Positions 1 through 64,000 of a DNA stretch of 64,000 nucleotides are shown one piece after another. This DNA comes from Halolamina sediminis (GTDB taxonomy: Archaea; Halobacteriota; Halobacteria; Halobacteriales; Haloferacaceae): contig NZ_CVUA01000001.1 in NCBI RefSeq assembly GCF_001282785.1, positions 1,736,001 to 1,800,000 on the forward strand. The letters are read 5' to 3'. The translations under genes were made by a program, and so were the position numbers. The notes under the pieces were generated by a model that worked only from the letters and a program-made list of their open reading frames with translations, did no database searches and had not been told where the DNA came from. How positions within the stretch are numbered: the stretch's first letter is position 1; every line of letters begins with the position of its first letter.

Positions 1-623
1 CCGAGCTGGTAGAGCGCGCCCAGCACCGTCGTGAGCACCGCACCGAACACGGCGAGTGTCGCGTGGGCGCCGACGACGGCCGGTCGGGGGACGGGGAGCA
101 CCGACGGTCGAACGAAGCCGACCGCCAGCAGGAGCCCCAGCAGCGTCGCGAGGAGGAAGAAGCCGAGCGCGAGCGCGAAGTGACGCTCGGTCGTGTCGAA
201 CGGTCGCACCCGGGCCAGCGTCCGGCCGATGTTGTAGACGAACACCCAGAACCCCAGCAGCATCGCCGCGCCGAAGGCTGGCAGGAGCGCGAGCTGCCCG
301 GTGAGCAGGCCGGCGGCGAACCCCACCAGCCCGCCCGCGATCAGCGGGAGCTGGATCGCGGCGAGCCGCGTCGAGTGGAGGTCGACGCCCGACCAGACCG
401 GCACGAACTGCGTCATCGCACCGGCGATCGTGAGACAGACCCACCCCACGAGCAGCAGGTGGGCGTGGGCGAGCGAGAGCAGTCCCAGACGGAGATCGGC
501 GACAGCCGCGACGCCGGCCACTACGCCGAGCGGGAGGAACGCGCTCGCGACGAGGAAATGTCGCAGCGGGACGGTCATCGGCGGCTGACGGTCGGCGTCG
601 ACGTCGCCGGGGATCGCGCTCAT
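1..623 (-). CDS. Heme-copper oxidase subunit I-like membrane protein (partial, C-terminus outside window)
   Basis: This gene runs off the left edge, so no stop codon is visible. The ATG at 623 opens about 207 residues, hydrophobic almost throughout, with roughly six membrane segments. Histidines occur in helices in AHAHLLLVGW and later AHATLAVFG, a spacing reminiscent of the heme-binding helices of heme-copper oxidase subunit I and NorB-like proteins. Divergent relatives of this kind occur beside haloarchaeal denitrification genes. An inverted repeat CGAACACGTTCG at 661-672 lies just upstream of the start, so the gene probably shares control with the nos cluster. Family placement is by motif only; it could instead be an NnrS-like heme/copper membrane protein. 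Confidence 0.6.
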   Translation of the reverse strand, partial: MSAIPGDVDADRQPPMTVPLRHFLVASAFLPLGVVAGVAAVADLRLGLLSLAHAHLLLVGWVCLTIAGAMTQFVPVWSGVDLHSTRLAAIQLPLIAGGLVGFAAGLLTGQLALLPAFGAAMLLGFWVFVYNIGRTLARVRPFDTTERHFALALGFFLLATLLGLLLAVGFVRPSVLPVPRPAVVGAHATLAVFGAVLTTVLGALYQL

Positions 624-660
624 ACCGGCGGAACGGGCCCCAGCGGCCTCCCAATGGCTG

Positions 661-672
661 CGAACACGTTCG
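661..672 (-). promoter_or_regulatory. Inverted repeat CGAAC-AC-GTTCG, putative activator site
   Basis: A perfect 5+5 bp inverted repeat ends 37 nt upstream of the ATG at 623, just where an activator next to BRE/TATA would sit on a leaderless haloarchaeal promoter. It is one of seven such repeats in the first 11 kb. Confidence 0.6.
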
Positions 673-678
673 GGTCGG

Positions 679-912
679 CTACCGCTTGGGGAACCGCGCC
701 ACGTACTCGTCGTCGTCGCGCTGTTCGACGCTGTAGCCGTCTGGGTCGAACGCCTCGACCTCGGCCTGCATCTCGTAGAACAGGGGTTTGGGCTCGTGGT
801 CGTTGACGATCACCAGCTCGTCGCCGCTGTCGAGCGAGTCGAACGCGTCGTGGATCTTCGGGTGGCGGTCCGACGGCGGGATCTCACGAACGTCGAGTGT
901 GGTCTCGGACAT
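679..912 (-). CDS. DUF2249 family small protein (copy 1)
   Basis: A 77-residue acidic protein starting MSETTLDVREIPPSDRHP. It has the DUF2249 pattern: an N-terminal LDVRxIPP strand, a helix followed by GDELVIVNDHEPKPL, and a C-terminal strand rich in aromatic and acidic residues. DUF2249 resembles the TusA/SirA-like fold and often occurs beside denitrification or cytochrome genes; its biochemical role is not established. The ATG at 912 was chosen over upstream codons because it begins the conserved domain and follows the regulatory repeat at 952-963. Two further copies lie at 10181-10396 and 10400-10672. Confidence 0.8.
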   Translation of the reverse strand: MSETTLDVREIPPSDRHPKIHDAFDSLDSGDELVIVNDHEPKPLFYEMQAEVEAFDPDGYSVEQRDDDEYVARFPKR

Positions 913-951
913 CGACTTCCGATAGCGGGCCAGTCCCCCAGAGGGTTCGCC

Positions 952-963
952 CGAACTTGTTCG
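952..963 (-). promoter_or_regulatory. Inverted repeat CGAAC-TT-GTTCG upstream of DUF2249 copy 1
   Basis: The repeat (CCGAACTTGTTCGG when extended to 951-964) ends 39 nt upstream of the ATG at 912, matching the spacing seen at the other members of the set. Confidence 0.65.
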
Positions 964-988
964 GTTCTCGTCGGCCGGCGGAGTGTCC

Positions 989-1000
989 CGAACGTGTTCG
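989..1000. promoter_or_regulatory. Second inverted repeat CGAAC-GT-GTTCG in the same promoter region
   Basis: The extended form CCGAACGTGTTCGG occupies 988-1001, 37 bp centre to centre from the site at 952-963. It may be an auxiliary site for the DUF2249 gene or serve an unannotated rightward promoter. Confidence 0.5.
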
Positions 1001-1241
1001 GCAGCACCGATTGGTGGGGCAGGGCAGTACGATGAGGTATCGATGCCATGTCCCAGCGACACTCTCACTGCGACCGACCCGGGGCCAGTCGTAGACGCCC
1101 GCTGCCGGCCGAGTACCCCTCGATCGGCCGGCCCGCGAGCGACGCCGACGAGCGCAGGGTAGCCGACCATGAACACCTCACGACACCGGGACGATGACCG
1201 GACAGCTGTACGAGGCGAGCAGTCACGCCGAACGGAGAACG

Positions 1242-1616
1242 ATGAAGCGTGACCCGATCGCGGTCGAGGCGCCGGAGCTACAGGACGTGCTCGACGCACT
1301 GGACGATCCGGACTGCCGAGCGATCCTCGGGCAGCTCGACAGCCCGATGGCCGCCAAAGAGCTCTCAGAGGCGTGTGAGATTCCGCAATCGACGACCTAC
1401 CGCAAGCTGGACCTGCTCAGCGACGCCTCGCTGGTCGATGAACGGACGGAGATCCGCGACGACGGCCGCCACACGACCCGGTACGTCGCGGACTTCGAGG
1501 AGATCCAGGTCTCGCTGGACGAGGACGGTTCGCTCGAACTCGCGATCGGCCGCAGGGAGTCGACGCCCGAAGAGCGGCTCTCGGCGCTCTGGTCGGAGGT
1601 GCGCACCGAAACATGA
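1242..1616 (+). CDS. ArsR-type winged-helix transcriptional regulator
   Basis: A 124-residue protein with a winged helix: APELQDVLDALDDPDCRAI starts the domain, MAAKELSEACEIPQSTTYRKLDLL is the helix-turn-helix, and a wing plus basic segment follow. The ATG at 1242 fits the usual start of this haloarchaeal family; an in-frame ATG at 1194 would add 16 poorly conserved residues. The stop overlaps the start of the next gene by four bases (ATGA), so the two are translationally coupled. Such regulator/DUF7521 pairs recur in haloarchaea. The signal sensed is unknown. Confidence 0.85.
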   Translation: MKRDPIAVEAPELQDVLDALDDPDCRAILGQLDSPMAAKELSEACEIPQSTTYRKLDLLSDASLVDERTEIRDDGRHTTRYVADFEEIQVSLDEDGSLELAIGRRESTPEERLSALWSEVRTET

Positions 1617-1879
1617 ACGTCGCCGTCGTCGTACTCAAGACCCTCACGCTCGTTCTCGGCGGCTCGATCACGCTGTACGCGGTCCGGGCCTATCGGCGCA
1701 ACGGGTCGCCGGCGCTGCGGGCGCTCGCGATCGGGTTCGGCGCGATCACCGTCGGTGCGCTGCTTGCGGGGATCGTCGACCAGCTCCTGCCGGTGAACAA
1801 CGAGTTCGCACTCGTCGTCGAGAGCGCGTTCACGACGCTGGGGTTCGGCGTGATCCTCTACTCGCTGTACGTGGAGTAG
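1613..1879 (+). CDS. DUF7521-type small membrane protein
   Basis: An 88-residue, three-segment membrane protein. It opens with hydrophobic VAVVVLKTLTLVLGGSI, then a basic YRRNG turn, a second membrane span, an acidic loop with a valine-rich stretch, and a final span ending LYSLYVE. It overlaps the upstream ArsR-type gene by ATGA. The family is found next to winged-helix regulators in haloarchaea and may act as a membrane partner or sensor for them; that role is inferred from context only. Confidence 0.75.
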   Translation: MNVAVVVLKTLTLVLGGSITLYAVRAYRRNGSPALRALAIGFGAITVGALLAGIVDQLLPVNNEFALVVESAFTTLGFGVILYSLYVE

Positions 1880-1926
1880 GGGGATCGTCGGCCCCGTCGT
1901 TCCGAGCCCGCAGCTCGGACACCGGG

Positions 1927-1933
1927 AATTATA
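1927..1933 (+). promoter_or_regulatory. TATA-like box for the SDR gene
   Basis: AATTATA lies about 24 nt upstream of the ATG at 1957, a spacing typical of leaderless haloarchaeal transcripts. Confidence 0.45.
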
Positions 1934-1956
1934 CTCCCGTCGGCCGATCCGGAGCC

Positions 1957-2808
1957 ATGGCACTCGCGAACCCCGACCTCACTGGCTCGACGGCGTTCAT
2001 CACCGGCACGACCCGCGGAATCGGCAAACAGCTCGCGCTCGCGCTCGCCGACCACGGCTGCAACGTCGTCTCGACGGGCAAGACGACCGACGACGACGAG
2101 ACCGAGCTCGCGGGCTCGATCGAGCAGACGGCCCGCGAGGTACGCGAGCGTGGGGCCGAGGCGATCGCGCTCGAACTCGACCTCCGCGACGAGGACCGCG
2201 TCGAGGCAATCGTCGACGAAGCGATCGACCAGTTCGGCGAGATCGACATCGTGATCAACAACGCCAGCGCGATCCAGTTGGCGAACGTCGCGGACCTGCC
2301 GGCCGACCGGTTCGACCTGCTGACCGACGTGAACGTCCGCGGCAGCCACCTCGTCGCGCACGCGTTCGCCGACCACCTCGCGGACCAGGAAGAGGCGTGG
2401 CTGCTGTCGAACTCACCGCCGATCACCACCGACCGCTCGCCCGGGAAGGCGCCGTACGCGTGGTCGAAGCTCGGGATGTCGTTCATCGCGCTGTCGCTCG
2501 CCGAGGAGCTGAAAAGCGACGGCGTCGGCTGTAACACGTTCTGGCCGGTGACGACGATCGACACCCGCGCGAGCCGCTACTTCGGGCTCGGAACCGAGGA
2601 CGACTGGCGTACCCCGGAGATCGTCTCGGACGCGGTGCTCGAGATCCTCGCACGCGACCCCGCGGAGTGTACGGGCAACAGCTTCTACGACGAGACGCTG
2701 CTGCGCGAGGCCGGCGTCACCGACTTCTCCGAGTACAACGTCACCGAGGGCGATCCGGCGCCGATGTCGGCCCGGATGTTCGACCCGGCGTTCGAGCGCG
2801 AGGCGTGA
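1957..2808 (+). CDS. Short-chain dehydrogenase/reductase (HSDL2-like)
   Basis: A 283-residue classical-type SDR. The nucleotide-binding motif TGTTRGIG appears near residue 15, the NNAS structural motif near residue 105, the catalytic serine in SNSPP, and the YAWSK (YxxxK) pair. The C-terminal half with GCNTFWPVTTIDTRA and a short acidic tail resembles hydroxysteroid-dehydrogenase-like 2 proteins. It should catalyse NAD(P)H-linked oxidoreduction of a small alcohol or carbonyl compound; the substrate cannot be read from sequence. It has its own TATA-like box and converges on the nos operon, with which it has no obvious functional link. Confidence 0.85.
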   Translation: MALANPDLTGSTAFITGTTRGIGKQLALALADHGCNVVSTGKTTDDDETELAGSIEQTAREVRERGAEAIALELDLRDEDRVEAIVDEAIDQFGEIDIVINNASAIQLANVADLPADRFDLLTDVNVRGSHLVAHAFADHLADQEEAWLLSNSPPITTDRSPGKAPYAWSKLGMSFIALSLAEELKSDGVGCNTFWPVTTIDTRASRYFGLGTEDDWRTPEIVSDAVLEILARDPAECTGNSFYDETLLREAGVTDFSEYNVTEGDPAPMSARMFDPAFEREA

Positions 2809-2894
2809 TCGGTTCCGCCACAGAAACGAGGATCAGGTAGCCTGGAACCCCGGCGGGCACGACTCGGGCGCCACAGGACGGAATTCGCGAAGGT

Positions 2895-3767
2895 TCAGAC
2901 GCTCCGGCGCCGAACCAACCGACTCGCCAGCCACGTCCCCGCGACGCTCCACGCGACCAGCGCCGCCACGAGCACCGGCATCGTCACGCCCGAGCCGACC
3001 AGCACGTCCGCCATCCCGCCGGTCACCGTCGGCACCGACTGCAGCGCGAGCACGCGAAACGCGGTGGCAGGGTTCGCGAGCACGAAGACGGCCAGCCAGT
3101 CCGGCCCCACGATGTCGGCGGCGATCAGCCCGACCGAGACGAGGTCGTGGACCAGCGCGACCCAGACCCACAGCAGCAACGCGCCGCCGAGGGCGTGGGT
3201 CTTCTCCGCTGCGAGCGTCGACAGCAGGGTCGACAGCGCGAGAAACGCCGCGCCGCCCAGTACTGCCGCACCGATGAGGCCGAGATACGCGGGGGTGAAC
3301 CGCCCCTGGGCCGCGAGCCAGAGCCCGCCGACGCCGAAGCCGGCGACGACCGCACCCGTGAACACCGCGAGCCGGCCGAGATACGTGCCGATGACGATGC
3401 GACTGCGTGGAACGGGGAGCGCAAACAGCACGCCGAGCCAGCCGGACTCGTCGCTGCCGACGACCGCGTCGTAGCCGAACAGCAGCGCGACCAGCGGGAG
3501 CAGCAGCGCCGAGAGTTCGACGAGGCTGACGACGACCGCGTCGGCGCGGACCACCCCGCCTTGCCCGCCGAGGGCGACGACGAGCACCGACAGCGAGGCG
3601 AACAGCGCCGCCAGCGCGAACGCCCAGCGATTCCGGACCGCGAGCGCGAACTCCAACCGCGCGACGGTGGCGACCTGATCGAGCGCCGACCCCTCGCTCA
3701 CCCCCGTCGGGAGGCTGAACGCGGGCTCCTCGGTGACACCCTCTTCCTCGGCGCTCACGTCGGTCAT
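2895..3767 (-). CDS. nosY: NosY: ABC-2 type permease for copper-site maturation of N2O reductase
   Basis: A 290-residue membrane protein with about six transmembrane segments after a roughly 35-residue cytoplasmic N-terminus. It shows the ABC-2 permease layout, with the first span after ARLEFALAVRNRWAF and a final span running into a basic tail RLVRRRSV. Its start overlaps the nosF stop by four bases, so it is the last gene of the nos operon. In the Nos system, NosY and NosF form the ABC transporter that works with NosD in assembling the copper-sulfide CuZ centre of NosZ. Identification rests mainly on operon position. Confidence 0.88.
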   Translation of the reverse strand: MTDVSAEEEGVTEEPAFSLPTGVSEGSALDQVATVARLEFALAVRNRWAFALAALFASLSVLVVALGGQGGVVRADAVVVSLVELSALLLPLVALLFGYDAVVGSDESGWLGVLFALPVPRSRIVIGTYLGRLAVFTGAVVAGFGVGGLWLAAQGRFTPAYLGLIGAAVLGGAAFLALSTLLSTLAAEKTHALGGALLLWVWVALVHDLVSVGLIAADIVGPDWLAVFVLANPATAFRVLALQSVPTVTGGMADVLVGSGVTMPVLVAALVAWSVAGTWLASRLVRRRSV

Positions 3768-4597
3768 CGCTCCACCTCCGCCGATGCCGGCTGCCCGCTC
3801 TCGGCATCACCAGTCGCCGGCGCCGGCTGCTCGCGCTCGGCGCCCGATACAGTTTCCTCGCGACTGCCGCCGGCGTCGGCGATCAGCGCGCCGAAGCCGG
3901 CTTCGAGCTCGTCGCCCTCGCCCAGCTCCCGCAGCTCGCCGACGGCGCCGTCGAACAGCAGGTCGCCGTCGTGGAGCACCGCGGCGTCGTCACACAGCGC
4001 CTCGACCTCCGCGAGCACGTGGGTCGTGAGCACGACGGTCAGGTCGGACTCCTCGCGCAGGCGGTCGAGGATCCGGTGGAACTCCGCGACGCCCAGCGGG
4101 TCGAGGCCGGCGGTCGGCTCATCGAGCAGGAGCAGCCGCGGGCGGTCGAGCAGCGCCGACGCGAGCGCGAGCCGGCGGTTCATCCCGTTGGAGTAGCCGC
4201 CGACCCGGCGATCCGCCGCGTCGTCGAGACCGACAGTCCCGAGCGCGGCGGCGACTCGGTCGGCGCGTTCGGCCTTGGGCACGCCACGGAGGCGGGCGTG
4301 GTAGCCGAGCACCTCCCGCCCCGTGAGCGCGTCCGGGAACCCCGCGTGCTCGGGGACGTACCCCACAACGTCGCGGAGCCGGTGGCCGGCGTCGGTCACG
4401 TCCGTACCGCCCACGGTCACGGTCCCCGAGTCGGGGGTGAGGTGGCCGACGAGCAGCTTGAACAGCGTGGACTTGCCGGCACCGTTGGTGCCCAGCAGGC
4501 CGAACGTCGTGCCCGCCTCGATCGACAGGCTCACGCCGTCGAGCGCGGTCACGTCGCCGTATCGTTTCGTCAGATCAGTCGTCGCTATCGCGTGCAT
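3764..4597 (-). CDS. nosF: NosF: ABC transporter ATPase
   Basis: A 277-residue ATP-binding subunit. The Walker A motif GTNGAGKST lies near residues 35-43, the signature YSNGM near 137, Walker B LLLLDEPTAGLD near 155, and the H-loop in TTHVLAEVE. A roughly 50-residue C-terminal tail rich in Glu, Ala and Pro is not part of the ATPase fold. The gene overlaps nosD by 23 nt at its start and nosY by 4 nt at its end, indicating tight translational coupling. It powers the NosDFY system on the cytoplasmic face. Confidence 0.93.
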   Translation of the reverse strand: MHAIATTDLTKRYGDVTALDGVSLSIEAGTTFGLLGTNGAGKSTLFKLLVGHLTPDSGTVTVGGTDVTDAGHRLRDVVGYVPEHAGFPDALTGREVLGYHARLRGVPKAERADRVAAALGTVGLDDAADRRVGGYSNGMNRRLALASALLDRPRLLLLDEPTAGLDPLGVAEFHRILDRLREESDLTVVLTTHVLAEVEALCDDAAVLHDGDLLFDGAVGELRELGEGDELEAGFGALIADAGGSREETVSGAEREQPAPATGDAESGQPASAEVER

Positions 4598-5954
4598 AGT
4601 GATCCCTCCAGTCGTGTGGCGAGCGTTCGAGCGGGTGGTAGTCGACGACGCCCGGCGCGTCGACGATCGGGAGCGTGCGCTCGGCCCGGCGGATCGCCTC
4701 GAACGCCGGGCTGTTGGTGAACACCGCGGCGGCCGGGTTCTCCCGGACCAGCGTCTCGACCAGCCCGGCGGGGCGGTAGCGGAGCTCGCTCACGCCGTCG
4801 TCGTCCAGATCGGCGGCGCCGCCATCGCTCCAGTAGTTCCCGCGCCCGGAGCCGTTCCAGACGTGGGTGTCGCTGGTGACCGCCTGCACGTGCCGACCGT
4901 TGCCGACGAAGCTGTTGCCGACGACACGCTCCCCGCTGGTGCCGGCGGTCAGGTGGAAGCCGATCCGGTTCCCCAGCACGAGGTTGTCCCTGATCTCGTT
5001 GTCCGCGGAGTTCAGCGAGTAGATCCCGCGTTGGTTGTCGACGAGCGTGTTCCCCCGGATCGTCGAGTAGTCGATGCGCTTGAGCAGGAGCCCGTGGCCG
5101 CTGGTGCCGGTGTTGTTCGCGGCGGTGTTGTTCACCACCGCGATCTCCTCGGAGAGCATCAGCGCGTACCCCACGTCGTTGTCGACGGCGGTGTTGTTCA
5201 CGAGGCGGTTGCGGTGGGAGTACATGTAGTGGACGCCGTAGCGCAGGTCCCAGAGCGTGTTCCCGCGGGCGGTCACGTCCGACGCCCACGAGTAGTAGAT
5301 GCCGTCCCGGGCGTCGGTGATCCGGTTGTCCTCGAGCAGCGTGCCGGTCGTCTTCCAGAGCTGGACGCCGTTGCCGCGGTAGGACCGCGGCGTCACCGAC
5401 TCCCGGCCGACGATCGTGTTGTTGCGCAGGGTCGCGTCGTCGACGCCGTCGACCCAGACGCCGAACGTAATCTCGGTCAGTCGGCTGTCGGCGACGGTGA
5501 CGTTGGGCGCGTCGATCCAGACGCCGGCGTCGTTGGTCGAGGTGTCCATCCCGGAGTTGCGGATCCAGAGGTCCCGAACGGTGACGTTCGCGGCCGCAAT
5601 CGTGAGCACGTCACCCTCTTGCCCGCCGTCGATCACCGCGCGGGCGTCCGGCGCCGCCGTGACGGTCACCCCCGTGGTGTTCACGACGACGCGGTCGCCG
5701 AACCGGCCGCGGAGCCGGACCGTCTCGCCCGGTTCGGCGGCGTCGACGGCGCGCTGGACGGAGTCGAACGACTCGTCGCCGACGGTGGCGACGCCGGACT
5801 CAGTCACGGGATCGAACGCGAAGCCGTCGGGGCGTTCCGCGTCCGCGTCGGGCGTCGGCGCCGCCGACGTAGGGGCGACTGCCACCCCCGCGAGCGCGGC
5901 GGCAACCACGACCACGAGCGCGACGAACCCGCGTTCGAGTCCGGCGTCGTCCAT
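4575..5954 (-). CDS. nosD: NosD: extracytoplasmic right-handed beta-helix copper-site maturation protein
   Basis: A 459-residue secreted protein. An N-terminal hydrophobic segment (GFVALVVVVAAALAGVAVA) acts as a signal or anchor, followed by many short parallel beta-helix repeats of the NosD/CASH type with N-rich turns such as IRGNTLVDN, EIRDNLVLGNRIGF and VVGNSFVGN. NosD works outside the membrane with NosFY to supply the CuZ site of NosZ. The C-terminus contains PAFEAIRRAE and PHDWRDHY, the conserved tail seen in haloarchaeal NosD. The start overlaps the stop of the preceding membrane protein gene. Confidence 0.93.
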   Translation of the reverse strand: MDDAGLERGFVALVVVVAAALAGVAVAPTSAAPTPDADAERPDGFAFDPVTESGVATVGDESFDSVQRAVDAAEPGETVRLRGRFGDRVVVNTTGVTVTAAPDARAVIDGGQEGDVLTIAAANVTVRDLWIRNSGMDTSTNDAGVWIDAPNVTVADSRLTEITFGVWVDGVDDATLRNNTIVGRESVTPRSYRGNGVQLWKTTGTLLEDNRITDARDGIYYSWASDVTARGNTLWDLRYGVHYMYSHRNRLVNNTAVDNDVGYALMLSEEIAVVNNTAANNTGTSGHGLLLKRIDYSTIRGNTLVDNQRGIYSLNSADNEIRDNLVLGNRIGFHLTAGTSGERVVGNSFVGNGRHVQAVTSDTHVWNGSGRGNYWSDGGAADLDDDGVSELRYRPAGLVETLVRENPAAAVFTNSPAFEAIRRAERTLPIVDAPGVVDYHPLERSPHDWRDHYARDSDD

Positions 5955-6673
5955 CAGCGCTGCACCTCCGTTCGGCCGACCCGCTCCCGCAGGCGGTCCG
6001 GCACCGCCCGAACGAGCCGGGGCAGTTCACCCACCGTCGCCGTCGAGCCCCGGGCCAGCCACGCGACCACCAGCAGGCCGATGGCGACCACCGTCAGGTA
6101 GGCGCCGACGCCGAACCGGGAGTAGCTGGTGATGTTCGCCACCGCGTACTTCCCCCACAGCGGCGGCGTGAACGGGTCCACGCCCATCACTGGCGCGTCG
6201 GGGTCGAGCGTGTGGCCCGCCTGATAGAGCCGGTACTGGATGTCCGCCAGCAGGATCCCGAACACCAGCACCGAGCCGACCAGCTGGGCGGTGAGCCCGC
6301 GGCGGAGCTTCCGCGCCGTCGGTGCGACGGCGACGAACAGGCTGGCCGCCGCCACGCCGACGAACGCCAGCGGGCCGAGCGACCACTCCGGCACGTCGAT
6401 CGCGTCGGGGTGGGGCTCGTAGTTCGGCGGCCAGTACACCGGGTCCGGGTAGTAGAACCCGATGTAGCTGTTCAGGCGGGCGATCTCGACGTAGTCGCCG
6501 CTGATCCGCGGGTAGGCGTACAGCCCAAGCGACAGCGTCTCGCTGGGGTACTGGACGGCGTCCATCCGGATGTGCCACATCGGGAAGAGGAGGGCGACCA
6601 CGAGTAGCGCCGCCGCTAGCAGCGGCAGCAGCCGCCTGATCTCGCCGAACTGGCTCGGTTTCGGGCGTTCCAT
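5954..6673 (-). CDS. Membrane protein of the nos operon, function unknown
   Basis: A 239-residue protein with about four membrane spans. A first span is followed by a conserved extracytoplasmic block: MWHIRMDAVQYPSE, then GLYAYPRISGDY and ARLNSYIGFYY. The HIxMxAxQYP and LNxYIG signatures recur in uncharacterised membrane proteins encoded beside nosD and nosZ in archaea and bacteria. The His and Met residues before the QYP motif could bind copper. It sits between nosZ and nosD in the same transcription unit and overlaps nosD, so a role in copper delivery or electron transfer to NosZ is likely but unproven. Confidence 0.7.
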   Translation of the reverse strand: MERPKPSQFGEIRRLLPLLAAALLVVALLFPMWHIRMDAVQYPSETLSLGLYAYPRISGDYVEIARLNSYIGFYYPDPVYWPPNYEPHPDAIDVPEWSLGPLAFVGVAAASLFVAVAPTARKLRRGLTAQLVGSVLVFGILLADIQYRLYQAGHTLDPDAPVMGVDPFTPPLWGKYAVANITSYSRFGVGAYLTVVAIGLLVVAWLARGSTATVGELPRLVRAVPDRLRERVGRTEVQR

Positions 6674-6677
6674 GGTC

Positions 6678-8687
6678 CTACTCTGAGGGCTCGACGATCA
6701 TTCGCGAGCGCATCTCCAGGTGGAGCGCGCTGCAGAAGTACGTACAGTAGATCCAGTACACCCCGGGCTCGTCGGCGGTGAACGTCACCTGCCGCGTGTC
6801 CTGTGGCGCAAGCGCGAGGTTCACGTCGTGCTCGGGGATCGCCAGCCCGTGGACGATGTCCTGTGTCCCCTCGATGTTGGTCGCGGTCAGGGTGACCTCG
6901 TCGCCCTCCTTGACGGTGAAGTCACGCAGGCCGTACTCGCTGCGCTTGACCGAGGCGTACACCTCGACGGTGGAGTCGTCGACGCGCTCGACCCGGGAGT
7001 TCTCCTGGGTGACGTACTCCTCCTCGTAGTCCTCCTTGTTCCACGTCGTCGCCGGCTCGATCTTGTCCTTGTGGGCGAAGATCGCGTCGTGGGGCTCGGG
7101 GTAGACGGGGTGGTCCGCGACCAGCTCCATCCCGCCGGTCTCGTTGTCCTCGTCGTTCCCGATGTAGATCAGCTGGTCGTTGTCGGGGTAGATCGGTCCG
7201 ACCGGGAGGAAGCGGTCCTTCGAGAGCTTGTTGAGCGCGACCAGCCAGTTGCCCTCCGGCTCGGTCGACATCGCCTGCACCGCCTGGATGTGGCCGGGGT
7301 TGTAGTGCACGTCGATCTTGCCGAGGATCGGCTCCTCGGAGCCCTTCTCGGCGTTGACGGCCTGTTCGATGTCCCACTTCACGACCTGGGAGTCGATGAA
7401 CAGGGAAGTGTAGGCGTGCCCGCGGTCGTCGTAGGTCGTGTGCAGCGGCCCGAGGCCGACCTTCGGCTGGCCGACGATCGTGTCCGCGGGGTCGTCGGCG
7501 GTGCCCAGCTTCTCGATGTCGATGATCGACACCGTCGGCGAGAGCTTCCCGGCGACCATCCCGTAGTTGCCGTCCGGCGTCACCTCGACGCAGTGGGGCG
7601 ACTTCGGCGTCGGGATGTAGCGCACGATCGGGTCGTCGCCCTCGTTGTGCGGGCTCTCCTTCGTCCCGTCGACGACGGGGACGCCGTTGACCTCCTCGTA
7701 CTCGCCGGCGTCGACGAGCTCCTGGATCGCCGGCACGTCGAACGCCTTCAGGTCGTCCCGGTCGTCCTTGGTCATCTCCTCGACTTCGACGCCCTCCTCG
7801 TCGTTGTAGGAGGAGGACAGCACCCAGCGACCGTCCTTGTCGGAGTCGACGATGTCGAGCTGGCCGTCGACCTCGACCTGCCAGAGCACGTCCATGCTCT
7901 CGGGGTCGAGCGCGGTGAACACCGAGACGTACTCCTCGGGGTTGTTCACGTCCCGGCCGTCGTTGGGAATCGGCGTCCGGAACTCGCTGTTGGCAAACAC
8001 GTAGTCGGTGTCCGGGCTCTGGATACAGCAGCCGTGGACCGACTGGACGTTGGGGATGTCGACGATGGCGTCGGTCTCGAAGTAGGTGAGGTTCACCCGG
8101 GCGACCCGGCCGTTGGCTTTGTCGTTGACGTAGATGTACTCCCCGTCGTACTTCCCGTCGGTCTCCGAGAGGCTCGGGTGGTGGGAGTCCCCCCACGTGT
8201 AGTCGCCGGCCTCCTCCAGCATCTCGTCAGTCCCGTCGTCGAAACCGTACCCCTTGGCCGGCTCGCGGTTGAACACCGGGATCCGGGTGAGCTGGCGCAT
8301 CGACGGGATACCGTACACTCGGATGTCGCCGGCGTGGCCGCCCGACCAGAAGCCGTAGTACTCGTCGTGCTCGCCCGGCGGCACCTTGTGGTCGGGCACG
8401 TCGCCGCCGCTGTTCGACTCGGTATCAGTGTTGTTACCCAGGGCACCCGTGCCCGCACAGCCCGCGAGCCCGCCGATCGCGCCGACGGCTGCGCCCGCCT
8501 TCATGACGTCCCGACGGGTGGCGCCGCCGCCCAGCGAGGGGAGCGTCGACTCCGCCTCGGGGGCGTCGGGGCCCTCCACGTCCGCGAGCAGTTCGTTCAG
8601 CTGTGCCTCGTGCTCCTCGAACAGCTCCTCGGAATCTTTCGGCTCGGTTCCGCTCGCGTCGTCCTCGGTGGGTTCGTTAGTGCTCAT
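6678..8687 (-). CDS. nosZ: NosZ: nitrous oxide reductase
   Basis: A 669-residue enzyme reducing N2O to N2 outside the membrane. A twin-arginine motif TRRDVMK (57-63) and a lipobox-like GLAGC (Cys77) indicate Tat export and possible lipid anchoring, after an unusually long acidic leader of about 55 residues. All seven CuZ histidines can be placed: DSHH (169, 170), VHG (218), SPH (365), PLH (416), PGH (466) and EPH (533). The C-terminal cupredoxin domain carries CuA ligands His613, Cys648, Cys652, His656 and Met659 in CTYFCSALHLEM. The gene follows the halocyanin gene by one nucleotide, so that blue copper protein is its probable electron donor. Confidence 0.97.
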   Translation of the reverse strand: MSTNEPTEDDASGTEPKDSEELFEEHEAQLNELLADVEGPDAPEAESTLPSLGGGATRRDVMKAGAAVGAIGGLAGCAGTGALGNNTDTESNSGGDVPDHKVPPGEHDEYYGFWSGGHAGDIRVYGIPSMRQLTRIPVFNREPAKGYGFDDGTDEMLEEAGDYTWGDSHHPSLSETDGKYDGEYIYVNDKANGRVARVNLTYFETDAIVDIPNVQSVHGCCIQSPDTDYVFANSEFRTPIPNDGRDVNNPEEYVSVFTALDPESMDVLWQVEVDGQLDIVDSDKDGRWVLSSSYNDEEGVEVEEMTKDDRDDLKAFDVPAIQELVDAGEYEEVNGVPVVDGTKESPHNEGDDPIVRYIPTPKSPHCVEVTPDGNYGMVAGKLSPTVSIIDIEKLGTADDPADTIVGQPKVGLGPLHTTYDDRGHAYTSLFIDSQVVKWDIEQAVNAEKGSEEPILGKIDVHYNPGHIQAVQAMSTEPEGNWLVALNKLSKDRFLPVGPIYPDNDQLIYIGNDEDNETGGMELVADHPVYPEPHDAIFAHKDKIEPATTWNKEDYEEEYVTQENSRVERVDDSTVEVYASVKRSEYGLRDFTVKEGDEVTLTATNIEGTQDIVHGLAIPEHDVNLALAPQDTRQVTFTADEPGVYWIYCTYFCSALHLEMRSRMIVEPSE

Positions 8688-8688
8688 G

Positions 8689-9174
8689 TTAGACCACCCG
8701 CACGTAGCCGACCATCCCGTTCATCTCGTGGGGGATGCAGTAGTACTCGTACTCCCCGGTCGTCTCGAACGTGTGTTCGTACGTCTCGCCCTCGGTGACG
8801 TTCCCCTCGTCGGGGTACGCCGCCACGGCGGCGTCCTGACTGTCGAAGCCGCCGGAGGCGAAGTACTCGGCGCCGTCGGGGACGTTGTCCTCGTAGGCGG
8901 TCACCGAGTGGCCGATCGAGCCGACGTTCTCCCAGGTGACCGTCGTCCCGGCCTCCACCTCGATCCGCTTGGGGGCGAACGCCAGCTGATCGTTCATGTC
9001 GACGGTGCTCGTCTGCTCCCAGGACTCGCCGCTGCCGCCGCCCGACTCCGTGGGCGTCGGCGTGTCCGTCGGGGAGTCGGTGCTGCTGCCGCCGGAACAG
9101 CCGGCCAGCCCCAACCCGATCCCCGTCGACGCCAGTGCGACCACGTACCGTCGTCGCGTCATCTCCTCAGTCAT
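8689..9174 (-). CDS. Halocyanin (blue copper lipoprotein), likely electron donor to NosZ
   Basis: A 161-residue cupredoxin. The N-terminus MTRRRYVVALASTG with lipobox GLAGC (Cys26) indicates Tat export and lipid anchoring, followed by a Ser/Thr/Pro-rich linker. The type-1 copper ligands are His89 (SIGHS), Cys146 and His149 (YCIPH), and Met151 or Met154 (EMNGM). It is the first gene of the nos operon and lies 1 nt before nosZ. The ATG at 9174 was chosen because upstream sequence is not signal-like; an internal Met at codon 5 is also possible. The repeat at 9246-9257 is its probable control site. Confidence 0.93.
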   Translation of the reverse strand: MTEEMTRRRYVVALASTGIGLGLAGCSGGSSTDSPTDTPTPTESGGGSGESWEQTSTVDMNDQLAFAPKRIEVEAGTTVTWENVGSIGHSVTAYEDNVPDGAEYFASGGFDSQDAAVAAYPDEGNVTEGETYEHTFETTGEYEYYCIPHEMNGMVGYVRVV

Positions 9175-9245
9175 GGTTCGACAGGTCGGCGTTCGGGGTG
9201 CCACCAAAAGAACGGTCGAGCGAATTCCCACGGTATCAGAACTCA

Positions 9246-9257
9246 CGAACCCGTTCG
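9246..9257 (-). promoter_or_regulatory. Inverted repeat CGAAC-CC-GTTCG upstream of the nos operon
   Basis: The repeat lies 71 nt upstream of the halocyanin ATG, farther than at the other sites, which would allow a leader of roughly 30 nt. It is the only such repeat in front of halocyanin-nosZ-nosDFY. Confidence 0.6.
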
Positions 9258-9387
9258 GGCAGGGGTTTATCTGTGTTCCCGGGGCGAACGGACCGCGAGT
9301 TCAGTTCGTGAGTTAGCCGTGGAAAACAACGCGTCGCCCCCCGATGCTCGCAGCTCTCTCGACCTCGCGCGCGGTTTCGGGCCGGCC

Positions 9388-10047
9388 CTACCCCCCGATG
9401 ATCGGCTGGGGCTCCTCCTCCAGTCCGGCGGCGAACTCTTTCATCACGCGCTCCTCCGCGCGGTGGAGCGTCTCACTGACCGTCGACTTCGCCAGCCCCA
9501 CCGCGTCGGCGAGTTCGGTCAGCGAGCACTTCCGGGGCGTGTCGTAGTAGCCGCGCTCGATCGCCTCGCGGACGATCGTCCCCTGGCGGTCAGTCAGCAG
9601 CGCCTCGGAGCCGGCGACCTCCTGCTGGAGGTAGTCGACGGTGAAAGAGACGCCGAGCGCCGAGAGCTGGTCGCCCAGCTCGGAGATGGCGTCCTGTGAG
9701 GCGGTCAGCGTCCACGTCGCCTCGCCGTCCTCGATCTCGAACGGCATCTCCAGTGGGAGCCCGGAGTCACGCGCCGCCAGCAGCAACAGGGGGAGGTGCG
9801 TCCGGAACTGGATCAGAGTCTGCCGATCGCCCCGCTGGAGCACCTCCACGTCGTCGACGGAGTCGTGGCCGGAGACGTCGGCGACGACCGACTCGGGATC
9901 GCGGGCAGCGACCTCCGCCAAGCCGACGCCGGCGTCGGTCTCGGTCATCGCCGCCAGGATCCGGATCGTGGCGTCGCCGTGGGCGCGGGTGATCTCTCCG
10001 GGCCAGGTTCGTTCGGGAATCGTGAGGGTGAGTTTGGCTTCGGGCAT
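9388..10047 (-). CDS. HTH-10 (bacterio-opsin activator type) transcriptional regulator
   Basis: A 219-residue regulator. The N-terminal about 145 residues form the sensor/BAT-like domain, and the C-terminus has the HTH-10 motif: LLTDRQGTIVREAIERGYYDTPRKCSL marks the start and LADAVGLAKSTVSETLHRAEERV the DNA-recognition region. Related regulators (NarO, DmsR) control anaerobic respiration in Haloferax. This protein lacks an N-terminal cysteine cluster of the kind I recall for NarO, having only one visible Cys, so it may be a paralogue. It sits between the nos operon and DUF2249 copy 2, and its own promoter carries the regulon-type repeat at 10092-10103, consistent with autoregulation. Confidence 0.85.
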   Translation of the reverse strand: MPEAKLTLTIPERTWPGEITRAHGDATIRILAAMTETDAGVGLAEVAARDPESVVADVSGHDSVDDVEVLQRGDRQTLIQFRTHLPLLLLAARDSGLPLEMPFEIEDGEATWTLTASQDAISELGDQLSALGVSFTVDYLQQEVAGSEALLTDRQGTIVREAIERGYYDTPRKCSLTELADAVGLAKSTVSETLHRAEERVMKEFAAGLEEEPQPIIGG

Positions 10048-10091
10048 TGCTCTATCACGGCGTCGGGGACGGATAACCCAGTCGATACTCC

Positions 10092-10103
10092 CGAACATGT
10101 TCG
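10092..10103 (-). promoter_or_regulatory. Inverted repeat CGAAC-AT-GTTCG upstream of the HTH-10 regulator
   Basis: CGAACATGTTCG, extended to CCGAACATGTTCGG at 10091-10104, ends 44 nt before the ATG at 10047. As I recall, this exact 12-mer matches the inverted repeat reported at NarO-dependent promoters in Haloferax volcanii. Confidence 0.65.
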
Positions 10104-10131
10104 GAGGTCCGGTTCCGGACGGCGCCACCGC

Positions 10132-10143
10132 CGAACTCGTTCG
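10132..10143 (+). promoter_or_regulatory. Inverted repeat CGAAC-TC-GTTCG upstream of DUF2249 copy 2
   Basis: The repeat (CCGAACTCGTTCGG at 10131-10144) ends 37 nt before the ATG at 10181. It is 40 bp from its twin facing the other way, so the short divergent region holds one site per gene. Confidence 0.65.
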
Positions 10144-10180
10144 GCACAACTGCCACCCTCACGGCCGAGGAGTTCGATAT

Positions 10181-10396
10181 ATGCCCGACAGGACCCTCGA
10201 CGCCCGAGATATCGACGGGGAGCCGTTCGGCCGGATCGTCGACGAGCTGGAGACGCTCGGGGAGACTGAGCAGCTGGAACTGGTCAACAGCTTCGAGCCC
10301 GAACCGCTGTACGGCGTGCTCGATCGGCGCGGGTTCGATCACGAGACCGAACAGGTCGGGGAAAACGAGTGGCGCGTCGTGATCGAGCAGGCCTGA
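10181..10396 (+). CDS. DUF2249 family small protein (copy 2)
   Basis: A 71-residue acidic protein starting MPDRTLDARDIDGEP. The same fold elements as copy 1 are visible: the LDARDI strand, a helix, QLELVNSFEPEPL and a final strand WRVVIEQ. It is divergent from the HTH-10 regulator and convergent, with only 3 nt between stops, with DUF2249 copy 3. It is preceded by its own CGAAC-N2-GTTCG repeat. Function is unknown; a TusA-like fold would suggest sulfur or cofactor handling, but no conserved CPxP cysteine is present. Confidence 0.8.
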   Translation: MPDRTLDARDIDGEPFGRIVDELETLGETEQLELVNSFEPEPLYGVLDRRGFDHETEQVGENEWRVVIEQA

Positions 10397-10399
10397 GGC

Positions 10400-10672
10400 T
10401 CACTCGCTCCAGATCGCGGTGGTCGCGCTGCCGTCTTCCTCGACCGTCTCGTAGCTGTACCCGCGCTCTTCGAGCCGCGGGTAGAGATGCTGAGGGCGGC
10501 GGTCGTTCGTCTGGACGAGCACGGCGCCGTCGGACAGTTCTTCGAGCCGTTCGAGGGTGTTCCGGAGCGGCTTCGGCGGGGGCAGATCGCTGGCGTCGAG
10601 GTGATGCTGGGGTCGATCCAGTGGCGCGTCGTCGAACCGGTCGTCGAGGGTCGGTCGCCGGTCTGTGGCCAT
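10400..10672 (-). CDS. DUF2249 family small protein (copy 3)
   Basis: A 90-residue protein starting MATDRRPTLDDRFDD. It carries the LDASDLPPPKPLRNTLERLEEL and AVLVQTNDRRPQHLYPRLEERG elements of DUF2249, with a His/Leu/Tyr motif replacing the KPLFY/EPLYG of the other copies. It is more diverged from copies 1 and 2 than they are from each other. The repeat at 10711-10722 lies just upstream. It converges on copy 2. Confidence 0.75.
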   Translation of the reverse strand: MATDRRPTLDDRFDDAPLDRPQHHLDASDLPPPKPLRNTLERLEELSDGAVLVQTNDRRPQHLYPRLEERGYSYETVEEDGSATTAIWSE

Positions 10673-10710
10673 ACGTGTCCGTCGGGGTGGCGTCGGCGGG
10701 AGGGTTGTGC

Positions 10711-10722
10711 CGAACTGGTTCG
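10711..10722 (-). promoter_or_regulatory. Inverted repeat CGAAC-TG-GTTCG upstream of DUF2249 copy 3
   Basis: The repeat (CCGAACTGGTTCGG at 10710-10723) ends 38 nt before the ATG at 10672, the same spacing as at copies 1 and 2. Confidence 0.65.
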
Positions 10723-10748
10723 GGACCGGGCGTTAGCAGAGAGTCGTC

Positions 10749-10943
10749 CTACTCGGCTTCGAGATACCCCTTCCGGCAGTCCGGGCAGATGTCGCCCGGG
10801 CGGCTGTCGAGCGTCGATTCGGAGGCCGTGAGCCCACACTCGGGACACCGTAGCTCTCCGTCCGTCACACTGGTGTGCGCTGTGTCGGAGTTAGTTAGTT
10901 CCTGCGCCGAGTCCTGCCTCGTCGGCCCCACCGACACACTCAT
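10749..10943 (-). CDS. Small zinc-ribbon protein
   Basis: A 64-residue protein with two CxxC knuckles, RCPECG and ICPDCR, spaced about 23 residues apart, which should bind one zinc. The ATG at 10943 (MSVSVG) is preferred over an upstream ATG at 10976, which would crowd the divergent formate dehydrogenase promoter. Such ribbons act as small nucleic-acid or protein-binding modules. The exact role is unknown. It is divergent from the formate dehydrogenase gene with under 50 nt between starts. Confidence 0.65.
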   Translation of the reverse strand: MSVSVGPTRQDSAQELTNSDTAHTSVTDGELRCPECGLTASESTLDSRPGDICPDCRKGYLEAE

Positions 10944-10990
10944 GGACTGAGACACCCGATCGTGCGGTATGAACACACACGGTGACCACG

Positions 10991-13123
10991 ATGTCCAGTG
11001 AGGCGGACGAACCGGTGAAGACGATCTGCCCGTACTGCGGCGTCGGCTGTGGGATCCGCGTCCGCGAGGGCGAGGAGCGCGGCGAGATGAACTTCGTGCC
11101 GTGGGGTGACGCCCCGGTCAACGAGGGCAGCGTCTGCATCAAGGGCGGCGCGGCGACGCATGTCGTCGACCACGAGGACCGACTGACCGAGCCGCTGATC
11201 AAGGAAGACGGGGAGTTCCGGGAAGCGACGTGGGACGAGGCGCTGAGCCGGGTCGTCGACGAGATGGAGTCGATCCGTGAACGGCACGGCCCCGATGGAA
11301 TGGGCTTTTTCGGCTCCTCGAAGACGTTCAACGAGGAGAACTACCTGCTCCAGAAGCTGGCGCGGCGGTACGGCACGAACCAGATCGACAACTGCACCCG
11401 GATGTGTCACGCCTCGACCGTCTGGGCGCTGCGGACGAGCCTCGGGATGGGTGCCATGACCAACAGCATGGCCGATCTGGAGGACGCCGCGGACGTGCTG
11501 TGGATCCAAGGCGCCAACCCCGGCGAGCAACACCCCATCGCCAACAGCCAGTACTTCCGGCAGGCGGTGCTCGAGGGCGCGACGGTGATCCAGGTCGACC
11601 CCCACGCCAACAAGACCACCGAGTCGTTCGACATCGAGGGCACCGAGCGCCACATGCATCTCCAGCTCGAGCCGGGGACGGACATCCCCCTGCTCAACGT
11701 CGTGCTGAAGACGATCCTCGAACGCCACGAGGCGGAGCCCGACGCAGGGTGGATCGACGAAGCGTTCGTCGAGGAGCGCACCAAGGGGTTCGAGGACCTG
11801 CGGGAGACGCTCGCCGACTTCGACAAGCAGGCCGCCGCCGAGGAGTGTGGCGTCCCGCTCGAAGAGATCGAACGCGCCGCCGAGAAGTACGCGATGGGGA
11901 CCGACGCCGCCATCTTCACCGGGATGGGGATGTCCCAGCACACCTGCGGCGTCGACAACGTCCAGAACGAGATCAACCTCGCGCTGATCACGGGGAACCT
12001 CGGCAAGCCCGGCGCGGGCGTGAACCCCCTTCGCGGGCAGAACAACGTTCAGGGCACCTGCGACGTGGGTGCGATGCCGAACGTGCTTCCGGGGTATCAG
12101 TTGGTCGACGACGACGAGGCCCGCGAGTCCGTCGAGGAGGTGTGGGGGTTCGAGATCCCGTCCGAACCGGGGCTGACGAACGTCGAGATCTCCCACGCGA
12201 TCGGCGACACGGTCCACGGGCTGTACGTGATGGGCGAGAACCCCATCATGAGCGAGCCGGACGGGAACGCGACCGAGCGACGGTTCCGCGAGGATCTGGG
12301 CTTCCTCGTGGTGCAGGACATCTTCATGACCGAAACCGCCGAGCTCGCGGACGTGGTGCTGCCGGCGACGACGTGGGCCGAACGCGGCGGGACGGTCACC
12401 AACACCGACCGCCGGGTCCAGCGGATGCGCGGCGCCCACAAAGTCCACGAGAACACGCGCCACGACCTCGACATCCTCTCGGAGGTCGGGACGCGGCTGT
12501 TCGACGAGGGGTTCGACTTCGATGGGCCCGAGGCGGTGTTCGAGGAGCTCCGCGAGGTGTGCCCGATCATGCACGGCATGAGCTACGACGCGCTCGGGGA
12601 GGAGGGGCTGCACTGGCCCTGCTACGAGCCGGGCGACGAGGGCGACCCGTACCTCTACGAGGACTCCTTCGAGACCGAGGACGGCCTCGCCCGGATCGAG
12701 GGCGTCGTCCACCAGGCACCCAAGGAGACACCCGACGAGGAGTACCCCCTCGTGCTCACGACGGCGCGGCTGGAGGAGCAGTACAACACGGGGACGATGA
12801 GCCGTCGCTCGCCGACGCTGTCCCGCCAGCAGCCGGAGAACTTCGTCGACGTCCACCCCACCGACGCCGAGCGCTACGGGATCGAGGACGGCGACGACGT
12901 GGTGCTGCGCTCCCGCCGCGGGGAGATCACGGTCCGGGCGGACGTGACCGAGGCGATCAAGGAGGGCGTCGTCTGGACCACGCCACACTTCGCGGCCGCT
13001 TCGGCGAACCGGCTGACGAACGACGTGCTCGACGAACGGTCGAAGATTCCGGAGTACAAGGCGGCCACCGCGGAGATCGAGGTCGATCTCGAGCCAGCGG
13101 GTGGGGCGTCCGCGGACGACTGA
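10991..13123 (+). CDS. Formate dehydrogenase alpha subunit-like molybdopterin oxidoreductase
   Basis: A 710-residue molybdoenzyme. The N-terminal 4Fe-4S motif CPYCGVGC (Cys13, 16, 20) plus Cys49 precedes the catalytic segment NCTRMCHAS, in which Cys139 replaces the selenocysteine of bacterial enzymes and His140 follows, as in formate dehydrogenases. The stretches GMGMSQHTCGVDNV and RGQNNVQGTCDVG, and a C-terminal molydopterin-dinucleotide-binding domain (LTTARLEEQYNTGTM), also match FdhF/FdhA. A GTG nine nucleotides upstream (10982) is an alternative start. No beta, gamma or NAD-linked partner gene is adjacent, and no Tat signal is visible, so a soluble cytoplasmic enzyme is likely. Substrate is inferred. 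Confidence 0.85.
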   Translation: MSSEADEPVKTICPYCGVGCGIRVREGEERGEMNFVPWGDAPVNEGSVCIKGGAATHVVDHEDRLTEPLIKEDGEFREATWDEALSRVVDEMESIRERHGPDGMGFFGSSKTFNEENYLLQKLARRYGTNQIDNCTRMCHASTVWALRTSLGMGAMTNSMADLEDAADVLWIQGANPGEQHPIANSQYFRQAVLEGATVIQVDPHANKTTESFDIEGTERHMHLQLEPGTDIPLLNVVLKTILERHEAEPDAGWIDEAFVEERTKGFEDLRETLADFDKQAAAEECGVPLEEIERAAEKYAMGTDAAIFTGMGMSQHTCGVDNVQNEINLALITGNLGKPGAGVNPLRGQNNVQGTCDVGAMPNVLPGYQLVDDDEARESVEEVWGFEIPSEPGLTNVEISHAIGDTVHGLYVMGENPIMSEPDGNATERRFREDLGFLVVQDIFMTETAELADVVLPATTWAERGGTVTNTDRRVQRMRGAHKVHENTRHDLDILSEVGTRLFDEGFDFDGPEAVFEELREVCPIMHGMSYDALGEEGLHWPCYEPGDEGDPYLYEDSFETEDGLARIEGVVHQAPKETPDEEYPLVLTTARLEEQYNTGTMSRRSPTLSRQQPENFVDVHPTDAERYGIEDGDDVVLRSRRGEITVRADVTEAIKEGVVWTTPHFAAASANRLTNDVLDERSKIPEYKAATAEIEVDLEPAGGASADD

Positions 13124-13150
13124 GTCCGCGGCGGACCGGTTTTCCGTTTT
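13108..13150 (+). terminator. GC-rich hairpin followed by T-rich tract after the molybdoenzyme gene
   Basis: Nested GTCCGCGG-type inverted repeats spanning the stop codon are followed by TTTTCCGTTTT at 13140-13150, a plausible archaeal T-tract terminator. Confidence 0.4.
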
Positions 13151-13375
13151 AGCACCTCGGTCGGTCGATCCACAGGCCGTCGTCGCCCGTTTCAGACCCC
13201 ACTGGGGGGCGGGCGATCCGTGCGAACGGGCGACCCATCGGGCGTTCACTCGGCAGCGCTGTTTCGCCCGTCGACCGCCCGGGCGTTTCGATGGGCGAAC
13301 CAGAATCGAAAGGATGCCGCAGGCACAACCGCCACTATGGATCAGTACCACGAAGGCGATGGGGGGAGGCCGTCG

Positions 13376-14167
13376 TCAGAAGGGGGTGTAAACTGGCACC
13401 TCGATGTGGGGGACGGAGACGCCGAACAGTCCGAGCCCGTGTGCGATCGGCATCCACCCCATGACGAGAAACGCCAGGCCGAGGGCACGGTGGAGCCGTG
13501 CACGGTGGCGGTTCCCGATCGACTGGAGCACGGTGCCGTAGAGGAACAACGTGGGGAACGTTCCCAGCCCGAGCAGCGCGAGCGAGACCGCCCCCTTCGC
13601 CGGCGACCCCTGTGCGAAGGCGTAGAGGAACGCGGGGTAGAGGATCGGGCAGGGGAGGAGCCCGTGGACCAGACCGAGGCCGACGATCCCCGACCCGTTC
13701 GTCCACTCGTCGACGTGGGCGGTAAGGCGACCGTACACGCTGCTGAACCACCCGCCCCCGCTGCCGAACAGTCCGTGCCCGCCGAACTCACCGAGCGCGT
13801 ACCGGGCGCCCACGACGAGGATGAGGACGCCGACCACCAGCCCGGAGACGGCACGGACGGTGTCGCCGACCGCGGTTACCGTCGACGCCGCACCGTAGAC
13901 GACCGAGCCCAGCGCGCCGAACACCGCACCGATGGCGGCGTAGCTCACCGTTCGGCCCGCGTTGAACAGCGCGTGTTGGCGGACCTCGTACAGCGAGAGA
14001 ACGTTCTCGCTTTCACTCTCCATCCGGTCGGCGTACATCGTCACCAAGGGGCCGCACATCCCCAGACAGTGGGCGCCGCCGAGCAGCCCGACGATCAGGA
14101 ACACGGCCGTTTCGACGTTCCCGGTCGGCAGCGGGCCGGCGTGGGCCGGCAGCGTCGCCGGGATCAT
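13376..14167 (-). CDS. SafE/TauE-like (UreH/CcoH-region type) membrane protein
   Basis: A 263-residue protein with six to seven membrane spans. The N-terminal motif GGAHCLGMCGPLV and the later GLVHGLLPCPILYPAF are hallmarks of the sulfite-exporter-TauE/SafE family branch found beside cytochrome oxidase and copper-ATPase (ccoI/fixI) genes. Cys, Met and His residues in these helices suggest copper or heme handling. It is divergent from the copper ATPase gene, with 125 nt between starts, matching the common SafE-CcoI pairing. A role in maturing respiratory copper enzymes is inferred. Confidence 0.82.
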   Translation of the reverse strand: MIPATLPAHAGPLPTGNVETAVFLIVGLLGGAHCLGMCGPLVTMYADRMESESENVLSLYEVRQHALFNAGRTVSYAAIGAVFGALGSVVYGAASTVTAVGDTVRAVSGLVVGVLILVVGARYALGEFGGHGLFGSGGGWFSSVYGRLTAHVDEWTNGSGIVGLGLVHGLLPCPILYPAFLYAFAQGSPAKGAVSLALLGLGTFPTLFLYGTVLQSIGNRHRARLHRALGLAFLVMGWMPIAHGLGLFGVSVPHIEVPVYTPF

Positions 14168-14292
14168 CGTTCACCGTGGCGGGGTGGGTCGGTCCGCGGC
14201 GGTCGGTGGCGGTTCATGTCGCCGGACTACGGGCGGTGGGAGGTTGGCCGTTCTGGTGCGGTTCTCGAATCACGAGGCCCGAACGGGTGGCG

Positions 14293-16671
14293 ATGACCGC
14301 GACTGAACAGGGGGAGTGTGCGCTCTGTGGCCTGCCGCTCTCTCGCGGTCGTGTCGAGGGCGAGGACGCAGTGTACTGCTGTACGGGCTGTCGGGACGTC
14401 CACGACGCGCTCGGCGACGCTGCAGTCGACAGCGGCGACGTGCGCGAGGCGGTCGCCGACGACTCGACGCTCGACGAGGAGCCCCCCGAGGGGTACGAGC
14501 GGTCGTACCTCCACGTGAGTGGGATGCACTGTACGACCTGCGAGGCGTTCTTGGAATCCGTCGCGGGGAAGGGGGAGGGGATCCACGGCGCGCAGGCGAG
14601 CTACGTCACCGAGACGGTCCGCGTCGACCACGACCCGGCGGTCGTCGACGAGGACGGAGTTCAGGACCGGCTCACGACCGCGGGCTACGTCGCCGACGAC
14701 CGCGAGGAGGGCACCGCGGGCTCCCACGCCGAGGAGACGCTACTGTGGCGGATCGCGGCGGGCGTGATGCTCGGGATGGCGGTGATGCTCCCCTATTTCG
14801 TCTACATCTACCCCGTCCACTTCGGGCTCTACCCGCCGTGGCTGGCCGAGATGGCCGAGGCCCAGCTGCAGGGGGCGACGTACTTCTACGCCGTACTGTT
14901 CCTGCTGACCTCGTTGGTGCTGTTCGGCGTCGGGAAACCGATCCTGCGCGGCGCACTCGTGAGCCTGCGGGCCAAGGCGCCGAACATGGACTTGCTGGTG
15001 GCGCTGGCGGCGCTCAGCGCGTACGCTTACAGCACGCTCGCGGCCGCACTCGGCCGGATCGACATCTACTACGACGTGACGGTCGCCATCGTCGTGGTCG
15101 TCACCGCGGGCAACTACTACGAGTCGTCGATCAAGAAGCGCGCGATGGGGATGCTCTCCGAGCTCGGCGACGAGCAGGTCTCCTCGGCGACCCTGCTCGA
15201 CGACGGGGAGACGGCGACCGTCGACGTGAGCCGGCTGACCGAGGGCGACCGCGTGCTCGTCCGGACCGGCGACCGAATCCCCGTCGACGGCGTCGTCACC
15301 GACGGCGAGGGGACCGTCGACGAGGCGGTCGTCACCGGCGAGTCCCTGCCAGTTTCGAAGGCGCCGGGCGACGAGGTGGTCGGCGGCTCGGTGCTGTCGG
15401 ACGGCTCGCTCACCGTCGAAGTGGGCGAAGGGGCGACCAGCAGCATCGACCGCGTGACGAACCTGCTGTGGAACCTCCAGAGCGCCAACAGCGGTGTCCA
15501 GAAGCTCGCCGACCGGCTGGCGGTGATCTTCGTTCCAGCGGTCGTGCTACTGGCGGCGGTCGCCGGCGTCGGCTACCTCGCCGCCGGGGCCGACCCGACG
15601 CGGGCGGTGCTCATCTCGCTGACCGTGCTGCTCGTCTCCTGTCCGTGTGCGCTGGGGCTCGCGACGCCGCTGGCGGTCGCCTCGGGTATCCGCGACGCGA
15701 TCGAGCGGAACATCGTCGTGTTCGACGAGACGGTGTTCGAGCGGTTCCGCGGCGTCGACACCGTGGTGTTCGACAAGACGGGGACGCTCACCACGGGCGA
15801 ACTTGAGCTCAAGCGTTCGGACGCCCCCGAGGGGGCCCTCGCCGCCGCCGCCGCACTCGAACGGCGCTCTTCCCACCCCGTCGCGGCCGCGATCGCCGAC
15901 GCGTTCGCGGGCGACTGGGCTGACGATCCCGTGACGTCGTTCGAGAGCCACACCAACGGCGTCGCGGGCACCGTCGACGGCGCCGATGCCGTGGTCGGCC
16001 ACCCGGACCTGTTCGAGGAGTACGGTTGGACGGTCGCCGACGACCTTCGCGACCGGGCAGCCGCGGTTCGCTCGAACGGCGACCTCCCGATCCTCGTCGG
16101 GCGTGACGGCGAGGCGGAGGGGGTGATCGTCCTCGGCGATCAACCCCGGCCGGGCTGGGAGGAGACCGTCACCGGGCTCGCAGACCGGGGCGTCGACGTC
16201 GTGTTGCTCACCGGCGACGAGTCCGAGGCGGCGGCGACGTTCCGCGACCACCCCGCGATCGACCGGGTGTTCGCCGGCGTCCCCCCGGAGGGGAAGGCGG
16301 AGACGGTCCGCCGGCTCGGGACCGACCGGACGCTCGCGATGGTCGGCGACGGGACCAATGACGGCCCCGCACTGGCCAGCGCCGACCTCGGGATCGCGCT
16401 GGGCAGCGGCACCGCCATCGCGGTCGACGCCGCGGACGTCGCGATCGTCGACGACGACCTCGGCTCGTTGGAGACGGTGTTCGACCTCTCGACGGCGACC
16501 GGCCGACGCGTCAAACAGAACATCGGCTGGGCGTTCTGCTACAACGCTATCGCCATCCCGCTCGCGCTGTCGGGCACGCTGAACCCCCTGTTCGCCGCCG
16601 TCGCGATGGCTTCGAGCAGTCTTCTGGTCGTGGCGAACTCCTCCCGCCCGCTACTCGAAGCGGGGGAGTGA
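14293..16671 (+). CDS. Copper-translocating P1B-type ATPase (CcoI/FixI-like)
   Basis: A 792-residue ATPase. The N-terminus has a four-cysteine metal-binding segment (CALCG, YCCTGC) and then an HMA domain with GMHCTTC (Cys80, Cys83). Eight spans include the intramembrane CPC motif (Cys450-Pro-Cys452). The phosphorylation site DKTGT begins at Asp494 and the hinge is GDGTNDGPAL. The N-terminal layout resembles CcoI/FixI, which supply copper to cbb3-type oxidases, rather than CopA. The ATG at 14293 begins the acidic conserved protein; earlier in-frame codons give a non-conserved leader. With the SafE-like gene opposite, it may supply extracytoplasmic copper to respiratory enzymes such as NosZ. 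Confidence 0.92.
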   Translation: MTATEQGECALCGLPLSRGRVEGEDAVYCCTGCRDVHDALGDAAVDSGDVREAVADDSTLDEEPPEGYERSYLHVSGMHCTTCEAFLESVAGKGEGIHGAQASYVTETVRVDHDPAVVDEDGVQDRLTTAGYVADDREEGTAGSHAEETLLWRIAAGVMLGMAVMLPYFVYIYPVHFGLYPPWLAEMAEAQLQGATYFYAVLFLLTSLVLFGVGKPILRGALVSLRAKAPNMDLLVALAALSAYAYSTLAAALGRIDIYYDVTVAIVVVVTAGNYYESSIKKRAMGMLSELGDEQVSSATLLDDGETATVDVSRLTEGDRVLVRTGDRIPVDGVVTDGEGTVDEAVVTGESLPVSKAPGDEVVGGSVLSDGSLTVEVGEGATSSIDRVTNLLWNLQSANSGVQKLADRLAVIFVPAVVLLAAVAGVGYLAAGADPTRAVLISLTVLLVSCPCALGLATPLAVASGIRDAIERNIVVFDETVFERFRGVDTVVFDKTGTLTTGELELKRSDAPEGALAAAAALERRSSHPVAAAIADAFAGDWADDPVTSFESHTNGVAGTVDGADAVVGHPDLFEEYGWTVADDLRDRAAAVRSNGDLPILVGRDGEAEGVIVLGDQPRPGWEETVTGLADRGVDVVLLTGDESEAAATFRDHPAIDRVFAGVPPEGKAETVRRLGTDRTLAMVGDGTNDGPALASADLGIALGSGTAIAVDAADVAIVDDDLGSLETVFDLSTATGRRVKQNIGWAFCYNAIAIPLALSGTLNPLFAAVAMASSSLLVVANSSRPLLEAGE

Positions 16672-16976
16672 GCGGGCTCTCGGACGCCGAACCGAACCGT
16701 CGGCTCCCGGCCACGGAAGGGGCGGTTCCCCGGCCCCACCGAGCTAGCGGGGCGGTCGTCCGAGCCGGTTCCGCGGGCGAGCCAGTGCAGTCTCCCCGCC
16801 TGCCGCCGGCTTACTCTCCCCGTGTGATCCACTCCCTCCGTCCCGACCACGTTTATCCCGACTGTCGCCCGCCTCAGCACGTCCGTCGGAGGCTGTTCGG
16901 TCGGTTGGGACGCTGGGTTCGGGGAGCCGGAGGGCGATGGGAATCTATAACTTCTCGTCTGGCACTTTGAGAGATA
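16672..16976. other. Intergenic stretch without a recognised gene
   Basis: Only short unconvincing open frames occur here. Composition becomes less GC-rich towards 16950, where a TATAA sequence lies about 30 nt before the possible gene fragment at 16977. Confidence 0.5.
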
Positions 16977-17093
16977 GTGTATCAGTTTACGCCGGACGAA
17001 ATAGACCGAGTGCGCGCTGATTACCAAGCGAAGCAGCAGGGCGCCGAGGACGTGGGCAGCAAGCGAGTTGGGAACCTCGCCGAGATCGCTTGA
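16977..17093 (+). pseudogene. Short gene fragment abutting an IS6 remnant
   Basis: A 38-codon frame from GTG begins VYQFTPDEIDRVRADY and ends GNLAEIA then TGA. It is acidic and helix-forming, and lies about 25-30 nt after a TATAA sequence. It stops exactly where the IS6-family transposase similarity begins on the opposite strand (about 17084), suggesting a gene cut by that insertion. I cannot name the family; it may simply be chance coding. Confidence 0.25.
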
Positions 17094-17323
17094 TGTGAGC
17101 GTTCTACGCCGAACAATCGAAGGATTTCTTTGGTTTCTCGAAGCGAACAACCGGTCGCGTGAAGCCGGACGGCGAACGCCCTAACGGGCATCGCGGTCCG
17201 TTCACGCTCCCAACATTCAAGATCCGCTGTTTTCAACGTCTCTCTGAGCAGTTCTTGGTTGCACATAGACACCGAAACCAACGGACTGCTCACTTCTCAA
17301 ACTGGCTTAACTAGACAGTCCCC
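17084..17323 (-). mobile_element. IS6-family insertion sequence remnant (5' part of transposase plus putative terminal repeat)
   Basis: Reading leftwards from about 17263, the translation NQELLRETLKTADLECW, then ERERTAMPVRAFAVRLHATG and ETKEILRLFGVERSHQAI matches the N-terminus of haloarchaeal IS6-type transposases. It stops at residue 70 of the frame, where the normal continuation should begin WxWVHRL. The rest of the roughly 210-residue transposase with its DDE residues is missing. A possible terminal repeat GGGGACTGTCTAGTTAA lies at about 17307-17323 upstream of the frame. The element is inactive. Confidence 0.7.
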
Positions 17324-17511
17324 GACGTTCGGTCATGTTTGTACGGATTGGTTCTCGAACGACCCTCCCGAAAGAGGTGGGTTCAGCTGGGACTTGCGTT
17401 CTGTATCGACAGTGTCGGTGGTCCAGGCGGGTCGTCGAGCAGTTCATCCAGCAACCGTTGCCCGACGGCGACGAATTAGTCCCGGGGTTTCTCCGGGATC
17501 GGCTCCGGGAG

Positions 17512-19056
17512 CTACTGATCCGAATCACGCGTTGCCGGCTTTCTGTCAGTCGACAGGAACGCTTCGATCAGCTTCCGCTGTGCCCGGCGGAGGTGGTACA
17601 GCATCGTCGAGCCCGTGATGTCCAGCGTGTCGGCCACCTCCTCGGCGGTACTCCCGCGCGGCGACGTGAAGTAATCCGACAGATAGGCAGTCCGGAGTAC
17701 CGCCCGCTGTCTGTCTGTCAGGCGATCATCGAGCGCATCGCGGAACGACTCGGCCGACGCGGATCTCCGAGCAGTCTTCGTCTTCGAGACGAGTTCAGTC
17801 CCGTCGACGCGAGCGTCGACGGCCTCGACCATTCGGCGAACGTCGCCGTCCGGCGGCGCTGCGGCGACGAGACGGGCGGAATCAGCCGCGTACTCGGCCG
17901 TGTTGACCGTTGCGCCCCAGTTGATGAGCACCCGGACCGGTGATTCGCCGACGAGCGTGGCCTGTACCAGCGAGTCCCCCTCCGATCGGACCCACCGCAC
18001 GTCGGTGACGCGGTCGTCATCGGAGAGCACGTCGTCGATCGCGTCGGGGGCGCCGCCCGCTCGGAGGTAACAAACCACCGCTCCTTCCCCACGTGGGACC
18101 ACCCCTTCGAGCGATAGCTCGCTGCCCGCCTCACGGGCTGCACGGGTAAACGGCAGCGTCCCGTCGGTGACCGAGAGTGTTACTTGGGTGACCGTGTCAG
18201 CGGCAAGCATTCCCTCCTGCCTGATCGCCCGGATGGCGAACCCGGCGACGCTCCCGAGCGTCTCGAGCGCAGCGCGCTCCTGCTGGCTGAACCCGGCTTC
18301 GTCTGCCGAGTACACCGAGACGACGCCGTAAACCGACCCCTGGTATGCGAGCGGGACCACGAGAGACGACTGGAGACCGTTACCGAACGCCGCCCGGCGG
18401 ACGCCCCGAGGGACGCGGTCGTCCGCGGCGAGCGGTGTGACGAGCTGGGTCTCCCCTGTCTCGACGGCCACCTGTTCGGGTAAGCGTGTCTCGCTGCTGA
18501 GGCTCTCGCCGATGCGGTCCTGTAGCACCGTCGGGCTCCCCGCGGCAGCGAGAGTCCGCAGGCGCTCGGCTGGGAACTCCCGCTCCCCGACCCACGCGAA
18601 TCGGTAGAGGTCAGTGCCGCCGAGACGCTCACATACTGTCTCACCCACGTCCACGCGATCGTCGGCGTCGATGACGCGCTGAAGCACATCCGTAACTAAC
18701 GCGTTGATCCGCTGGACACGGTCGAGGCGCTGCTCCAGCCGCTCGACAGCCCGTTCGGTCTCACGGTGCTCCGTTCGGTCCCGGACGTAGACGACTACGT
18801 CCTCGCCGACCCGAACATCGACGGCGAGCCAGCGGTCGATTTCCGGGTAGTACTCGACGAAGGAGCGTTCGCCACTCGGACCGCCGTCGAACGCCGCCCG
18901 TAGCGTTCCGGCGGCCGACCGCGGGAAGTGCTCGCGGATGTCGTCGCCCCGACCGAGGTCGATAACGGCCGTTGCGGCATCGTTGACCGCCGTGACCTGA
19001 CCCTCGGGCGTCGTCTCGATGACCCCGATCGGGGCCTTTCTGAGTGCGTCGTCCAT
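17512..19056 (-). CDS. PAS/GAF-containing bacterio-opsin-activator-type (HTH-10) regulator
   Basis: A 514-residue regulator. An N-terminal PAS domain (LRKAPIGVIETTPEGQV, about 5-95) is followed by a short coiled linker, a GAF domain (about 110-285, with SSLVVPLAYQGSVYGVVSVY), a BAT-type domain (about 290-435) and the C-terminal HTH-10. In the HTH, LTDRQRAVLRTAYLSDYFTSPR and VADTLDITGSTMLYHLRRAQ carry the helix-turn-helix. It should sense a small ligand, redox or light signal and regulate transcription. It is followed upstream on the same strand by a histidine kinase gene, 42 nt away, so they may be co-transcribed. Confidence 0.88.
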   Translation of the reverse strand: MDDALRKAPIGVIETTPEGQVTAVNDAATAVIDLGRGDDIREHFPRSAAGTLRAAFDGGPSGERSFVEYYPEIDRWLAVDVRVGEDVVVYVRDRTEHRETERAVERLEQRLDRVQRINALVTDVLQRVIDADDRVDVGETVCERLGGTDLYRFAWVGEREFPAERLRTLAAAGSPTVLQDRIGESLSSETRLPEQVAVETGETQLVTPLAADDRVPRGVRRAAFGNGLQSSLVVPLAYQGSVYGVVSVYSADEAGFSQQERAALETLGSVAGFAIRAIRQEGMLAADTVTQVTLSVTDGTLPFTRAAREAGSELSLEGVVPRGEGAVVCYLRAGGAPDAIDDVLSDDDRVTDVRWVRSEGDSLVQATLVGESPVRVLINWGATVNTAEYAADSARLVAAAPPDGDVRRMVEAVDARVDGTELVSKTKTARRSASAESFRDALDDRLTDRQRAVLRTAYLSDYFTSPRGSTAEEVADTLDITGSTMLYHLRRAQRKLIEAFLSTDRKPATRDSDQ

Positions 19057-19098
19057 CGTTTTGTAGTCGAACTACGGGTACGTAGAGTGTCGGCGTAG

Positions 19099-20070
19099 TT
19101 AGCCTTCCGCCGGGCGAACCTCGAACCGGGCACCGCCGGCGTCGCTTGCGGTGAGCGAAATAGTCCAGCCGTGTGCCTCCGCGATGCGTTCGACGATCGT
19201 CAGCCCCAGCCCGGTTCCGCCTCCCGACCGGTCGGTGGTGTAACCGGGGGCGAACACCCGGTCACGCTCGGCCTCAGGGATACCGACCCCGTCGTCGGCC
19301 ACGAAGAAGCCGCCGTCGACGCGCCCGACACGGACCTGTGTCGGTGCATCGTGTGTCCTGTTCGCCGGACTGTGCTCGACTGCGTTGCGGAACAGATTTT
19401 CGAACAGCCGTTGCAGGCGGTCCGGATCGGCCGCGATCGTGGGGAGATCAGCGGCCAGCGTCAGCGAGGCCCCGGCGGTATCGACGGTCGCCCACGCGTC
19501 GGCCGCCACGTCGGCAACGCCGACGTTGTCAGTAAGCTCAATCGCCCCCTCCCGCTGAGAGAGGGTGAGAACGTCTTGAATGATCCGCTCCATCCGCTCG
19601 TGGGACGCTCTGATCTGATCGAAGTGCTCCTCGGCCCCCGTTTCGCGGGCCGCACGGAGGTGGGCGTTTGCCACGTCTAGTGGGTTCCGGAGATCGTGGC
19701 TGACGATGCTGGCGATACGGTCAACCGCGACGCCGGTCGCGAGTTCCGTCAGCAGGAGGCCTCGTTCGCCGTCGAGGGTTCGGAGCCGGTAATCGGCAGC
19801 GTCGCCCGGCACTGCGCCCGCGGCACGGAGTTCGGTGTCGACCGTGTCACCGGCCCTGAGCGCCGAACAAAGCTCCTCGACAGTGCCCTCGTTGACAGCA
19901 GTGTCGGATCGCAGCCAGTTCTCTACAGGCGTCCCGGTCGCAACCGGGCTGAACGCCGCTTCGAACGCCTCGTTGACCGCAGCAATCTCTGGCGATCGGT
20001 CCGAAATCTCGTACCGGACGAACGGGTCGGGAACCGCGTCGATCGGGAGGCTCGACGCCTCATCCGCCAT
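19099..20070 (-). CDS. Soluble sensor histidine kinase (PAS-HisKA-HATPase)
   Basis: A 323-residue kinase. A PAS-like N-terminal domain (about 8-110) precedes the H-box SIVSHDLRNPLDVA with the phospho-acceptor His125. The ATPase domain shows the N-box NLFRNAVEHS, G1 box DDGVGIP, F-box VFAPGYTT and G2 GGGTGLGLTIV. No membrane segment is present, so it senses inside the cell. The ATG at 20070 begins the conserved protein, though the frame stays open upstream to 20325. It lies 42 nt before the PAS/GAF/Bat regulator on the same strand; no receiver-only protein is adjacent. Confidence 0.88.
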   Translation of the reverse strand: MADEASSLPIDAVPDPFVRYEISDRSPEIAAVNEAFEAAFSPVATGTPVENWLRSDTAVNEGTVEELCSALRAGDTVDTELRAAGAVPGDAADYRLRTLDGERGLLLTELATGVAVDRIASIVSHDLRNPLDVANAHLRAARETGAEEHFDQIRASHERMERIIQDVLTLSQREGAIELTDNVGVADVAADAWATVDTAGASLTLAADLPTIAADPDRLQRLFENLFRNAVEHSPANRTHDAPTQVRVGRVDGGFFVADDGVGIPEAERDRVFAPGYTTDRSGGGTGLGLTIVERIAEAHGWTISLTASDAGGARFEVRPAEG

Positions 20071-20272
20071 GGCGATCACCGGCGCTCGGCCGAAATGTGG
20101 TCGGTACGACGCTGGCTGTCCGACGAAGTGGGCCGCTCGGCGGGAGTGGACACCGGCGAGCCGTCGTCGGGTGCATACCTCCAGTCTTCCACGGCCGTAC
20201 ATATAGGTCCCCACTCTAACAATACCGACACCCCCGGGAAATCGGGTCGCGGCCGGTCGTGCTGCGTAGGTC

Positions 20273-20324
20273 TCTACAGGCTGATAAGGCCGAGTGCCTC
20301 GGGGGTTGCCCCCAAGGCGGTTCA
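20273..20324 (+). repeat. Hairpin repeat, copy 1 (solo IS605/TnpB-type right-end-like)
   Basis: A 52-bp unit containing the hairpin GCCTCGGGGGTTGCCCCC followed by AAGGCGGTTCA. A second copy at 25261-25311 has the same orientation and nearly the same sequence. The conserved hairpin followed by GGTTCA recalls the right ends of haloarchaeal IS605/IS1341-type (TnpB-only) elements. No tnpB lies nearby, so these would be solo ends or derived small elements. The rest of the 20071-20483 gap holds no recognisable gene. Confidence 0.55.
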
Positions 20325-20483
20325 CTGACGAACGAGGCGAGTGCCCGGAAGGTCGACCCCGAAGCGGCTCACGGAAACCGAACGATACCGTTGATCACTC
20401 GTGTACGTTCGGGACCGTCGGACACCGTTGCCGGGACTGAAACACCCCACGGCCATTATCATCGCCTCGCGTAAACGTCAAGT

Positions 20484-20885
20484 ATGAACTACATTGCGGC
20501 CGATACGTGGCGGTACGCCCTCCTCGGCGGTATCGCGTCGATCCCGCTTTCGGCCGGCCTTTACTGGCTGACGGCGGCGGGCAGTACCTTCTCGCTCAAC
20601 ATGGTGTTCTTCGGCGGTGTCCTCGCGGGTTACTTCGCCGAGATCAGGGCCCCACAGATCGACATCACCGCTGTCGGTATCCGTACCGGACTGGTCGGTG
20701 GCCTCCCGGCACTCGTGCTCCTCCTCGAAGCAACGTCCGGGCTCGCCGGCCCGGTCTGGTTTCGTGCGGTGGGCGGACTGCTGTTTGTTGGCACGTTCGT
20801 AGTCTTCACGTTCGCCATCGCCGTGGTGGCCGGCGCCTTCGGCGCGGTCGGCGGGAGCTGGCTGGCCGGGAAAACTCGGGGGTGA
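20484..20885 (+). CDS. DUF5518-type membrane protein
   Basis: A 133-residue protein with four predicted membrane spans and glycine-rich helices (FFGGVLAGYFAEI, VGIRTGLVGGLP, and VVAGAFGAVGGSWLAGK at the C-terminus). The pattern of a GG-rich second span and a terminal glycine-zipper helix matches haloarchaeal DUF5518 proteins, whose function is unknown. The ATG at 20484 follows a short AT-richer stretch. It stands alone between an IS-like repeat and a glycosyltransferase gene. Confidence 0.7.
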   Translation: MNYIAADTWRYALLGGIASIPLSAGLYWLTAAGSTFSLNMVFFGGVLAGYFAEIRAPQIDITAVGIRTGLVGGLPALVLLLEATSGLAGPVWFRAVGGLLFVGTFVVFTFAIAVVAGAFGAVGGSWLAGKTRG

Positions 20886-21061
20886 TTCTGCTCCCGGATG
20901 GTCTGGGGGTGGCTGTACTGAGTTCCACTAGTCACAGGATCGAGCCCGGACACGGCCATTGATTCGGGTGGGTCTGCATAGTTAGAGAGGACACAGGGAG
21001 ACGTTCAGGCTGTTAGCCGTCCGATACAGGGAGAAGGGGGCCGATCCTCCGTCTACAACCG

Positions 21062-22438
21062 ATGGCTTCGTCCGTATCAGGAACCCCGTTCCGTATCCGA
21101 CAACGGCTCTCCAGCTTCCTCGTTCACCTCCGTAGCGTCGTTCCGGACTCGTTCCGGGACGGCTTCGACAGCGCGACGTTCGGCGTGCTCGTTGCCGCGA
21201 TCGCGGTCGCGGGCTACCTCCAAGGCGCGCTCTCGATGGTCGTCACGCTTCCGGCCGTCCTCGGCGGCGCGAGCGTCGTGGTTTTGCAGGCGGTGATGGC
21301 CTGTTTCACCCTTTCCGGGCTCTTCGGGCTCTCGTCAGTGGCGCTGCTCGGCCAGCTGGCGTTCACGTCCGAGAACCAGCGTCCGATGACGGGGCCAACC
21401 GTTACTGCGGTAGTCCCCGTCCACGAGGACGCCCCAGTCCTCCACCGGAGCGTCGAGAGCCTGCTGTCGAGCCGCTACGACTCGCTCCGGGTCGTGATCG
21501 TCGCCGAACCCGGAGACGACGCCTCGATTCGACGCGCGCGTGAGTACACAGGTGAGGACCGCGTCGACCTGCTGATCAACACCCGCTCCCCCGGTAGTAA
21601 AGCCGGTGCGGTGAACTACGCCGCAGCGGTGACTGAGAGCGAACTCCTCGCAGTGTTCGACGCGGACGAACAGGTCGACCGCCGGTTCGTCTCGGCGGCT
21701 GTCGCACAGCTCGAGGACTGCGACGTGGTGCAGGGACGGACGATCCCCGACCCGAACGGAGTCGTCGAAACGGTCGCGTACTACGAATCGGTCGTACTCG
21801 GCGACCTCAGTCAGCGGCTCCTCACTACGCTCACCGACTTCACCACGGCCGCCAGCCGGACCATCGTGATGCGGCGGGCGGCGTTCGAGACGGTCGGCGG
21901 GTACGACCCGTCGAAGCTCACCGAGGACTACGCGTTCGCGTTCGCCTGCTACGAGGCGGGCGTCGACGTGGTCGAGCAGTTCTCCTACGCCTCGACCATC
22001 GAGGCAGCCCACACGGCAGCTGACTGGTGGGGGCAGCGAAAGCGTTGGATGACTGGCTACGCGCAGGTGCTCCACAGCCTGGTGATGGGGAGTCTCAGCC
22101 CGCAGAACTACCGATCACTGGTGTCGCCAGCCATCTGTGCTGGCTCGGTACTCGGCAACGTGTTCATGCTCTCGCTGGTCTCGAAGATGGCAGTACTCGT
22201 CGTCAACGGTGCCGCCAAGTGGACGCTGCTGCCGGCAGCGACGCTCGTCGGTGCGGCGCTAGCGCTCAGGGCCTACGACGCCAATGCTGGTCGCCTCGAA
22301 CGAGTCGGGATCGGCTACCTGTTCGTGCCGGCCGTCCTGCCGATGTACAGCCTCGCCGGCATCAAAGCTGTCGTCGAGTACGTTCTCAGCTGGGACGGCG
22401 AGTGGTACAGCGTCGCGAAGGGACAGGAATCGGGATGA
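21062..22438 (+). CDS. Membrane-bound family 2 glycosyltransferase
   Basis: A 458-residue enzyme. Two membrane spans (about 40-105) precede a GT2 catalytic domain with VVPVHEDAPVLHRSVESLL, the metal-binding DADEQVD near residue 200, the acceptor-site TEDYAFA near 297 and QRKRWMTG (QxxRW) near 326. Further spans follow at the C-terminus. This order is that of processive cellulose- or hyaluronan-synthase-like enzymes that polymerise sugar and push it through the membrane. Donor and product are unknown. No other polysaccharide genes flank it. Confidence 0.88.
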   Translation: MASSVSGTPFRIRQRLSSFLVHLRSVVPDSFRDGFDSATFGVLVAAIAVAGYLQGALSMVVTLPAVLGGASVVVLQAVMACFTLSGLFGLSSVALLGQLAFTSENQRPMTGPTVTAVVPVHEDAPVLHRSVESLLSSRYDSLRVVIVAEPGDDASIRRAREYTGEDRVDLLINTRSPGSKAGAVNYAAAVTESELLAVFDADEQVDRRFVSAAVAQLEDCDVVQGRTIPDPNGVVETVAYYESVVLGDLSQRLLTTLTDFTTAASRTIVMRRAAFETVGGYDPSKLTEDYAFAFACYEAGVDVVEQFSYASTIEAAHTAADWWGQRKRWMTGYAQVLHSLVMGSLSPQNYRSLVSPAICAGSVLGNVFMLSLVSKMAVLVVNGAAKWTLLPAATLVGAALALRAYDANAGRLERVGIGYLFVPAVLPMYSLAGIKAVVEYVLSWDGEWYSVAKGQESG

Positions 22439-22592
22439 CCATCCTGGGGACGTGAAGGCGCCACGGGCCAACGAGATTGGTGAACCACCTCGGGGCGTTC
22501 GGCTCGACTGCTCCTAAATGCCTTTCCCCGCGTTCGGATCTCGAAACAGCGACTGGGCGATGAAGGGGAAAGCGACGGTAGAACGTACTTGG

Positions 22593-23717
22593 ATGGCCCA
22601 CAACGTATCCAGACGACGGTTCCTCGGTACACTCGGCGTGATCGGAGGCGCCGCAGGCGCCGGCTGCATCGGTGCTCCCACAGAGGACGAGAGCACACAG
22701 ACAGAGGCGACAGACGACGAGACGGTGACTGACGAGCCGAGAGCCTCCCCGACGGTTTCCGGGCCGAGCGGGACTCCCGAGTCGCTCCTCCGTCAGTACG
22801 TCGAATCAACCGTGGCGGCGTCGGACCCCGCCGTCGTCGGGGCGTACTTCCACCCGATACATCCGTTCCACCCCGAGAACATCGACCCCGAAACGGCGGG
22901 ACCGTGGCTGCTCCGGGACGAACCGGTGTCACAAGTCGCGGTCGAAACGATGGACCGGGAGGTGACGACCGATCTCGTCCGGACATCACCGTTCCTGCAG
23001 GGGGACAGAGCCGACAGCGAGACGATCGAGGACGCGCTCACCGGCGAAGAGGCCGCCGTCGTCGAGGTGACGATCACCGATTCGAGTGGTGACACGAGCG
23101 AGTTCAGCGCGGTTACGGTGACCCACGACGGGAACTGGGTGATCCTGACCCAGGGGGTCCGGATCGAGGCGGACGTCTCCGACCCCGGCCCGTTCGACGT
23201 ACGTGTCGTCGACAAGGTCACGTTCAACACCGATGAGGACCGCGCTCGCGTCCACTTCGTCGAATCACCGGTCGCCGATCGCGTGACTGCGAAGGCGGCG
23301 AACGCGACCTCCTCCCGGTCGTCGTCGACACCGGGAGTCATCACGTACTTCGACGTGAATCTGGATCCGACGGGTGACGAACTGGTGGTCACCGCAACCG
23401 TCGACGGCGAGACCCGGACGATCCATCGCGAACAGTACCCCGAGTCGGCGCGGGTCGTCGAGGGGATCACCTACGACGACGATCCTGACTCGGACCTGTT
23501 CGACGCCACAGCTCGGGTCTCGTTCACCGGCAACCAATCGGGTGACCGACTCACCGTCTCCTCGACGGTGCATGGTGGTGAGACGATGACCGAACCGGCC
23601 GAGAACGCGACGTACAGCGTCGTCGGCATCGACCCGGGAGGCGACGAAGTGGTCGTCACACTGACCAACGATGGGACGACGGCGGAAGTTCACCGGGAGC
23701 GGTACCACCAGTCGTAG
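22593..23717 (+). CDS. Tat-exported lipoprotein with tandem repeat domain, function unknown
   Basis: A 374-residue secreted protein. SRRRFLGTLGVIGG and the lipobox AGAGC near residue 25 indicate Tat export and lipid anchoring, followed by a Thr/Glu-rich linker. Residues about 65-200 form an NTF2/SnoaL-like region (LLRQYVESTVAASDPAVVG). Then two copies of a beta-rich domain of about 80 residues follow, each ending in a DPxGDExVVTxTxDG-type strand and HREQYPES or HRERYHQS. The ATG at 22593 was chosen because the signal begins there. No neighbour suggests a pathway. Confidence 0.75.
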   Translation: MAHNVSRRRFLGTLGVIGGAAGAGCIGAPTEDESTQTEATDDETVTDEPRASPTVSGPSGTPESLLRQYVESTVAASDPAVVGAYFHPIHPFHPENIDPETAGPWLLRDEPVSQVAVETMDREVTTDLVRTSPFLQGDRADSETIEDALTGEEAAVVEVTITDSSGDTSEFSAVTVTHDGNWVILTQGVRIEADVSDPGPFDVRVVDKVTFNTDEDRARVHFVESPVADRVTAKAANATSSRSSSTPGVITYFDVNLDPTGDELVVTATVDGETRTIHREQYPESARVVEGITYDDDPDSDLFDATARVSFTGNQSGDRLTVSSTVHGGETMTEPAENATYSVVGIDPGGDEVVVTLTNDGTTAEVHRERYHQS

Positions 23718-23761
23718 GCGACGAGAGCGACGTCGGACCGCGGCGTACGCTTCCGGTTCGC

Positions 23762-23771
23762 AAAAAAAAAA
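23762..23771 (-). terminator. T10 tract downstream of the LolA-like gene
   Basis: Ten consecutive A on the plus strand read as T10 on the minus strand, 14 nt after the stop of the gene at 23786-24904. Archaeal RNA polymerase terminates at such tracts. It also lies between two convergent genes. Confidence 0.65.
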
Positions 23772-23785
23772 GGTATCGAACCGCG

Positions 23786-24904
23786 CTACCCGTCGATGAC
23801 CGACACCCCGACATCTACGGCGGTCTCGTTCCGTACATCGCCGTAGATCGTGTACCGTTGGTCGGCCTCGATACTGAGCAGGCTGAACTCGTCGCTCGTG
23901 TAGAGATAGCCCGTGATCCCGCCGACTTCGACGGCCTCGTACATCTCCGACTCCTCGTAGTCGAAGTTCCCGGTCGACTCGGCCTGCGTGCTGACAGTGA
24001 TCGTCCGATTGCCGTCGCTGTAGCCCAGCGTGACGCCGTAGTAGTTCTCGCCGTCGATCGTCGTGCCGTGGTCGTAACTGAACCCGTCGCCGATCTCAGC
24101 GTCCGGGACTGAAACGTTCGCGGCCGCTGCGAGTTCGTCGTAGGTGTCGAACTCCGTAATCTCCGGGCCGACGGCCGCCGTCGGATCCGTTGCGTCATCG
24201 GGCACGTCGAGGTCGAACGTCCCGTCCGGGATCTCCTCGTTCAGCGTGACGTTCTCGTACGTCACCGTCGAACTGTGGTTGTACTCCTCACTTCGTGTCT
24301 GACTGTCCGTCCGGACCGGGAAGTACGTCTCCGTGTCGAGATACACAGTCGTCTCCGTCTCGACGTCGGCGTCGCGCTGGAACTGCTCTTCCGGAGTCAC
24401 GTCCAGCGCGTAGGTCTCCTGTCCGTCGACGGTTTCGATGCCGAGGTATTCGTAGTCGACCATGGACTCGTTCGCCAGCGACTCGATTCGGGGGAGGAGG
24501 GTTCCCGACTGGACTTCGTACTCCGAGACAGTGTTCTCCTCGGAGTCGTACGTGATCACCGCGCTGTCGTTTCGTACTGTCGTGACCGAATCGCTTCCGA
24601 TCGAGGCGTTCACCGTCTCGGTCCGCTTCAGGAACGACTCGAGGTCCGCGTCGACGCGGACGGTGTTCGTAGAGGTCTGATTGTTGAACGTGAGCTCGGC
24701 GGTGCGGGTGAACTGGACGGTTTCGAGGGTCGATACCTGCTCGAGGAACGCGTCGATTACCTCCTCACCGTCGGCTGTTTCTCCGGCCTGTGCGTCCGTC
24801 ATGGAGGGCGAACCGGCGAACGCGACGCCCACGGCACCACTGGTCAGCAGCATCGCTGCAGTGAGTACCGCAACCACCGTTTGCCGGCCTCTGCTCGGGG
24901 ACAT
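23786..24904 (-). CDS. LolA/DUF2092-like secreted protein
   Basis: A 372-residue secreted protein. The signal segment TVVAVLTAAMLLTSGAVGVAFA is followed by an acidic region. The central part resembles the outer-membrane lipoprotein-sorting (LolA-like) fold: EEVIDAFLEQVSTLETVQFTR, an N-glycan-rich beta section, and DGQETYALDV with YLDTETYFPVR, where a lipid-carrying half-barrel would form. The C-terminal third, from EITEFDTYDELAAAANV, resembles a DUF4367-like domain with SIEADQRYTIYGDV. Haloarchaea use such proteins at the cell surface, with unknown cargo. The ATG at 24904 begins the signal peptide. Confidence 0.75.
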   Translation of the reverse strand: MSPSRGRQTVVAVLTAAMLLTSGAVGVAFAGSPSMTDAQAGETADGEEVIDAFLEQVSTLETVQFTRTAELTFNNQTSTNTVRVDADLESFLKRTETVNASIGSDSVTTVRNDSAVITYDSEENTVSEYEVQSGTLLPRIESLANESMVDYEYLGIETVDGQETYALDVTPEEQFQRDADVETETTVYLDTETYFPVRTDSQTRSEEYNHSSTVTYENVTLNEEIPDGTFDLDVPDDATDPTAAVGPEITEFDTYDELAAAANVSVPDAEIGDGFSYDHGTTIDGENYYGVTLGYSDGNRTITVSTQAESTGNFDYEESEMYEAVEVGGITGYLYTSDEFSLLSIEADQRYTIYGDVRNETAVDVGVSVIDG

Positions 24905-25260
24905 AGCGACCGGTTCTACACCCCCCACTTGGATAGGCCTACAGACGGCTATCGTCCCCAGCAACGCGAACCCGGGTTTTAACACCGATCGCCGAAGCGG
25001 CTACGGCCCCGCCTCGCGGTTCCGAGACGATCCCCGCCGCGTCGCCACGGCCGACGGATCTCGAAGCTCGTCGGAGTACGTTCCGCGGGGTACGTCGCTC
25101 TCGCGAGATCGCATCGGCTGACTGCCAATCCGACGGGGAAACAACCCATCCGCGCGTTCGAGCGCGGGACGGTTCCGACGGTCCGCCGCAAAGAGTCGGT
25201 CGTCAGTTTCGGTATCCGAGCATCTGAGCACTCACGAGGCTATCCTGAACCGGGAACGGG
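24905..25260. other. Intergenic stretch without a recognised gene
   Basis: Open frames here are short and out of line with neighbouring codon usage. The region leads into the hairpin repeat at 25261. Confidence 0.5.
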
Positions 25261-25311
25261 TCTACAGATAAGCAAGGCGAGTGCCACGGGGCTTGACCCC
25301 AAGGCGGTTCA
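25261..25311 (+). repeat. Hairpin repeat, copy 2 (solo IS605/TnpB-type right-end-like)
   Basis: A 51-bp unit with hairpin GCCACGGGGCTTGACCCC and the same AAGGCGGTTCA end as copy 1 at 20273-20324, in the same orientation. Differences in one hairpin arm (CTCGGGGG/CCCCC versus ACGGGG/CCCC) keep the stem paired, suggesting the structure mattered while it was evolving. Confidence 0.55.
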
Positions 25312-25353
25312 GCGAATCGGTCCGGCGGAGCGAGTGGTGGCTACGTATCGTCG

Positions 25354-26013
25354 TTACGTTTGTCCGCCCTCCTCGTAGGGTTGGACGATTACGAACCCCT
25401 CGGAGTCGCCGAACTCCATCTGTACCCGCTCGCCGGACTGCTGGCCGATCTCGATGGCCTTGTTCGTCCCGATCGACGGTGAGAGGTTGGCGCTCCAGGC
25501 CACGGTCGAATCGGGGTCGGTCGTGACTGGCGGCCTCATCACGACGGGGTCGCCGTGGGTTGTGATGGCCACGTCGCCGGGGCCGGTGAGGAACACGTTC
25601 GTCAGCCCGCCCGCAGCGGCTTGGGAGAGGCCGCCGACGGTACCGATCTCGTAATCGATACCCTCCTCGAAGGCGAGCACATCGGTCCCGTTGACTGAGA
25701 TCGACTCGTCGGCGTCCAACGAGAGGATCTGTACCTTCTTGCCCTGATCGGCGACGTACAGCGTCCCCGATCCTTCGGCCTCCATGATCGGTGTCCCCTC
25801 GCCGCTGACGGCGTCCTTGACGAAGCCAGCGAGACCGCCCTCGGCGGAGGATTTGCCGGTGAACGTCACGTTCCCGGTGTAGGCGATCATCGAGCCGGCT
25901 TTTACCATCGTGATTCCGTCGAAGGGGATCTCTAACAACCGTTTGTTGACTTTTCGGAAACTGTCACCGCTCGATTCGGGAGCATTGGCGTCGACGAACT
26001 CGTCGAGTTGCAT
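25354..26013 (-). CDS. AIM24 family protein
   Basis: A 219-residue soluble protein of the AIM24/TIGR00266 family, a double-stranded beta-helix fold. Characteristic segments are MVKAGSMIAYTGNVTFTGK near residue 35, the GEGTPIMEAEGSGTLYVADQGKKV core and VFLTGPGDVAITTHGDPVVM near 145. It lacks a signal peptide. Biochemical function is unclear in prokaryotes; the yeast homologue affects mitochondrial inner-membrane organisation. The start at 26013 (MQLDEF) is the only one adjacent to the conserved domain. It is followed upstream by the response regulator gene on the same strand. Confidence 0.88.
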   Translation of the reverse strand: MQLDEFVDANAPESSGDSFRKVNKRLLEIPFDGITMVKAGSMIAYTGNVTFTGKSSAEGGLAGFVKDAVSGEGTPIMEAEGSGTLYVADQGKKVQILSLDADESISVNGTDVLAFEEGIDYEIGTVGGLSQAAAGGLTNVFLTGPGDVAITTHGDPVVMRPPVTTDPDSTVAWSANLSPSIGTNKAIEIGQQSGERVQMEFGDSEGFVIVQPYEEGGQT

Positions 26014-26120
26014 TGGACACTCGTACGTAAGTTCAGTCGGAAAAAGCTCTATCTCCCTGTTTCCGTTCGTGCAACACGGCACCCACAACACGAAAGTGAG
26101 GCGCAGAGCAACAGTTCGTG

Positions 26121-26699
26121 TTACCTTCCATCACGGTCGACGCTCTCGAACTTCGCGAGCAGCGTGTCATCGTCGAGCAACCGCTGTGCCCGCCGTTCGA
26201 GGCGGGTCGCCCGCTCGCGGACCGCCTCGAACTGCTCGTGGTTCTCGCGTTGTTCGGGGCTCGTTTGGGCGGTCAACACCGTCTGTGTCGACTTCGCGCC
26301 GAAGTACTTCCCGAGAGTCTCGTAGGCGAGAATCTGCCGCTGCTGATCGACGACCGACCGAACGTCCTCACGATCAATCGGCTTACACAGGTAATCGTCG
26401 AACGGTAATTCCAACACGTCGAACTCCGGGTCGATCGCAGTCACCATCACGACACGGCCCTCGAACCCGCGCTCGGCGAGTCGAGTGAGCACCTCGTCGC
26501 CCGAGACGTCCGGCATGTGCCGATCCAGGAGGAGGATGTCGACAGGCCGGTTTTCGATGACTGAGAACGCCTCCTGCCCACCGTAGGCAGTATCCACCGT
26601 ACACTCGCCACGGAGTCGGAGCGCGTAGGCGTCGGCGACTTCCTTCTCGTCGTCAACAACGAGAACCCTCGGATCCTGATTGGTGTCGGTGTCCGCCAT
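26121..26699 (-). CDS. HalX-type response regulator
   Basis: A 192-residue two-component receiver. The acidic pocket is VVDDEKEV near residue 15, the phospho-acceptor Asp59 lies in LLLDRHMPDVSG, and the conserved Thr and Lys are in VMVTAID and CKPID. The C-terminal HalX domain (about 125-185) is a predicted helical coiled hairpin: VVDQQRQILAYETLGKYFG, then ENHEQFEAVRERATRLERR. HalX has no known DNA-binding motif and occurs in haloarchaea. Partner kinases in this window are at 19099-20070 and 27547-29244, but neither is adjacent. Confidence 0.9.
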   Translation of the reverse strand: MADTDTNQDPRVLVVDDEKEVADAYALRLRGECTVDTAYGGQEAFSVIENRPVDILLLDRHMPDVSGDEVLTRLAERGFEGRVVMVTAIDPEFDVLELPFDDYLCKPIDREDVRSVVDQQRQILAYETLGKYFGAKSTQTVLTAQTSPEQRENHEQFEAVRERATRLERRAQRLLDDDTLLAKFESVDRDGR

Positions 26700-26856
26700 G
26701 GCGGGGAATCGTAGCCCTGAGTTGCTCCCGGAGCATCATAACTGGTTCCGTTCGGCGCGTCGGGGCACCGCAGTCTGCATGGTTAGACACTGAATCGGGC
26801 GGGCGTTCCGATACTGAGCACGTCCTGCAAAGGGGTATCCGCCACACTGCAGTTGT

Positions 26857-27201
26857 ATGGCTGCACGCCTCCAACCGAGTCACGATCGCGACGAAGAGAT
26901 GGAATCCCGACCGTCGACGGCGGAGCTGCTTGACCTGTTCGGGGACGAGTACACGCGTCGGGTGTTCGAGGCAGTCTCGGAACGGCCGCGCGGCGGGCGT
27001 GCCGTCGCCGAAGAAGCGGGAGTGTCCCGAGCGACCGCCTACCGTCGGCTCAACGACCTCCAGGACGCCGGACTCGTCAGGAGCGAACAGCGGATCGCTC
27101 TCGACGGCCACCATCGTGAACAGTTCGCCGCCACCGCCCGCCACCTCTCGGTTTCGATCGAGGACGGCGATATCGAAGCGTCGATCAGTTTCACTCGGTA
27201 G
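26857..27201 (+). CDS. ArsR-type winged-helix regulator
   Basis: A 114-residue protein. STAELLDLFGDEYTRRVFEAV opens the winged-helix domain, GRAVAEEAGVSRATAYRRLNDLQ is the recognition helix region and the wing holds VRSEQRIALDGHHREQF. An ATG at 26899 would give a shorter 100-residue version starting at the conserved MESRPSTAELL. It is the same regulator class as the gene at 1242, but without an adjacent DUF7521 membrane partner. It lies between the HalX regulator and the 7TM kinase, so it may act in the same signalling group. Confidence 0.82.
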   Translation: MAARLQPSHDRDEEMESRPSTAELLDLFGDEYTRRVFEAVSERPRGGRAVAEEAGVSRATAYRRLNDLQDAGLVRSEQRIALDGHHREQFAATARHLSVSIEDGDIEASISFTR

Positions 27202-27546
27202 CGTCCCGATCGTACGGTTCCCGTCTGCCCTTCGGCGAAGATGTGATACGCAGTTCCGTTGTACCCGACGAGCCACGTCTCGTGGCGAACAGTTCGCTGC
27301 GGTCACTCCGAGTCGCGGACACGTTCTCCAGCATGGTCGTCATGACGGAGTGTTCGTCGCATCCCGGCTCAGCGGTCATCGACTTCTCGTCAGGGGTCTC
27401 TACTGCCGTCCCTACTCCATATCGAGGACGACGGATGGGTTAAGCACTGCCGGTGAGGGGGACCGAGAGGAGGACAGCCCCGCTCGTGAGGACGTTGCGG
27501 CGTCGCATATCAGCCTCCACCAACGCACCGGTGAATGTTTTCCGCA
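27202..27546. other. Intergenic stretch without a recognised gene
   Basis: A small minus-strand frame (27191-27379) overlaps the preceding gene's end and has no recognisable domain. I see no repeat or RNA signature. Confidence 0.45.
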
Positions 27547-29244
27547 TCATCCGTCTCCCTCGGTCGTCCCGGTGCCGTCGGACTCGTCGTCCGACGAGTT
27601 CGAGATCGAAGACGTACCAGCGCCGTGGAACGAGACGACGACGACGGTTCCGTCGGCGTCGGCGCGCTCGAACTCGAGTTCTGCACCGAGTTGATTGACT
27701 GCCCAGTTAACGAACCAGAGGCCGACACCGAGCCCGTGTTCGAGTTGAGTTTCGCCCGACCCGGTCAACAGTTCGCGTTCGCGATCGGGGATGCCCGGGC
27801 CGTCATCGGTGACACGGAGTCTCGGCGTGCCGTCGGCAGTCCTGTCCACGTCGATCTCGACCCGAGCGGGGTCGCTCGAGTGGACGATCCCGTTCTCGAC
27901 GAGTTCGGTCACGAGCCGGCGGACGACCGTGGGTTGGGAGGCGATACAGAGGTGGTCCGGCCCCTGGACCGAGACGCTGTCCTCGGGGTACTCCTCACGG
28001 GCGGTCGTGGCGACTTCACGGGCAACGGACACGAGGTCGACCGGTGATGGTGAATCGCTGCTGTCGGTCATCAACGCCTCGGCATCGCGAGCTTTCCGGC
28101 TGGTCGACGCCAGATCGGCCGCACTCTCTCGAATCGCCCTGCGATGGGTCCCCTCGGCGATGTGATCGGCGTGAGCGAGGATCACGTCGAGCTTGTTCCG
28201 GAGGTTGTGTCTGAGCACGCGATTGAGAACGGAGAGCCGTTGCTCGCGGGTCTGCTGATCGGTCACGTCTCGGAGCACCACGGCTCTAGCGACCGGGTCG
28301 CCCCCCTCGTCACCCTCGACGGCGGAGACGGTGAACTGGAACTGCCGGTACCCCTTCGCAGTTCGGAGGGCGGTCACCCCGGTCGATCCGGGGGACAGGT
28401 CAGCGCCGTCGATACCGTCGACGATCGACGCCACAGGCGTGTCGATCATGGCCCGCGTGGATCGGTTGAACAGTTCTTCGGCGGTCACGTTCGCGTCGAG
28501 GACGTGACCATCCCAGTCGACGACGATGACGGCCTCCTGCAGCGCTTCGACGACTCGTGACCGGGCGACGTAGTCCGCCTTCGGGAACCCTGTCAGTACG
28601 GGATACTGCCGGAGCGCGAACAAAAGCAATACGCCGGAGAGGAGCAGGCCGGCCGTCACGCCGTCGACGATGTGATTACCGTCGCGCCACGTCCCGACGA
28701 CGTACGGCGCCGAGACGGCCCCGACCTGGACCAGCAGCTGCCCTTTCGAGATGCGCGCGTGGTTCCAGCCGTATCTGAGAAAGACGAATCCCGCATAGAC
28801 GTACACCACGAACAACAGCATCAGTTCAGTCCCGGCGAGTGACGCCAGGGAGCGCTGAACCTCCTCCATAGAGGGATCACCGTTGAACGTGATCGCCGCG
28901 CCGACGAGGGGGAGCGCGAGGAGAACGAACATCGCGATCCGCGGACGTGTCAGTCCAGTACCGCGGCCGGTGTAGCCGAGTACGTAGACCAGCCAGACCG
29001 CGGGGATGAAGACGATCGGTAGGACCTGTACGATCGCGGCCCTTCCCGAGCCGACGGACCAGGCGTGTGGAAGCTCGGAGACCAACGACAGGAGGGCCCA
29101 CAGCAGGAGCCCACCGGTCAGAGCGACGAATGGGGCCGCGTTCGGCCGGGTCCGGTCATCAACGGCCCGCCACGTTGCCCACGCCAACAGTGCGACGGCA
29201 ACGACGTCGGCGGCGATCGAGGCCGAAAGCACGAGGATCCTCAT
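27547..29244 (-). CDS. 7TM-PAS sensor histidine kinase
   Basis: A 565-residue membrane kinase. Residues 1-213 form seven membrane helices of the histidine-kinase N-terminal 7TM type. A PAS domain (about 225-335) with VVEALQEAVIVVDWDGHVLDAN follows, then the H-box NRVLRHNLRNKLDVI with His346. The HATPase has LVTELVENGIVHS (N-box), DDGPGIP (G1) and LGVGLWFVNW (G2). The tail of about 25 residues is Ser/Asp/Gly-rich. It should sense a membrane or extracellular signal. The HRNLRN-type H-box is typical of haloarchaeal kinases. A small membrane protein gene precedes it. Confidence 0.92.
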   Translation of the reverse strand: MRILVLSASIAADVVAVALLAWATWRAVDDRTRPNAAPFVALTGGLLLWALLSLVSELPHAWSVGSGRAAIVQVLPIVFIPAVWLVYVLGYTGRGTGLTRPRIAMFVLLALPLVGAAITFNGDPSMEEVQRSLASLAGTELMLLFVVYVYAGFVFLRYGWNHARISKGQLLVQVGAVSAPYVVGTWRDGNHIVDGVTAGLLLSGVLLLFALRQYPVLTGFPKADYVARSRVVEALQEAVIVVDWDGHVLDANVTAEELFNRSTRAMIDTPVASIVDGIDGADLSPGSTGVTALRTAKGYRQFQFTVSAVEGDEGGDPVARAVVLRDVTDQQTREQRLSVLNRVLRHNLRNKLDVILAHADHIAEGTHRRAIRESAADLASTSRKARDAEALMTDSSDSPSPVDLVSVAREVATTAREEYPEDSVSVQGPDHLCIASQPTVVRRLVTELVENGIVHSSDPARVEIDVDRTADGTPRLRVTDDGPGIPDRERELLTGSGETQLEHGLGVGLWFVNWAVNQLGAELEFERADADGTVVVVSFHGAGTSSISNSSDDESDGTGTTEGDG

Positions 29245-29323
29245 CGTTGTGGCTGTATGATCTGACAGTCTCGGCGCATCCGTAATGAGAGCGGTGATCG
29301 GTCACACTCGTGTCGAGAGGAGC

Positions 29324-29668
29324 TCACGGGGAGGCTCCTCCCCGAAGCTGACGGAACGCGTCGCCAACGACGGTGATGGAGACAACGTTGAACGCCGATA
29401 TGACTACGAGGCTTACTACCTGTGCTGCTGCGAGATCGATCAGCGAAAGCAGCCCGATGCCGGCGTTCACGACCCCGAGCGCAACGATGGCGGCGAGGCC
29501 GATCGAAAGGCCGTGTAACTCCTCCTGAAGAGTCGACTGGAGGACAGTGTTGAACGCGATGAGGACGGCTGCCTGTGCGAGCAGTACGGGAACGAACACA
29601 GCCACGCCGGAACGGGACAGCGAGTTCCTGATACCTCGTCCGACCGAGCGACTGGTAGAGAACGACAT
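29324..29668 (-). CDS. Small membrane protein, function unknown
   Basis: A 114-residue protein starting MSFSTSRSVGRGIRNSLSRSG, with a basic amphipathic N-terminus and three membrane spans (VAVFVPVLLAQAAVLIAF, then IGLAAIVALGVVNAGIGLL and VVSLVVISAFNVVSITVVG). I do not recognise the family. The gene ends in an 18-bp palindrome at 29327-29344 that overlaps its last codons. It lies upstream of the 7TM kinase gene on the same strand, 79 nt away, and might be co-expressed with it. Confidence 0.6.
   Translation of the reverse strand: MSFSTSRSVGRGIRNSLSRSGVAVFVPVLLAQAAVLIAFNTVLQSTLQEELHGLSIGLAAIVALGVVNAGIGLLSLIDLAAAQVVSLVVISAFNVVSITVVGDAFRQLRGGASP
29327..29344 (-). repeat. Perfect palindrome CGGGGAGG-CT-CCTCCCCG at gene end
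   Basis: Eight-base arms with a two-base centre overlap the C-terminal codons of the small membrane protein (...GGASP). It could fold in RNA as a 3' hairpin, or be a protein-binding site. Confidence 0.5.
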
Positions 29669-29940
29669 ACCGATGCTTCCTGCCAGGTGGCGTTTAACCA
29701 TTGGAGGCCTGTTTCAGGGTTAGAGACATGGACTGTTTCAGGTAGGGAAACGCTACACTCCAATACTTCCCTGCTGCACGCCGAGTTGCACCTGCCCGTC
29801 GTCGCGAACGACGGGTCGCAGTCCACCGGCCCCTCCCCCTCGGCCCTCCCCCCTCGCCCGAACCGTCCGGTCGGTCGTCCCAGTACGTCGCGACCCCCCG
29901 TGGGCGACAGCGTTCGCACAGCTGCAACTGGCCTTGAAGA
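29669..29940. other. Degenerate intergenic DNA before the polymerase fragment
   Basis: No intact gene is seen. Two imperfect CTGTTTCAGG units near 29710 and 29732 stand out, but nothing CRISPR-like continues from them. Confidence 0.45.
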
Positions 29941-29942
29941 TG

Positions 29943-30108
29943 CCCGAGTTCGACCCGGAATCGTACCTCCAGGCCACTGGAAGGCTACTCACAGAATACC
30001 CAGAACGTGGCCGCCTTGAATCGAGCCCGCGAGCCGGACCTACCAGTCCACCCGGGTCAGGATATCGAGTACGTGGTCGTCGACGACGAGAAATCCGGAC
30101 ATGCCCGG
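29943..30108 (+). pseudogene. Fragment of a family B DNA polymerase C-terminus
   Basis: In one frame the translation is TRNRTSRPLEGYSQNTQNV, then AALNRAREPDLPVHPGQDIE and YVVVDDEKSGHA. This matches the C-terminal thumb-region pattern of haloarchaeal PolB-type polymerases (a VSKPLxxY block, a VAALxRA helix and PGQDVEYVVVDDxxS). A stop precedes it, and it breaks off at about 30108 before the usual RVRLAHE continuation. Only about 55 codons of a roughly 800-residue enzyme remain. It lies against the orc1/cdc6 remnant on the other strand. Confidence 0.6.
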
Positions 30109-30142
30109 GGGTGGAGAGTTGAGGTGAAAGAATCTAACGTCG

Positions 30143-30545
30143 CTACCCACGTTTCTGCTGTTCGTTCAACCAATTCTTCGCGAGCTCGTTGAAGTCGACG
30201 TCGTCGAACCGGGAGACAGCTTCGAGGACGTCGGTAGCCGTCGACGGCTCGACGCGGAGCCCGAACGTGTAGGCCTCGCCGCCGACGGAGCCAGACAGAC
30301 TTGCGTGCGCGGATGATGCTCAGCATGTCGAGCTCGAGTAAGCGATCACGCATCCGACGGTGGCAAGTTGGTCGGCATCGTGTGGTCTGACAGCGAGTTA
30401 TACACGTCATAGACATCGCGAGTCCGGATCCCGGAATGCCCCCCGAGTTCGAGGATCGTCACGGCAGCCAGTGCGAGGTGCCCCTGTGTCGTAAGTTGTT
30501 CTATCCCCTCGATGATGAGCTCGCGCTCAGCTTCGCTCAACGGCC
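30143..30545 (-). pseudogene. Frameshifted C-terminal remnant of orc1/cdc6 replication initiator
   Basis: Reading leftwards, three consecutive segments in different frames rebuild an Orc1/Cdc6 C-terminus. The first is LSEAERELIIEGIEQLTTQG and LALAAVTILELGGHSGIRTRD (30540-30349). The second is RMRDRLLELDMLSII (about 30360-30310). The third is GSVGGEAYTFGLRVEPSTAT and DVLEAVSRFDDVDFNELAK (about 30300-30150), ending in a stop at 30143. The LTTxGHLxLAA, VYxxYNS and winged-helix MRDxLxELDMLxI patterns are those of haloarchaeal Orc1. The AAA+ domain is absent and two frameshifts break the rest, so it is dead. Confidence 0.72.
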
Positions 30546-31582
30546 ACGAGCCGCTCGTTGTTCGACGCGTAGACGAACTCGTCTCCCACGGCGACCGATC
30601 CAACGGTACTGTCCGTGTCGACCGTCCACTTCGTTTCCCCGGTAAGCGAGAACGCGTACAGGGTATTGTCGTTCGAGCCGGCGTACACGGTCCCGTCGTC
30701 GACCACCGGCTCGTACACGCTCCGATTGTCGGCGGTGAACGACCACCGCTCGGATCCGTCCTGCCGGCTTCGGGAGACTAGCCGTCCGCTGTCACGGCCG
30801 TTACAGCCGAGGTAGATCGCGTCCGTGTCGACGACGGGACGCGTCCCGCGTTTCAGTGACGGCGTCTCGACGTTCCACAGTATGGCTCCGTCCTCGATAT
30901 CCAGCGCGAGCAATCGTCCCTCACGACCCGGGACCGGCGCGGTTGCCACGTAGACGACTCCATCGGCGATCGTCGGACTCCGAGTTTCGGTCTCGGTCCG
31001 ATATGTCCACCGTTGCTCGCCGTCGGTGTCGAACGCGGTGACGACGCCGTCGGCTCGGTTCGTGAAGACGACGACATCCTCCGTGGCTGCCAGTCTGGTG
31101 AGGCGTTCGCCATCCGTGGGCACGCGCCATTCTATATCTCCCCCGTCGGCGTCGATGGCGAGCAAGTCGTCGCCGTTCGCGTACACCCGCCCCCCGTTGA
31201 CGGTTACGCCCGATCTGAGCGGAGAGTCGACTGACCATACCTGCTCCCCGTCCGACCGACGAAGGGCACGGAGTCCGTCGCACGCCGAGACGTAGACCCG
31301 ACGATCGTCGACGGCGAGTTCACTGCGGAGACAGAGACGTTCGTCGAAGTTGTCTTCTTCGTAGGCGACCGTCCACTGGTCGCTTCCATCGGTCGGCGAC
31401 AGTGCATAGAGTGTCAGCCGATCGAGGATGTAGATCGTTCCGTCGTTGAGAAGGGGCGTCCCAGAGACCTGTCGCTGCCATTCGACGCGATCACTGGCCG
31501 GGCCTGACTGGCCGATACACCCGGCACCGAGACCGACAAGGAGGGTACCGACGGACTGGAGGGTAACTCTACGGGAGACCAT
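30527..31582 (-). CDS. PQQ-type beta-propeller lipoprotein
   Basis: A 351-residue secreted protein. MVSRRVTLQSVGTLLVGLGAGC gives a signal with lipobox at Cys22. The rest is about seven beta-propeller blades with the PQQ-repeat pattern, e.g. GTIYILDRLTLYALSPTDGS, RVYVSACDGLRALRRSDGEQ and GTVYAGSNDNTLYAFSLTGE. No pyrroloquinoline-binding cysteine pair is evident, so it probably acts as a surface scaffold like other haloarchaeal PQQ-like proteins. A TATA-like TTAAAATA lies 28 nt upstream. Its 3' end overlaps the first codons of the orc1 remnant, implying the remnant was joined here secondarily. Confidence 0.85.
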   Translation of the reverse strand: MVSRRVTLQSVGTLLVGLGAGCIGQSGPASDRVEWQRQVSGTPLLNDGTIYILDRLTLYALSPTDGSDQWTVAYEEDNFDERLCLRSELAVDDRRVYVSACDGLRALRRSDGEQVWSVDSPLRSGVTVNGGRVYANGDDLLAIDADGGDIEWRVPTDGERLTRLAATEDVVVFTNRADGVVTAFDTDGEQRWTYRTETETRSPTIADGVVYVATAPVPGREGRLLALDIEDGAILWNVETPSLKRGTRPVVDTDAIYLGCNGRDSGRLVSRSRQDGSERWSFTADNRSVYEPVVDDGTVYAGSNDNTLYAFSLTGETKWTVDTDSTVGSVAVGDEFVYASNNERLVAVERS

Positions 31583-31609
31583 ACACCATCGAGATACCGA
31601 CCAACAAAG

Positions 31610-31617
31610 TATTTTAA
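31610..31617 (-). promoter_or_regulatory. TATA box of the PQQ-propeller gene
   Basis: TTAAAATA (minus strand) begins about 35 nt and ends 27 nt upstream of the ATG at 31582, as expected for a leaderless transcript. Confidence 0.5.
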
Positions 31618-31675
31618 CCAATAGATCCACCTGTTGCTGTTGTATCTGCCGTGTTGGATAGGTGCTAAGTCACCG

Positions 31676-32085
31676 TTAGAGTGGTTCACAGAGCGGTTCT
31701 ATGTTGGAGATGGCGAATATGAGAGCGATTTCATGGAACTGTCGATACCAGCCGAGCGAGCGCTTCGTTGTCGAATACGATGTTTCGGGTATCCAGCGCT
31801 GAGAGTAGCTTTTTGTCCGGATGAACGCGTTATGTCCTAGCGTCAGCGGTTTCGATCCATGCTGTAAGTTGAGTGGATCGACACCGAGGGCGTAGAACTC
31901 GTATTTCGTGATCTAGCTGTGGAAGGCTTTGTCGGCAGCCACTCATAGCAGGTCGTCCGCGTTCCGGCGGACGACCTACGGCCCGGTCTTCGTATTGTGT
32001 TTCCACCGGGCCGAGATATGTACGTCGAGGACGAGGGTGTCATAGAACGATTCGCACGGCGTTTCTTTCGCTGCAACCGAGGTGA
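31676..32085 (-). pseudogene. Degenerate IS5-family transposase
   Basis: One frame carries FYDTLVLDVHISARWKHNTK, a stop, VVRRNADDLL, a stop, AADKAFHS, a stop, then KYEFYALGVDPLNLQHGSK, HNAFIRTKSYSQRWIPETSY and RQFHEIALIFAISNIEPL to its natural end at 31676. This is the DDE-domain C-terminal half of haloarchaeal IS5-type transposases, including the ETxYSTTKRSLG and WYRxFxEIxLxxAxxNIE blocks. About seven residues are missing between RSLG and WYR. Three in-frame stops and the missing N-terminus show it is inactive. Confidence 0.75.
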
Positions 32086-32171
32086 ACTATCCATTCACTA
32101 CACCGGCTTATTTATCGGAGTGTGAAGTCACTAGTTCCTTATCAAGGCAGTTGTGTGCGATCCTATTCCAG

Positions 32172-32756
32172 TTACGGTCTAAACACCTTTTCAAACAGTA
32201 TCGCGTTTGACTCTGTATGAATAATCGTAATTTCGAGTTCATCAGCGTCTGGGCCTGTCCTGCCGGGTTGGCTCCGGAAGTCGGCTTCACCAACATTTAT
32301 TTCGAATTGAACCGTTTCACCGACGTCCCAGACGTTGTCGTCAGTCGGGTAATCTTCTATAATCACTTGGTTCGGATCTGCGGGACCGGCATCTCCGTAT
32401 CCCTTGCTAATTAAGCCATTATCGTTGTGTAAGTTTTCTTCGTCGATATCGCTGCCATCTGCCGGTAGATTGATCAGCCGTTCCGTAGTGTCCACGTCAG
32501 GACCAGAGGCTCTAACGGCTATCTCGATGTTTTCAACCATTACGCTGTCCCCAGCAAGGTGGGTCACCCGAACTTCTTGATCGTCCGCTCCTGGAATAAA
32601 ATCGCCACTCGTCTGCGCAACTGTCGGAGCTGGTTCATTGAGATCTTCTGTGATGCTAAGAACGGCAGCAGAAACAGTTGCACTGAGAATAACGACAACT
32701 GCAACCATCAAAACAACTGCAATGACTGAAGAAACAGCACGGCGCTGCTGAGTCAT
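32172..32756 (-). CDS. Archaeal type IV pilin-like protein
   Basis: A 194-residue secreted protein with a class III (PibD-type) signal: the short basic leader MTQQRRAVSS is followed by the hydrophobic stretch VIAVVLMVAVVVILSATVSA, which would form the pilin core helix after cleavage. The rest is an acidic beta-rich domain with NIEIAVRASGPDVDTT and DVGETVQFEINVGEADF, typical of haloarchaeal Pilin_N proteins. Its GC content is clearly below the window average, and codon use differs from the neighbours, suggesting horizontal acquisition. It is a lone gene without pilus ATPase or membrane platform genes nearby. Confidence 0.85.
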   Translation of the reverse strand: MTQQRRAVSSVIAVVLMVAVVVILSATVSAAVLSITEDLNEPAPTVAQTSGDFIPGADDQEVRVTHLAGDSVMVENIEIAVRASGPDVDTTERLINLPADGSDIDEENLHNDNGLISKGYGDAGPADPNQVIIEDYPTDDNVWDVGETVQFEINVGEADFRSQPGRTGPDADELEITIIHTESNAILFEKVFRP

Positions 32757-33070
32757 GTATTTAACTATATTCTACCAACATAAGTAACTTCGCGGATCCC
32801 TTTTGAGTATAAATGTCGTATGTTGTATGATTATCAGGACTTTTCTTTCGGATGGTAGAATCCTTGACGGTCAATATAGACAACCGTACTTAGGGACTGG
32901 TGTCCGAAAACAGTCAACAGAATTAGTACCTACACTCAGCATCATCAGACAAAACCCTGTACTGGTACAGGATACCATTCAGGTATCGACTGAAATATAT
33001 CGGCGCATTGAGGGAGGGTAGTTAAGGTAGGGCCTCTCTACTGCCAATTATTGTGCAGTACGGAAAGAAA
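32757..33070. other. AT-rich intergenic stretch beside the tRNA
   Basis: A TATAAAT-type sequence near 32810 and a 72-codon plus-strand frame are visible, but the frame has no recognisable domain. The base composition is the most AT-rich in the window and ends at the 3' end of tRNA-Trp. Confidence 0.45.
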
Positions 33071-33246
33071 TGGGGACGGAGGGATTTGAACCCCCGATCG
33101 ACTGATATCTCCGGTGCGCCTCGGTCCTCCAGAGGGTCGTCGTCGCCGGCGATGATCAGTCGCCGACTCGGTATATCAGTCTGGAGTTCGTCACCGGGCG
33201 CGTGGCCTCTGGAGTCAGTCGCCATCCCGGGCTTGGCCACGTCCCC
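33071..33246 (-). tRNA. tRNA-Trp (CCA) with 102-nt intron
   Basis: The 5' exon (33246-33209, 38 nt) starts GGGGACGTGGCCAAGCCCGG and ends CTCCAG with anticodon CCA. The 3' exon (33106-33071, 36 nt) has the T-arm GGGGGTTCAAATCCC and ends CGTCCCC plus discriminator A. Acceptor GGGGACG pairs with CGTCCCC, and anticodon stem ACTGA pairs with TCAGT. The intron interrupts position 37/38, the usual archaeal site, and contains C/D-box-like elements (GTGACGA at 33194-33188 and CTGA at 33179-33176 and 33159-33156). Haloarchaeal tRNA-Trp introns are known to act as box C/D guides methylating their own tRNA. Confidence 0.95.
33107..33208 (-). ncRNA. Box C/D guide-like RNA within the tRNA-Trp intron
   Basis: The 102-nt intron holds a C-box-like GTGACGA and two CTGA boxes. 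In Haloferax the equivalent intron guides 2'-O-methylation of nucleotides 34 and 39 of tRNA-Trp. The boxes here are imperfect, so the exact guide pairing is an inference. Confidence 0.6.
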
Positions 33247-33294
33247 TTGCACTCCTCGCTACATCCGTTCCGTGTAAAGGGATTTCGATCCGAT

Positions 33295-33519
33295 TCAGTC
33301 CCGGTCGACTTCCGCCCAGTCGCACTCCTGGCACTTGTAGGCGGTAACGAACTCCGTCACGCTGGGCATGTAGCCGACGCTGATCACGTCGCCGCCACAG
33401 TCCGGGCAGTCCCGGTCGGCGTCCTCGATCGGTTCGGCCTCCAGCACGTCGTCGCCCTCGACCTGTTCGGCCAGCGATTCCGGCGTCACCATCCGTCCCT
33501 GCACGACACGGTTGCTCAT
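33295..33519 (-). CDS. DUF5795-type zinc-ribbon protein
   Basis: A 74-residue protein with two CxxC motifs, DCPDCGG and KCQECDW, predicted to bind zinc. The conserved haloarchaeal block SNRVVQGRMVTPESLAE and the middle VISVGYMPSVTEFVTAYKC match the DUF5795 family as I recall it. It may bind nucleic acid or a protein partner; no function is known. It is divergent from the DUF5786 gene, sharing a 123-nt region rich in GC. Confidence 0.75.
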   Translation of the reverse strand: MSNRVVQGRMVTPESLAEQVEGDDVLEAEPIEDADRDCPDCGGDVISVGYMPSVTEFVTAYKCQECDWAEVDRD

Positions 33520-33642
33520 GTCCCACCCCTCGGCCCCCGGGCCCGTAAGCCCTGTCGGTCCGCCGCGGGCGCGGCGCGAGAACCACCCTCACGGGACCGA
33601 CAGGTCCACAGGGTTTTTGCGCTCGGCCCCGTCGGCTCGGGT

Positions 33643-33828
33643 ATGGGATTTGGATCGTACGACGAGTCTGAGCAGGAGAACCAGAACCAGGACACCAACG
33701 ATCAGGCCGAGGGCGTCGACATCGACGGCGGCGAGGAGGGCGACCTCTCCTTCGAGTCCACCGAGTCGACCGACGAACTGGTCGGCAAGCTCGACGAGAT
33801 GCGCGACGACGACGAAGACGACGAGTAG
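33643..33828 (+). CDS. DUF5786-type small acidic protein
   Basis: A 61-residue extremely acidic protein: MGFGSYDESEQENQNQDTND opens it, and ELVGKLDEMRDDDEDDE closes it. This short protein is widely conserved in haloarchaea, where it is annotated DUF5786; its function is unknown. The ATG follows a T-rich GGGTTTTTG about 30 nt upstream that may serve as the TATA element. It converges on the flavoprotein gene. Confidence 0.8.
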   Translation: MGFGSYDESEQENQNQDTNDQAEGVDIDGGEEGDLSFESTESTDELVGKLDEMRDDDEDDE

Positions 33829-33891
33829 GCCCGTGACCCCCGCGTCACGAGCCCCCGTTCGTTCTTGATCGAACGACCGAACAGCCTCGGC

Positions 33892-35082
33892 TCAGAGCCG
33901 TTCGAGTAGCTCCGCGAACTCCTCGACGTCGTCCATCTCCTTTCGTAGCACGCCCAGCGCACGCCGGAGCGAGCCGTGCTCCGCGAGATAGGTGACTCCC
34001 ACCGCCGACTTGAGCGCGTTGGCGGTGCCGCCGGTCACGACCGTCGGTCCGAGCTGTGCCACCGCGTCGTCACCGACCGAGATCAGCCAGCCCGGGCTCT
34101 CCCAGTGCCACTGCTGAACGTCCACGAACCCGCCGTCGGCCGTCGCCGCGGCGACGACGTTCCGCGCGACCGTCTCCGCGGCTCGCACGGCCGCGGAGGC
34201 GCTTGCGGGCACCGGCTCGCCGTCGGCGTCGACGATCCGCACCGCATCCCCCAGCGCGAACGTCCGCTCGTCGAGGCGGAGATCGCCGCGGACCTGCGGG
34301 CGATCGCCGGCCATGGCCTCGTTCCCGCGGATGCCGCCGGTCCAGACGAACTGGTCGTAGGCGATCGTTCCCCTCTCGGTCGTGATCGTCGCGTCGTCCG
34401 CCGCAGTCACGGTGGTCCCCGTCCGCACGTCCACCCCCTGCTCGTCGAGGAGGTCGCGGGTCGCCCGCTGGAACTGCTCGGGGAAGCCGGGCGCGACGGT
34501 CGCCTCCTGTTCGAGCAGGACGATCTCGACGCTGTCAGCCACGTCGCGCTCGCGAGCCATCGCGGCCAGTTCGCCCGCGACCTGCACGCCGGAGAGGCCG
34601 GCGCCGCCGACGACGACCGTCCCGGTCCGCTCGGTGTCGGTCGCCGGGTCGTCGTGGCCCAGTTGGTCGACCACCGCCTCGAACTCCCGGCGAATCGTCG
34701 CGGCGTGTTCCAGCCGTTTGAGCGGTGTCGCGTGCTCTTCGACGCCCGGGATGCCGTAGAACGCCGTGTCGGCCCCGAGCGCGACCACACAGTAGTCGTA
34801 GCCGAGTTCGTCGCCGCCGGCCAGCGAGACGGTCCGACCCTCGCGGTCCACATCGGTAACTTCCCCCTCCCGCAGCGTCGCTCGATCGAGAATCTCCCCC
34901 AGCGGCACCGAGATGTCGTCGACGTAGTCGGGCTCCCGGACCGCCCGGTGGAGCTCGTGCTGGACCAGATGGTTCCCCGTGTCGTCGACCAGCGTGAGCG
35001 TCGCCGACGCCGGGAGCCGCCGCTCCAGTTTTCGTGTCACCGTGAGGCCGGCGTAACCGCCACCGAGCACTAGAACGTCCAT
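33892..35082 (-). CDS. NDH-2-like FAD-dependent NAD(P)H:quinone oxidoreductase
   Basis: A 396-residue flavoprotein of the pyridine nucleotide-disulphide oxidoreductase superfamily. The FAD-binding motif VLGGGYAGL lies at residues 4-12, the NAD(P)H-binding motif VVGGAGLSGVQVAGEL near 158-173, and the second FAD contact TFALGDAVRI near 280. The C-terminal part with an amphipathic region (AVGVTYLAEHGSLRRAL) resembles type II NADH dehydrogenases, which oxidise NADH at the membrane without pumping ions. Sulfide:quinone reductase relatives need conserved cysteines that are not apparent here. Confidence 0.85.
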   Translation of the reverse strand: MDVLVLGGGYAGLTVTRKLERRLPASATLTLVDDTGNHLVQHELHRAVREPDYVDDISVPLGEILDRATLREGEVTDVDREGRTVSLAGGDELGYDYCVVALGADTAFYGIPGVEEHATPLKRLEHAATIRREFEAVVDQLGHDDPATDTERTGTVVVGGAGLSGVQVAGELAAMARERDVADSVEIVLLEQEATVAPGFPEQFQRATRDLLDEQGVDVRTGTTVTAADDATITTERGTIAYDQFVWTGGIRGNEAMAGDRPQVRGDLRLDERTFALGDAVRIVDADGEPVPASASAAVRAAETVARNVVAAATADGGFVDVQQWHWESPGWLISVGDDAVAQLGPTVVTGGTANALKSAVGVTYLAEHGSLRRALGVLRKEMDDVEEFAELLERL

Positions 35083-35145
35083 GGTCGGTGTTGGGTCCCC
35101 GACGACAAAACGGTGTTCACGCCGGAGTGTTCACGTCGTTCGCGG

Positions 35146-36486
35146 CTACGAGACGCCTTCGCTCGCGGTGAACGCCTCGTGTGCCCCTTCGTCGATCACG
35201 GCCCGGAGCTGTTCGGCCACGTCGTACACGTCCGCGTAGCCGACGTACAGCGGCGCCGGACAGATCCGGATCACGTTCGGCGGGCGGTAGTCGACGACCA
35301 CCCCCCGCTCGCGGAGCGCCTGACTCACGCGGTCGGCGTCGGGGTGCTCGACGGCGACGTGGCCGCCGCGGCGCTCGTCTGCCGCGGGCGTTCCGACCGA
35401 ATACTCGTAGCCCGCGTCGGCCAGATCCTCGACCAGCGTCGCGAGCAGCTCCGTCAGTTCGAGCGACTTCGCCCGCACCCGGTCGATCCCGGCCTCGTCG
35501 AGCAGGTCGAGCGAGCCCTCAAGCGGCGCCGCCGACAGCATCGGCACGGTGCCGATCTGCCACGCGCCCGCCGACTGCTCGGGCCTGTACGTGAGTTCGA
35601 GGTCGAACTGGCTCGCTTTCTCGTTCCCCCACCAGCCCGGCAGGGCGGGCGCCAGCCCGTGGTAGCGCTCGTTCACGTACAGCCCCGCGATGGCTCCCGG
35701 GCCGGCGTTGAGGTACTTGTAGGAACACCAGACCGCGAAGTCCACGTCGGCCGCCGAGAACTCGTGGGGGACTGCGCCGACGGAGTGGGCGGCGTCGAAC
35801 CCGGCGAGTGCGTCGTGGTCGTGGGCGAGTTCGGTCAGCGCGTCCACATCGAACAGTTGCCCCGATCGGTAGAGCACGGTCGGCATGAACAGGATCCCCA
35901 CGTCGTCGCCCATCGCCGCCGCGACATCCTCGTACTCAATCGTCCGGCCGTCCCGGCTCTCCACCAGCCGGAGGTGTTCGTCGGGGTCCAGCCCGCGCTG
36001 GCGGAACTGTGCGCGGATCGCGTAGTGGTCGGTCGGGAAGTCGAGTTCGTTCGCGACGACGACGTTGCCCGAGGCGTCGACCGGCGAGTCGTCGAGAGCG
36101 TCGGGCGCGTCCATCGCCCGTGCCGGCACGTCGGCGACGTGATCGAGGAACGTCCCGACCAGGCTGTGGATGTTGATGGTGGTGGAGTTGGCGATCACGA
36201 CCTCCTCCGACTCGGCGCCGACGTACGGCGCGAGACGCTCGCCGAGGTGTTCGGCGTACTCCCACCACGGCTGTTCGCCCTCCGTCCAGCCCTCGATGCC
36301 GCGCTCGCGCCACTCGTCGACCACGCGGTCGAGCGTGCGTTCGGCGTCGTCGCTGATCGGCCCCAGCGAGTTCCCGTCCATGTACAGCTCGCTGGGCACG
36401 TCGAAGCGGTCGCGGTACGCCGACAGCGGGTCGGCGGCGTCCCGCGCGGCGGCGTCCTCGCGGGCGATCGAGAAGGGGCTGCTCAT
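35146..36486 (-). CDS. kynU: Kynureninase
   Basis: A 446-residue PLP enzyme hydrolysing L-kynurenine to anthranilate and alanine. It starts with YMDGNSLGP (the substrate-phosphate region near residue 35), has WWEYAEHLGER, and contains the PLP lysine in WCSYKYLNAGPG near residue 255, preceded by GFDAAHSVGAVPHE with its cofactor-binding Asp. The C-terminal substrate loop has RPPNVIRICPAPLYVGY. Length and motifs match bacterial kynureninases. No tryptophan dioxygenase or formamidase gene is adjacent, so the rest of the pathway must be elsewhere. The ATG at 36486 begins the conserved protein. Confidence 0.94.
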   Translation of the reverse strand: MSSPFSIAREDAAARDAADPLSAYRDRFDVPSELYMDGNSLGPISDDAERTLDRVVDEWRERGIEGWTEGEQPWWEYAEHLGERLAPYVGAESEEVVIANSTTINIHSLVGTFLDHVADVPARAMDAPDALDDSPVDASGNVVVANELDFPTDHYAIRAQFRQRGLDPDEHLRLVESRDGRTIEYEDVAAAMGDDVGILFMPTVLYRSGQLFDVDALTELAHDHDALAGFDAAHSVGAVPHEFSAADVDFAVWCSYKYLNAGPGAIAGLYVNERYHGLAPALPGWWGNEKASQFDLELTYRPEQSAGAWQIGTVPMLSAAPLEGSLDLLDEAGIDRVRAKSLELTELLATLVEDLADAGYEYSVGTPAADERRGGHVAVEHPDADRVSQALRERGVVVDYRPPNVIRICPAPLYVGYADVYDVAEQLRAVIDEGAHEAFTASEGVS

Positions 36487-36548
36487 GCACGGTTCTCCGT
36501 CCCGCCCGACAAAGGCGTTACCACACCGGCCGCCGCCCCATTCGCGGC

Positions 36549-37568
36549 TCACTCCTCGCCGGCCAACTCGGCGTAGGCGTCCCACGAGGGGTCCCGCGGC
36601 GGCTCGGTCCACTCCTCGCCGCGGAACCGGACACCCGAACCTTCTACGACTTTCCCGACTTCGGCGACGGGCGTCCCCCGACGCTCGATCGCCGCCCGGA
36701 CCGCGTCGGCGTCCTCGGGCGCGACCGCGAGCACGAGCGTCCCCGAACTGGTGGATTTCCACGGGTCGATCCCCAGCGCCGCACAGACCGCGTCGACGCC
36801 CGACCGCATCGGCGCCGCCGCGTGGTCGATCTCGAACCGGACCCCGGCGCTGCCGGCCATCTCACAGAACGCGCCGAGCAAGCCCCCCTCCGTCGCGTCG
36901 TGCATCGCGGTCACTTCCCTTGTCTCCGCAGCGGTCACGGCGTCGCGGACCAGCGTGGCCTCGTCCAGCCCCGTGGCGGCCTCGGCAACCGTCTCGGGCG
37001 ACAGCCCGCGCTCGCCGAGTTCCTCGGGGTACAGCGACGCGAACAGGCCCGCGGTCTCGACGGCCGGCCCGCGAGTCACGAGCAGGCGGTCGCCCGGGCG
37101 CGCGCCGTCCGGGCGCACGACCGCCGCGGGGTCGCAGACGCCCATCGCCGTCGCCGCGCCGACCCACGGGAACTCGGCGCCGGGGTAGCGCGCGGTGTGA
37201 CCTGTGAGCACGCTGATCCCCAGATCACGACACTCCTCGTGGATCGCGCCCCAGAGCGCGTCGAACTGTTCGTCGGTGATGGACTCGGACAGCGAGAAGG
37301 AGATCGCGAGGTGGCTGGGGACGACGCCGGCGACGGCCACGTCCGAGAGCGCGACGTGGAGCGCGAACCGGCCCGCGCGTTCGAACCCCAGCGCCGGGAG
37401 CACCGAGATCGGGTCGGTCGCGACCGCCAGCCCCGTCCCGTCGAGGTCGAGCAGGCCGAAGTCGACGCCCGCAGTCGGGCCAAGCGCCACGTCGTCGCGC
37501 TCGGCGCCGAGTCGGGGGGCGATCCGCTCGGCGAAGAACGTCCGGTCGATCTTGCCGCTGTCGGTCAT
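36549..37568 (-). CDS. AIR synthase-related protein (HypE/ThiL superfamily)
   Basis: A 339-residue protein with the two-domain ATP-binding AIR-synthase fold. GPTAGVDFGLLDLDG and VATDPIS carry acidic metal-binding positions, HVALSDVAVAGVVPSHLAIS is the dimer-interface helix, and HDATEGGLLGAFCEM is the second-domain signature found in HypE-like proteins. It does not end in the PRxC motif that carries carbamoyl/cyanide in HypE, so it is unlikely to be a hydrogenase maturation factor. Archaeal relatives with this layout are annotated only as AIR synthase-related; substrate unknown. It lies 62 nt upstream of the kynureninase gene on the same strand. Confidence 0.82.
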   Translation of the reverse strand: MTDSGKIDRTFFAERIAPRLGAERDDVALGPTAGVDFGLLDLDGTGLAVATDPISVLPALGFERAGRFALHVALSDVAVAGVVPSHLAISFSLSESITDEQFDALWGAIHEECRDLGISVLTGHTARYPGAEFPWVGAATAMGVCDPAAVVRPDGARPGDRLLVTRGPAVETAGLFASLYPEELGERGLSPETVAEAATGLDEATLVRDAVTAAETREVTAMHDATEGGLLGAFCEMAGSAGVRFEIDHAAAPMRSGVDAVCAALGIDPWKSTSSGTLVLAVAPEDADAVRAAIERRGTPVAEVGKVVEGSGVRFRGEEWTEPPRDPSWDAYAELAGEE

Positions 37569-37623
37569 GTTTCCGGCTGCGGGCGGCGGCGACGTATGCC
37601 TGCCGACCGACGGCGACCGCTCG

Positions 37624-38073
37624 TCAGTCCTCGGACTTCTCGGCCCGTAGCGGGCGCTCGCTGATCAGCCGACAGTCGAACCGCGGGTGCTCGGCGAAGT
37701 GGCGCACGATCAGGTGGCGTCGGGAGCCGGTGACGCCCTGCTCACCCACCGCCTCGGCCCCGAACTCGGGGGGTAGCGATTCGAACAGCGCCCGCAGCGC
37801 CTCGAAGGAGTCGAACACCTGTTCGTTTCCCGGCGTGTCGGCGCCTCGGCGGGCGACGGTGTAGCTCCCGTCGCGGCGGTACTGTCCGACGGTCCGGAAC
37901 AGCGCCAGTCGGCGCTCCAGCGCGTCGCCGACGGACTCCCGCAGCGCGAGCGCGGCCTCGCGGGGCAAGCGATACGTCTCGCCGTCGACGGTCAGCCGGA
38001 CCGCCCCGTCCTCACGCTCGGCCGCGACCGCGGTCTCGTCGTGCGAGAAGAACCCGATCAGGAGCGTGTTCAC
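37624..38073 (-). CDS. Conserved haloarchaeal protein, function unknown
   Basis: A 149-residue acidic cytoplasmic protein starting MNTLLIGFFSHDETAVAAER. It has a helix AALALRESVGDALERRLALF, the motif TVGQYRRDGSYTVARRGAD and a C-terminal region RHLIVRHFAEHPRFDCRLIS. I do not recognise a named family with confidence. No catalytic motif is evident. It is 55 nt upstream of the AIR-synthase-like gene on the same strand. Confidence 0.65.
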   Translation of the reverse strand: MNTLLIGFFSHDETAVAAEREDGAVRLTVDGETYRLPREAALALRESVGDALERRLALFRTVGQYRRDGSYTVARRGADTPGNEQVFDSFEALRALFESLPPEFGAEAVGEQGVTGSRRHLIVRHFAEHPRFDCRLISERPLRAEKSED

Positions 38074-38135
38074 TCCGCATAGTCGAACGCAGCACCGCCA
38101 CCGCGAAGAACGTGTCGGCGCTCAGTGACGTGTTG

Positions 38136-39269
38136 TCACGCCACGGAACCACCGACCGCGAGGAGTCCGTCGTCGGTCGGTGTCGGCGTCGGTGTGGCTG
38201 TCTCGTCGTCAGTGGGCGTGTCGTCGGGCGTCGCCGTCTCCTCGTCGTCGGGTGCTGTCGCCGTTTCAGTTCCGTCGGGCGTGGGCGTGGCCTCGCCCTC
38301 GGTGCCGCCGTCGGACGCACCCCCACCGAAGATGTCGGTCTCGATGGTGCGCTGGATGGAGTCGAGCCGGATCTCGATGGTGTCGCCGCCGAACGAGGAG
38401 AGGTCGATCCGGGCGTAGAACGTCACCTCCAGTTGTGTCGTCTGCTCGTTCTGGAGGTGGGTGACCCACCACTCGTCGAGGTTCTCGTTCTGCAGCGCCG
38501 TCGTCGCGCGGACGGTCTCGCGCTCTCCGGGGGCGATGCTGACCGCGCTCTCGGTCGCGCCCTCGCCCATCGTGACGGTGTTCATCTCGATCTCGTAGCC
38601 GATCTCCGAGATCGCGACCGGCGTCGGGTTGGGGTTGTACAGCTCGAAGGCGGTGTCGATCTCGGTGGTCTCGTTGCTCACCGCGCCCCACTGGCCGCTG
38701 GTGCTGTTGAGCCAGAGCACGGGCTCGGGAGCGAACGGCCGGTCGACGTCGATCGGCCGGTCCTCCTCGCTGTTGAACCCGCCGATGACGTTCGTGTTCA
38801 CCGACCGTTCGATCTGTGGGTCGAACGACTGGCCCAGCAGGTCCGAGTGGATCGAGGCGTCGACGGTCAGCGTGGTGTTCTCGCCGTTCTCGACGTGGGT
38901 GACCCACCACGGCGGGATGCGGTCGTTGTTCATCCGCGTCGTGAGCGGGATCGAACTGTTGCCGCTGGCGTTCACCCCCAGCCCCTCGCGCCCGCCGGTA
39001 GCCATCCGGACGCCGTTCATCTCGACGGCGTAGTCGATCGTGAGCCCACCCAGCCGCAGCCCGAACGGGTTGGGGTTGTCGACGACGATCTCGGACTCGA
39101 TCGTCGTGGTCGACTCGTTCACCGGGCCGAACGCGTTGTCGACGACGACGACCGAGGGCGCGCCGATGATCCCGACCGCCCACGCCCCGCCGATCGAGAG
39201 CGACAGCACTCCGAGCACTGCGGCGGCGATCTTCAGCGTCGACGCCGCCGCGAGTTTCCCACCCAACAT
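38136..39269 (-). CDS. LEA14-like (WHy domain) membrane-anchored protein
   Basis: A 377-residue protein. An N-terminal signal anchor (STLKIAAAVLGVLSLSIGG) precedes two LEA14/WHy-type beta-sandwich domains. Each shows the pattern VDNPNPFGL or LYNPNPTPVAI, a Y/E-rich strand and a WWVTHVENGENTT or WWVTHLQNEQTTQ motif, so the protein is an internal duplication. The C-terminus is a Thr/Pro/Asp-rich low-complexity stalk ending GLLAVGGSVA. LEA14 domains are linked to desiccation or osmotic stability, fitting a salt-loving host, but a structural cell-surface role is equally possible. The ATG at 39269 was preferred; one at 39311 also stays in frame. Confidence 0.8.
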   Translation of the reverse strand: MLGGKLAAASTLKIAAAVLGVLSLSIGGAWAVGIIGAPSVVVVDNAFGPVNESTTTIESEIVVDNPNPFGLRLGGLTIDYAVEMNGVRMATGGREGLGVNASGNSSIPLTTRMNNDRIPPWWVTHVENGENTTLTVDASIHSDLLGQSFDPQIERSVNTNVIGGFNSEEDRPIDVDRPFAPEPVLWLNSTSGQWGAVSNETTEIDTAFELYNPNPTPVAISEIGYEIEMNTVTMGEGATESAVSIAPGERETVRATTALQNENLDEWWVTHLQNEQTTQLEVTFYARIDLSSFGGDTIEIRLDSIQRTIETDIFGGGASDGGTEGEATPTPDGTETATAPDDEETATPDDTPTDDETATPTPTPTDDGLLAVGGSVA

Positions 39270-39357
39270 GGCCGGCCATGAACGGTCCTCCCCTTTAGCG
39301 TCGTCGGGCACGGGACGGAAGCGTGTCGCTCATGCTGTCGGAGGTCGAACTCTCGAT

Positions 39358-39540
39358 ATGGACGAACGAGTACGGACCGTAGTCGGGCTCGGTGGCGCGT
39401 CGATACTCGTCGTTGGGGGGACGCTCGCGACGGGCTTGCTCCCGAGCACGCCACGCTCACAGCTGCTCGCGGGGGGACTGATCGTCGCCGGCTTCGCACT
39501 TGGCCTTCTCACGCTGGGTGAGTTCGAACTTCCCGATTAG
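39358..39540 (+). CDS. Small two-helix membrane protein, function unknown
   Basis: A 60-residue protein starting MDERVRTVVGLGGASILVV with two glycine-rich membrane spans (GGASILVVGGTLATGLL and LLAGGLIVAGFALGLLTLG) and an acidic C-terminus. Its stop overlaps the stop codon of the convergent P-type ATPase gene by four bases. No family is recognised. Confidence 0.55.
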   Translation: MDERVRTVVGLGGASILVVGGTLATGLLPSTPRSQLLAGGLIVAGFALGLLTLGEFELPD

Positions 39541-41861
39541 TCGGCACGGAACGCGTTGCCGGCGATCAGCCCACAGCACAACACCGCCGCCCCCATCGTC
39601 AGCAGGGGGTTGAGCAGCCCGCCGATCGCCAGCGGGATCGCGGCGACGTTGTACAGCAGCGCGAGCCGGTCGTTCCAGCGCCGCCGCCGGTAGCTCTCCG
39701 CCGAGTGGTCGAACGCCGCGGCGACGCCGGAGAGGTCGTCCTCGACCACCGCCAGATCCGAGGCCTCGGCCGCGAGTGCGGTCCCGCTCCCGAGCGAGAT
39801 CCCCAGATCCGCCGCGGCCAGCGCCGGCGCGTCGTTGGTCCCGTCGCCGACCATCGCGACCGGCCCGTCGGCGCGCAGCCGCCGGACCGCCGCCGACTTC
39901 CCGGCCGGGGGGACGCCCGCGAACACGTGGGTGACGTGCGGGCTGGCGGCGAACTCGGCGGCCGCGGACTCGTCGTCGCCCGTGAGCACGACCACGTCGA
40001 GCCCCCGGTCGGCGAGGCGTTCGAGCGTCGACGCCCAGTCGGGCCGGGCCTCGTCGCCGACGATCACGATTCCCGCCGCCGCGCCGTCCTCCCCGACGAG
40101 CACCGGGAGCTTCCCGGCCTCGCGGGCCTCGCTCGCCCGGGACGCGATGTTGTCAGGCACCGACCAGCCGCGCTCCGCGAACAGGTCGGGGTTCCCGACG
40201 AGCAGCTGCCGGCCGTCGACAGTTCCCTCGACGCCGGTCGGGTGGCTGGTGAACGACTCGACCGTGTTGTCGTCGCCGCCGAACGCGTCGACGATCGCCG
40301 CGGCCGCGGGGTGGGCGGCCCGTCGTTCGAGTTCGGCGGCCGCCGCGAGCAGGTCCGCTGGCGCGTCGTAATCGAGCAGCTCCATCCGGCCGGTGGTGAG
40401 CGTCCCGGTCTTGTCGAACACGACCGTCTCGACGCCGCGCAGCCGCTCGAACGTCGTCTCGTCGAACACCGCGACGCCGTCCTCGAGCGCGCGGGCGACG
40501 CTCGTCCCCGCCGACAGCGGCGTCGAGAACCCCAGCGCCCACGGCGAGGCGGCGATGAACGTCGTGAGCAGCCCGACGACGCCGACCGCGATCCGGCCGC
40601 CGCTCAGCACGAACGAGCCGACGCCGACGAGCAGTGCCACCGCGACCAGCGGCGGCGTTACTCGCTCGGCGATTCGGTTCGCGCGGCGCTGGCCCCCGTG
40701 GGCGGCGCTCTGGAACCCCCAGACCGACGCCGCGAGCCGGTCGACGCTGCTCGCCACGCCGTCGCCGACGGTGATCGTCGCCGCGCCCGTGCTGACGATC
40801 GAGCCGCCGATCAGTTCGTCGCCCGCCCGCTTCCGAACGGGCGCCGACTCGCCGGTGACGACCGCCTCGTCGACGGTACACTCGCCCTCCGTGAGCGTGC
40901 CGTCCACGGGCACGCGCTCGCCCTCGGGGACGAGCACGCGGTCGCCCGGTTCGAGTGCGTCGACCGGGACGGTCTCGCTCCCGGCGTCGGTCTCGCGGGT
41001 CGCGTCCGCCACGCGGGACACCGTGAGATCGGTCAGCGCGCTCGCGGCGTTGCGCTTCGTGAGCGACTCGTAGAACGTCGCGCCGGTGACGCCGGCGACC
41101 GCCACCACCGCGAGGTCGTAGTAGGCGCCGAACGTCCCCGCGAAGTAGCCCGCGACCCCGAACAGGTACGCCGCGATCGCGGTCAACGTCACGAGTAGCC
41201 CCGTGTTGGGTTTCCTGAGGACGATCGCGATGTAGGCGTCCCGGAGCACGGGCGCGCCGGTGACGACGATGACGACGAACGTCAACACGAGGAACACGGG
41301 GACGACGGTCGTGATGCTCGCGCCGCCGCCCAGCGGGTCGGCGAAGCCCAGCAGCGCCGCGAGGTGGGAGGGGTAGAACACGACGGCGTAGGGGAGCAAC
41401 AGGAACGAGGCGAACACCACCCCGGCTGCGTAGCGGTAGCCCAACGCACCGTCGACGACGCCGCCGTCGGTGTCGACCGAGCTCCCGGGCTCGCGATCCT
41501 CACGCGGCGTGGCGTCGTAGCCGAGGCCGGAGAGCGCCTCGGTCAGTTCCTCGACCGGCGGCTCGCCGTCGCAGTCGACGCGGATCGACTCGGTGACGTA
41601 GCTCGCGTCGGCGGCGACGACGCCGTCGACGCCGCGTGCGACGGCTTCGAGGTACGCCTCACAGGTCGCAGAATGCATCCCCTCGACCGAGAAGAACGCC
41701 GACGTGGTCCCGTCGGCCGCGGCGTCGGCCGTCTCGGGCCCGGTGTCGGCGGGCTCAGCGAGGGTTTCGGCGATCGACCGACAGCCCGCCGAGCAGAACG
41801 CCCCGTCGCGGTGCTCGGGAACGGGGCTGTCACAGAGGTCGCAAGCGGACGGTTCGGACAC
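39537..41861 (-). CDS. P1B-like ATPase lacking canonical metal-site cysteines
   Basis: A 774-residue P-type ATPase with the same domain order as the copper ATPase at 14293: an N-terminal CDLC/CSAGC four-cysteine segment, an HMA domain, eight spans, phosphorylation site DKTGT (Asp483) and GDGTNDAPAL hinge. The metal sites differ. The HMA motif reads GMHSATC, with Ser64 in place of the first cysteine, and the intramembrane motif reads ASPWALG (Ser439-Pro-Trp441) where the paralogue has SCPCALG. The catalytic machinery is intact, so it is probably an active pump with another ion or a changed mode of copper binding. It overlaps the convergent small membrane protein gene by four bases. Confidence 0.88.
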   Translation of the reverse strand: MSEPSACDLCDSPVPEHRDGAFCSAGCRSIAETLAEPADTGPETADAAADGTTSAFFSVEGMHSATCEAYLEAVARGVDGVVAADASYVTESIRVDCDGEPPVEELTEALSGLGYDATPREDREPGSSVDTDGGVVDGALGYRYAAGVVFASFLLLPYAVVFYPSHLAALLGFADPLGGGASITTVVPVFLVLTFVVIVVTGAPVLRDAYIAIVLRKPNTGLLVTLTAIAAYLFGVAGYFAGTFGAYYDLAVVAVAGVTGATFYESLTKRNAASALTDLTVSRVADATRETDAGSETVPVDALEPGDRVLVPEGERVPVDGTLTEGECTVDEAVVTGESAPVRKRAGDELIGGSIVSTGAATITVGDGVASSVDRLAASVWGFQSAAHGGQRRANRIAERVTPPLVAVALLVGVGSFVLSGGRIAVGVVGLLTTFIAASPWALGFSTPLSAGTSVARALEDGVAVFDETTFERLRGVETVVFDKTGTLTTGRMELLDYDAPADLLAAAAELERRAAHPAAAAIVDAFGGDDNTVESFTSHPTGVEGTVDGRQLLVGNPDLFAERGWSVPDNIASRASEAREAGKLPVLVGEDGAAAGIVIVGDEARPDWASTLERLADRGLDVVVLTGDDESAAAEFAASPHVTHVFAGVPPAGKSAAVRRLRADGPVAMVGDGTNDAPALAAADLGISLGSGTALAAEASDLAVVEDDLSGVAAAFDHSAESYRRRRWNDRLALLYNVAAIPLAIGGLLNPLLTMGAAVLCCGLIAGNAFRAD

Positions 41862-41909
41862 GGGCGAGGGTACGTCGCCGTGGCGTAAGCCCTGTCGGTT
41901 CGGGCCCGG

Positions 41910-43418
41910 TTAGCTCCGGTAGCGCTGTTCGATCACCGGGCCGGGATCCTCGTACTCCTCGCGGTGGCGGAGACACCGGCTCTCCCGCCCCTCGCCGACG
42001 TCGTTGGCGTCGGGGTGTTCCTCGGTGCAGACGCTGCCGAACGCCTCGTCCAGCCGCGTCGCGGCGCCGTCTTCGTCGCCGGCACGGGCCATCTCCACGG
42101 CCTCGTACACGACCGACGCCGCGTCGTCGGGCATGTTCAGCGTGATGTCGCCGTCGGCTTCCTCCTCGGCGTCGAACAGTTCGAGCAGGAGCTCGTCGAC
42201 CGTCGACACGTCCTGCACGCCAAGCCGCTCTTTGACCACGTCGACGATGCTCTTCTCGGCGTTCGCGCGGGCCCGGAGCACCGAGTGGAGCTGGTCGAGC
42301 GCCTCCCAGTGTTCGCCGGAGACGCTGTACTCGTCGGGGCGGATCTTCGCCGGGCAACGCGTCGAGAACCGACAGCCCGTCGGCGGGTCCCGCGGGCTCG
42401 GCGGCGTCCCGCGCAGCGTGATACGCTCGCCGGTCTCGACCAACGAGCCGGGAATCGCCGACAGCAGCGACTCGGTGTAGGGGTGAGAGGGGTCGGTGAA
42501 CACCTCCTCGGTTGGGCCGAGCTCCATCACCTCACCCAGGTACATCACCGCCACGCGGTCGGCGATGTGGCGGACGACGCTCAGGTCGTGGGCGATGAAC
42601 AGGAAGGTGAGCCCGAGCTCCTCCTGTAAGTCTTCGAGGAGGTTGATGATCCGGGCCTGGACGCTCACGTCGAGTGCGCTCACGGGTTCGTCGAGCACGA
42701 GGAACCGCGGTTCGAGCGCGAGCGCGCGGGCGATGCCCACGCGCTGACTCTGCCCGCCGGAGAACTGGTGGGGGTAGCGGTAGAAGTGCTCCTCCTGCAG
42801 CCCCACCTGTTCGAGCAGGTCGCGCACGCGGTCCTCGCGCATCTCCGAGGCGTGTTTGGTCACCTCGACGCTGATCTCCACCTCGTCGATCTCGACCTCC
42901 ACGTCGTCGATCGACAGCGGTGCGTTCTTGCGGACGGTGACGCTGTCGTCGATGCCGACAGTGATGTCGGGGCGTTCGCCGTCCTCGGCGCGGTGGACGA
43001 GTTTCCCCGACACCTCGCGGTCGTCGCTGACCGACACTGCGAGGTTCGGCCAGTCGTGGGCGTCGAGCGGCTCGCGGATGATCTCGCCGACGGTCATCCG
43101 CTCGTTCAGGCTGGCCTCGGGGTCCTGGAACACCATCTGGGCCTGACTCTGCCACTCCCGGAGCTCCCGGCCCGAGATGCTGGTCACGTCGGTGTCGTCG
43201 GCGACGACCTCACCCTCGGTCGCCTTCTCGAGGTTGAGAATCGTCCGCCCCAGTGTGGTCTTCCCACAGCCGGACTCGCCGACGAGCCCGAGCGTCTCGC
43301 CCTCGCGGATGTCGAAGCTCACGCCGTCGACCGCCTTGACGGGGTCGCTGCCGAGCAGGCCGCCGTCGTCGTAGTACTTCTTCAGGTCGCGGACTTCGAG
43401 GAACGGTTCGGCGCTCAC
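41910..43418 (-). CDS. dppF: Peptide ABC importer ATPase (DppF/OppF-like) with extensions
   Basis: A 502-residue ATPase, far longer than the usual about 330. Walker A is GESGCGKTT near residue 44, the signature [10 protein letters not shown] near 220 and Walker [13 protein letters not shown] near 240. A roughly 60-residue acidic insertion lies between the Q-loop ([10 protein letters not shown]) and the signature. The C-terminal oligopeptide-transporter cysteine motif CRFSTRCP is separated from its partners VCTEEHPD and RCLRH by an extra helical segment of about 110 residues. It overlaps dppD by four bases and ends the operon. Confidence 0.88.
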
Positions 43419-44437
43419 GCGCGCTCACCCCCGTCGTTCGCGAACTTCTCCTCGGGCGCCGACTCCTCGAACCGGTCGTCGTACAGGAGACACGCCGCCT
43501 CGTGGTCGACGTTCCCGTCGCCGACGTCGATCCGTTCGGGGTGGACCGCCTCGCAGTCCTCGAACGCGTGGGGACACCGCGGCGCGAACCGGCAGCTCGT
43601 TGGCTCGCTGGTCGATGTCGGCACCTCACCTTCGATCGTTGGCAGCCGTTCGTCGCCGGCGGTCCGGCCGGGGATGCTCGCGAGCAGCCCCCGGGTGTAG
43701 GGGTGGCGGGGGTTGTCGAACAGCTCGTCGACCGGCGCGCTCTCGACGAACTCGCCGGCGTACATCACGTTCACGCGGTCGGTCGTCTCCTCGATCACGC
43801 CCATGTCGTGAGTAATGAACAGCACGCCCAGGTTCTCCTCGCGCTGGAGCTCGTCCAGCAGTTCGAGGATCTGGGCCTGAATCGTCACGTCGAGTGCGGT
43901 CGTCGGCTCGTCACAGACCAGCAGGTCCGGGTCACAGGCCAGCGCGATCGCGATCACCGCACGCTGGCGCATCCCGCCGGAGAACTGGTGGGGGTACTCC
44001 GACACGCGGCGGGCGGCGTCGGGGATGCCAACGTCCTCCAGCAGTTCGATCGCGGCCTCGGTGGCCTCCTGCCCCCGGAGGTCCTGATGGATTCGCAGGG
44101 CCTCCTTGATCTGGTTCCCGACGGTGTAGACGGGGTTGAGCGAGTTCATCGGGTCCTGGAACACGATCGCGATGTCGCCGCGGTGTTCGTCCCAGTTGCC
44201 GCCGACGAGCTCGTCGCCGCAGAACTCGATCGACCCCTCCTCGATCACGCCGGGCTCCTCGACCAGCCCGAGCACCGAGCGGGCGGTGACGGACTTGCCC
44301 GACCCGGACTCGCCGACGAGGCCGACGGTCTCGCCGCGCTGGACGTCGAAGCTCACGCCGTCGACGGCGCGGATCGTCTCCTTGTCGGTGTGGAACACGG
44401 TGCGGAGGTTCTCGACGGAGAGCAGCGTGTCGCTCAC
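43415..44437 (-). CDS. dppD: Peptide ABC importer ATPase (DppD/OppD-like)
   Basis: A 340-residue ATPase of normal length. Walker A GESGSGKS lies near residue 41, Q-loop VFQDPMNSLNP near 90, signature FSGGMRQRA near 150 and Walker B LLVCDEPTTALD near 172. The C-terminal cysteine motif CRFAPRCPHAFEDC with a later ACLLY is that of the dipeptide/oligopeptide/nickel branch. It overlaps dppC and dppF by four bases each. It pairs with DppF to energise uptake through DppBC. Cargo cannot be read from sequence. Confidence 0.93.
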   Translation of the reverse strand: MSDTLLSVENLRTVFHTDKETIRAVDGVSFDVQRGETVGLVGESGSGKSVTARSVLGLVEEPGVIEEGSIEFCGDELVGGNWDEHRGDIAIVFQDPMNSLNPVYTVGNQIKEALRIHQDLRGQEATEAAIELLEDVGIPDAARRVSEYPHQFSGGMRQRAVIAIALACDPDLLVCDEPTTALDVTIQAQILELLDELQREENLGVLFITHDMGVIEETTDRVNVMYAGEFVESAPVDELFDNPRHPYTRGLLASIPGRTAGDERLPTIEGEVPTSTSEPTSCRFAPRCPHAFEDCEAVHPERIDVGDGNVDHEAACLLYDDRFEESAPEEKFANDGGERA

Positions 44438-45858
44438 GCGCCACCCCCTGCCCCGGCGGTCTCGCCGCCGGCGCTGTCGGACTGCGGGTCGATCGCGTCG
44501 CGGATCCCGTCACCCAGCGCGTTGAACCCGGTCACGACCAGCGTGATCAGGATGCCGGGGATCAGCGAGATGTGCCAGGAGCCGGTGCGGACGTAGTCCT
44601 GGCCGAGGTTGATCGCCCGTCCCCACTCGGGCGTCGGTGGCTGCACCCCCAGCCCGAGGAAGGACAGCCCCGCGATGGAGATGATCGCGCCACCCAGCGT
44701 CATCGAGCCGTAGATCAGCAGGTAGCCGGTCACGTAGGGAAGCATGTGTTTGCGCATGATCGTGAGCGGCGTCTGCCCGAAGCTCCGGGCGGCGTCGATC
44801 CACTCCCGCTCGGAAATCTGCAGCGCCGGCCCACGGATGGAGCGCCACATGTACGTCCAGCCAGTGAACGCGAAGATCAGCGCGAGCAGGAACCCGCCGC
44901 TGTACACGTCGCTGATCCACGTCTCCCTGAGGACGGTCGTCAGCATGATCAGCAACAGGAGCTGGGGCATCGCCATCACGGCGTCGGAGACGAGCACCAT
45001 CCCCAGGTCGATCCGCCCCTTGTAGTACGCCGAGGTCAGCGCGAGCGAGGCGGCGATCGACGCACTCAGCGCGACCGAGAGCACGCCGATGACCAAGGAG
45101 ATCCGTGAGCCCACTGCGAGGAACGTGAACAGGTCCCTGCCGTTCTGCATCGTGCCGAACGGGTGGAACCGCCCGTAGTCGTCGTACGTCCAGAGCCCGA
45201 CGTTCTCGTCGTTCCCTACCGAGAGGGAGTTGAGGTTGGCCTGGCCGACGACGACCTCCTCGACGGACTGGGTCTCGGTGTCCCAGTAGCTGATCTCGTG
45301 GCCGTAGGAGTTGCGCATGTTCTGGTCGACGGTCGTCGGCCCCAACGCGGGGGCGAACACCGCCATCGTCACGAACATGAACACGATCACCAGCCCGAAG
45401 ATCCCCCACTTGTGCCCGCGGAACCGGTTGAGCATGTCGTCACGGGGGGTCCAGTCGGCGGCGCGGTGCTCCTGGCGGTAGATCCGCAGCCCCCAGATGA
45501 CCCAGCCGAGGGCGGCGAAGGCGTAGAGATAGATGAGCGTCGCCCGCAGCGCCCACGCCATGGCCGGCGCCAGTCCGAGGAACGTCCCCTCGTAGCCGCT
45601 CCCGTCGTAGTACCCCTGGTTGGGGACCGTCTCGCGGGAGAGCAACGTCGGGATCGACTGGAGCGCGTTCTCGAGGCTGGTCAGGAAGCCGACGCTCTCA
45701 ACGCCGGGCAGCGCGAGCACCGCGTCGATACCCAGCCCGACGACGAAGTTCGCGAGCGCCCCGAACTGGAGCACGAGGAGGAACACACCAACGGCCGCCC
45801 ACAGCGCGGTCCGGCCGTCGGTCAGCGTCTCCGTGAACCGGGAGGTCTTCACCGCCAT
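44434..45858 (-). CDS. dppC: Peptide ABC importer permease (DppC/OppC-like)
   Basis: A 474-residue permease, longer than usual because about 120 extra N-terminal residues with two membrane spans (TALWAAVGVFLLVLQFGALA and FAALGWVIWGLRIY) precede the core. The core has the N-terminal RFRGHKWGIFGLVIV anchor and a large extracytoplasmic loop. The EAA motif EWIDAARSFGQTPLTIMRKH, which docks to the ATPase, lies near residue 355. It is one nucleotide downstream of dppB and overlaps dppD by four bases. Confidence 0.9.
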   Translation of the reverse strand: MAVKTSRFTETLTDGRTALWAAVGVFLLVLQFGALANFVVGLGIDAVLALPGVESVGFLTSLENALQSIPTLLSRETVPNQGYYDGSGYEGTFLGLAPAMAWALRATLIYLYAFAALGWVIWGLRIYRQEHRAADWTPRDDMLNRFRGHKWGIFGLVIVFMFVTMAVFAPALGPTTVDQNMRNSYGHEISYWDTETQSVEEVVVGQANLNSLSVGNDENVGLWTYDDYGRFHPFGTMQNGRDLFTFLAVGSRISLVIGVLSVALSASIAASLALTSAYYKGRIDLGMVLVSDAVMAMPQLLLLIMLTTVLRETWISDVYSGGFLLALIFAFTGWTYMWRSIRGPALQISEREWIDAARSFGQTPLTIMRKHMLPYVTGYLLIYGSMTLGGAIISIAGLSFLGLGVQPPTPEWGRAINLGQDYVRTGSWHISLIPGILITLVVTGFNALGDGIRDAIDPQSDSAGGETAGAGGGA

Positions 45859-45859
45859 C

Positions 45860-46906
45860 TCACTCGCCCTCCAGCCCGACGCGTGGGTCGATCAGCGTGT
45901 ACAGCACGTCCTGAATGAGATTGATTCCGACGATCATGAGGATGAATACGTACATCAGCGTCCCGACAAGCGGGAGGTCGCCCTGGATGGCCGCCTGGAA
46001 GAACAGGTAGCCGATCCCGTTGATCCCGAACACGGACTCGACGAGCACGCTGCCGCCGATCAGCAGGAACGCCTCGCTGGTGATGATCGGGACCAGCGGC
46101 ACCAGCGCGTTCCGGAGGATGTGTTTGTACACGAGCGCGCGGTCGGAGACGCCCTTGACTTTGGCGAGCTCGACGTAGTCTTGGTTCTTCACTTCGAGCA
46201 CGGCCGTCCGGCCGATACGCATCTCGTTCCCCATCGACGCCGACCCGAGGACGATCGCGGCGGGCGCCACTTTCTTGATCGCCTGCAGGGTCGCGTTCGG
46301 GTTCGTAAAGAGGGCTAGCGGGTTCCCCGAGAGATAGCTGAGATCGGGGTTGCCGGAGATACCGGAGGTGAGGTTCGGCCCGAGCGTCTCCCAACTGAAG
46401 CCGAAGATCGCCTGGGAGCTGCCGAGCACTGCGAGCAGCATGATCCCGAGCCAGAAGTTCGGCATCGCCCGCCAGACGATCCCGCCCATCGAAGCGGTGT
46501 AGTCGGCCACGGTGTTCGACCGCATGCCGGCGTAGAACCCCAACGGAACGCCGATGAAGATCGCGATCAGCACCGACCAGAACCCCAGCCAGAGCGTCCG
46601 CGGGAGGAAGTCGAGGATGAGCGCGTTCACGTTCGACCCCTGGTAGAGCAGCCACGTCTGGCCGAGGTCGAACATCAGCAGACTCGAAACCCAGTCGACG
46701 TAGTGCTGGAGCGGGGGTTGGTTCAGTCCCAACTGCGTCTGTGCGGCCTGATACGCGGCCGGGTCACGCGTCTGTCCCTCGCTCAGCAGGCGTGCGGCGG
46801 GGTCGATCGGCCCCTGGAAGATGATGTACCACGTCATCGACGTCCCCAGCCACACGACCGGGATCGCCATGAGCAGCCGTTTGGCGAGGTACTTGGCTCT
46901 GCTCAC
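45860..46906 (-). CDS. dppB: Peptide ABC importer permease (DppB/OppB-like)
   Basis: A 348-residue permease with six membrane spans. It opens LAKRLLMAIPVVWLGTSMTW, the standard start of DppB-type permeases, has the DLGQTWLLYQG region and carries the EAA motif NQDYVELAKVKGVSDRALVY near 235. It ends LIDPRVGLEGE. It lies 126 nt after the binding-protein gene and one nucleotide before dppC, placing it in the same operon. Confidence 0.93.
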   Translation of the reverse strand: MSRAKYLAKRLLMAIPVVWLGTSMTWYIIFQGPIDPAARLLSEGQTRDPAAYQAAQTQLGLNQPPLQHYVDWVSSLLMFDLGQTWLLYQGSNVNALILDFLPRTLWLGFWSVLIAIFIGVPLGFYAGMRSNTVADYTASMGGIVWRAMPNFWLGIMLLAVLGSSQAIFGFSWETLGPNLTSGISGNPDLSYLSGNPLALFTNPNATLQAIKKVAPAAIVLGSASMGNEMRIGRTAVLEVKNQDYVELAKVKGVSDRALVYKHILRNALVPLVPIITSEAFLLIGGSVLVESVFGINGIGYLFFQAAIQGDLPLVGTLMYVFILMIVGINLIQDVLYTLIDPRVGLEGE

Positions 46907-47032
46907 GTCTGGCCTCCGTCGGTCGGCTGTTCGATGCGCACGTTACGGAGGTCGAGACCGCGTATTTGGTGCATTCGTGTGCGTTCGCGCAGGGGTAGGA
47001 AGGCGGTATTGAAAAGACGGCCGATCGCTGCT

Positions 47033-48934
47033 CTACCGGCTGAGCGTGAGATCGGTGAACGTCTGGTTCTCCATCACACCGTACATCTCGACGTCGACGT
47101 CCTGGTGCCAGAAGCGCTGGCTGGCGGGGTTGACGATCGGGAGCTCCTGGACCGAGAGCCAGTTGCCCTCCTCGACGGTCTGGAACGCCTCGGCCTCCTC
47201 CTCGGCCGTGGAGTCCGAAGGAGCGTAGTTCTGCTCCCACGCGTCGATCGTCGTCTGTCGGAGCTCCTCGTCGAAGTAGCTCCCCTCCGCGCCCCAGCGG
47301 GTGAACTGCGTCGACGGGTTCCCGCCGAACAGGAAGCGCAGGAAGTTCTCCGGGCCGGGGTACTCCATCCCGTCACCCAGCGCGAACACTTCCATCTCGC
47401 CGCCGATGGCCTGGCTGATGATGGTGCCGAACTGCGCCTCGGTGATGTCCATCTCGATGTGGGCCTGCCGGAGCTTGGACTGCAGCCGGGTGAGCACCCG
47501 CTGGTAGCCGCTGTTGCCCGAGATCGTCGTCGCAGTGATCTCGAACGTGTTGTCGGAGCTGTAGCCGGCTTCCTCCATCACCTGCCGGGCGGACTCGAGA
47601 TCCGTCTCGGCGTAGCCGTACGGGTAGCCGTCGGCGGCGCCTTCGAGGTTGGACTGGTAGCCGTCCTCGGCGTGGCGGGTGTACGTCTCGCCCGCGGAGA
47701 CGCCCTCCTCGAAGGTGGGGTACGCCGCCGGCGGCACGATGTGGTACGCCGGCGTGGCAGTCCCCTTGTAGACGTTCTCCGCGACGTCGTGCTGGTTCAG
47801 CGCGTACGCGAACGCCCGCCGGACCGGTCGCGGTACCTCGAGCGTGTTGAACACGAGGTACTCCGTGGTCAGCGAGGCAATCTGGCCGTAGTTGACCGTC
47901 TGGCCGCCAAGGTCGTACGTCCCGATCTCCTTGGCACCCTGGTCCTCCTCGATGTTCACGTTGCCCGGCGTGAACGAGGCCGTCGGCATCCCTTCGAGGA
48001 TGTCGGCGTTCCCGTTCTCGAAGCGGTTGAGCCGGGTGTTGCCGTCGGGGACGACCGTGTAGACGATCTCGTCGATCTGGGGCTGGGTGCCGTAGTAGCC
48101 GTCGAACGCCGACAGCGTGATCGCGTCACCCTTGCTCCAAGAGTCGACCTCGAACGCGCCGGCGCCGGCGAAGGTTGGGCCGTCGCCGGAGGTGCTGAAG
48201 AACTCGTTGTAGGAGTACTCGCCGTCGTACCCCTCGATGTCGCCGACCGAGTTCTCGGGCAGGATCGCGAACGTGCCGCCCGAGATCTGGAACAGCGACC
48301 ACGAGAACGCGCTCCGCAGCGTCATTTCGAACGTGTAGTCGTCGACGGCCTCGACCGCGAGCGACTCCGGGACGATGTCGTCGAGCGTCTCCTCGTCCTC
48401 GGGTTGGGCGATGGAGGCGTCCTTCTCGTGGTCGATCGTCATCGTCTCGCCGATGATGTCGTCCTGGTTCCGGGAGTTCTCGGACTCCGCGAGCCGGCGG
48501 AAGGAGTAGACGACGTCGTGTGCCGTCACGTCGTCGCCGTTGTGGAACGTGGCGTCCTCACGCAGCGTGAACGTGTACGTGAGGCCGTCGTCGGACAGCT
48601 CGTAATCCGTCGCGAGCGCCGCCTCCGGCGGGTACTCCCCGTCCGGGAACATCATCAACTGCTGGTTGTACTGGTTGTAGCCGGCACCGGACCCCTTCGC
48701 GTTGATCGGGTCCAGCGTCTGGATAGCGCCGGTCGCCATCATCTGGAGGGTGCCGCCGGACTGGGGCGTGCCCTCCGGCTCGGTGTCGGTGTCGTCGGAG
48801 CCGCCTGCCGGCTCGTCAGTGGGCGATTCCGTCGCTGTTTGATCGGGTGCATTACCGCCGCAGCCGGCGAGCGCCGCCGCAACGCCGGTGCCTGCCGCCG
48901 CTAAGAACGATCGCCGAGTGCTCTCCTCGGGCAT
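47033..48934 (-). CDS. dppA: Peptide ABC importer substrate-binding lipoprotein (family 5)
   Basis: A 633-residue binding protein. STRRSFLAAAGTGVAAALAGC is a Tat lipoprotein signal with lipobox Cys, and a Thr/Glu-rich linker follows. The body has the SBP family 5 signature QTLDPINAKGSG, YTFTLREDATFHNGDDVTAH and YSFRRLAESE. It captures a peptide or similar ligand outside and hands it to DppBC. The start at 48934 begins the signal; the frame remains open far upstream but without a signal. The inverted repeat at 48987-49005 lies in its promoter. Confidence 0.92.
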   Translation of the reverse strand: MPEESTRRSFLAAAGTGVAAALAGCGGNAPDQTATESPTDEPAGGSDDTDTEPEGTPQSGGTLQMMATGAIQTLDPINAKGSGAGYNQYNQQLMMFPDGEYPPEAALATDYELSDDGLTYTFTLREDATFHNGDDVTAHDVVYSFRRLAESENSRNQDDIIGETMTIDHEKDASIAQPEDEETLDDIVPESLAVEAVDDYTFEMTLRSAFSWSLFQISGGTFAILPENSVGDIEGYDGEYSYNEFFSTSGDGPTFAGAGAFEVDSWSKGDAITLSAFDGYYGTQPQIDEIVYTVVPDGNTRLNRFENGNADILEGMPTASFTPGNVNIEEDQGAKEIGTYDLGGQTVNYGQIASLTTEYLVFNTLEVPRPVRRAFAYALNQHDVAENVYKGTATPAYHIVPPAAYPTFEEGVSAGETYTRHAEDGYQSNLEGAADGYPYGYAETDLESARQVMEEAGYSSDNTFEITATTISGNSGYQRVLTRLQSKLRQAHIEMDITEAQFGTIISQAIGGEMEVFALGDGMEYPGPENFLRFLFGGNPSTQFTRWGAEGSYFDEELRQTTIDAWEQNYAPSDSTAEEEAEAFQTVEEGNWLSVQELPIVNPASQRFWHQDVDVEMYGVMENQTFTDLTLSR

Positions 48935-48986
48935 CACCCCTACAGGATTACCGCCTGCAGAAATAGTTTGCCCTCTGAGTGTGCGT

Positions 48987-49005
48987 TTGGGACAGTACGT
49001 CCCAA
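48987..49005 (-). promoter_or_regulatory. Inverted repeat TTGGGAC-N5-GTCCCAA, putative operator of the importer operon
   Basis: Perfect seven-base arms flank AGTAC. The site lies 53-71 nt upstream of the dppA ATG in the divergent gap shared with the metallophosphoesterase gene (ATG at 49106), so it could control either. Confidence 0.5.
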
Positions 49006-49105
49006 TATCGAGCGTTTGAGACAGTGCCACTATATATCGATACATATCCGACCGCCGGCCGTCGAAGCTCCGTGGGCTTATCAACCGGGTGCCCACACAC
49101 CCCGT

Positions 49106-50071
49106 ATGGCCGTCGATCCAGTCGACCACAGTGGTAGCGCACCGGGGAACGTGATGGCACGCCTCCAGCGCCCGTGCAGCGACGAACGGACCCGCATCGC
49201 CGTCGTCGCGGACCCGCACGTCTCCACGCGCGAAGAGGGCACGTCGAAGCTGTTCGAGCACACCGAGGCCCACCTCGCGAGCGCAGTCGCGGACATCAAC
49301 GACCGCGACGTGGACTACACGCTCTGTGTCGGCGATATCACCAAGGACGGCGAGCGCTGGAACTACGACGCCGCCGACGAGATCCTCGCCGATCTCGACA
49401 GCCCGTTCCGCTCGGTTCCGGGCAACCACGACGTGGAGAAGGAGGGGTACGACCACGAGAACCTCCCCCTGAGCGAGTTCGAAGAGCGCTACACGCCGGA
49501 CGGGCTGCCGTTCCACGAACGCGTCGACGGCGTCGACGTGGTCGGCCTCAACAGCGCCGGCGGCGACGACTGGCTGACCGACTCCCACGACGGGCTCGTC
49601 ACCGACCACCAACTCGAGTGGCTCGACGAGACGCTGCCCGAACTCGAGAACCCCCTGATTGCGGTCCACCACAACCTCCCGACGATGTCCGAGCAGTTGG
49701 TCCAGCACCGCGACAACAACGAGCCGGAGATGGCGATCCCGCCGACGATGCGCAACCCCGAGCCGTTCCTCGACACGCTCGAAGCCCACGACGCGCCGCT
49801 GGTCGTCACCGGCCACCTCCACCTCCCCTCGGCCACGAAGGAGCGAGGCGTCCGCGAGATCATGTCGCCGACGACCTGCTCGTTCCCGCAGTCGTACCTG
49901 CTGTTCGACGTCGGCCCCGAGGGCACCGAGATCCGACTGGTCCCCGTCACCGACCACGAGGGGATGATGCTCGGTCACTACGAGCGCCATCAAGACTCGA
50001 TCACCGGCAAGGGGCTGACCGACATGGCCGCGGTCCGGCTGGCGCAGTTCCCGCTAGTCGACGAGTCCTGA
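49106..50071 (+). CDS. Metallophosphoesterase (calcineurin-like)
   Basis: A 321-residue soluble phosphoesterase with all blocks of the two-metal site: VVADPHVST (D-x-H), CVGDITKDG (GD), SVPGNHDVEK (GNHD), IAVHHNLP and VTGHLHLP (GHxH). It is likely to hydrolyse a phosphodiester or phosphomonoester; the CpdA/GpdQ type is closest in layout. It is divergent from the peptide importer operon. The ATG at 49106 was chosen; another in-frame start at 49154 (MARLQRP) is possible because conserved sequence begins after it. Confidence 0.85.
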   Translation: MAVDPVDHSGSAPGNVMARLQRPCSDERTRIAVVADPHVSTREEGTSKLFEHTEAHLASAVADINDRDVDYTLCVGDITKDGERWNYDAADEILADLDSPFRSVPGNHDVEKEGYDHENLPLSEFEERYTPDGLPFHERVDGVDVVGLNSAGGDDWLTDSHDGLVTDHQLEWLDETLPELENPLIAVHHNLPTMSEQLVQHRDNNEPEMAIPPTMRNPEPFLDTLEAHDAPLVVTGHLHLPSATKERGVREIMSPTTCSFPQSYLLFDVGPEGTEIRLVPVTDHEGMMLGHYERHQDSITGKGLTDMAAVRLAQFPLVDES

Positions 50072-50174
50072 GCGATCGGCGCCACGACTCACAGGGGGTC
50101 GAGAACGTATCTCCCGCGTCGCAGTCGGGGAGATCGGGACGGTACTTACGTCGGTGGCGCCACGACCGGCAGAT

Positions 50175-50495
50175 ATGTTCGGACTCCCTCCAAGTTCGGT
50201 CGAGTGGCTGGCGGTCGGCGCCGTGCTGGCGGCGTTGGGGGCGCTGATCAAGTTCGGCGGCTGGACGTTCCTGATCGCCGGCTACGACGAGTCGACGCCC
50301 GTCCCCGAGGACGTCGCGGCGAACATGGTGGGCAACACCGTCCTCCGTCTCGGCGTGGCGCTACTGGCGGTCGGCGCCGTCGGGGCAGTGTCGGGCGTAC
50401 CGTCGTTCACCGGCCCGCTGCTCGCGGTCGTGATCGTCGTCGCCGTCGGTAGGCTGCTCTACCGCCTCAACACGTACGACCCGGGGGCATCGTAA
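50175..50495 (+). CDS. Small membrane protein, DUF3784-like
   Basis: A 106-residue protein with three predicted spans. The first ends in LGALIKFGGWTFLIAGYDES, the pattern of DUF3784 membrane proteins (a GWxxLIAGY motif at the membrane surface). The second and third spans are Ala/Val/Gly-rich. Function is unknown. It lies 104 nt after the phosphoesterase gene and 31 nt before another small membrane protein gene. Confidence 0.65.
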   Translation: MFGLPPSSVEWLAVGAVLAALGALIKFGGWTFLIAGYDESTPVPEDVAANMVGNTVLRLGVALLAVGAVGAVSGVPSFTGPLLAVVIVVAVGRLLYRLNTYDPGAS

Positions 50496-50526
50496 GCTGT
50501 TTCACCGCAGCATTCGACCCCTCGCC

Positions 50527-50811
50527 GTGGTCCACCCGCACCTGCTCGTGCTCGTCACCGGCCTCGCCCTCCTCCCCGTCGCGGCCGAACTCTGGTCGCG
50601 CTACTTGGGTGCCAATCCGGAGAACTGGCCCGATCGGGCGCTGATCCGTGTCGGGAGCGCTCTGCTGGTTTTGGCGCTCGTGGGGTTCGACGGCGCGTTC
50701 GGACTGATCCCTGATCCGGGCGTGTCGGCGGGCATCGCGACCGCGGCGGAGCTCGTCCTCTTCGGGCTCTCACTCGCCGCCTACGCCGCGTTCTGGTACC
50801 GCCGCGACTGA
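50527..50811 (+). CDS. Small membrane protein, function unknown
   Basis: A 94-residue protein from a GTG start with three membrane spans: LLVLVTGLALLPVAAELW, LIRVGSALLVLALVGF and AAELVLFGLSLAAYAAF, ending in a basic YRRD tail. It ends one base before the stop of the convergent DUF6498-like gene. No family is recognised. It may be co-transcribed with the preceding small membrane protein. Confidence 0.55.
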   Translation: MVHPHLLVLVTGLALLPVAAELWSRYLGANPENWPDRALIRVGSALLVLALVGFDGAFGLIPDPGVSAGIATAAELVLFGLSLAAYAAFWYRRD

Positions 50812-50812
50812 G

Positions 50813-52099
50813 CTACCTGTCCCGTTCCAGTATCCACCGAACCCCGAGCGCGTCGACGACGGCGCCCGCCTCGGGCACGTGTGCGAGCGTGCGCGTCCGG
50901 TCCGCGTTCACGCCGTCGTCCGGCTCCTCGTCGGGGTCGGGCAGCCCGAACTCGGGCGTCGTGTCCGGGGCGTCGGCCTCCAGATCGAGCGTCTCGGTGT
51001 CGAAGGCGCGGTCCACGAGGTCGCGGTCGATCGCCACGCCGTCGACAGCCTGTCGCCGGAGCCGCGCCTGTGCCGCGTCGAGCAGTGTGCTGTCGACGAC
51101 GAGCAGCCCGTCGTAGCAACGGTACTCGACGGCGCCGTAGGTGAGGTAGCGCGCGACGGCCCGGGCGGCGACGAACGGTGCGAGGACGGCAAACGCGACC
51201 AGCGCGGCCGCCGGGAGCCCCCCCGCGAGGAGGCCAAAGCCGCCACCGACGAACGCGAAAAACGCGATCGGGCTCGTCACGCCGTACGCCAGCCCACGGA
51301 GAAGCGCGTCAACGAGCGCGGCCCCCCGCGGCGGCCGCTGTGTGACCCTCGGCTCCCCCTCGGGCTCCTCGACGGGCTCGGGGGCGACGGCAGTCGCTGT
51401 GCTCCCGAACATCCGGGCCAGCACGCCGTGGCGGTCCTCGTCGGCCTCGATCCGGAGCCCCCACAGGTCGAGGAGCAACTTCCCGCCGACCAGCAGCGCG
51501 AGGACGACCTCGCCGCGGTCGGCGGCGACCCCCGCAGCGTCGACACCAACCCCGACCACGAGGAGGGATCCGATCCCGAGCAGGCTCGTAAACGGCGGCG
51601 CGAACGCCGACTGTGCGGAGTGCTCGCGGTAGCCGCCACGGACGAAGTACTCGAGAAGCTCCTCCCCGCTCCGGAGGACCAACACCGTCAGCAGCCCGAG
51701 GCCGATCGCGGCCGCCTCGTCGTCGGTCACGCCGCCGCTGGCGACGAAGCCGAACAGCGCGAACACGAACAGCAGCAGGACCGAGCCGATCACGGCGCCG
51801 CCGAACAGCGGCGGGAGGTTCCGCGGGTAGATTCCGGGGATCGGCCCGGGCATCGGGATCGACCCCCTGAGCCGGTGGACCAGCCCAGCGAGCCGGGAGC
51901 GGTCGACGGTGCCACGGGAGCGCTTGGCCGCGAACGGGATCTTCACCAGTGCCAGTGCGAACACGACCGCGAGCTCGGTGACGAGCACGCCGAACAGCAC
52001 CGCGATCGACCAGTCGAGAAACACCACCCCCGCCGGCACCACGAGGTTCGACGCGATCACGACGGCGACGGCGTCGAGGTCGGGAACGTCCCCGGCCAT
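50813..52099 (-). CDS. DUF6498-like membrane protein with C-terminal cytoplasmic domain
   Basis: A 428-residue membrane protein. The N-terminal about 330 residues hold roughly seven spans; it opens AVVIASNLVVPAGVVFLDWS and has the LRSGEELLEYFVRGGYREHS loop typical of haloarchaeal DUF6498-containing proteins. The C-terminal about 110 residues form a soluble region with YRCYDGLLVVDSTLLDAAQA, which resembles a PH-like fold, and end in an acidic stretch. Its start codon overlaps the ABC-2 permease stop by one base, placing it as third gene of that operon. Function unknown; perhaps an accessory or substrate of the exporter. Confidence 0.65.
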   Translation of the reverse strand: MAGDVPDLDAVAVVIASNLVVPAGVVFLDWSIAVLFGVLVTELAVVFALALVKIPFAAKRSRGTVDRSRLAGLVHRLRGSIPMPGPIPGIYPRNLPPLFGGAVIGSVLLLFVFALFGFVASGGVTDDEAAAIGLGLLTVLVLRSGEELLEYFVRGGYREHSAQSAFAPPFTSLLGIGSLLVVGVGVDAAGVAADRGEVVLALLVGGKLLLDLWGLRIEADEDRHGVLARMFGSTATAVAPEPVEEPEGEPRVTQRPPRGAALVDALLRGLAYGVTSPIAFFAFVGGGFGLLAGGLPAAALVAFAVLAPFVAARAVARYLTYGAVEYRCYDGLLVVDSTLLDAAQARLRRQAVDGVAIDRDLVDRAFDTETLDLEADAPDTTPEFGLPDPDEEPDDGVNADRTRTLAHVPEAGAVVDALGVRWILERDR

Positions 52100-53850
52100 C
52101 AGTACGGCCCGTGCTCGTCGAACCGCCGAACTGCCTCACGGTAACCGATCCAGCCGGCCAGCACGCCGCCGGCGGTCAGCAACGCACCGGCGCCGAACTG
52201 AACGATAGCCGGCGGTAGCGACCGGATGCCGGCGCCGAGGGCGTCGAACGACGACGCGATCGCGGCGAGTCCCCCCGACTCCCCGGCCACGAGGCCGAGC
52301 AGGAAGCCGGGGACAGTGCCGACGCCCGACACGACGAGCCGGACGATTTCCGGCGCGACGGCGACGCCCACCAGCATCGCGCCGGGGACGAACACGAGCA
52401 CGGTGTGCAGCGTGCCGGCGAGCAGCCGCGGCGGCCGAACCTCGTCGCTGTTGCCGATCCGGATCGCGCTGTAGCGTGGGAACCAGATCCCGACCGCCGG
52501 CGCCAGCGCGGCGCCGACGGCGCTCAGCAGGCAGCCGATCGCCGCGAGCGCCAGCGCCGAGCCGAGCCCGTGGCCGCCGGCGACGGCGACCGAAAACGTG
52601 AGCGCAGCGACGATCGGGCCGGTGAACATCGCCGGCGCGAGCAGCCCGCGGACGTACGTCCGCCCGGAAACAGTCGTCAGCGTCATCGGCAGCACCGGCC
52701 CCTCGTCGCCCAGCGGATTGAGCGCGAACGCGGCGCCGCCGACCCAGCCCGCGATCAGCGCGACCGCCGGCCCGAACGCCGACGGGGAGACTGTGCCCTG
52801 TAGGATCATGCTCCCCAGCCCAGAGATGCCGCCGAACACTGGCACCATCAGGAAGTTCAGTCGCTGCGGCTCGCGTCTCGCCCGCAGCAGTGTCCACCGG
52901 GCGACCTGCTGGACGGGCCCGCTCACCAGCGGCACCGTGACCGGGGAAATCCCGCGTTCGAGCGCCCCGGCGGTGGAGCGCTCGGTCGTCGCCGTCGCCG
53001 CGTCGTCGCTCTCGGTCGGGTCGACCTCGTCACCGAACCACAGCGAGGCGGCGACCCGCTGGGCGGCCCAGCCGCCGGCGATCAGCACTGCACCGACGGT
53101 GAGCAGCCCGCCCGCGGCGTGGGCTGGGGAGAACTCGATCGGCGTTCCGGCCGCCAGCAGCTCGACGATCCAGCCCAGCGGGACGGCGCTCAGCAGCGCG
53201 GGGTCGAGCGAGTAGCGGATCGACGGGAGCTGGAACAGCATGTACAGCCCGAAGAAGCCGATGGCGACGAGCGCGCTCAGTGCGGTCCGGTGGCGGGCGA
53301 CGAACGGGACTCGGGCGACGAGCCACGCCGTGGAGTACCCCGCGAGCCGGCCAGCGACGACGGCGCTGGCGACGAACAGGCAGCCGACCAGCGGCACCGT
53401 CAGTAGCGGCGCCGGCGTCGCGAACGCGTAGGCGCCGACGAGGGTCACGAGCCCCGCGGTCGGGAGCACGTACGTCAGCACGCGCAGCGACTCCGCGACG
53501 ATCCCGCCGACGACGGCGGTCCGGGGGGAGACTGTCGTCAGCACGAACGGCGCCGCCACGGGCTCGCTGTGTGCCGACGACGTCCGCTGGCCCAGCAGGA
53601 AGACGCCGAACAGCCAGAACAGCGTCGCGCCGCCACGCAGCGCGGCCGGGACAGCGTGCCCGGCCGGCACGTTCTCCCGGACGATCGGTGCGAACAGTGC
53701 CGCCATCCCGCCGAGCATCAGCGTCGGAAGCAGGACACTGAACGCCAGCAACACCAGCCGGCCCGTGTCCTCGCGGATCGCCCGAATCGAGCGCCGGTAC
53801 TCGAAGATACCCGCCCGGAGTGCGTGCCGGAGCCAGTTCGGCTCAGCCAT
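52099..53850 (-). CDS. ABC-2 type exporter permease (double-length)
   Basis: A 583-residue permease with about 12 membrane spans, roughly twice the size of a simple ABC-2 permease such as NosY, suggesting two fused permease halves. It opens with a cytoplasmic helix RAIREDTGRLVLLAFSVLLP and has a charged cytoplasmic loop near residue 285 (EVDPTESDDAATATTERSTA) dividing the halves. It overlaps the ATPase gene by eight bases upstream. The substrate is not evident. Confidence 0.8.
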   Translation of the reverse strand: MAEPNWLRHALRAGIFEYRRSIRAIREDTGRLVLLAFSVLLPTLMLGGMAALFAPIVRENVPAGHAVPAALRGGATLFWLFGVFLLGQRTSSAHSEPVAAPFVLTTVSPRTAVVGGIVAESLRVLTYVLPTAGLVTLVGAYAFATPAPLLTVPLVGCLFVASAVVAGRLAGYSTAWLVARVPFVARHRTALSALVAIGFFGLYMLFQLPSIRYSLDPALLSAVPLGWIVELLAAGTPIEFSPAHAAGGLLTVGAVLIAGGWAAQRVAASLWFGDEVDPTESDDAATATTERSTAGALERGISPVTVPLVSGPVQQVARWTLLRARREPQRLNFLMVPVFGGISGLGSMILQGTVSPSAFGPAVALIAGWVGGAAFALNPLGDEGPVLPMTLTTVSGRTYVRGLLAPAMFTGPIVAALTFSVAVAGGHGLGSALALAAIGCLLSAVGAALAPAVGIWFPRYSAIRIGNSDEVRPPRLLAGTLHTVLVFVPGAMLVGVAVAPEIVRLVVSGVGTVPGFLLGLVAGESGGLAAIASSFDALGAGIRSLPPAIVQFGAGALLTAGGVLAGWIGYREAVRRFDEHGPY

Positions 53851-54607
53851 CGCCCTCGCTCGGCGCCGCGTCGACGGCGTCGGTCGTGAGTTCGAGGAAC
53901 GCGTCCTCCAGCGAGCGCGCCTCGCCGGTCTCCGCGCGGCGCTGCAGTTCGGCGGGCGCGCCCTCGGCGACCAGCTCGCCGTCGTAGAGGATCCCCACCG
54001 CGTCGGCGACTTCCTCGACTACCGGGAGGATGTGTGTCGAGAGAAACACGGTCGTCCCGCCCTCGGCGAGCTCGACGATCAGTTGCCGGAGCGTCCGGGC
54101 CGCACGCGGGTCGAGCCCGGAGGTCGGCTCGTCGAGGAACACCACGTCGGGCTCGTGGAGCACCGCCTGCACGTAGGCGACTTTCTGCCGCATCCCCTTC
54201 GAGTAGTCGGCGATGCGGCCCGACGCGTCCTCGGGCGGCAGGTCGAGGCGGTCGAGCAGGTCGTCGACGCGCTCGCTGGCGCGCTCGGGGTCGAGATCGC
54301 GCAGGCCGGCGGCGTAGTCGAGCTGTTCGTACGCGGTCGCGTGATCGTACAGCGGCGGCTCTTCGGGCAGATAGCCGATCCGGGGGCGGAGGGCGTCGCG
54401 GTCGGTCGCGTCGGCGCCGGCGACCGTCGCGCGGCCCCGGGTCGGACGGACGAGCCCGGTCAGCATCCGCATCGTCGTCGTCTTCCCGGCGCCGTTGGGG
54501 CCGAGGAAGCCGAACACGCTGCCTGAGTCGACCGCGAGGTCGAGGTCCGTGACTGCGACGGTGTCGCCGTACTGTTTGGTCAGGTCGGTAGTCTCGATGG
54601 CGGGCAT
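53843..54607 (-). CDS. ABC-2 type exporter ATPase
   Basis: A 254-residue ATPase. Walker A GPNGAGKTT lies near residue 37, signature YSKGMRQKVA near 135, Walker B VVFLDEPTSGLD near 155 and the H-loop STHILPVVEE. It drives the permease encoded downstream, with which it overlaps by eight bases, and is the first gene of a three-gene operon ending in the DUF6498-like gene. Its closest match in this window is NosF. Function is likely export of a lipid, peptide or copper complex. Confidence 0.92.
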   Translation of the reverse strand: MPAIETTDLTKQYGDTVAVTDLDLAVDSGSVFGFLGPNGAGKTTTMRMLTGLVRPTRGRATVAGADATDRDALRPRIGYLPEEPPLYDHATAYEQLDYAAGLRDLDPERASERVDDLLDRLDLPPEDASGRIADYSKGMRQKVAYVQAVLHEPDVVFLDEPTSGLDPRAARTLRQLIVELAEGGTTVFLSTHILPVVEEVADAVGILYDGELVAEGAPAELQRRAETGEARSLEDAFLELTTDAVDAAPSEGDG

Positions 54608-54735
54608 GAGTGGGAAGCGGGACACCGTCGTCTGGCGGCGCTGCCCCCAAAGGCGTACCGACCCGGCGGCCGGCATGACCCGACTGATCGCCCGAGAGGG
54701 GAAGGGTTATCCGCCGTGTCGTGCTGTGTATTCAC

Positions 54736-55146
54736 ATGGACGAGACCGACGACCTCTTCGTCGCGAGCCTGATGAGCACCGACGTCAAAACCGTCACACA
54801 GGACACGCTAGTCGAGGACGCCGCCGAAGTGATGCTCGACAACGACATCGGATCGGTCGTCGTCGTCGACGGTGACGGTGCCCTCGAGGGGATCCTCACG
54901 CGGACGGACTTCGTGTCGATCGTCGCGGGGCAGAAGCCCAAAGACCAGACGCCCGTGAAGGAGTACATGACTCGGGACGTCGAGACCGCGAAAGCCGGCG
55001 ACTCGATCCGGACGATCGCCGACCGGATGATCGAGGCGAGGTTCCACCACATGCCCGTCGTCGACGACACCGAGGGACTGATCGGCATGATCACCACCTC
55101 CGACCTCACCGCGTACCTCTCGACGGTGCAGACGCCGAGCCCCTAA
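54736..55146 (+). CDS. CBS-domain protein
   Basis: A 136-residue protein made of two CBS domains, about 12-66 and 78-134. Each shows a hydrophobic strand-helix pattern: VASLMSTDVKTVTQDTLVED with GSVVVVDGDGALEGILTRTD, then VKEYMTRDVETAKAGDSI with HMPVVDDTEGLIGMITTSD. Such tandem domains bind adenine nucleotides as an energy or ligand sensor. The ATG at 54736 matches the conserved start MDETDDLFVASLM; an ATG five codons earlier also exists. It converges on the methyltransferase gene with a four-base overlap. Confidence 0.88.
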   Translation: MDETDDLFVASLMSTDVKTVTQDTLVEDAAEVMLDNDIGSVVVVDGDGALEGILTRTDFVSIVAGQKPKDQTPVKEYMTRDVETAKAGDSIRTIADRMIEARFHHMPVVDDTEGLIGMITTSDLTAYLSTVQTPSP

Positions 55147-56261
55147 CGCCGCGCCGCGACGACGACGTGTTCCTCGCCGGTCGCCCGCTCGCTCACCGAG
55201 CGGTAGCTACGGAGATGCGGCCGGAGGTCGAGATCGCGGTGGTGGACGACGAGAAGCACGCCGTCGCCCGTGAGGACGCGGGACGCGCCGCCGAGGAGCG
55301 ACGAGAGTACGCCGTCCCCTGCATGAGTCGGAGGGTTACAGAGCACGCGGTCGAAGCGCTCGTCGGCGACCCCCGCGACGCCGTCGGCGGTGACGACGCC
55401 GCCATCGACGCCCGCCGCCCGAAGGCTACAGGTCGCGGCACGCGTCGCGATCCGGCTGTCGTCGGTCAGCGTGACCGAGCAGTCGGCCGTCCGTGCCGCG
55501 TAGATCCCCAGCGGGCCGGCGCCACAGCAGAGGTCGAGGACGCGGTCGCCGTCGTCGACCGCCGCCGTGGCCGCCAGCAGCCGCGTCCCGTGATCGAGGC
55601 GGCCGGCAGCGAACATCCCCGGCAGCGTGACCAGCGGGAACGGGACGCCGTCGACGCGGGCGGTGAACCGCGTCGGCTCCACGTACTGCGGCGATTCGAA
55701 CTCGGCCGGACGCTCGGCCACGTAGACGGAACAGCCGTCGGTCGAGGTGATGGTCCGGCAGCCGCCGGTCAGTTCACGGAGGCAGTCCGCGTAGCGCGAG
55801 CCGCCCGCTCCGTCCGTGGCGGCGACGAACAGCCGACCGCCCGGCCGGAGCGTCGCCAGCGCGTCGGCGATCCGCTGTTTGCCGAGCGCGATCGGAGTGT
55901 GACTCTCCGGCGCGTACGACGCCGTGTCGTAGCGCTGGGTGAGGCGGCCGAGGTCGGCGACAACCGCCGTGTGGGCGTCGGCACCGTTCTCGGCGGCGTT
56001 CCGCCGGCAGAGCGTCGCCCGGCGGGCGCTGGCCTCGGTCATCCGGACGGATACCGCCGAGGCCGCGATCCCCACCCCCACGACGCCGTAGTTCGACTGG
56101 ACCGAGAGGTGGTCGCCGGGAGCGGCGCCGTGGAGCGAGCGGAGCAGGACCAGTTCGTCGGTGCGGAAGGAGGCGGGCGAGGCAGCGCCGTCGGCGGTGT
56201 GGAACCGGTAGCTGTCGGGGCCGTCCGCGACCCCGGCGGCCAGTTCGAGCGGCCCGGTCAT
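55143..56261 (-). CDS. RsmC-like methyltransferase
   Basis: A 372-residue protein with two Rossmann-like halves, as in RsmC/RlmG-type RNA guanine-N2 methyltransferases. The N-terminal half is degenerate (DHLSVQSNYGVVGVGIAASA). The C-terminal half is catalytic: DRVLDLCCGAGPLGIYAA (SAM-binding motif I near residue 240), and the NPPT motif in RVLCNPPTHAGDGVLS (motif IV near 310), which fits N-methylation of a guanine. Both RNA position and target are unknown. Its 3' end overlaps the CBS gene. Confidence 0.82.
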   Translation of the reverse strand: MTGPLELAAGVADGPDSYRFHTADGAASPASFRTDELVLLRSLHGAAPGDHLSVQSNYGVVGVGIAASAVSVRMTEASARRATLCRRNAAENGADAHTAVVADLGRLTQRYDTASYAPESHTPIALGKQRIADALATLRPGGRLFVAATDGAGGSRYADCLRELTGGCRTITSTDGCSVYVAERPAEFESPQYVEPTRFTARVDGVPFPLVTLPGMFAAGRLDHGTRLLAATAAVDDGDRVLDLCCGAGPLGIYAARTADCSVTLTDDSRIATRAATCSLRAAGVDGGVVTADGVAGVADERFDRVLCNPPTHAGDGVLSSLLGGASRVLTGDGVLLVVHHRDLDLRPHLRSYRSVSERATGEEHVVVAARR

Positions 56262-56628
56262 CGCCGGGCTCCCGTCCGGCTGGCGGTTCGGGACGAGCGT
56301 CGGCGTGGAGTGTCGGTCGGCGTGCGGTGCTGTCGTAGCGTCGGGTGTGCGTGCATTCGGGAAACGTCGGACTCGTCGGTGTTCGAGCGGGACGAGCCAC
56401 GCCGACCGGCGGGAGAAAGCGGGTGCTCACGGCGGGGCGTGGCACCGAGTACCGAAAGCGCGACGCCCGTCCGCCCCCGGCCTCACCGGGCGCGGCGACG
56501 AGCGTCCACAGTCGGCAGGCCGACCGGCCCGACGGGGTTACCGCGACGGGACCGACCGAGAGCCCTTCTTCACGCGACCGGTGCTGCCAGCGCCCGACAC
56601 TTGATGCTACCGACGTTTCGCTCGCATA
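56262..56628. other. GC-rich intergenic stretch without a recognised gene
   Basis: Several overlapping open frames exist in both directions but none has a domain or convincing start. The right end holds the TATA box of the next gene. Confidence 0.5.
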
Positions 56629-56636
56629 CTTATAAG
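56629..56636 (+). promoter_or_regulatory. TATA box CTTATAAG
   Basis: This strong TATA box ends 29 nt before the ATG at 56666, so the transcript is probably leaderless. Confidence 0.6.
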
Positions 56637-56665
56637 CCGTCAGGGGAGAAACATGGCAGTCGACG

Positions 56666-58318
56666 ATGTCAACTGAACGAACCGACGAGGGGACGCTGCG
56701 ATCGGTGTACCGACGGCGGATCGGCGACCCGACCACCGACGACGAGGTCAGGGGGTACTGGCTGTTCGTTGTCGGACTGGTGCTCGCCGTGGCGGGGGTG
56801 TTGCTCTTCCTCGCCAGCGAGCCCCGGGGCGGACTGAGACAGCTCTCGCTGGTCGGGATCAGCGTCGGGCTGATCCTCCTGCTGGTGGGGCCGGTGATCC
56901 GGCTCCCGCTCCAACCGCGGGCGACGACGCTGGTCGCCGTCGGCGCCACGGTCGCGGCGATCGGCGTCGCCTACTTCGTCGCGGTGTTCCCGGGGGAATG
57001 GTCCGTCCGGAACGGGAACACGGTCGTGATCGGGCTCTACGGGCTCGGACTGCTGGCCATCGGGGCCGGCGGCGTGCTCGTTCCCCTGCTCTCCGGCCGG
57101 GGCGACGAGGCCGCCGACCTCCGGCGCGAACTCGCCGAGCTCGACGACGTGCTCGAAGACAGTGCCGCCGACGAGGCCGACCTCGCCGCACGGGTCGCAG
57201 CGCTCCGGAGCGAGCTGGCGGCGTCGAACGACGCCGCGGCGTCGCTGGGCAGGGCGGTCACGGCGATGTCGGAGGAGCTCGCCGACGCCGAGGCCGACGA
57301 AGCTGACCTCGCCGCGCGGCTCTGGTCGCTCCGGCAGAGTCAGGCGCGGTTCGAACTGTACGAGGACAAAGGCGGGGAGTTCCGCTGGCGGCTCCGCCAC
57401 CGCAACGGCAACATCGTCGCGACGAGCGGCGAGGGGTACAGCCAGCGGCACAACGCACAGAAGGGGCTCGAGAGCGTCCGGCGCAACGCGCTCGGGGCGA
57501 CGCTGCTGCGCGTCGAGTCCGAGGACGAACTCGCCGAGCCGGGCGAGACGTTCGAGCCGCCAGAGGTCGTCGAGAGCCAGACGACGTTCGAGCTGTACGA
57601 GGACAAGGGCGGAGAGTTCCGCTGGCGGCTCCGCCACGACAACGGCAACATCGTCGGCGACGGCGGCGAGGGGTACAGCCGGCGGTCGGGCGCCCGCGAC
57701 GCGATCGAGCGCGTCCAGGAGTACGCCGGTCCCGCGGAGTACCTGCGCCTCGACCCGACCGGGTTCGAGATCTATCGCGACGTCGCCGGTGAGTGGCGCT
57801 GGCGGCTCGTCCACCGGAACGGGAACGTCCTCGGCGACGGGGGCGAGGGGTACACCCGCCGCCGCGACGCCCGCCGCGCGGTCGACCGCGTCCGCGGGGG
57901 GCTCGACGAACTGACGTTCGAGACGTACGAGGATAGCGCCGGCGAGCACCGCTGGCGGCTCAAGTCCGCCAACGGGCAGATCGTCGCCGACAGCGGCGAG
58001 GGGTACAGCCGGAAATCGAGCGTCGAGGACGCCGTCGAACGCGTACGGGAGTACGCGCCGGAGGCCGACGTGCTGGACATCGGCCGCGCGTCGTTCGAGG
58101 TGTACGAGGATCAGGGTGGGGAGTTCCGCTGGCGGCTCCGCCACCGCAACGGCCAGATCGTCGCGACCGGCAGCGAGGGGTACGCCGAGAAGTCCAAAAC
58201 CGAGGACGCAGTCGATCGGTTCAAGCTGAACGCGCCGGGTTCCGAGATCGAGGATCTCGACGCTGCGGCGGCCGCCGAAGCTGAGGACGGTGACGACGGG
58301 AACGGCGACGGAGAGTAG
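56666..58318 (+). CDS. Membrane protein with coiled coil and five HVO_2922/DUF1508-type repeats
   Basis: A 550-residue protein. Residues about 28-135 contain four membrane spans, then an acidic coiled coil (about 150-225, LRRELAELDDVLEDSAADEA). Five repeats of about 50-60 residues follow at roughly 230, 308, 368, 418 and 470. Each shows FELYEDKGGEFRWRLRHRNG or a variant, then an IVxxxGEGYxxR segment. These match HVO_2922/YegP-type DUF1508 domains, small dimeric beta-alpha units normally present once or twice. Their ligand is unknown. The tail is acidic. Confidence 0.85.
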   Translation: MSTERTDEGTLRSVYRRRIGDPTTDDEVRGYWLFVVGLVLAVAGVLLFLASEPRGGLRQLSLVGISVGLILLLVGPVIRLPLQPRATTLVAVGATVAAIGVAYFVAVFPGEWSVRNGNTVVIGLYGLGLLAIGAGGVLVPLLSGRGDEAADLRRELAELDDVLEDSAADEADLAARVAALRSELAASNDAAASLGRAVTAMSEELADAEADEADLAARLWSLRQSQARFELYEDKGGEFRWRLRHRNGNIVATSGEGYSQRHNAQKGLESVRRNALGATLLRVESEDELAEPGETFEPPEVVESQTTFELYEDKGGEFRWRLRHDNGNIVGDGGEGYSRRSGARDAIERVQEYAGPAEYLRLDPTGFEIYRDVAGEWRWRLVHRNGNVLGDGGEGYTRRRDARRAVDRVRGGLDELTFETYEDSAGEHRWRLKSANGQIVADSGEGYSRKSSVEDAVERVREYAPEADVLDIGRASFEVYEDQGGEFRWRLRHRNGQIVATGSEGYAEKSKTEDAVDRFKLNAPGSEIEDLDAAAAAEAEDGDDGNGDGE

Positions 58319-58324
58319 TCCCCC

Positions 58325-59929
58325 TCAGCGCCGCCAGTACTCCGGCACCAGACAGACCAACAGGGGGATGATCTCCAGCCGGCCGGCCCACATCAGCACC
58401 ACCATGAACAGCTTCGAGCTGTCGGGGAAGCCGATGTAGCCGCCCATCGGGCCGAGGCGGTAGAACGCCGGCCCGACGTTGCCGAGTGTCGAAGCGGTCC
58501 CCGATATCACTTCGAGCACCGTGAAGTCGAGGCCTGCGCGGGCGACGTCGAGGAACAGAAGCAGTGCCCCGAGGAAGAAGATCGTGATGTACAGCAGCGT
58601 GAACGCCATGATCCCCCGAACCGCGCGGTCATCGAGCGTGTTTCCGCCCAGCCGGACGGGCCGAACCGCCTCGGGGTGGGCGGTCGTGAACAGCTCGCGG
58701 CGGAGTACTTTCGCGATGACGATCCAGCGGACGATCTTGATCGCCCCGCCGGTCGAGCCGGCGGAGCCACCGACGAACATCGCGAACAGGAGCGCGTACT
58801 GCGCCGGCGGCGCCCAGACGTCGAAGTCCATGCTGGCGTAGCCGGTGGTCGTGACGATCGAGACGGTCTGGAACAGCGCGTGGCGAACAGTCGGTTCGAG
58901 GTTGCCGCTGATCGCGGCGACGGTCTCAGACAGGTAGGCAGCGTCGAACGTCGCGCCCTCAGGGACGCCAGACGCGAACCCGCCGGTGAACAGCAGCCCG
59001 GAGACGATGGCCGTCAGCACCGCCATCACGCCGAGGAAACCCCGGAACTCGGTGTCCTCGAACAGCTCGCGGGGGGAGCCGGCGATCGCCTGCCAGATCA
59101 GCGCGAAGTTGGTGCCCGCGATCACCATGAACGGGATGATCACCCACTGGACCGCCGCCGAGAACGCCTCGATGCTGCGGGCCTGCGGCGAGAACCCGCC
59201 GGTCGGCATCGTCGTCAGTCCGTGAGCGACGGCGTTGTACGCGTCCATGTTCGGGCCGGCCATCCCGGCGAGGTCGAGCCCGTACAGCAGCAGGATCTCG
59301 ACCACCGTGATCGCGAGGTAGGCGCCCCAGAGCACCCGCGCGGTCTCGGCGATCTTCGGCGTCAGCTTCTCGATCCCCGGGCCGGGCGCCTCGGCGTCCA
59401 TCAACTGCGCGCCGCCCACGGAGAGTTCGGGCAGGATCGCGACCGCGAGCACGACGATCCCCATCCCACCGAGCCACTGGGTGAGCTGGCGCCAGATCAT
59501 CACTCCCCGGGTGTGGTCAGTGACGTTGATGTTCCCCAGCACGGTCGCACCGGTGGTGGTAAAGCCCGACATCGACTCGAACAGCGCGTTCACGGGGTTG
59601 CCGAGCGTCGATCCGGGGTGGACGGGCTCCACGAGCAGCGGGATGCCGTGGGCCTCGATCAGGTACGGGATTGTCCCCACGAGTGCGACTGCGATCCACG
59701 TGGTCGCCACCATCAGGAACCCCTCACGGCGCTCGATATCCGGGTCGGGGGCGAGCCGTTCGAGCCCCCACCCGGCCGCCAGCGTGATCGCGATGGTGGG
59801 CAGGAACGGTGCGAGCGTCTCGCCGTAGAGCAGCGCGACGACGACCGGAAGCAGCAGCGGGACGGAGAGGTACTTCAGTACCGTCCCGACGAGGCTCAGG
59901 CTGGCGCGGTAATCGACGCGTATCGACAC
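58325..59929 (-). CDS. trkH: TrkH potassium uptake channel subunit
   Basis: A 534-residue membrane protein of the Trk/Ktr family with four pore repeats. Selectivity-filter-like segments are SMSGFTTTGATVLGN, LTTMPTGGFSPQA, VIAGTNFALIW and GGSAGSTGGAIKIV, with glycines at the expected K+ coordination positions. It imports potassium, the main osmolyte of haloarchaea. The gatekeeper protein TrkA is encoded 74 nt upstream on the same strand. Length is close to bacterial TrkH. Confidence 0.94.
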   Translation of the reverse strand: MSIRVDYRASLSLVGTVLKYLSVPLLLPVVVALLYGETLAPFLPTIAITLAAGWGLERLAPDPDIERREGFLMVATTWIAVALVGTIPYLIEAHGIPLLVEPVHPGSTLGNPVNALFESMSGFTTTGATVLGNINVTDHTRGVMIWRQLTQWLGGMGIVVLAVAILPELSVGGAQLMDAEAPGPGIEKLTPKIAETARVLWGAYLAITVVEILLLYGLDLAGMAGPNMDAYNAVAHGLTTMPTGGFSPQARSIEAFSAAVQWVIIPFMVIAGTNFALIWQAIAGSPRELFEDTEFRGFLGVMAVLTAIVSGLLFTGGFASGVPEGATFDAAYLSETVAAISGNLEPTVRHALFQTVSIVTTTGYASMDFDVWAPPAQYALLFAMFVGGSAGSTGGAIKIVRWIVIAKVLRRELFTTAHPEAVRPVRLGGNTLDDRAVRGIMAFTLLYITIFFLGALLLFLDVARAGLDFTVLEVISGTASTLGNVGPAFYRLGPMGGYIGFPDSSKLFMVVLMWAGRLEIIPLLVCLVPEYWRR

Positions 59930-60003
59930 GGTTGTTTCGGGGTGAGATGCGTTCGGCGCTTCAAGCTACTGTTTCGGGGGCGCTCCCCGGCGGGGGCTCA
60001 CTG

Positions 60004-61338
60004 TCACAGCGCCGCGGAGACCTCGTCGGCGTGCTCGGTCTCGACGAACAGTACGACGTGGTCGCCGGCTTCGAGTTCGGTCCCGCCGCGGGGGACGACG
60101 TACTCCCCACCGCGGGTGATGGCGCCGATCACCACGTCCGCGGGGAGCAGCTGGATCGACTCCCGGATCGGCTTGCCCACCAGCGGGCTGTCCTCGTCGA
60201 CTTCGACCTCCAGCACCTCCGCCAGCCCGTTCTCGACCAGCGCGACGTTCTCGGCGCCGCCTGTCCGGGTGAACCGGGTGATCTCCTCGGCGACCACCTC
60301 GCGGGGGTTGATGCCCACGTCGATGCCGACCGCCTCGAACAGGTCGACGTACTCCGACTGGTCGATCACGGCGATGCTGCGCTCGGTGCCGACCCGCTCG
60401 GCCAGCAGGGAGGCGAGGAGGTTCTTCTCGTCGGAGTCGAGCGCGGAGACGATCACCTCCGCGTCGCCGATGTGCTCGCGTTCGAGGAACTCGATGTCGG
60501 TCGCGTCAGTCTCCATCACCATCGTGTCCGGGAGCTCCTCGGCGAGCCAGCGGGCCCGATCGGCGTCCTGTTCGAGCAGGCGCGCGGAGACGCCGCGCTC
60601 GGAGAGCAGTCTGGCGACGTGGTAGCCGATCTCACTGCCGCCGACGATCACCACCTCGCCGGAGAGGGCGGCCTCCTCGGGCGCGACGTCGCCGGCGAAC
60701 CGTCGGACGCTTCGGGGCGTCCCGATCACCACGAGGCGGTCGTCGGCGCGGATGGTGGTCGTCCCGGTCGGGATCAACAGCTCCTCCTCCCTGATGATTG
60801 CCGCGAACGTCAGCGAGTCGTACGTGTCCGCCGCCGCGACCGACTGTCCCGCGATCGGCGAGCTCGCCCCCACGTCGAACTCCGCCATCTCGACGCGCCC
60901 GTCGGCGAACGTGTCCGCGTCGCGGGCGGCGGGCAGCCCGACGACGCGGACGATCGACTCCGCGGCCAGCAGGTACGTACAGACCATGAAGTCGACGCCG
61001 AACGCCTTTCGTGAGCGCTCCCACGTCCGGAGGTACTCGGTGTTTTTCACTCGGGCGATGGTGAACGCGTCGGAGATCGCCTTCACTGTCGAGGAGACGA
61101 CGATGTTGGTCTCGTCGTTGTCGGTGGAGGCGATCACCATGTCCGCGTCGGCCACATCGGCCCCTTCGAGCGCGCTGAGGCTGGTGCCGTCGCCCTCGAT
61201 CGCGAGCACGTCGAGGCTGTAGTTGAGCTCCTCGACGCGGTCGGGGTCCTGTTCGACTATGACGACGTCGTGGGCGTCACTCAGGTCGGCAGCGATGCTC
61301 TCACCGACCTGGCCGGCGCCAACGATGATTACGCGCAC
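60004..61338 (-). CDS. trkA: TrkA potassium regulatory protein
   Basis: A 444-residue cytosolic protein with the double RCK layout: TrkA_N at the start (VIIVGAGQVGESIAADL, NAD-binding GxGxxG), a TrkA_C near 135-215, a second TrkA_N (VVIVGGSEIGYHVARLL) near 225 and a second TrkA_C at the end. The second nucleotide motif is GGSEIG instead of GxGxxG, so its affinity may differ. It gates TrkH in response to NAD(H) or ATP. It is the first gene of the trkA-trkH pair. Confidence 0.94.
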   Translation of the reverse strand: MRVIIVGAGQVGESIAADLSDAHDVVIVEQDPDRVEELNYSLDVLAIEGDGTSLSALEGADVADADMVIASTDNDETNIVVSSTVKAISDAFTIARVKNTEYLRTWERSRKAFGVDFMVCTYLLAAESIVRVVGLPAARDADTFADGRVEMAEFDVGASSPIAGQSVAAADTYDSLTFAAIIREEELLIPTGTTTIRADDRLVVIGTPRSVRRFAGDVAPEEAALSGEVVIVGGSEIGYHVARLLSERGVSARLLEQDADRARWLAEELPDTMVMETDATDIEFLEREHIGDAEVIVSALDSDEKNLLASLLAERVGTERSIAVIDQSEYVDLFEAVGIDVGINPREVVAEEITRFTRTGGAENVALVENGLAEVLEVEVDEDSPLVGKPIRESIQLLPADVVIGAITRGGEYVVPRGGTELEAGDHVVLFVETEHADEVSAAL

Positions 61339-61377
61339 GAGTAGGTCACTTGTCGAAAGCCACTGTTTCCCACCGTA

Positions 61378-61947
61378 TCACGTTTTCTCTTCGGCCGGGA
61401 ACGCAGAGCCCGCCGTGTCTGTGCCGGTCTCCACGGTGAGTTCGACCGACCGTGGCTCGCCTTCGAGGTCCGCGACGGCCCGCTCGACGACGGTTCGAGC
61501 CTCCGACTCGATTTTCGGTTTCACTTTCTCGACTACCCAGCCCAGCGACACCAGCGAAGGGAGGTCGATCAGCCCGCTGTGGGCGGTCTCGGGGGCGTAC
61601 GCGACTTCGAACCGGACCCCGGTCGCCGTCTCGGCCCAGTCGGGGGCGTCCTCTGGGAGGGACCGCTCGGCGACCAGCCAGCGGCCGCCGGCGTCGAAAT
61701 CGCCCAGCAGTTCCCACTCGATGCGCTCGTTCTCGACGGTCTCGATCACTGCCGACCGCGCGGTGTACTCGAGCTTCCACCACGAGAACCGCAGCGCGTA
61801 GCGCGCGGACTCACCGGGGCCGGGGTCGAGTTCGTCGACGCGGTCGAGGTACTCGGAGTAGTTCGCGTACCCCGGGAACGCCTCCAGAAACTCGTACACT
61901 TCCTCGACCGGCCGGTAGACGACCGTCTCGACGGCGAGCCGCTCCAT
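61378..61947 (-). CDS. SRPBCC/START-like (polyketide cyclase-type) protein
   Basis: A 189-residue soluble protein. The N-terminal PVEEVYEFLEAFPGYANYSEY, core GPGESARYALRFSWWKLEY and WELLGDFDAGGRWLVAE match the SRPBCC superfamily of hydrophobic-ligand-binding helix-grip proteins, close to coenzyme Q-binding (COQ10-like) members. The C-terminal helix is LVSLGWVVEKVKPKIESEAR. A ligand cannot be assigned. It lies 39 nt upstream of trkA on the same strand, though no functional link is known. Confidence 0.8.
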   Translation of the reverse strand: MERLAVETVVYRPVEEVYEFLEAFPGYANYSEYLDRVDELDPGPGESARYALRFSWWKLEYTARSAVIETVENERIEWELLGDFDAGGRWLVAERSLPEDAPDWAETATGVRFEVAYAPETAHSGLIDLPSLVSLGWVVEKVKPKIESEARTVVERAVADLEGEPRSVELTVETGTDTAGSAFPAEEKT

Positions 61948-62116
61948 ACCCCACCCACGCGGCGGGAGGGGTATAGCTTCGGTGGTCGTGGTACCGCCAC
62001 GCCGGTAGCGCGGATCGGCGACGTTACCCTCCGTTCCGGGCGATCCCGGCAGCTGCTGCCGGTTACAGCACCCGGCTTCGATGGGTTCTTCCGGTGGCGC
62101 GGGGTTTCGCTTCGTA

Positions 62117-64000
62117 ATGAGTGCGGAGGAGGGGAGCGTGTTCGACGTGTACCGGGAGCGCGTCGAGCGGCCGCTCTACCGTCTTTTCACGGAGTACAGC
62201 GCGGGACGGATACGCTGGCTGATCCTGGGAATGATGGGCAACATCGTCGCCCGGTCGGCGAGCCTGTTGCCGCCGGTGGTCCTCGGTGCAGCGCTGGACA
62301 GCGTGTTCCAGGACACCAGCGCGTTCACGATTCCGTTCTTCCCGGGGGCGTGGATCCCGGCGACCGACACCGCGCAGTTCTGGTTCTCGGTGGAGCTGAT
62401 ACTGGGCTCGTTCGTCGTGACCGCGGTGTTCACCACGCTGTACGGCATCGCCGCCAACAACTACGCCCACCGCGTGATGCACGCGGTCCGGACGGACAGC
62501 TTCGAGACGATGCAGCGGCTGGACATGACCTTCTTCGACGACAAGCAGACCGGGGAGGTCATGTCCGTGCTGAACAACGACGCCAACAACCTCGAGAACT
62601 TCCTCGACAACGGGCTTCAGAACTCGATCCGGCTGACGGTGATGATCGTCGGGATCGCGATGATCCTGTTCTCGCTGAACTGGCAGTTGGCGCTCGTGAC
62701 GCTGGTCGTCGTCCCCGCGATCGTCGGGCTGACGATGTGGTTCATGCGCGCCGTCGAGCCTCGGTACGTCGACCGACGGGCGAGCGTCGGCAACCTCAAC
62801 ACGCGGCTGGAGAACGCGCTCGCCGGCGTCGAACTGGTCAAGACCAGCGGCACCGAGTCCTACGAGAGCGACCGCGTCGAGAACGCGTCGTGGCGCTACT
62901 TCCGGGACACGATGGCGGTGCTACGGCTGAGCTACATCTACCGGCCCGGGATGGAGCTGCTGGCGGGACTCTCCTTCGCGGTGACGTTCATCGTCGGCGG
63001 GCTCTGGGTGTTTCAGGGCCCGCCGCTGTTTTTCAGCGGCGATCTCAGCGGCGGGGATCTGGTGGTGTTCGTCCTGATGACCCAGCGCATCGTCACACCG
63101 CTGGCGCAGGTGTCGAACATCATTGACCAGTACGAGAACGCCAAGGCGTCCTCCGAGCGCATCTTCGGGCTAATGGATATCCCCTCCCAGATCACCGAGA
63201 CCGACGACCCGATCGAACTTGACGAGGTCGAGGGCCGCGTCGAGTACGACGACGTGAGCTTCGGCTACGCCGACGTGGAGCAGGACGGGCCCGAGGAGAT
63301 GGTGCTCGAGAACGTCGACTTCGAGGCCAAGCCCGGCGAGGACGTGGCGCTGGTCGGCCCGACCGGCGCCGGGAAGTCGACGCTGCTCAAACTGCTACTG
63401 CGGCTGTACGACCCCGTCGACGGCGAGGTGCGCATCGACGGTCACGACCTGCGCGAGCTATCCCTCGAGACGCTGCGGAGCCACGTCGGCTACGTCTCCC
63501 AGTCGACGTTCCTGTTCGACGGCACCGTCGCAGAGAACATCCGGTACGGCCGGTTCGACGCCGACCGCGAGGCGGTCGTCGAGGCCGCGAAGGCCGCGGA
63601 GGCTCACGCGTTCATCGAGTCGCTGCCGGAGGGGTACGACACCCGGATCGGCGAGCGCGGCGTGAAGCTCTCAGGCGGGCAGCAGCAGCGGCTCTCGATC
63701 GCCCGGACGATGCTGCAGGACCCCGACGTGCTCGTGCTCGACGAGGCCACCAGCGCGGTCGACACGGAGACGGAGATGCTGATCCAGCGCAGCCTCGACC
63801 GCCTGAGCGAGGACTGCACCACCTTCGAGATCGCCCACCGGCTCTCGACGGTGCGGGACGCCGACACGATCCTCGTGCTCGAGGACGGGGAGATCGTCGA
63901 ACGCGGCGATCACGAGGAACTGCTCGAAGCCGACGGCCTCTACGCGAAGCTCTGGGGCGTCCAGGCCGGCGAGATCGACGACCTGCCGGAGGAGTTCGTC
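62117..64000 (+). CDS. ABC exporter (MsbA/MDR-like half transporter), C-terminus cut by window end
   Basis: Reading to the window end gives 628 codons without a stop. It has a six-span exporter domain (about 30-330) with [20 protein letters not shown] near residue 135, then an ATPase domain. The Walker A motif is [11 protein letters not shown] near 415, the signature LSGGQQQRL near 520, Walker [14 protein letters not shown] near 540 and the H-loop EIAHRLST near 573. It should work as a homo- or heterodimer that exports lipids or drugs. It stands alone on the plus strand. The final residues are missing only because the window stops here. Confidence 0.93.

Follow-up and report, generated by a model that had tools for sequence, protein, structure and literature searches.

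The window analyzed here, a stretch of 64,000 nucleotides from the genome of Halolamina sediminis, contains two short hairpin repeats. One of them lies between divergent genes and the other 41 bp beyond the stop codon of an AIM24-like gene. The repeat units and their parts are the following.

20273 to 20325, forward strand: solo copy 1, a TCTAC target and a 48-nt fused body (left-end 5' part, shared hairpin and right-end tail CGGTTCAC).
20273 to 20277, forward strand: TCTAC target or TAM-like pentanucleotide of copy 1, predicted from an occupied/empty site comparison in Halorubrum to be flank, outside the element.
20296 to 20318, forward strand: hairpin of copy 1, GCCTCGGGGGTTGCCCCCAAGGC, with a single C.A mismatch.
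20326 to 20372, forward strand: degenerate third element body, adjoining copy 1 in tandem, apparently with one TCTAC target for both.
25261 to 25312, forward strand: solo copy 2, a TCTAC target and a 47-nt fused body that ends in TTCAG, not TTCAC.
25283 to 25305, forward strand: hairpin of copy 2, GCCACGGGGCTTGACCCCAAGGC, with mismatches in the stem.

A preliminary description of this DNA had noted two copies of a repeat of about 51 bp, in the same orientation and with a common end. Both copies were recovered, as were their orientation and the shared end, AAGGCGGTTCA; they match without gaps over 34 nt at 91% identity and are identical in 42 of 53 aligned columns. The repeat is real, but it measures 53 bp in copy 1 and 52 bp in copy 2, and the count of two missed the degenerate body that begins at the predicted element boundary of copy 1. 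This third body aligns to copy 2 with a score of 49, against a background maximum of 33 over ~42,600 windows on both strands, and shows 74% identity over 34 nt in the repeat comparison. Since the unit is dispersed through other haloarchaea, where its ends are again sharp and the flanks unrelated, the repeat in the window is not a product of chance.

The unit consists of a left end (the TCTAC target and AGGC..GAGT), a hairpin of ~22 nt that is common to both ends, and a right-end tail. Its two ends are those of full haloarchaeal elements that encode Y1 TnpA and TnpB, and the proposed membership of the IS605/TnpB family was thus borne out. Locus L175 contains the left end, Y1_Tnp, the TnpB TNB domain and the right end; its TnpA, a Y1 (HUH) transposase, matches PF01797 (5.5e-35, 120.6 bits), and the accessory nuclease TnpB matches PF07282 with 62.6 bits in L175 and 64.4 bits in L044. 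In both of these loci tnpA and tnpB are divergent. The ends are also found in L045 (left end at 1033, right end terminating at 3233) and L051 (1440 and 3428), and L034 is a further full element, with its Y1 TnpA gene split over two frames. A subterminal hairpin is present at each end of these source elements. The window copies agree with them in left end, right end, hairpin and target, but are geneless, the core with tnpA and tnpB being absent, and have one hairpin instead of two. Because no tnpA or tnpB lies between their ends, they are remnants and not elements. The 53- and 52-bp units join a 5' and a 3' terminus around a single hairpin and lack both a transposase gene and inverted terminal repeats, which is the composition of terminal-only PATEs. 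The copies had earlier been taken for right ends of TnpB elements. This was rejected, since the 5' half equals the left ends of full elements, TCTAC target included, and is joined to the right end via the shared hairpin. By sequence comparison, the units would be solos formed by deletion of the core between the two hairpins.

One Halorubrum locus displays all three states: a full element (~1.96 kb), a solo (53 bp) and an empty site. The flanks of the solo in PV6 and of the full element in G327 are 93-95% identical, and their alignments overlap by 20 nt, which is the hairpin. The empty site of G317 reads ..GTGTTCTAT|AGGCGACTCCC, has TCTAT instead of TCTAC and shares about 74-87% flank identity. 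The junction falls directly after TCTA(C/T), and at this one locus target duplication is absent (TCTAC[element]AGGCGATTCC vs empty TCTATAGGCGACTCC). Solos elsewhere also combine the two ends. The hairpin of L048 is chimeric, with left arm and loop from the left end of the same genome and right arm from its right end, and its stem is mismatched. L059 has a left-end start, a CTTGT loop and the end TACTTCAC, while in the solos L062 and L063 the hairpin contains an insert of 54-55 nt that resembles the one in the right ends of L044 and L056.

We conclude that the window repeats are very probably what core deletion left of IS200/IS605-type insertion sequences, namely solos of the "terminal-only" kind. 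A full element with tnpA and tnpB between its ends would have inserted beside TCTAC without target duplication. The hairpins of the left and right ends are nearly identical (GCCTCGGGGCTTGACCCCGAGG), so that together they would make up a direct repeat some 20 bp long. Recombination between the two hairpins, or slippage during replication, would remove the core and one hairpin, and the product, TCTAC with the left-end 5' part, one hairpin and the right-end tail, would be 53 bp long. The absence of tnpB from the window copies would then follow from loss of the core. The same deletion, with its presumed recombination enzymology, probably took place at both window sites, and the copies are likely to be functionless now.

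Some findings count against this reading, among them the TCTAT and the flank identity of the empty site in G317. Neither an empty nor a full allele of either window site was found among the seven genus genomes searched; what these have in common with the window here is confined to part of the AIM24-like gene next to copy 2, and synteny does not extend to the repeat. Origin by deletion between near-terminal palindromes is seen in a Halorubrum relative and is probable for the two window sites. The H. sediminis genome has other TnpB and Y1 TnpA loci, but no tnpA/tnpB element was seen in it whose ends match these exactly. A scan of its tnpB and tnpA loci revealed no such hairpin, and AAGGCGGTTCA, an 11-mer, occurs in the 2.84-Mb genome only in the two window copies. 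Empty sites were sought at other loci as well. In two groups of loci (L129, L134 and L138; L128 and L135) homology stops at the element border, on one flank only. In the L126 and L136 comparison about 215 bases are missing, more than the element alone. L183 is at a gene end, and no homologous far side was found in the 29 relatives inspected; L186 gave no two-flank match among the matches listed. Among the sites hunted for empty alleles, the PV6 locus alone provides a clean series. A phage origin was rejected: neither the 53-mer nor 261 bases surrounding the solo of Halorubrum ezzemoulense had a match in the phage collection.

The hairpin had been credited with compensating stem changes, a claim that does not stand. 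Among 40 aligned solos, paired cells amount to 84.7% compared with 84.6% in shuffled alignments, covariation is 0.054 in both, and only one pair is changed on both sides. Just one change, from C..A to G..C in the inner pair of copy 1, looks compensatory, and the stem of copy 2 is mismatched. Copy 2 folds no better than shuffles (z -0.62); z is -1.71 for copy 1 and -3.12 for the family consensus. Compensatory stem evolution is accordingly rejected. As for the guide-like RNA of TnpB elements, the right-end half of the unit is equivalent to the 3' terminus of such an element, which is the place of the Rfam haloarchaeal sense-overlapping/omega RNA (sot2652). The covariance model of the TnpB omega RNA (sot, RF02657) has no match in 20100-25500 of the window at E<=10, and an omega RNA there was rejected; its matches are at full elements only.

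These results bear on two other accounts of the repeats. It is extremely improbable that they are orphan omega or guide RNA genes serving a TnpB encoded elsewhere. The position of the 3' half and the TnpB loci of the genome, one of them with a 175-bit sot2652, would suit such a role, but a solo is the terminal hairpin only, with none of the ~120-187-nt scaffold, 20100-25500 gave no sot match at E<=10 and the stems are decayed. Bacterial REP and REPIN elements are short hairpins, dispersed in the genome and believed to rely on a Y1 transposase, TnpA-REP (RAYT). The window unit is likewise a short dispersed hairpin, but it can be shown to unite the two ends of a complete insertion sequence, and by eye no GTAG/CGTC foot of REP was seen in the family consensus. 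That the window repeats are of REP/REPIN type, or terminator-like hairpins maintained by the host at the ends of genes, appears very improbable. In its favour, the many short hairpin copies are mostly intergenic (in 46 of the 58 annotated records among the 60 matches listed, the best place overlaps no gene), and copy 2 follows the AIM24-like gene closely. Against this stand full transposons with the same ends, an exact empty site without duplication, the position of copy 1 between divergent genes, where a terminator is not needed, the decay of the window copies, and a stem without covariation among the 40 solos. A link of solos to tnpB within 1.5 kb was rejected: in the set of 30 loci L014-L043, a TnpB-like match lies at that distance in three (L022, L030 and L034), at no constant position. 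Most copies are gene-free, yet full elements do occur and one shares its site with a solo, and the idea that copies are never linked to tnpB does not hold.

A more serious rival is that the fused 48-nt unit moves in its own right as a minimal transposon: having retained one hairpin and the two cleavage sites after a single core deletion, it would be copied into further TCTAC sites through TnpA acting in trans. We regard this as unlikely, and it is equally doubtful that the window copies arrived as solos, as it would imply. In an exact-pattern search of 146 genomes of the order (gap N{10,14}), 24 solos stand against 8 intact left ends, an excess that also speaks for collapse, and identical or near-identical solos occur at several unrelated sites of one genome (L177 and L178 in G322, L179 and L181 in G312). 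For ISHwa23, the six strain-specific insertions reported are all of the 52-bp form, and the same possibility is raised there (PMC3119063). However, the sole clear series has a full element as the alternative allele, which fits collapse after insertion, and a family that collapsed independently at several sites could also give many identical solos. In IS608 and ISDra2, each end requires its own guide 5' of the hairpin. The solo retains only the left-end sequence at this position (..GAGT), the right-end one (..GGGAA) being gone.

Core deletion is a known kind of transposon decay, found here in a new genome; terminal-only PATEs of 52 bp were described in 2011 (PMC3119063). According to that work, those of Haloquadratum walsbyi (HqIRS46, ISHwa23) are fused IS605-type termini produced by deletion between near-terminal palindromes of 22 bp or 19 bp; their target is a conserved terminal oligonucleotide that is not duplicated, and a full and a solo allele are known from the same position. 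Compared by description, our units share the fused termini and the oligonucleotide target and, at the Halorubrum locus, the lack of duplication and the full and solo alleles. They differ from the PATEs as described there in occurring in other genera, as one sequence family across the order, with the Halorubrum full/solo/empty series and chimeric hairpins.

For annotation, such units should be taken neither for omega RNAs nor for right ends of TnpB elements. The Halorubrum locus offers a marked site for testing movement of the fused 48-nt unit; were it mobile, collapse of an IS605 element would yield a miniature that spreads faster through haloarchaeal genomes, not a dead scar. Collapse accounts for an orphan hairpin repeat that is widespread in these genomes, and the results suggest that solo formation, like that of solo LTRs, is a general fate of IS605-type elements in haloarchaea, not a peculiarity of Haloquadratum.

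Two related units lie on the same strand of the window, as the preliminary description had stated. Its reading of them as right ends of transposons was not upheld, since their 5' half is that of a left end.

Units and neighboring genes in the window
19102-20070, - strand, histidine kinase gene, on one side of copy 1
20273-20325, + strand, solo copy 1 (34-nt and 53-column alignments to copy 2)
20326-20372, + strand, third related body, directly 3' of copy 1 (alignment score to copy 2)
20484-20882, + strand, DUF5518 gene, on the other side of copy 1
23789-24904, - strand, DUF4367-like gene, on one side of copy 2
25261-25312, + strand, solo copy 2 (34-nt and 53-column alignments to copy 1)
25357-26091, - strand, AIM24-family gene, on the other side of copy 2

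Pairwise alignment of the two copies gave 91% identity across 34 nt without gaps, and 42 of 53 columns are identical overall. In a whole-genome word search, AAGGCGGTTCA was found at only two places in the 2.84-Mb genome, which are copies 1 and 2. The third body scored 49 against copy 2 (background maximum 33 over ~42,600 windows), and its position abutting copy 1 would fit two elements in tandem at one TCTAC target. Both genes flanking copy 1 point away from it. No other transposon parts were found between the units. A whole-window Rfam scan matched only one tRNA, and no sot family matched within 20100-25500 at E<=10. The tRNA match (33071-33246, - strand) spans 176 nt where the model has 71 positions, which suggests a tRNA containing a long intron; it is absent from the ARAGORN results. 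Outside the window, the genome has one more solo, itself diverged, at C1:2432191-2432228; its flanks are 91% identical to a site in genome G002 that also carries a solo.

The anatomy of the solos is evident from whole elements. Some copies, which share the 5' half and then continue ..CCCCGAGGGTGAAGGCC, represent the left ends of complete elements. In genome G046 (loci L034 and L044) such a left end accompanies a tnpB and a Y1 tnpA divided between two frames, while in L045 and L051 it is followed ~2 kb further on by a right end ..GGGAAG(AAG)CCTCGGGGCTTGACCCCGAGGCGGTTCAC. Short elements of ~350-400 bp have right ends in TACTTCA(C) (L046, L047, L050, L052, L053, L054, L057). Because these left and right ends match the solo halves, a solo consists of a left end, one shared hairpin and a right-end tail. 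Mosaic solos are seen where the hairpins of the two ends differ: that of L048 has one arm and the loop from the left end and the other arm from the right end, and that of L059, of TACTTCAC type, is likewise mosaic. In solos L062 and L063 the hairpin is interrupted by 54-55 extra nt, resembling an insert present in the L044 and L056 right ends. This insert (54-58 nt; L044:2976, L056:3421, L062:1368, and L063 on the - strand) sits within the IS605 hairpin, on its loop side, and forms two small hairpins within a constant frame GATGACGA..CGAACCACTTGA; their stems vary yet remain paired, e.g. GGAAATCGAAGATTTCC vs GGAAGACGGAGTCTTCC. It is similar to, but shorter than, the SMR-A elements, which reportedly insert into the palindromes of PATEs.

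Direct evidence for collapse of a full element into a solo comes from one locus. A search for the solo of G086 (from its coordinates, plasmid pHrrPV6 of Halorubrum sp. PV6) covered 52 genomes of the genus. G327 has flanks 93% and 95% identical to those of the solo, and between them a full element of 1,964 bases, TCTAC included, which encodes TnpB and TnpA (Y1_Tnp, 120.6 bits). Its left end is identical to the 5' half of the solo and its right end to the 3' part, and the alignments of the two flanks have 20 nt in common, namely the hairpin. G317 has an empty site, ..CCCCTCTATCGATGTGTTCTAT|AGGCGACTCCC vs occupied ..CCCCTCTATCGATGTGTTCTAC[element]AGGCGATTCC, so at this locus the element body is AG..TTCAC, 3' of TCTAC, with no target duplication. 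The locus (L175, L113/L168) lies in an origin-like repeat ACACCCCTCTATCGATGTGTTC, a nearby ORF resembles Orc1/Cdc6 by eye, and L175 also contains CRISPR-type repeats (RF01337). Between loci L129 and L133 of Haloferax plasmids, a ~490-bp block bounded by units differs in place: the block between two solo-like units has moved relative to its neighbors, with breakpoints at or adjoining the units, as if solos seeded local rearrangement.

The unit is widespread among haloarchaea. A 66-base query matched 56 of 60 genomes at E<=10, the own genome included, and in 31 of the 59 others the best match reached E<=1e-6 (by-eye table count). Aligned copies form a sharp-ended unit TCTACAGGCGGAGCAGGCCGAGTGCCTCGGGGCTTGACCCCGAGGCGGTTCAC with unrelated flanks. 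In the plasmid collection 96 records matched; the best 60 of these are all haloarchaeal, and in 46 of the 58 annotated ones no gene underlies the best place. The phage collection gave no match. Across 146 genomes of the order, the exact unit-start pattern occurs 32 times (listing count), spread over 27 genomes and comprising 24 solos and 8 left ends. Both counts are minima because the pattern is restricted to the CGGTTCA type and requires a perfect hairpin.

The compensating stem changes proposed earlier were not confirmed: pairing and covariation equaled shuffles among 40 solos, distinct sites chosen from 111 solo-classed rows, among which are a few right ends and sites that recur across loci. 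Folding is good for the consensus strand (z -3.12), moderate for copy 1 (z -1.71) and no better than in shuffles for copy 2 (z -0.62). Copies 1 and 2 appear to be remnants that have decayed.

The RNA sot2652 (RF02657) was matched at the right ends of four full elements (L045 46.1, L051 44.9, L175 39.8 and L114 37.1 bits, all below the gathering threshold of 61) and more weakly at L105 (32.6 bits). At a TnpB locus of the own genome (L008) it scores 175 bits, and the last hairpin of the model aligns with the end hairpin of the element; thus this final hairpin is all of such an RNA that a solo retains. This locus (C1:2716873-2718673; L008, L092) is IS605-type, of a different subfamily, and has an open TnpB frame and a TnpA broken by TAG besides the omega RNA.

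The most likely history is insertion, core loss and decay. A full element would have been inserted 3' of TCTAC by TnpA; recombination or slippage would later have removed the core that its two hairpins enclosed, and the resulting solo would have decayed. The steps through collapse are shown in the relative; for the window sites we infer them from identical anatomy. Collapsed units may also move again, as their abundance (24 solos vs 8 left ends) and six strain-specific 52-bp ISHwa23 insertions, described in the available text of PMC3119063, would suggest; however, two points argue against it: the one resolved site has a full allele, and the right end's own pre-hairpin sequence is lost from solos.

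Insertion followed by core loss has a precedent. According to the available text of PMC3119063, 52-bp terminal-only PATEs arose from HqIRS46 and ISHwa23 via repeat-mediated core deletion; a literature search by listings found no second report of such forms in haloarchaea, and PMC12558985, in its available text, concerns circular omega RNAs. The present units are of the same kind as the PATEs. The kind of element is already known, and what is new is this member, with an allelic series clearer than that in the available text of PMC3119063.

Follow-up and report, generated by a model that had tools for sequence, protein, structure and literature searches.

A decayed orc1/cdc6 relic with one origin-box-like repeat beside tRNA-Trp in the chromosome of Halolamina sediminis

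The stretch of DNA that we analyzed (64,000 nucleotides of the Halolamina sediminis genome; contig NZ_CVUA01000001.1, positions 1,736,001 to 1,800,000; here called the window, whose numbering is used throughout) contains a degraded replication initiator gene. The relic, its neighbors, and the tRNA gene at the edge of this region are arranged as follows.

25353 to 29239, minus strand: genes for AIM24, a response regulator, and a sensor kinase (AIM24, HATPase_c, and HisKA_7TM domains)
29863 to 29963, strand not assigned: fragment of a dispersed, partly plasmid-borne sequence with several copies in two congeners
29956 to 30096, plus strand: fragment of a plasmid-type family B DNA polymerase (polB) gene, open (RNRTSRPLEGYSQNTQNVAALNRAREPDLPVHPGQDIEYVVVDDEKS)
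30097 to 30113, minus strand: retained origin-box-like repeat, CACCCCCGGGCATGTCC in the coding sense, 29 nt past the stop of the relic
30143 to 30534, minus strand: orc1/cdc6 C-terminal relic (winged-helix domain and tail), from a Cdc6_C match and alignment to intact copies
30527 to 31582, minus strand: intact PQQ-type beta-propeller gene (PQQ_2, E = 1.5e-41), whose stop codon runs into the beginning of the orc1 relic
33071 to 33246, minus strand: tRNA-Trp(CCA) containing an intron of 102 nt, from ARAGORN run with introns permitted and from the Rfam tRNA model

The relic is the C-terminal third of an Orc1/Cdc6 gene; the AAA+ domain and the lid, which domain searches placed in intact relatives such as the copy in congener G002, are gone. 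Translation of 30100 to 30620 in the three minus frames recovered the Orc1/Cdc6 C-terminal segments described in the initial annotation, which had named a failed profile search as the result that would overturn it. The joined translation did match the Pfam Cdc6_C model (E = 3.6e-12; 46.5 bits against a score cut-off of 25.1 bits; model positions 2 to 93 of 96), and the proposed winged-helix domain is thus confirmed. When the whole genome was searched in six frames with the same model, two pieces of the relic were recovered without joining (E = 3.5e-4 and 0.17). At the DNA level, the relic was 79 to 82% identical to intact plasmid genes over up to 402 bp, and since these matches reach an E value of 2e-101, a chance likeness to orc1 is excluded. 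In DNA alignments with intact family copies, identity was 78 to 85%.

Compared with the intact copies, the relic has lost 1 bp at ~30380/30381, 1 bp at ~30362/30363, and 2 bp at ~30295/30296, and it therefore consists of four collinear pieces in three frames. The initial annotation was right about the collinearity and the shifted frames but counted three segments rather than four. It also placed the relic at 30143 to 30545; the lower end coincides with the stop codon (30143 to 30145), whereas orc1 homology reaches only ~30534, ~390 bp upstream of that stop, where it merges with the stop of the PQQ gene. The AAA+ domain is missing, as had been noted, and the intact beta-propeller gene stands upstream in its place. 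The relic thus retains a winged helix but not the in-frame AAA+ domain and lid of a functional initiator.

Intact relatives of this orc1 family are found on large plasmids. On plasmids, the nine genes that match most closely reside on megaplasmids of 138 to 706 kb and, where annotated, are labeled AAA family ATPase or Cdc6-like. Megaplasmids carrying the intact gene include pHLAC01, DL31 phalar01, Haloarcula sinaiiensis pHsi540, and Halolamina sp. CBA1230 pCBA1230-01, and plasmid-borne intact orthologues were recovered from Halorubrum, DL31, Haloarcula, Halostella, Halolamina, Halopenitus, and Halobaculum. Of the six congeners compared, G002 and G006 have complete orthologues; one is on the 254-kb plasmid of CBA1230. 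Near-complete copies at 82% identity or above occur in roughly a dozen of 171 Haloferacaceae genomes. No complete copy of the relic's orc1 was found in the H. sediminis genome itself, though other orc1-type genes are present.

Over its C-terminal third, the relic belongs to the same gene family as HLAC_RS16365 (pHLAC01), Halar_0639 (DL31), and B4589_RS15970 (pCBA1230-01), but unlike these it lacks the AAA+ domain, the lid, and the upstream boxes and carries three frame-breaking deletions. Another Haloferacaceae genome also has a partial family copy (G143:C3:2949242-2949748; residues 239 to 407, 81% identity), which keeps a different part of the gene than the relic does. On a Halobaculum marinum plasmid (L080 2471-3834), the orc1 orthologue is broken into two annotated genes, indicating that the family decays elsewhere too. 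Outside the window, a second orc1/cdc6-like gene of the H. sediminis genome (G000:C1:2539811-2540670; L081 ~2310-3190) appears frameshifted: one frame encodes the AAA+ domain and the beginning of the lid, another the remainder of the lid plus a weak C-terminal match.

Decay of the relic appears to be recent. Differences from the G002 gene, the nearest intact copy (84.7% identical), number 5, 5, and 49 at first, second, and third codon positions, respectively; because they fall mostly at third positions, they show the pattern of a gene kept under selection until recently. Where four intact copies agree, the changes private to the relic are distributed as 3, 5, and 6 over the three positions, which fits some evolution after release from constraint.

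Homology to the intact copies continues downstream of the relic as far as 30097 to 30113, and a search for origin repeat boxes nearby, as had been suggested, found one origin-box-like repeat at precisely this place. The intact orc1 genes of the family have several copies of a box (approximate consensus CCCCACCCCCGGGGTTGTCCGCAATT) around them, mostly upstream. Their downstream box lies 30 nt past the stop in both G002 and pHLAC01, the same position as that of the relic box, and 16 nt and 38 nt past the stop in CBA1230 and Halopenitus, respectively. The relic box agrees with the 17-nt family core at 15 of 17 positions (2 mismatches), and in shuffled windows the ambiguous box pattern with up to one mismatch has an expected count of 0.00. 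The repeat therefore both fits the family core and sits at the orthologous offset.

Intact relatives that we examined carry two to six boxes and the relic region carries one. No further origin boxes were detected within the 64-kb window, and genome-wide the only other candidate was one weak match at 2498858. The arrangement expected of an origin, several G-rich and usually inverted boxes beside an initiator gene, is thus absent from the relic region. The G-rich boxes of haloarchaea go with individual Orc families and in some cases flank the gene on both sides; box sequence and Orc family show linkage specificity (PMC3528665). A lone box that has lost its cognate initiator and its partner boxes would not be expected to fire.

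The pieces on either side of the relic also resemble plasmid DNA. Over its 141 bp, the polB fragment shares 87 to 94% identity with type B DNA polymerase genes carried by many haloarchaeal plasmids; a Pfam search with the fragment alone gave no match, and its assignment rests on this DNA identity. We considered whether it could instead be a remnant of the chromosomal polymerase gene found at this site in four congeners and rejected that origin, as the congener copies match over only 34 to 45 bp. The adjoining fragment at 29863 to 29963 is 77 to 83% identical to places in contig 3 (253 kb) of G006 and in G003. On the other side of the relic, the beta-propeller gene is 87.5% identical to a gene on a 221.5-kb plasmid of Haloplanus sp. 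GX21, beside which no orc1 is annotated. The genes at 25353 to 29239 are collinear with the 254-kb plasmid of CBA1230 in three blocks (79 to 84% identity), with order and strand kept.

The tRNA-Trp gene was missed by a default tRNA search and found once introns were allowed. It forms the edge of a conserved backbone, which runs from 33065-33070 upwards in all six congeners. At the site itself, G002, G003, G004, and G006 have a family B polymerase gene (a 786-residue open frame in G004) and a second gene, and this different gene content marks the neighborhood of tRNA-Trp as a variable region. In the comparison of window positions 10724 to 33066, four of the six congeners had a polB gene with a ~230-amino-acid partner; the H. 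sediminis genome lacks this congener-type pair at the site and has a single PolB match genome-wide. A 12.3-kb insert also sits at tRNA-Trp in G003 (L066 5445-17772). It comes with a second copy of ~21 bp of the tRNA end and has a tyrosine-integrase-like gene beside the left of these copies and a rolling-circle Rep-like gene at its opposite end; this insert looks like a provirus or integrated plasmid. In H. sediminis, the tRNA-Trp end is present as a single copy in both the window and the genome (up to 3 mismatches allowed), so the direct repeats of a plasmid integrated at a tRNA are lacking here, and no integrase beside the relic was noticed among the open reading frames of the window.

Taken as a whole, the relic is very probably the dead remnant of a megaplasmid replicator-initiator unit, left in plasmid DNA that was taken into the variable region beside tRNA-Trp. 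The original proposal of a relic of an origin or of an integrated replicon remains the best reading, given that the intact genes are on megaplasmids, that one box is retained, and that the neighbors are of plasmid type. A plasmid with an orc1/cdc6 gene and its own box family would have given DNA to the Halolamina chromosome beside tRNA-Trp. A rearrangement would then have taken away the 5′ two thirds of orc1, including the AAA+ domain, the lid, and the upstream boxes, and in the same step have fused the remainder to the end of the beta-propeller gene; another would have joined the downstream side of orc1 to the polB fragment, after which three small deletions presumably broke the remaining frame. 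Both the entry of plasmid DNA into the chromosome at this place and the order of events are inferred, and the PQQ junction may already have arisen on a plasmid, ahead of chromosomal entry. Going by the sequence, the relic would make no initiator and the single box would be no origin, so that function is most likely absent.

The remnant need not imply that one whole replicon was integrated. The att duplication that such an event predicts is missing, and since the neighboring fragments resemble different plasmids, they may stem from different sources. It is possible, though we favor the megaplasmid remnant, that pieces of several plasmids (the dispersed repeat, polB, orc1, and the beta-propeller gene) were joined in succession, in part at short stretches of shared sequence, and that the orc1 relic was never part of one integrated replicon here. 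Three successive junctions within 700 bp and the location of the pieces' closest relatives on different plasmids speak for this account, as do ~13 nt at the PQQ/orc1 junction (GCGAAGCTGAGCG) that match orc1 at 13 of 13 positions and the GX21 propeller gene at 11 of 13. Microhomology-mediated end joining is reported for Haloferax volcanii (PMC7521656), and the term also occurs in PMC2700283. However, the fit of the PQQ/orc1 junction to joining at a short shared sequence is no more than suggestive, just about 3 nt are common at the polB/orc1 junction, and the collinearity of 25353 to 29239 with one congener plasmid that also bears orc1 favors the transfer of larger blocks. The broader idea that the tRNA-Trp region is a place where broken plasmid pieces are stitched together by short-homology end joining, with the relic a record of repair rather than of single-replicon integration, is tentative and somewhat improbable.

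It seems unlikely that a single plasmid or provirus inserted site-specifically at the 3′ end of tRNA-Trp and that its replication genes decayed afterwards. The island edge does lie near the tRNA-Trp 3′ end, and the G003 insert, with its duplicated tRNA end and integrase-like gene, looks like an example of such an event at the same site. Nevertheless, a sharp edge is no surprise here in any case, given how little the intergenic DNA next to the tRNA is conserved among the congeners, and in H. sediminis the tRNA end occurs once, with no integrase noticed beside the relic. A sequencing or assembly error in an intact gene is extremely improbable: indels of 1 to 2 bp are a typical type of error, but two thirds of the gene are missing, with a complete and different gene in their place. 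We therefore rejected sequencing error as an explanation for the relic as a whole.

The remnant of a megaplasmid replicator-initiator unit has precedents. In Haloarcula, orc/cdc6 origins are described as having been gained, disrupted, and lost in variable regions of the chromosome (Wu et al. 2012, PMC3528665; 2014, PMC4441112), and deficient origins that keep one box on a side have been described as well (PMC3528665, PMC4441112). Like the relic, such deficient or disrupted origins, oriC3-cdc6D of Haloarcula hispanica among them, were acquired in a variable region and then disrupted, with one box remaining in an intergenic region (PMC3528665, PMC4441112). In contrast to oriC3-cdc6D, the gene itself is truncated and frameshifted in H. 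sediminis, and no transposase was seen at the break. The relic is thus a clear new example of a published process, of low surprise, and a snapshot of haloarchaeal chromosomes gaining and losing replicator-initiator units. It supports, without changing, the published idea that variable regions gain and lose additional origins, and it points to a box sequence linked to this orc1 family on megaplasmids.
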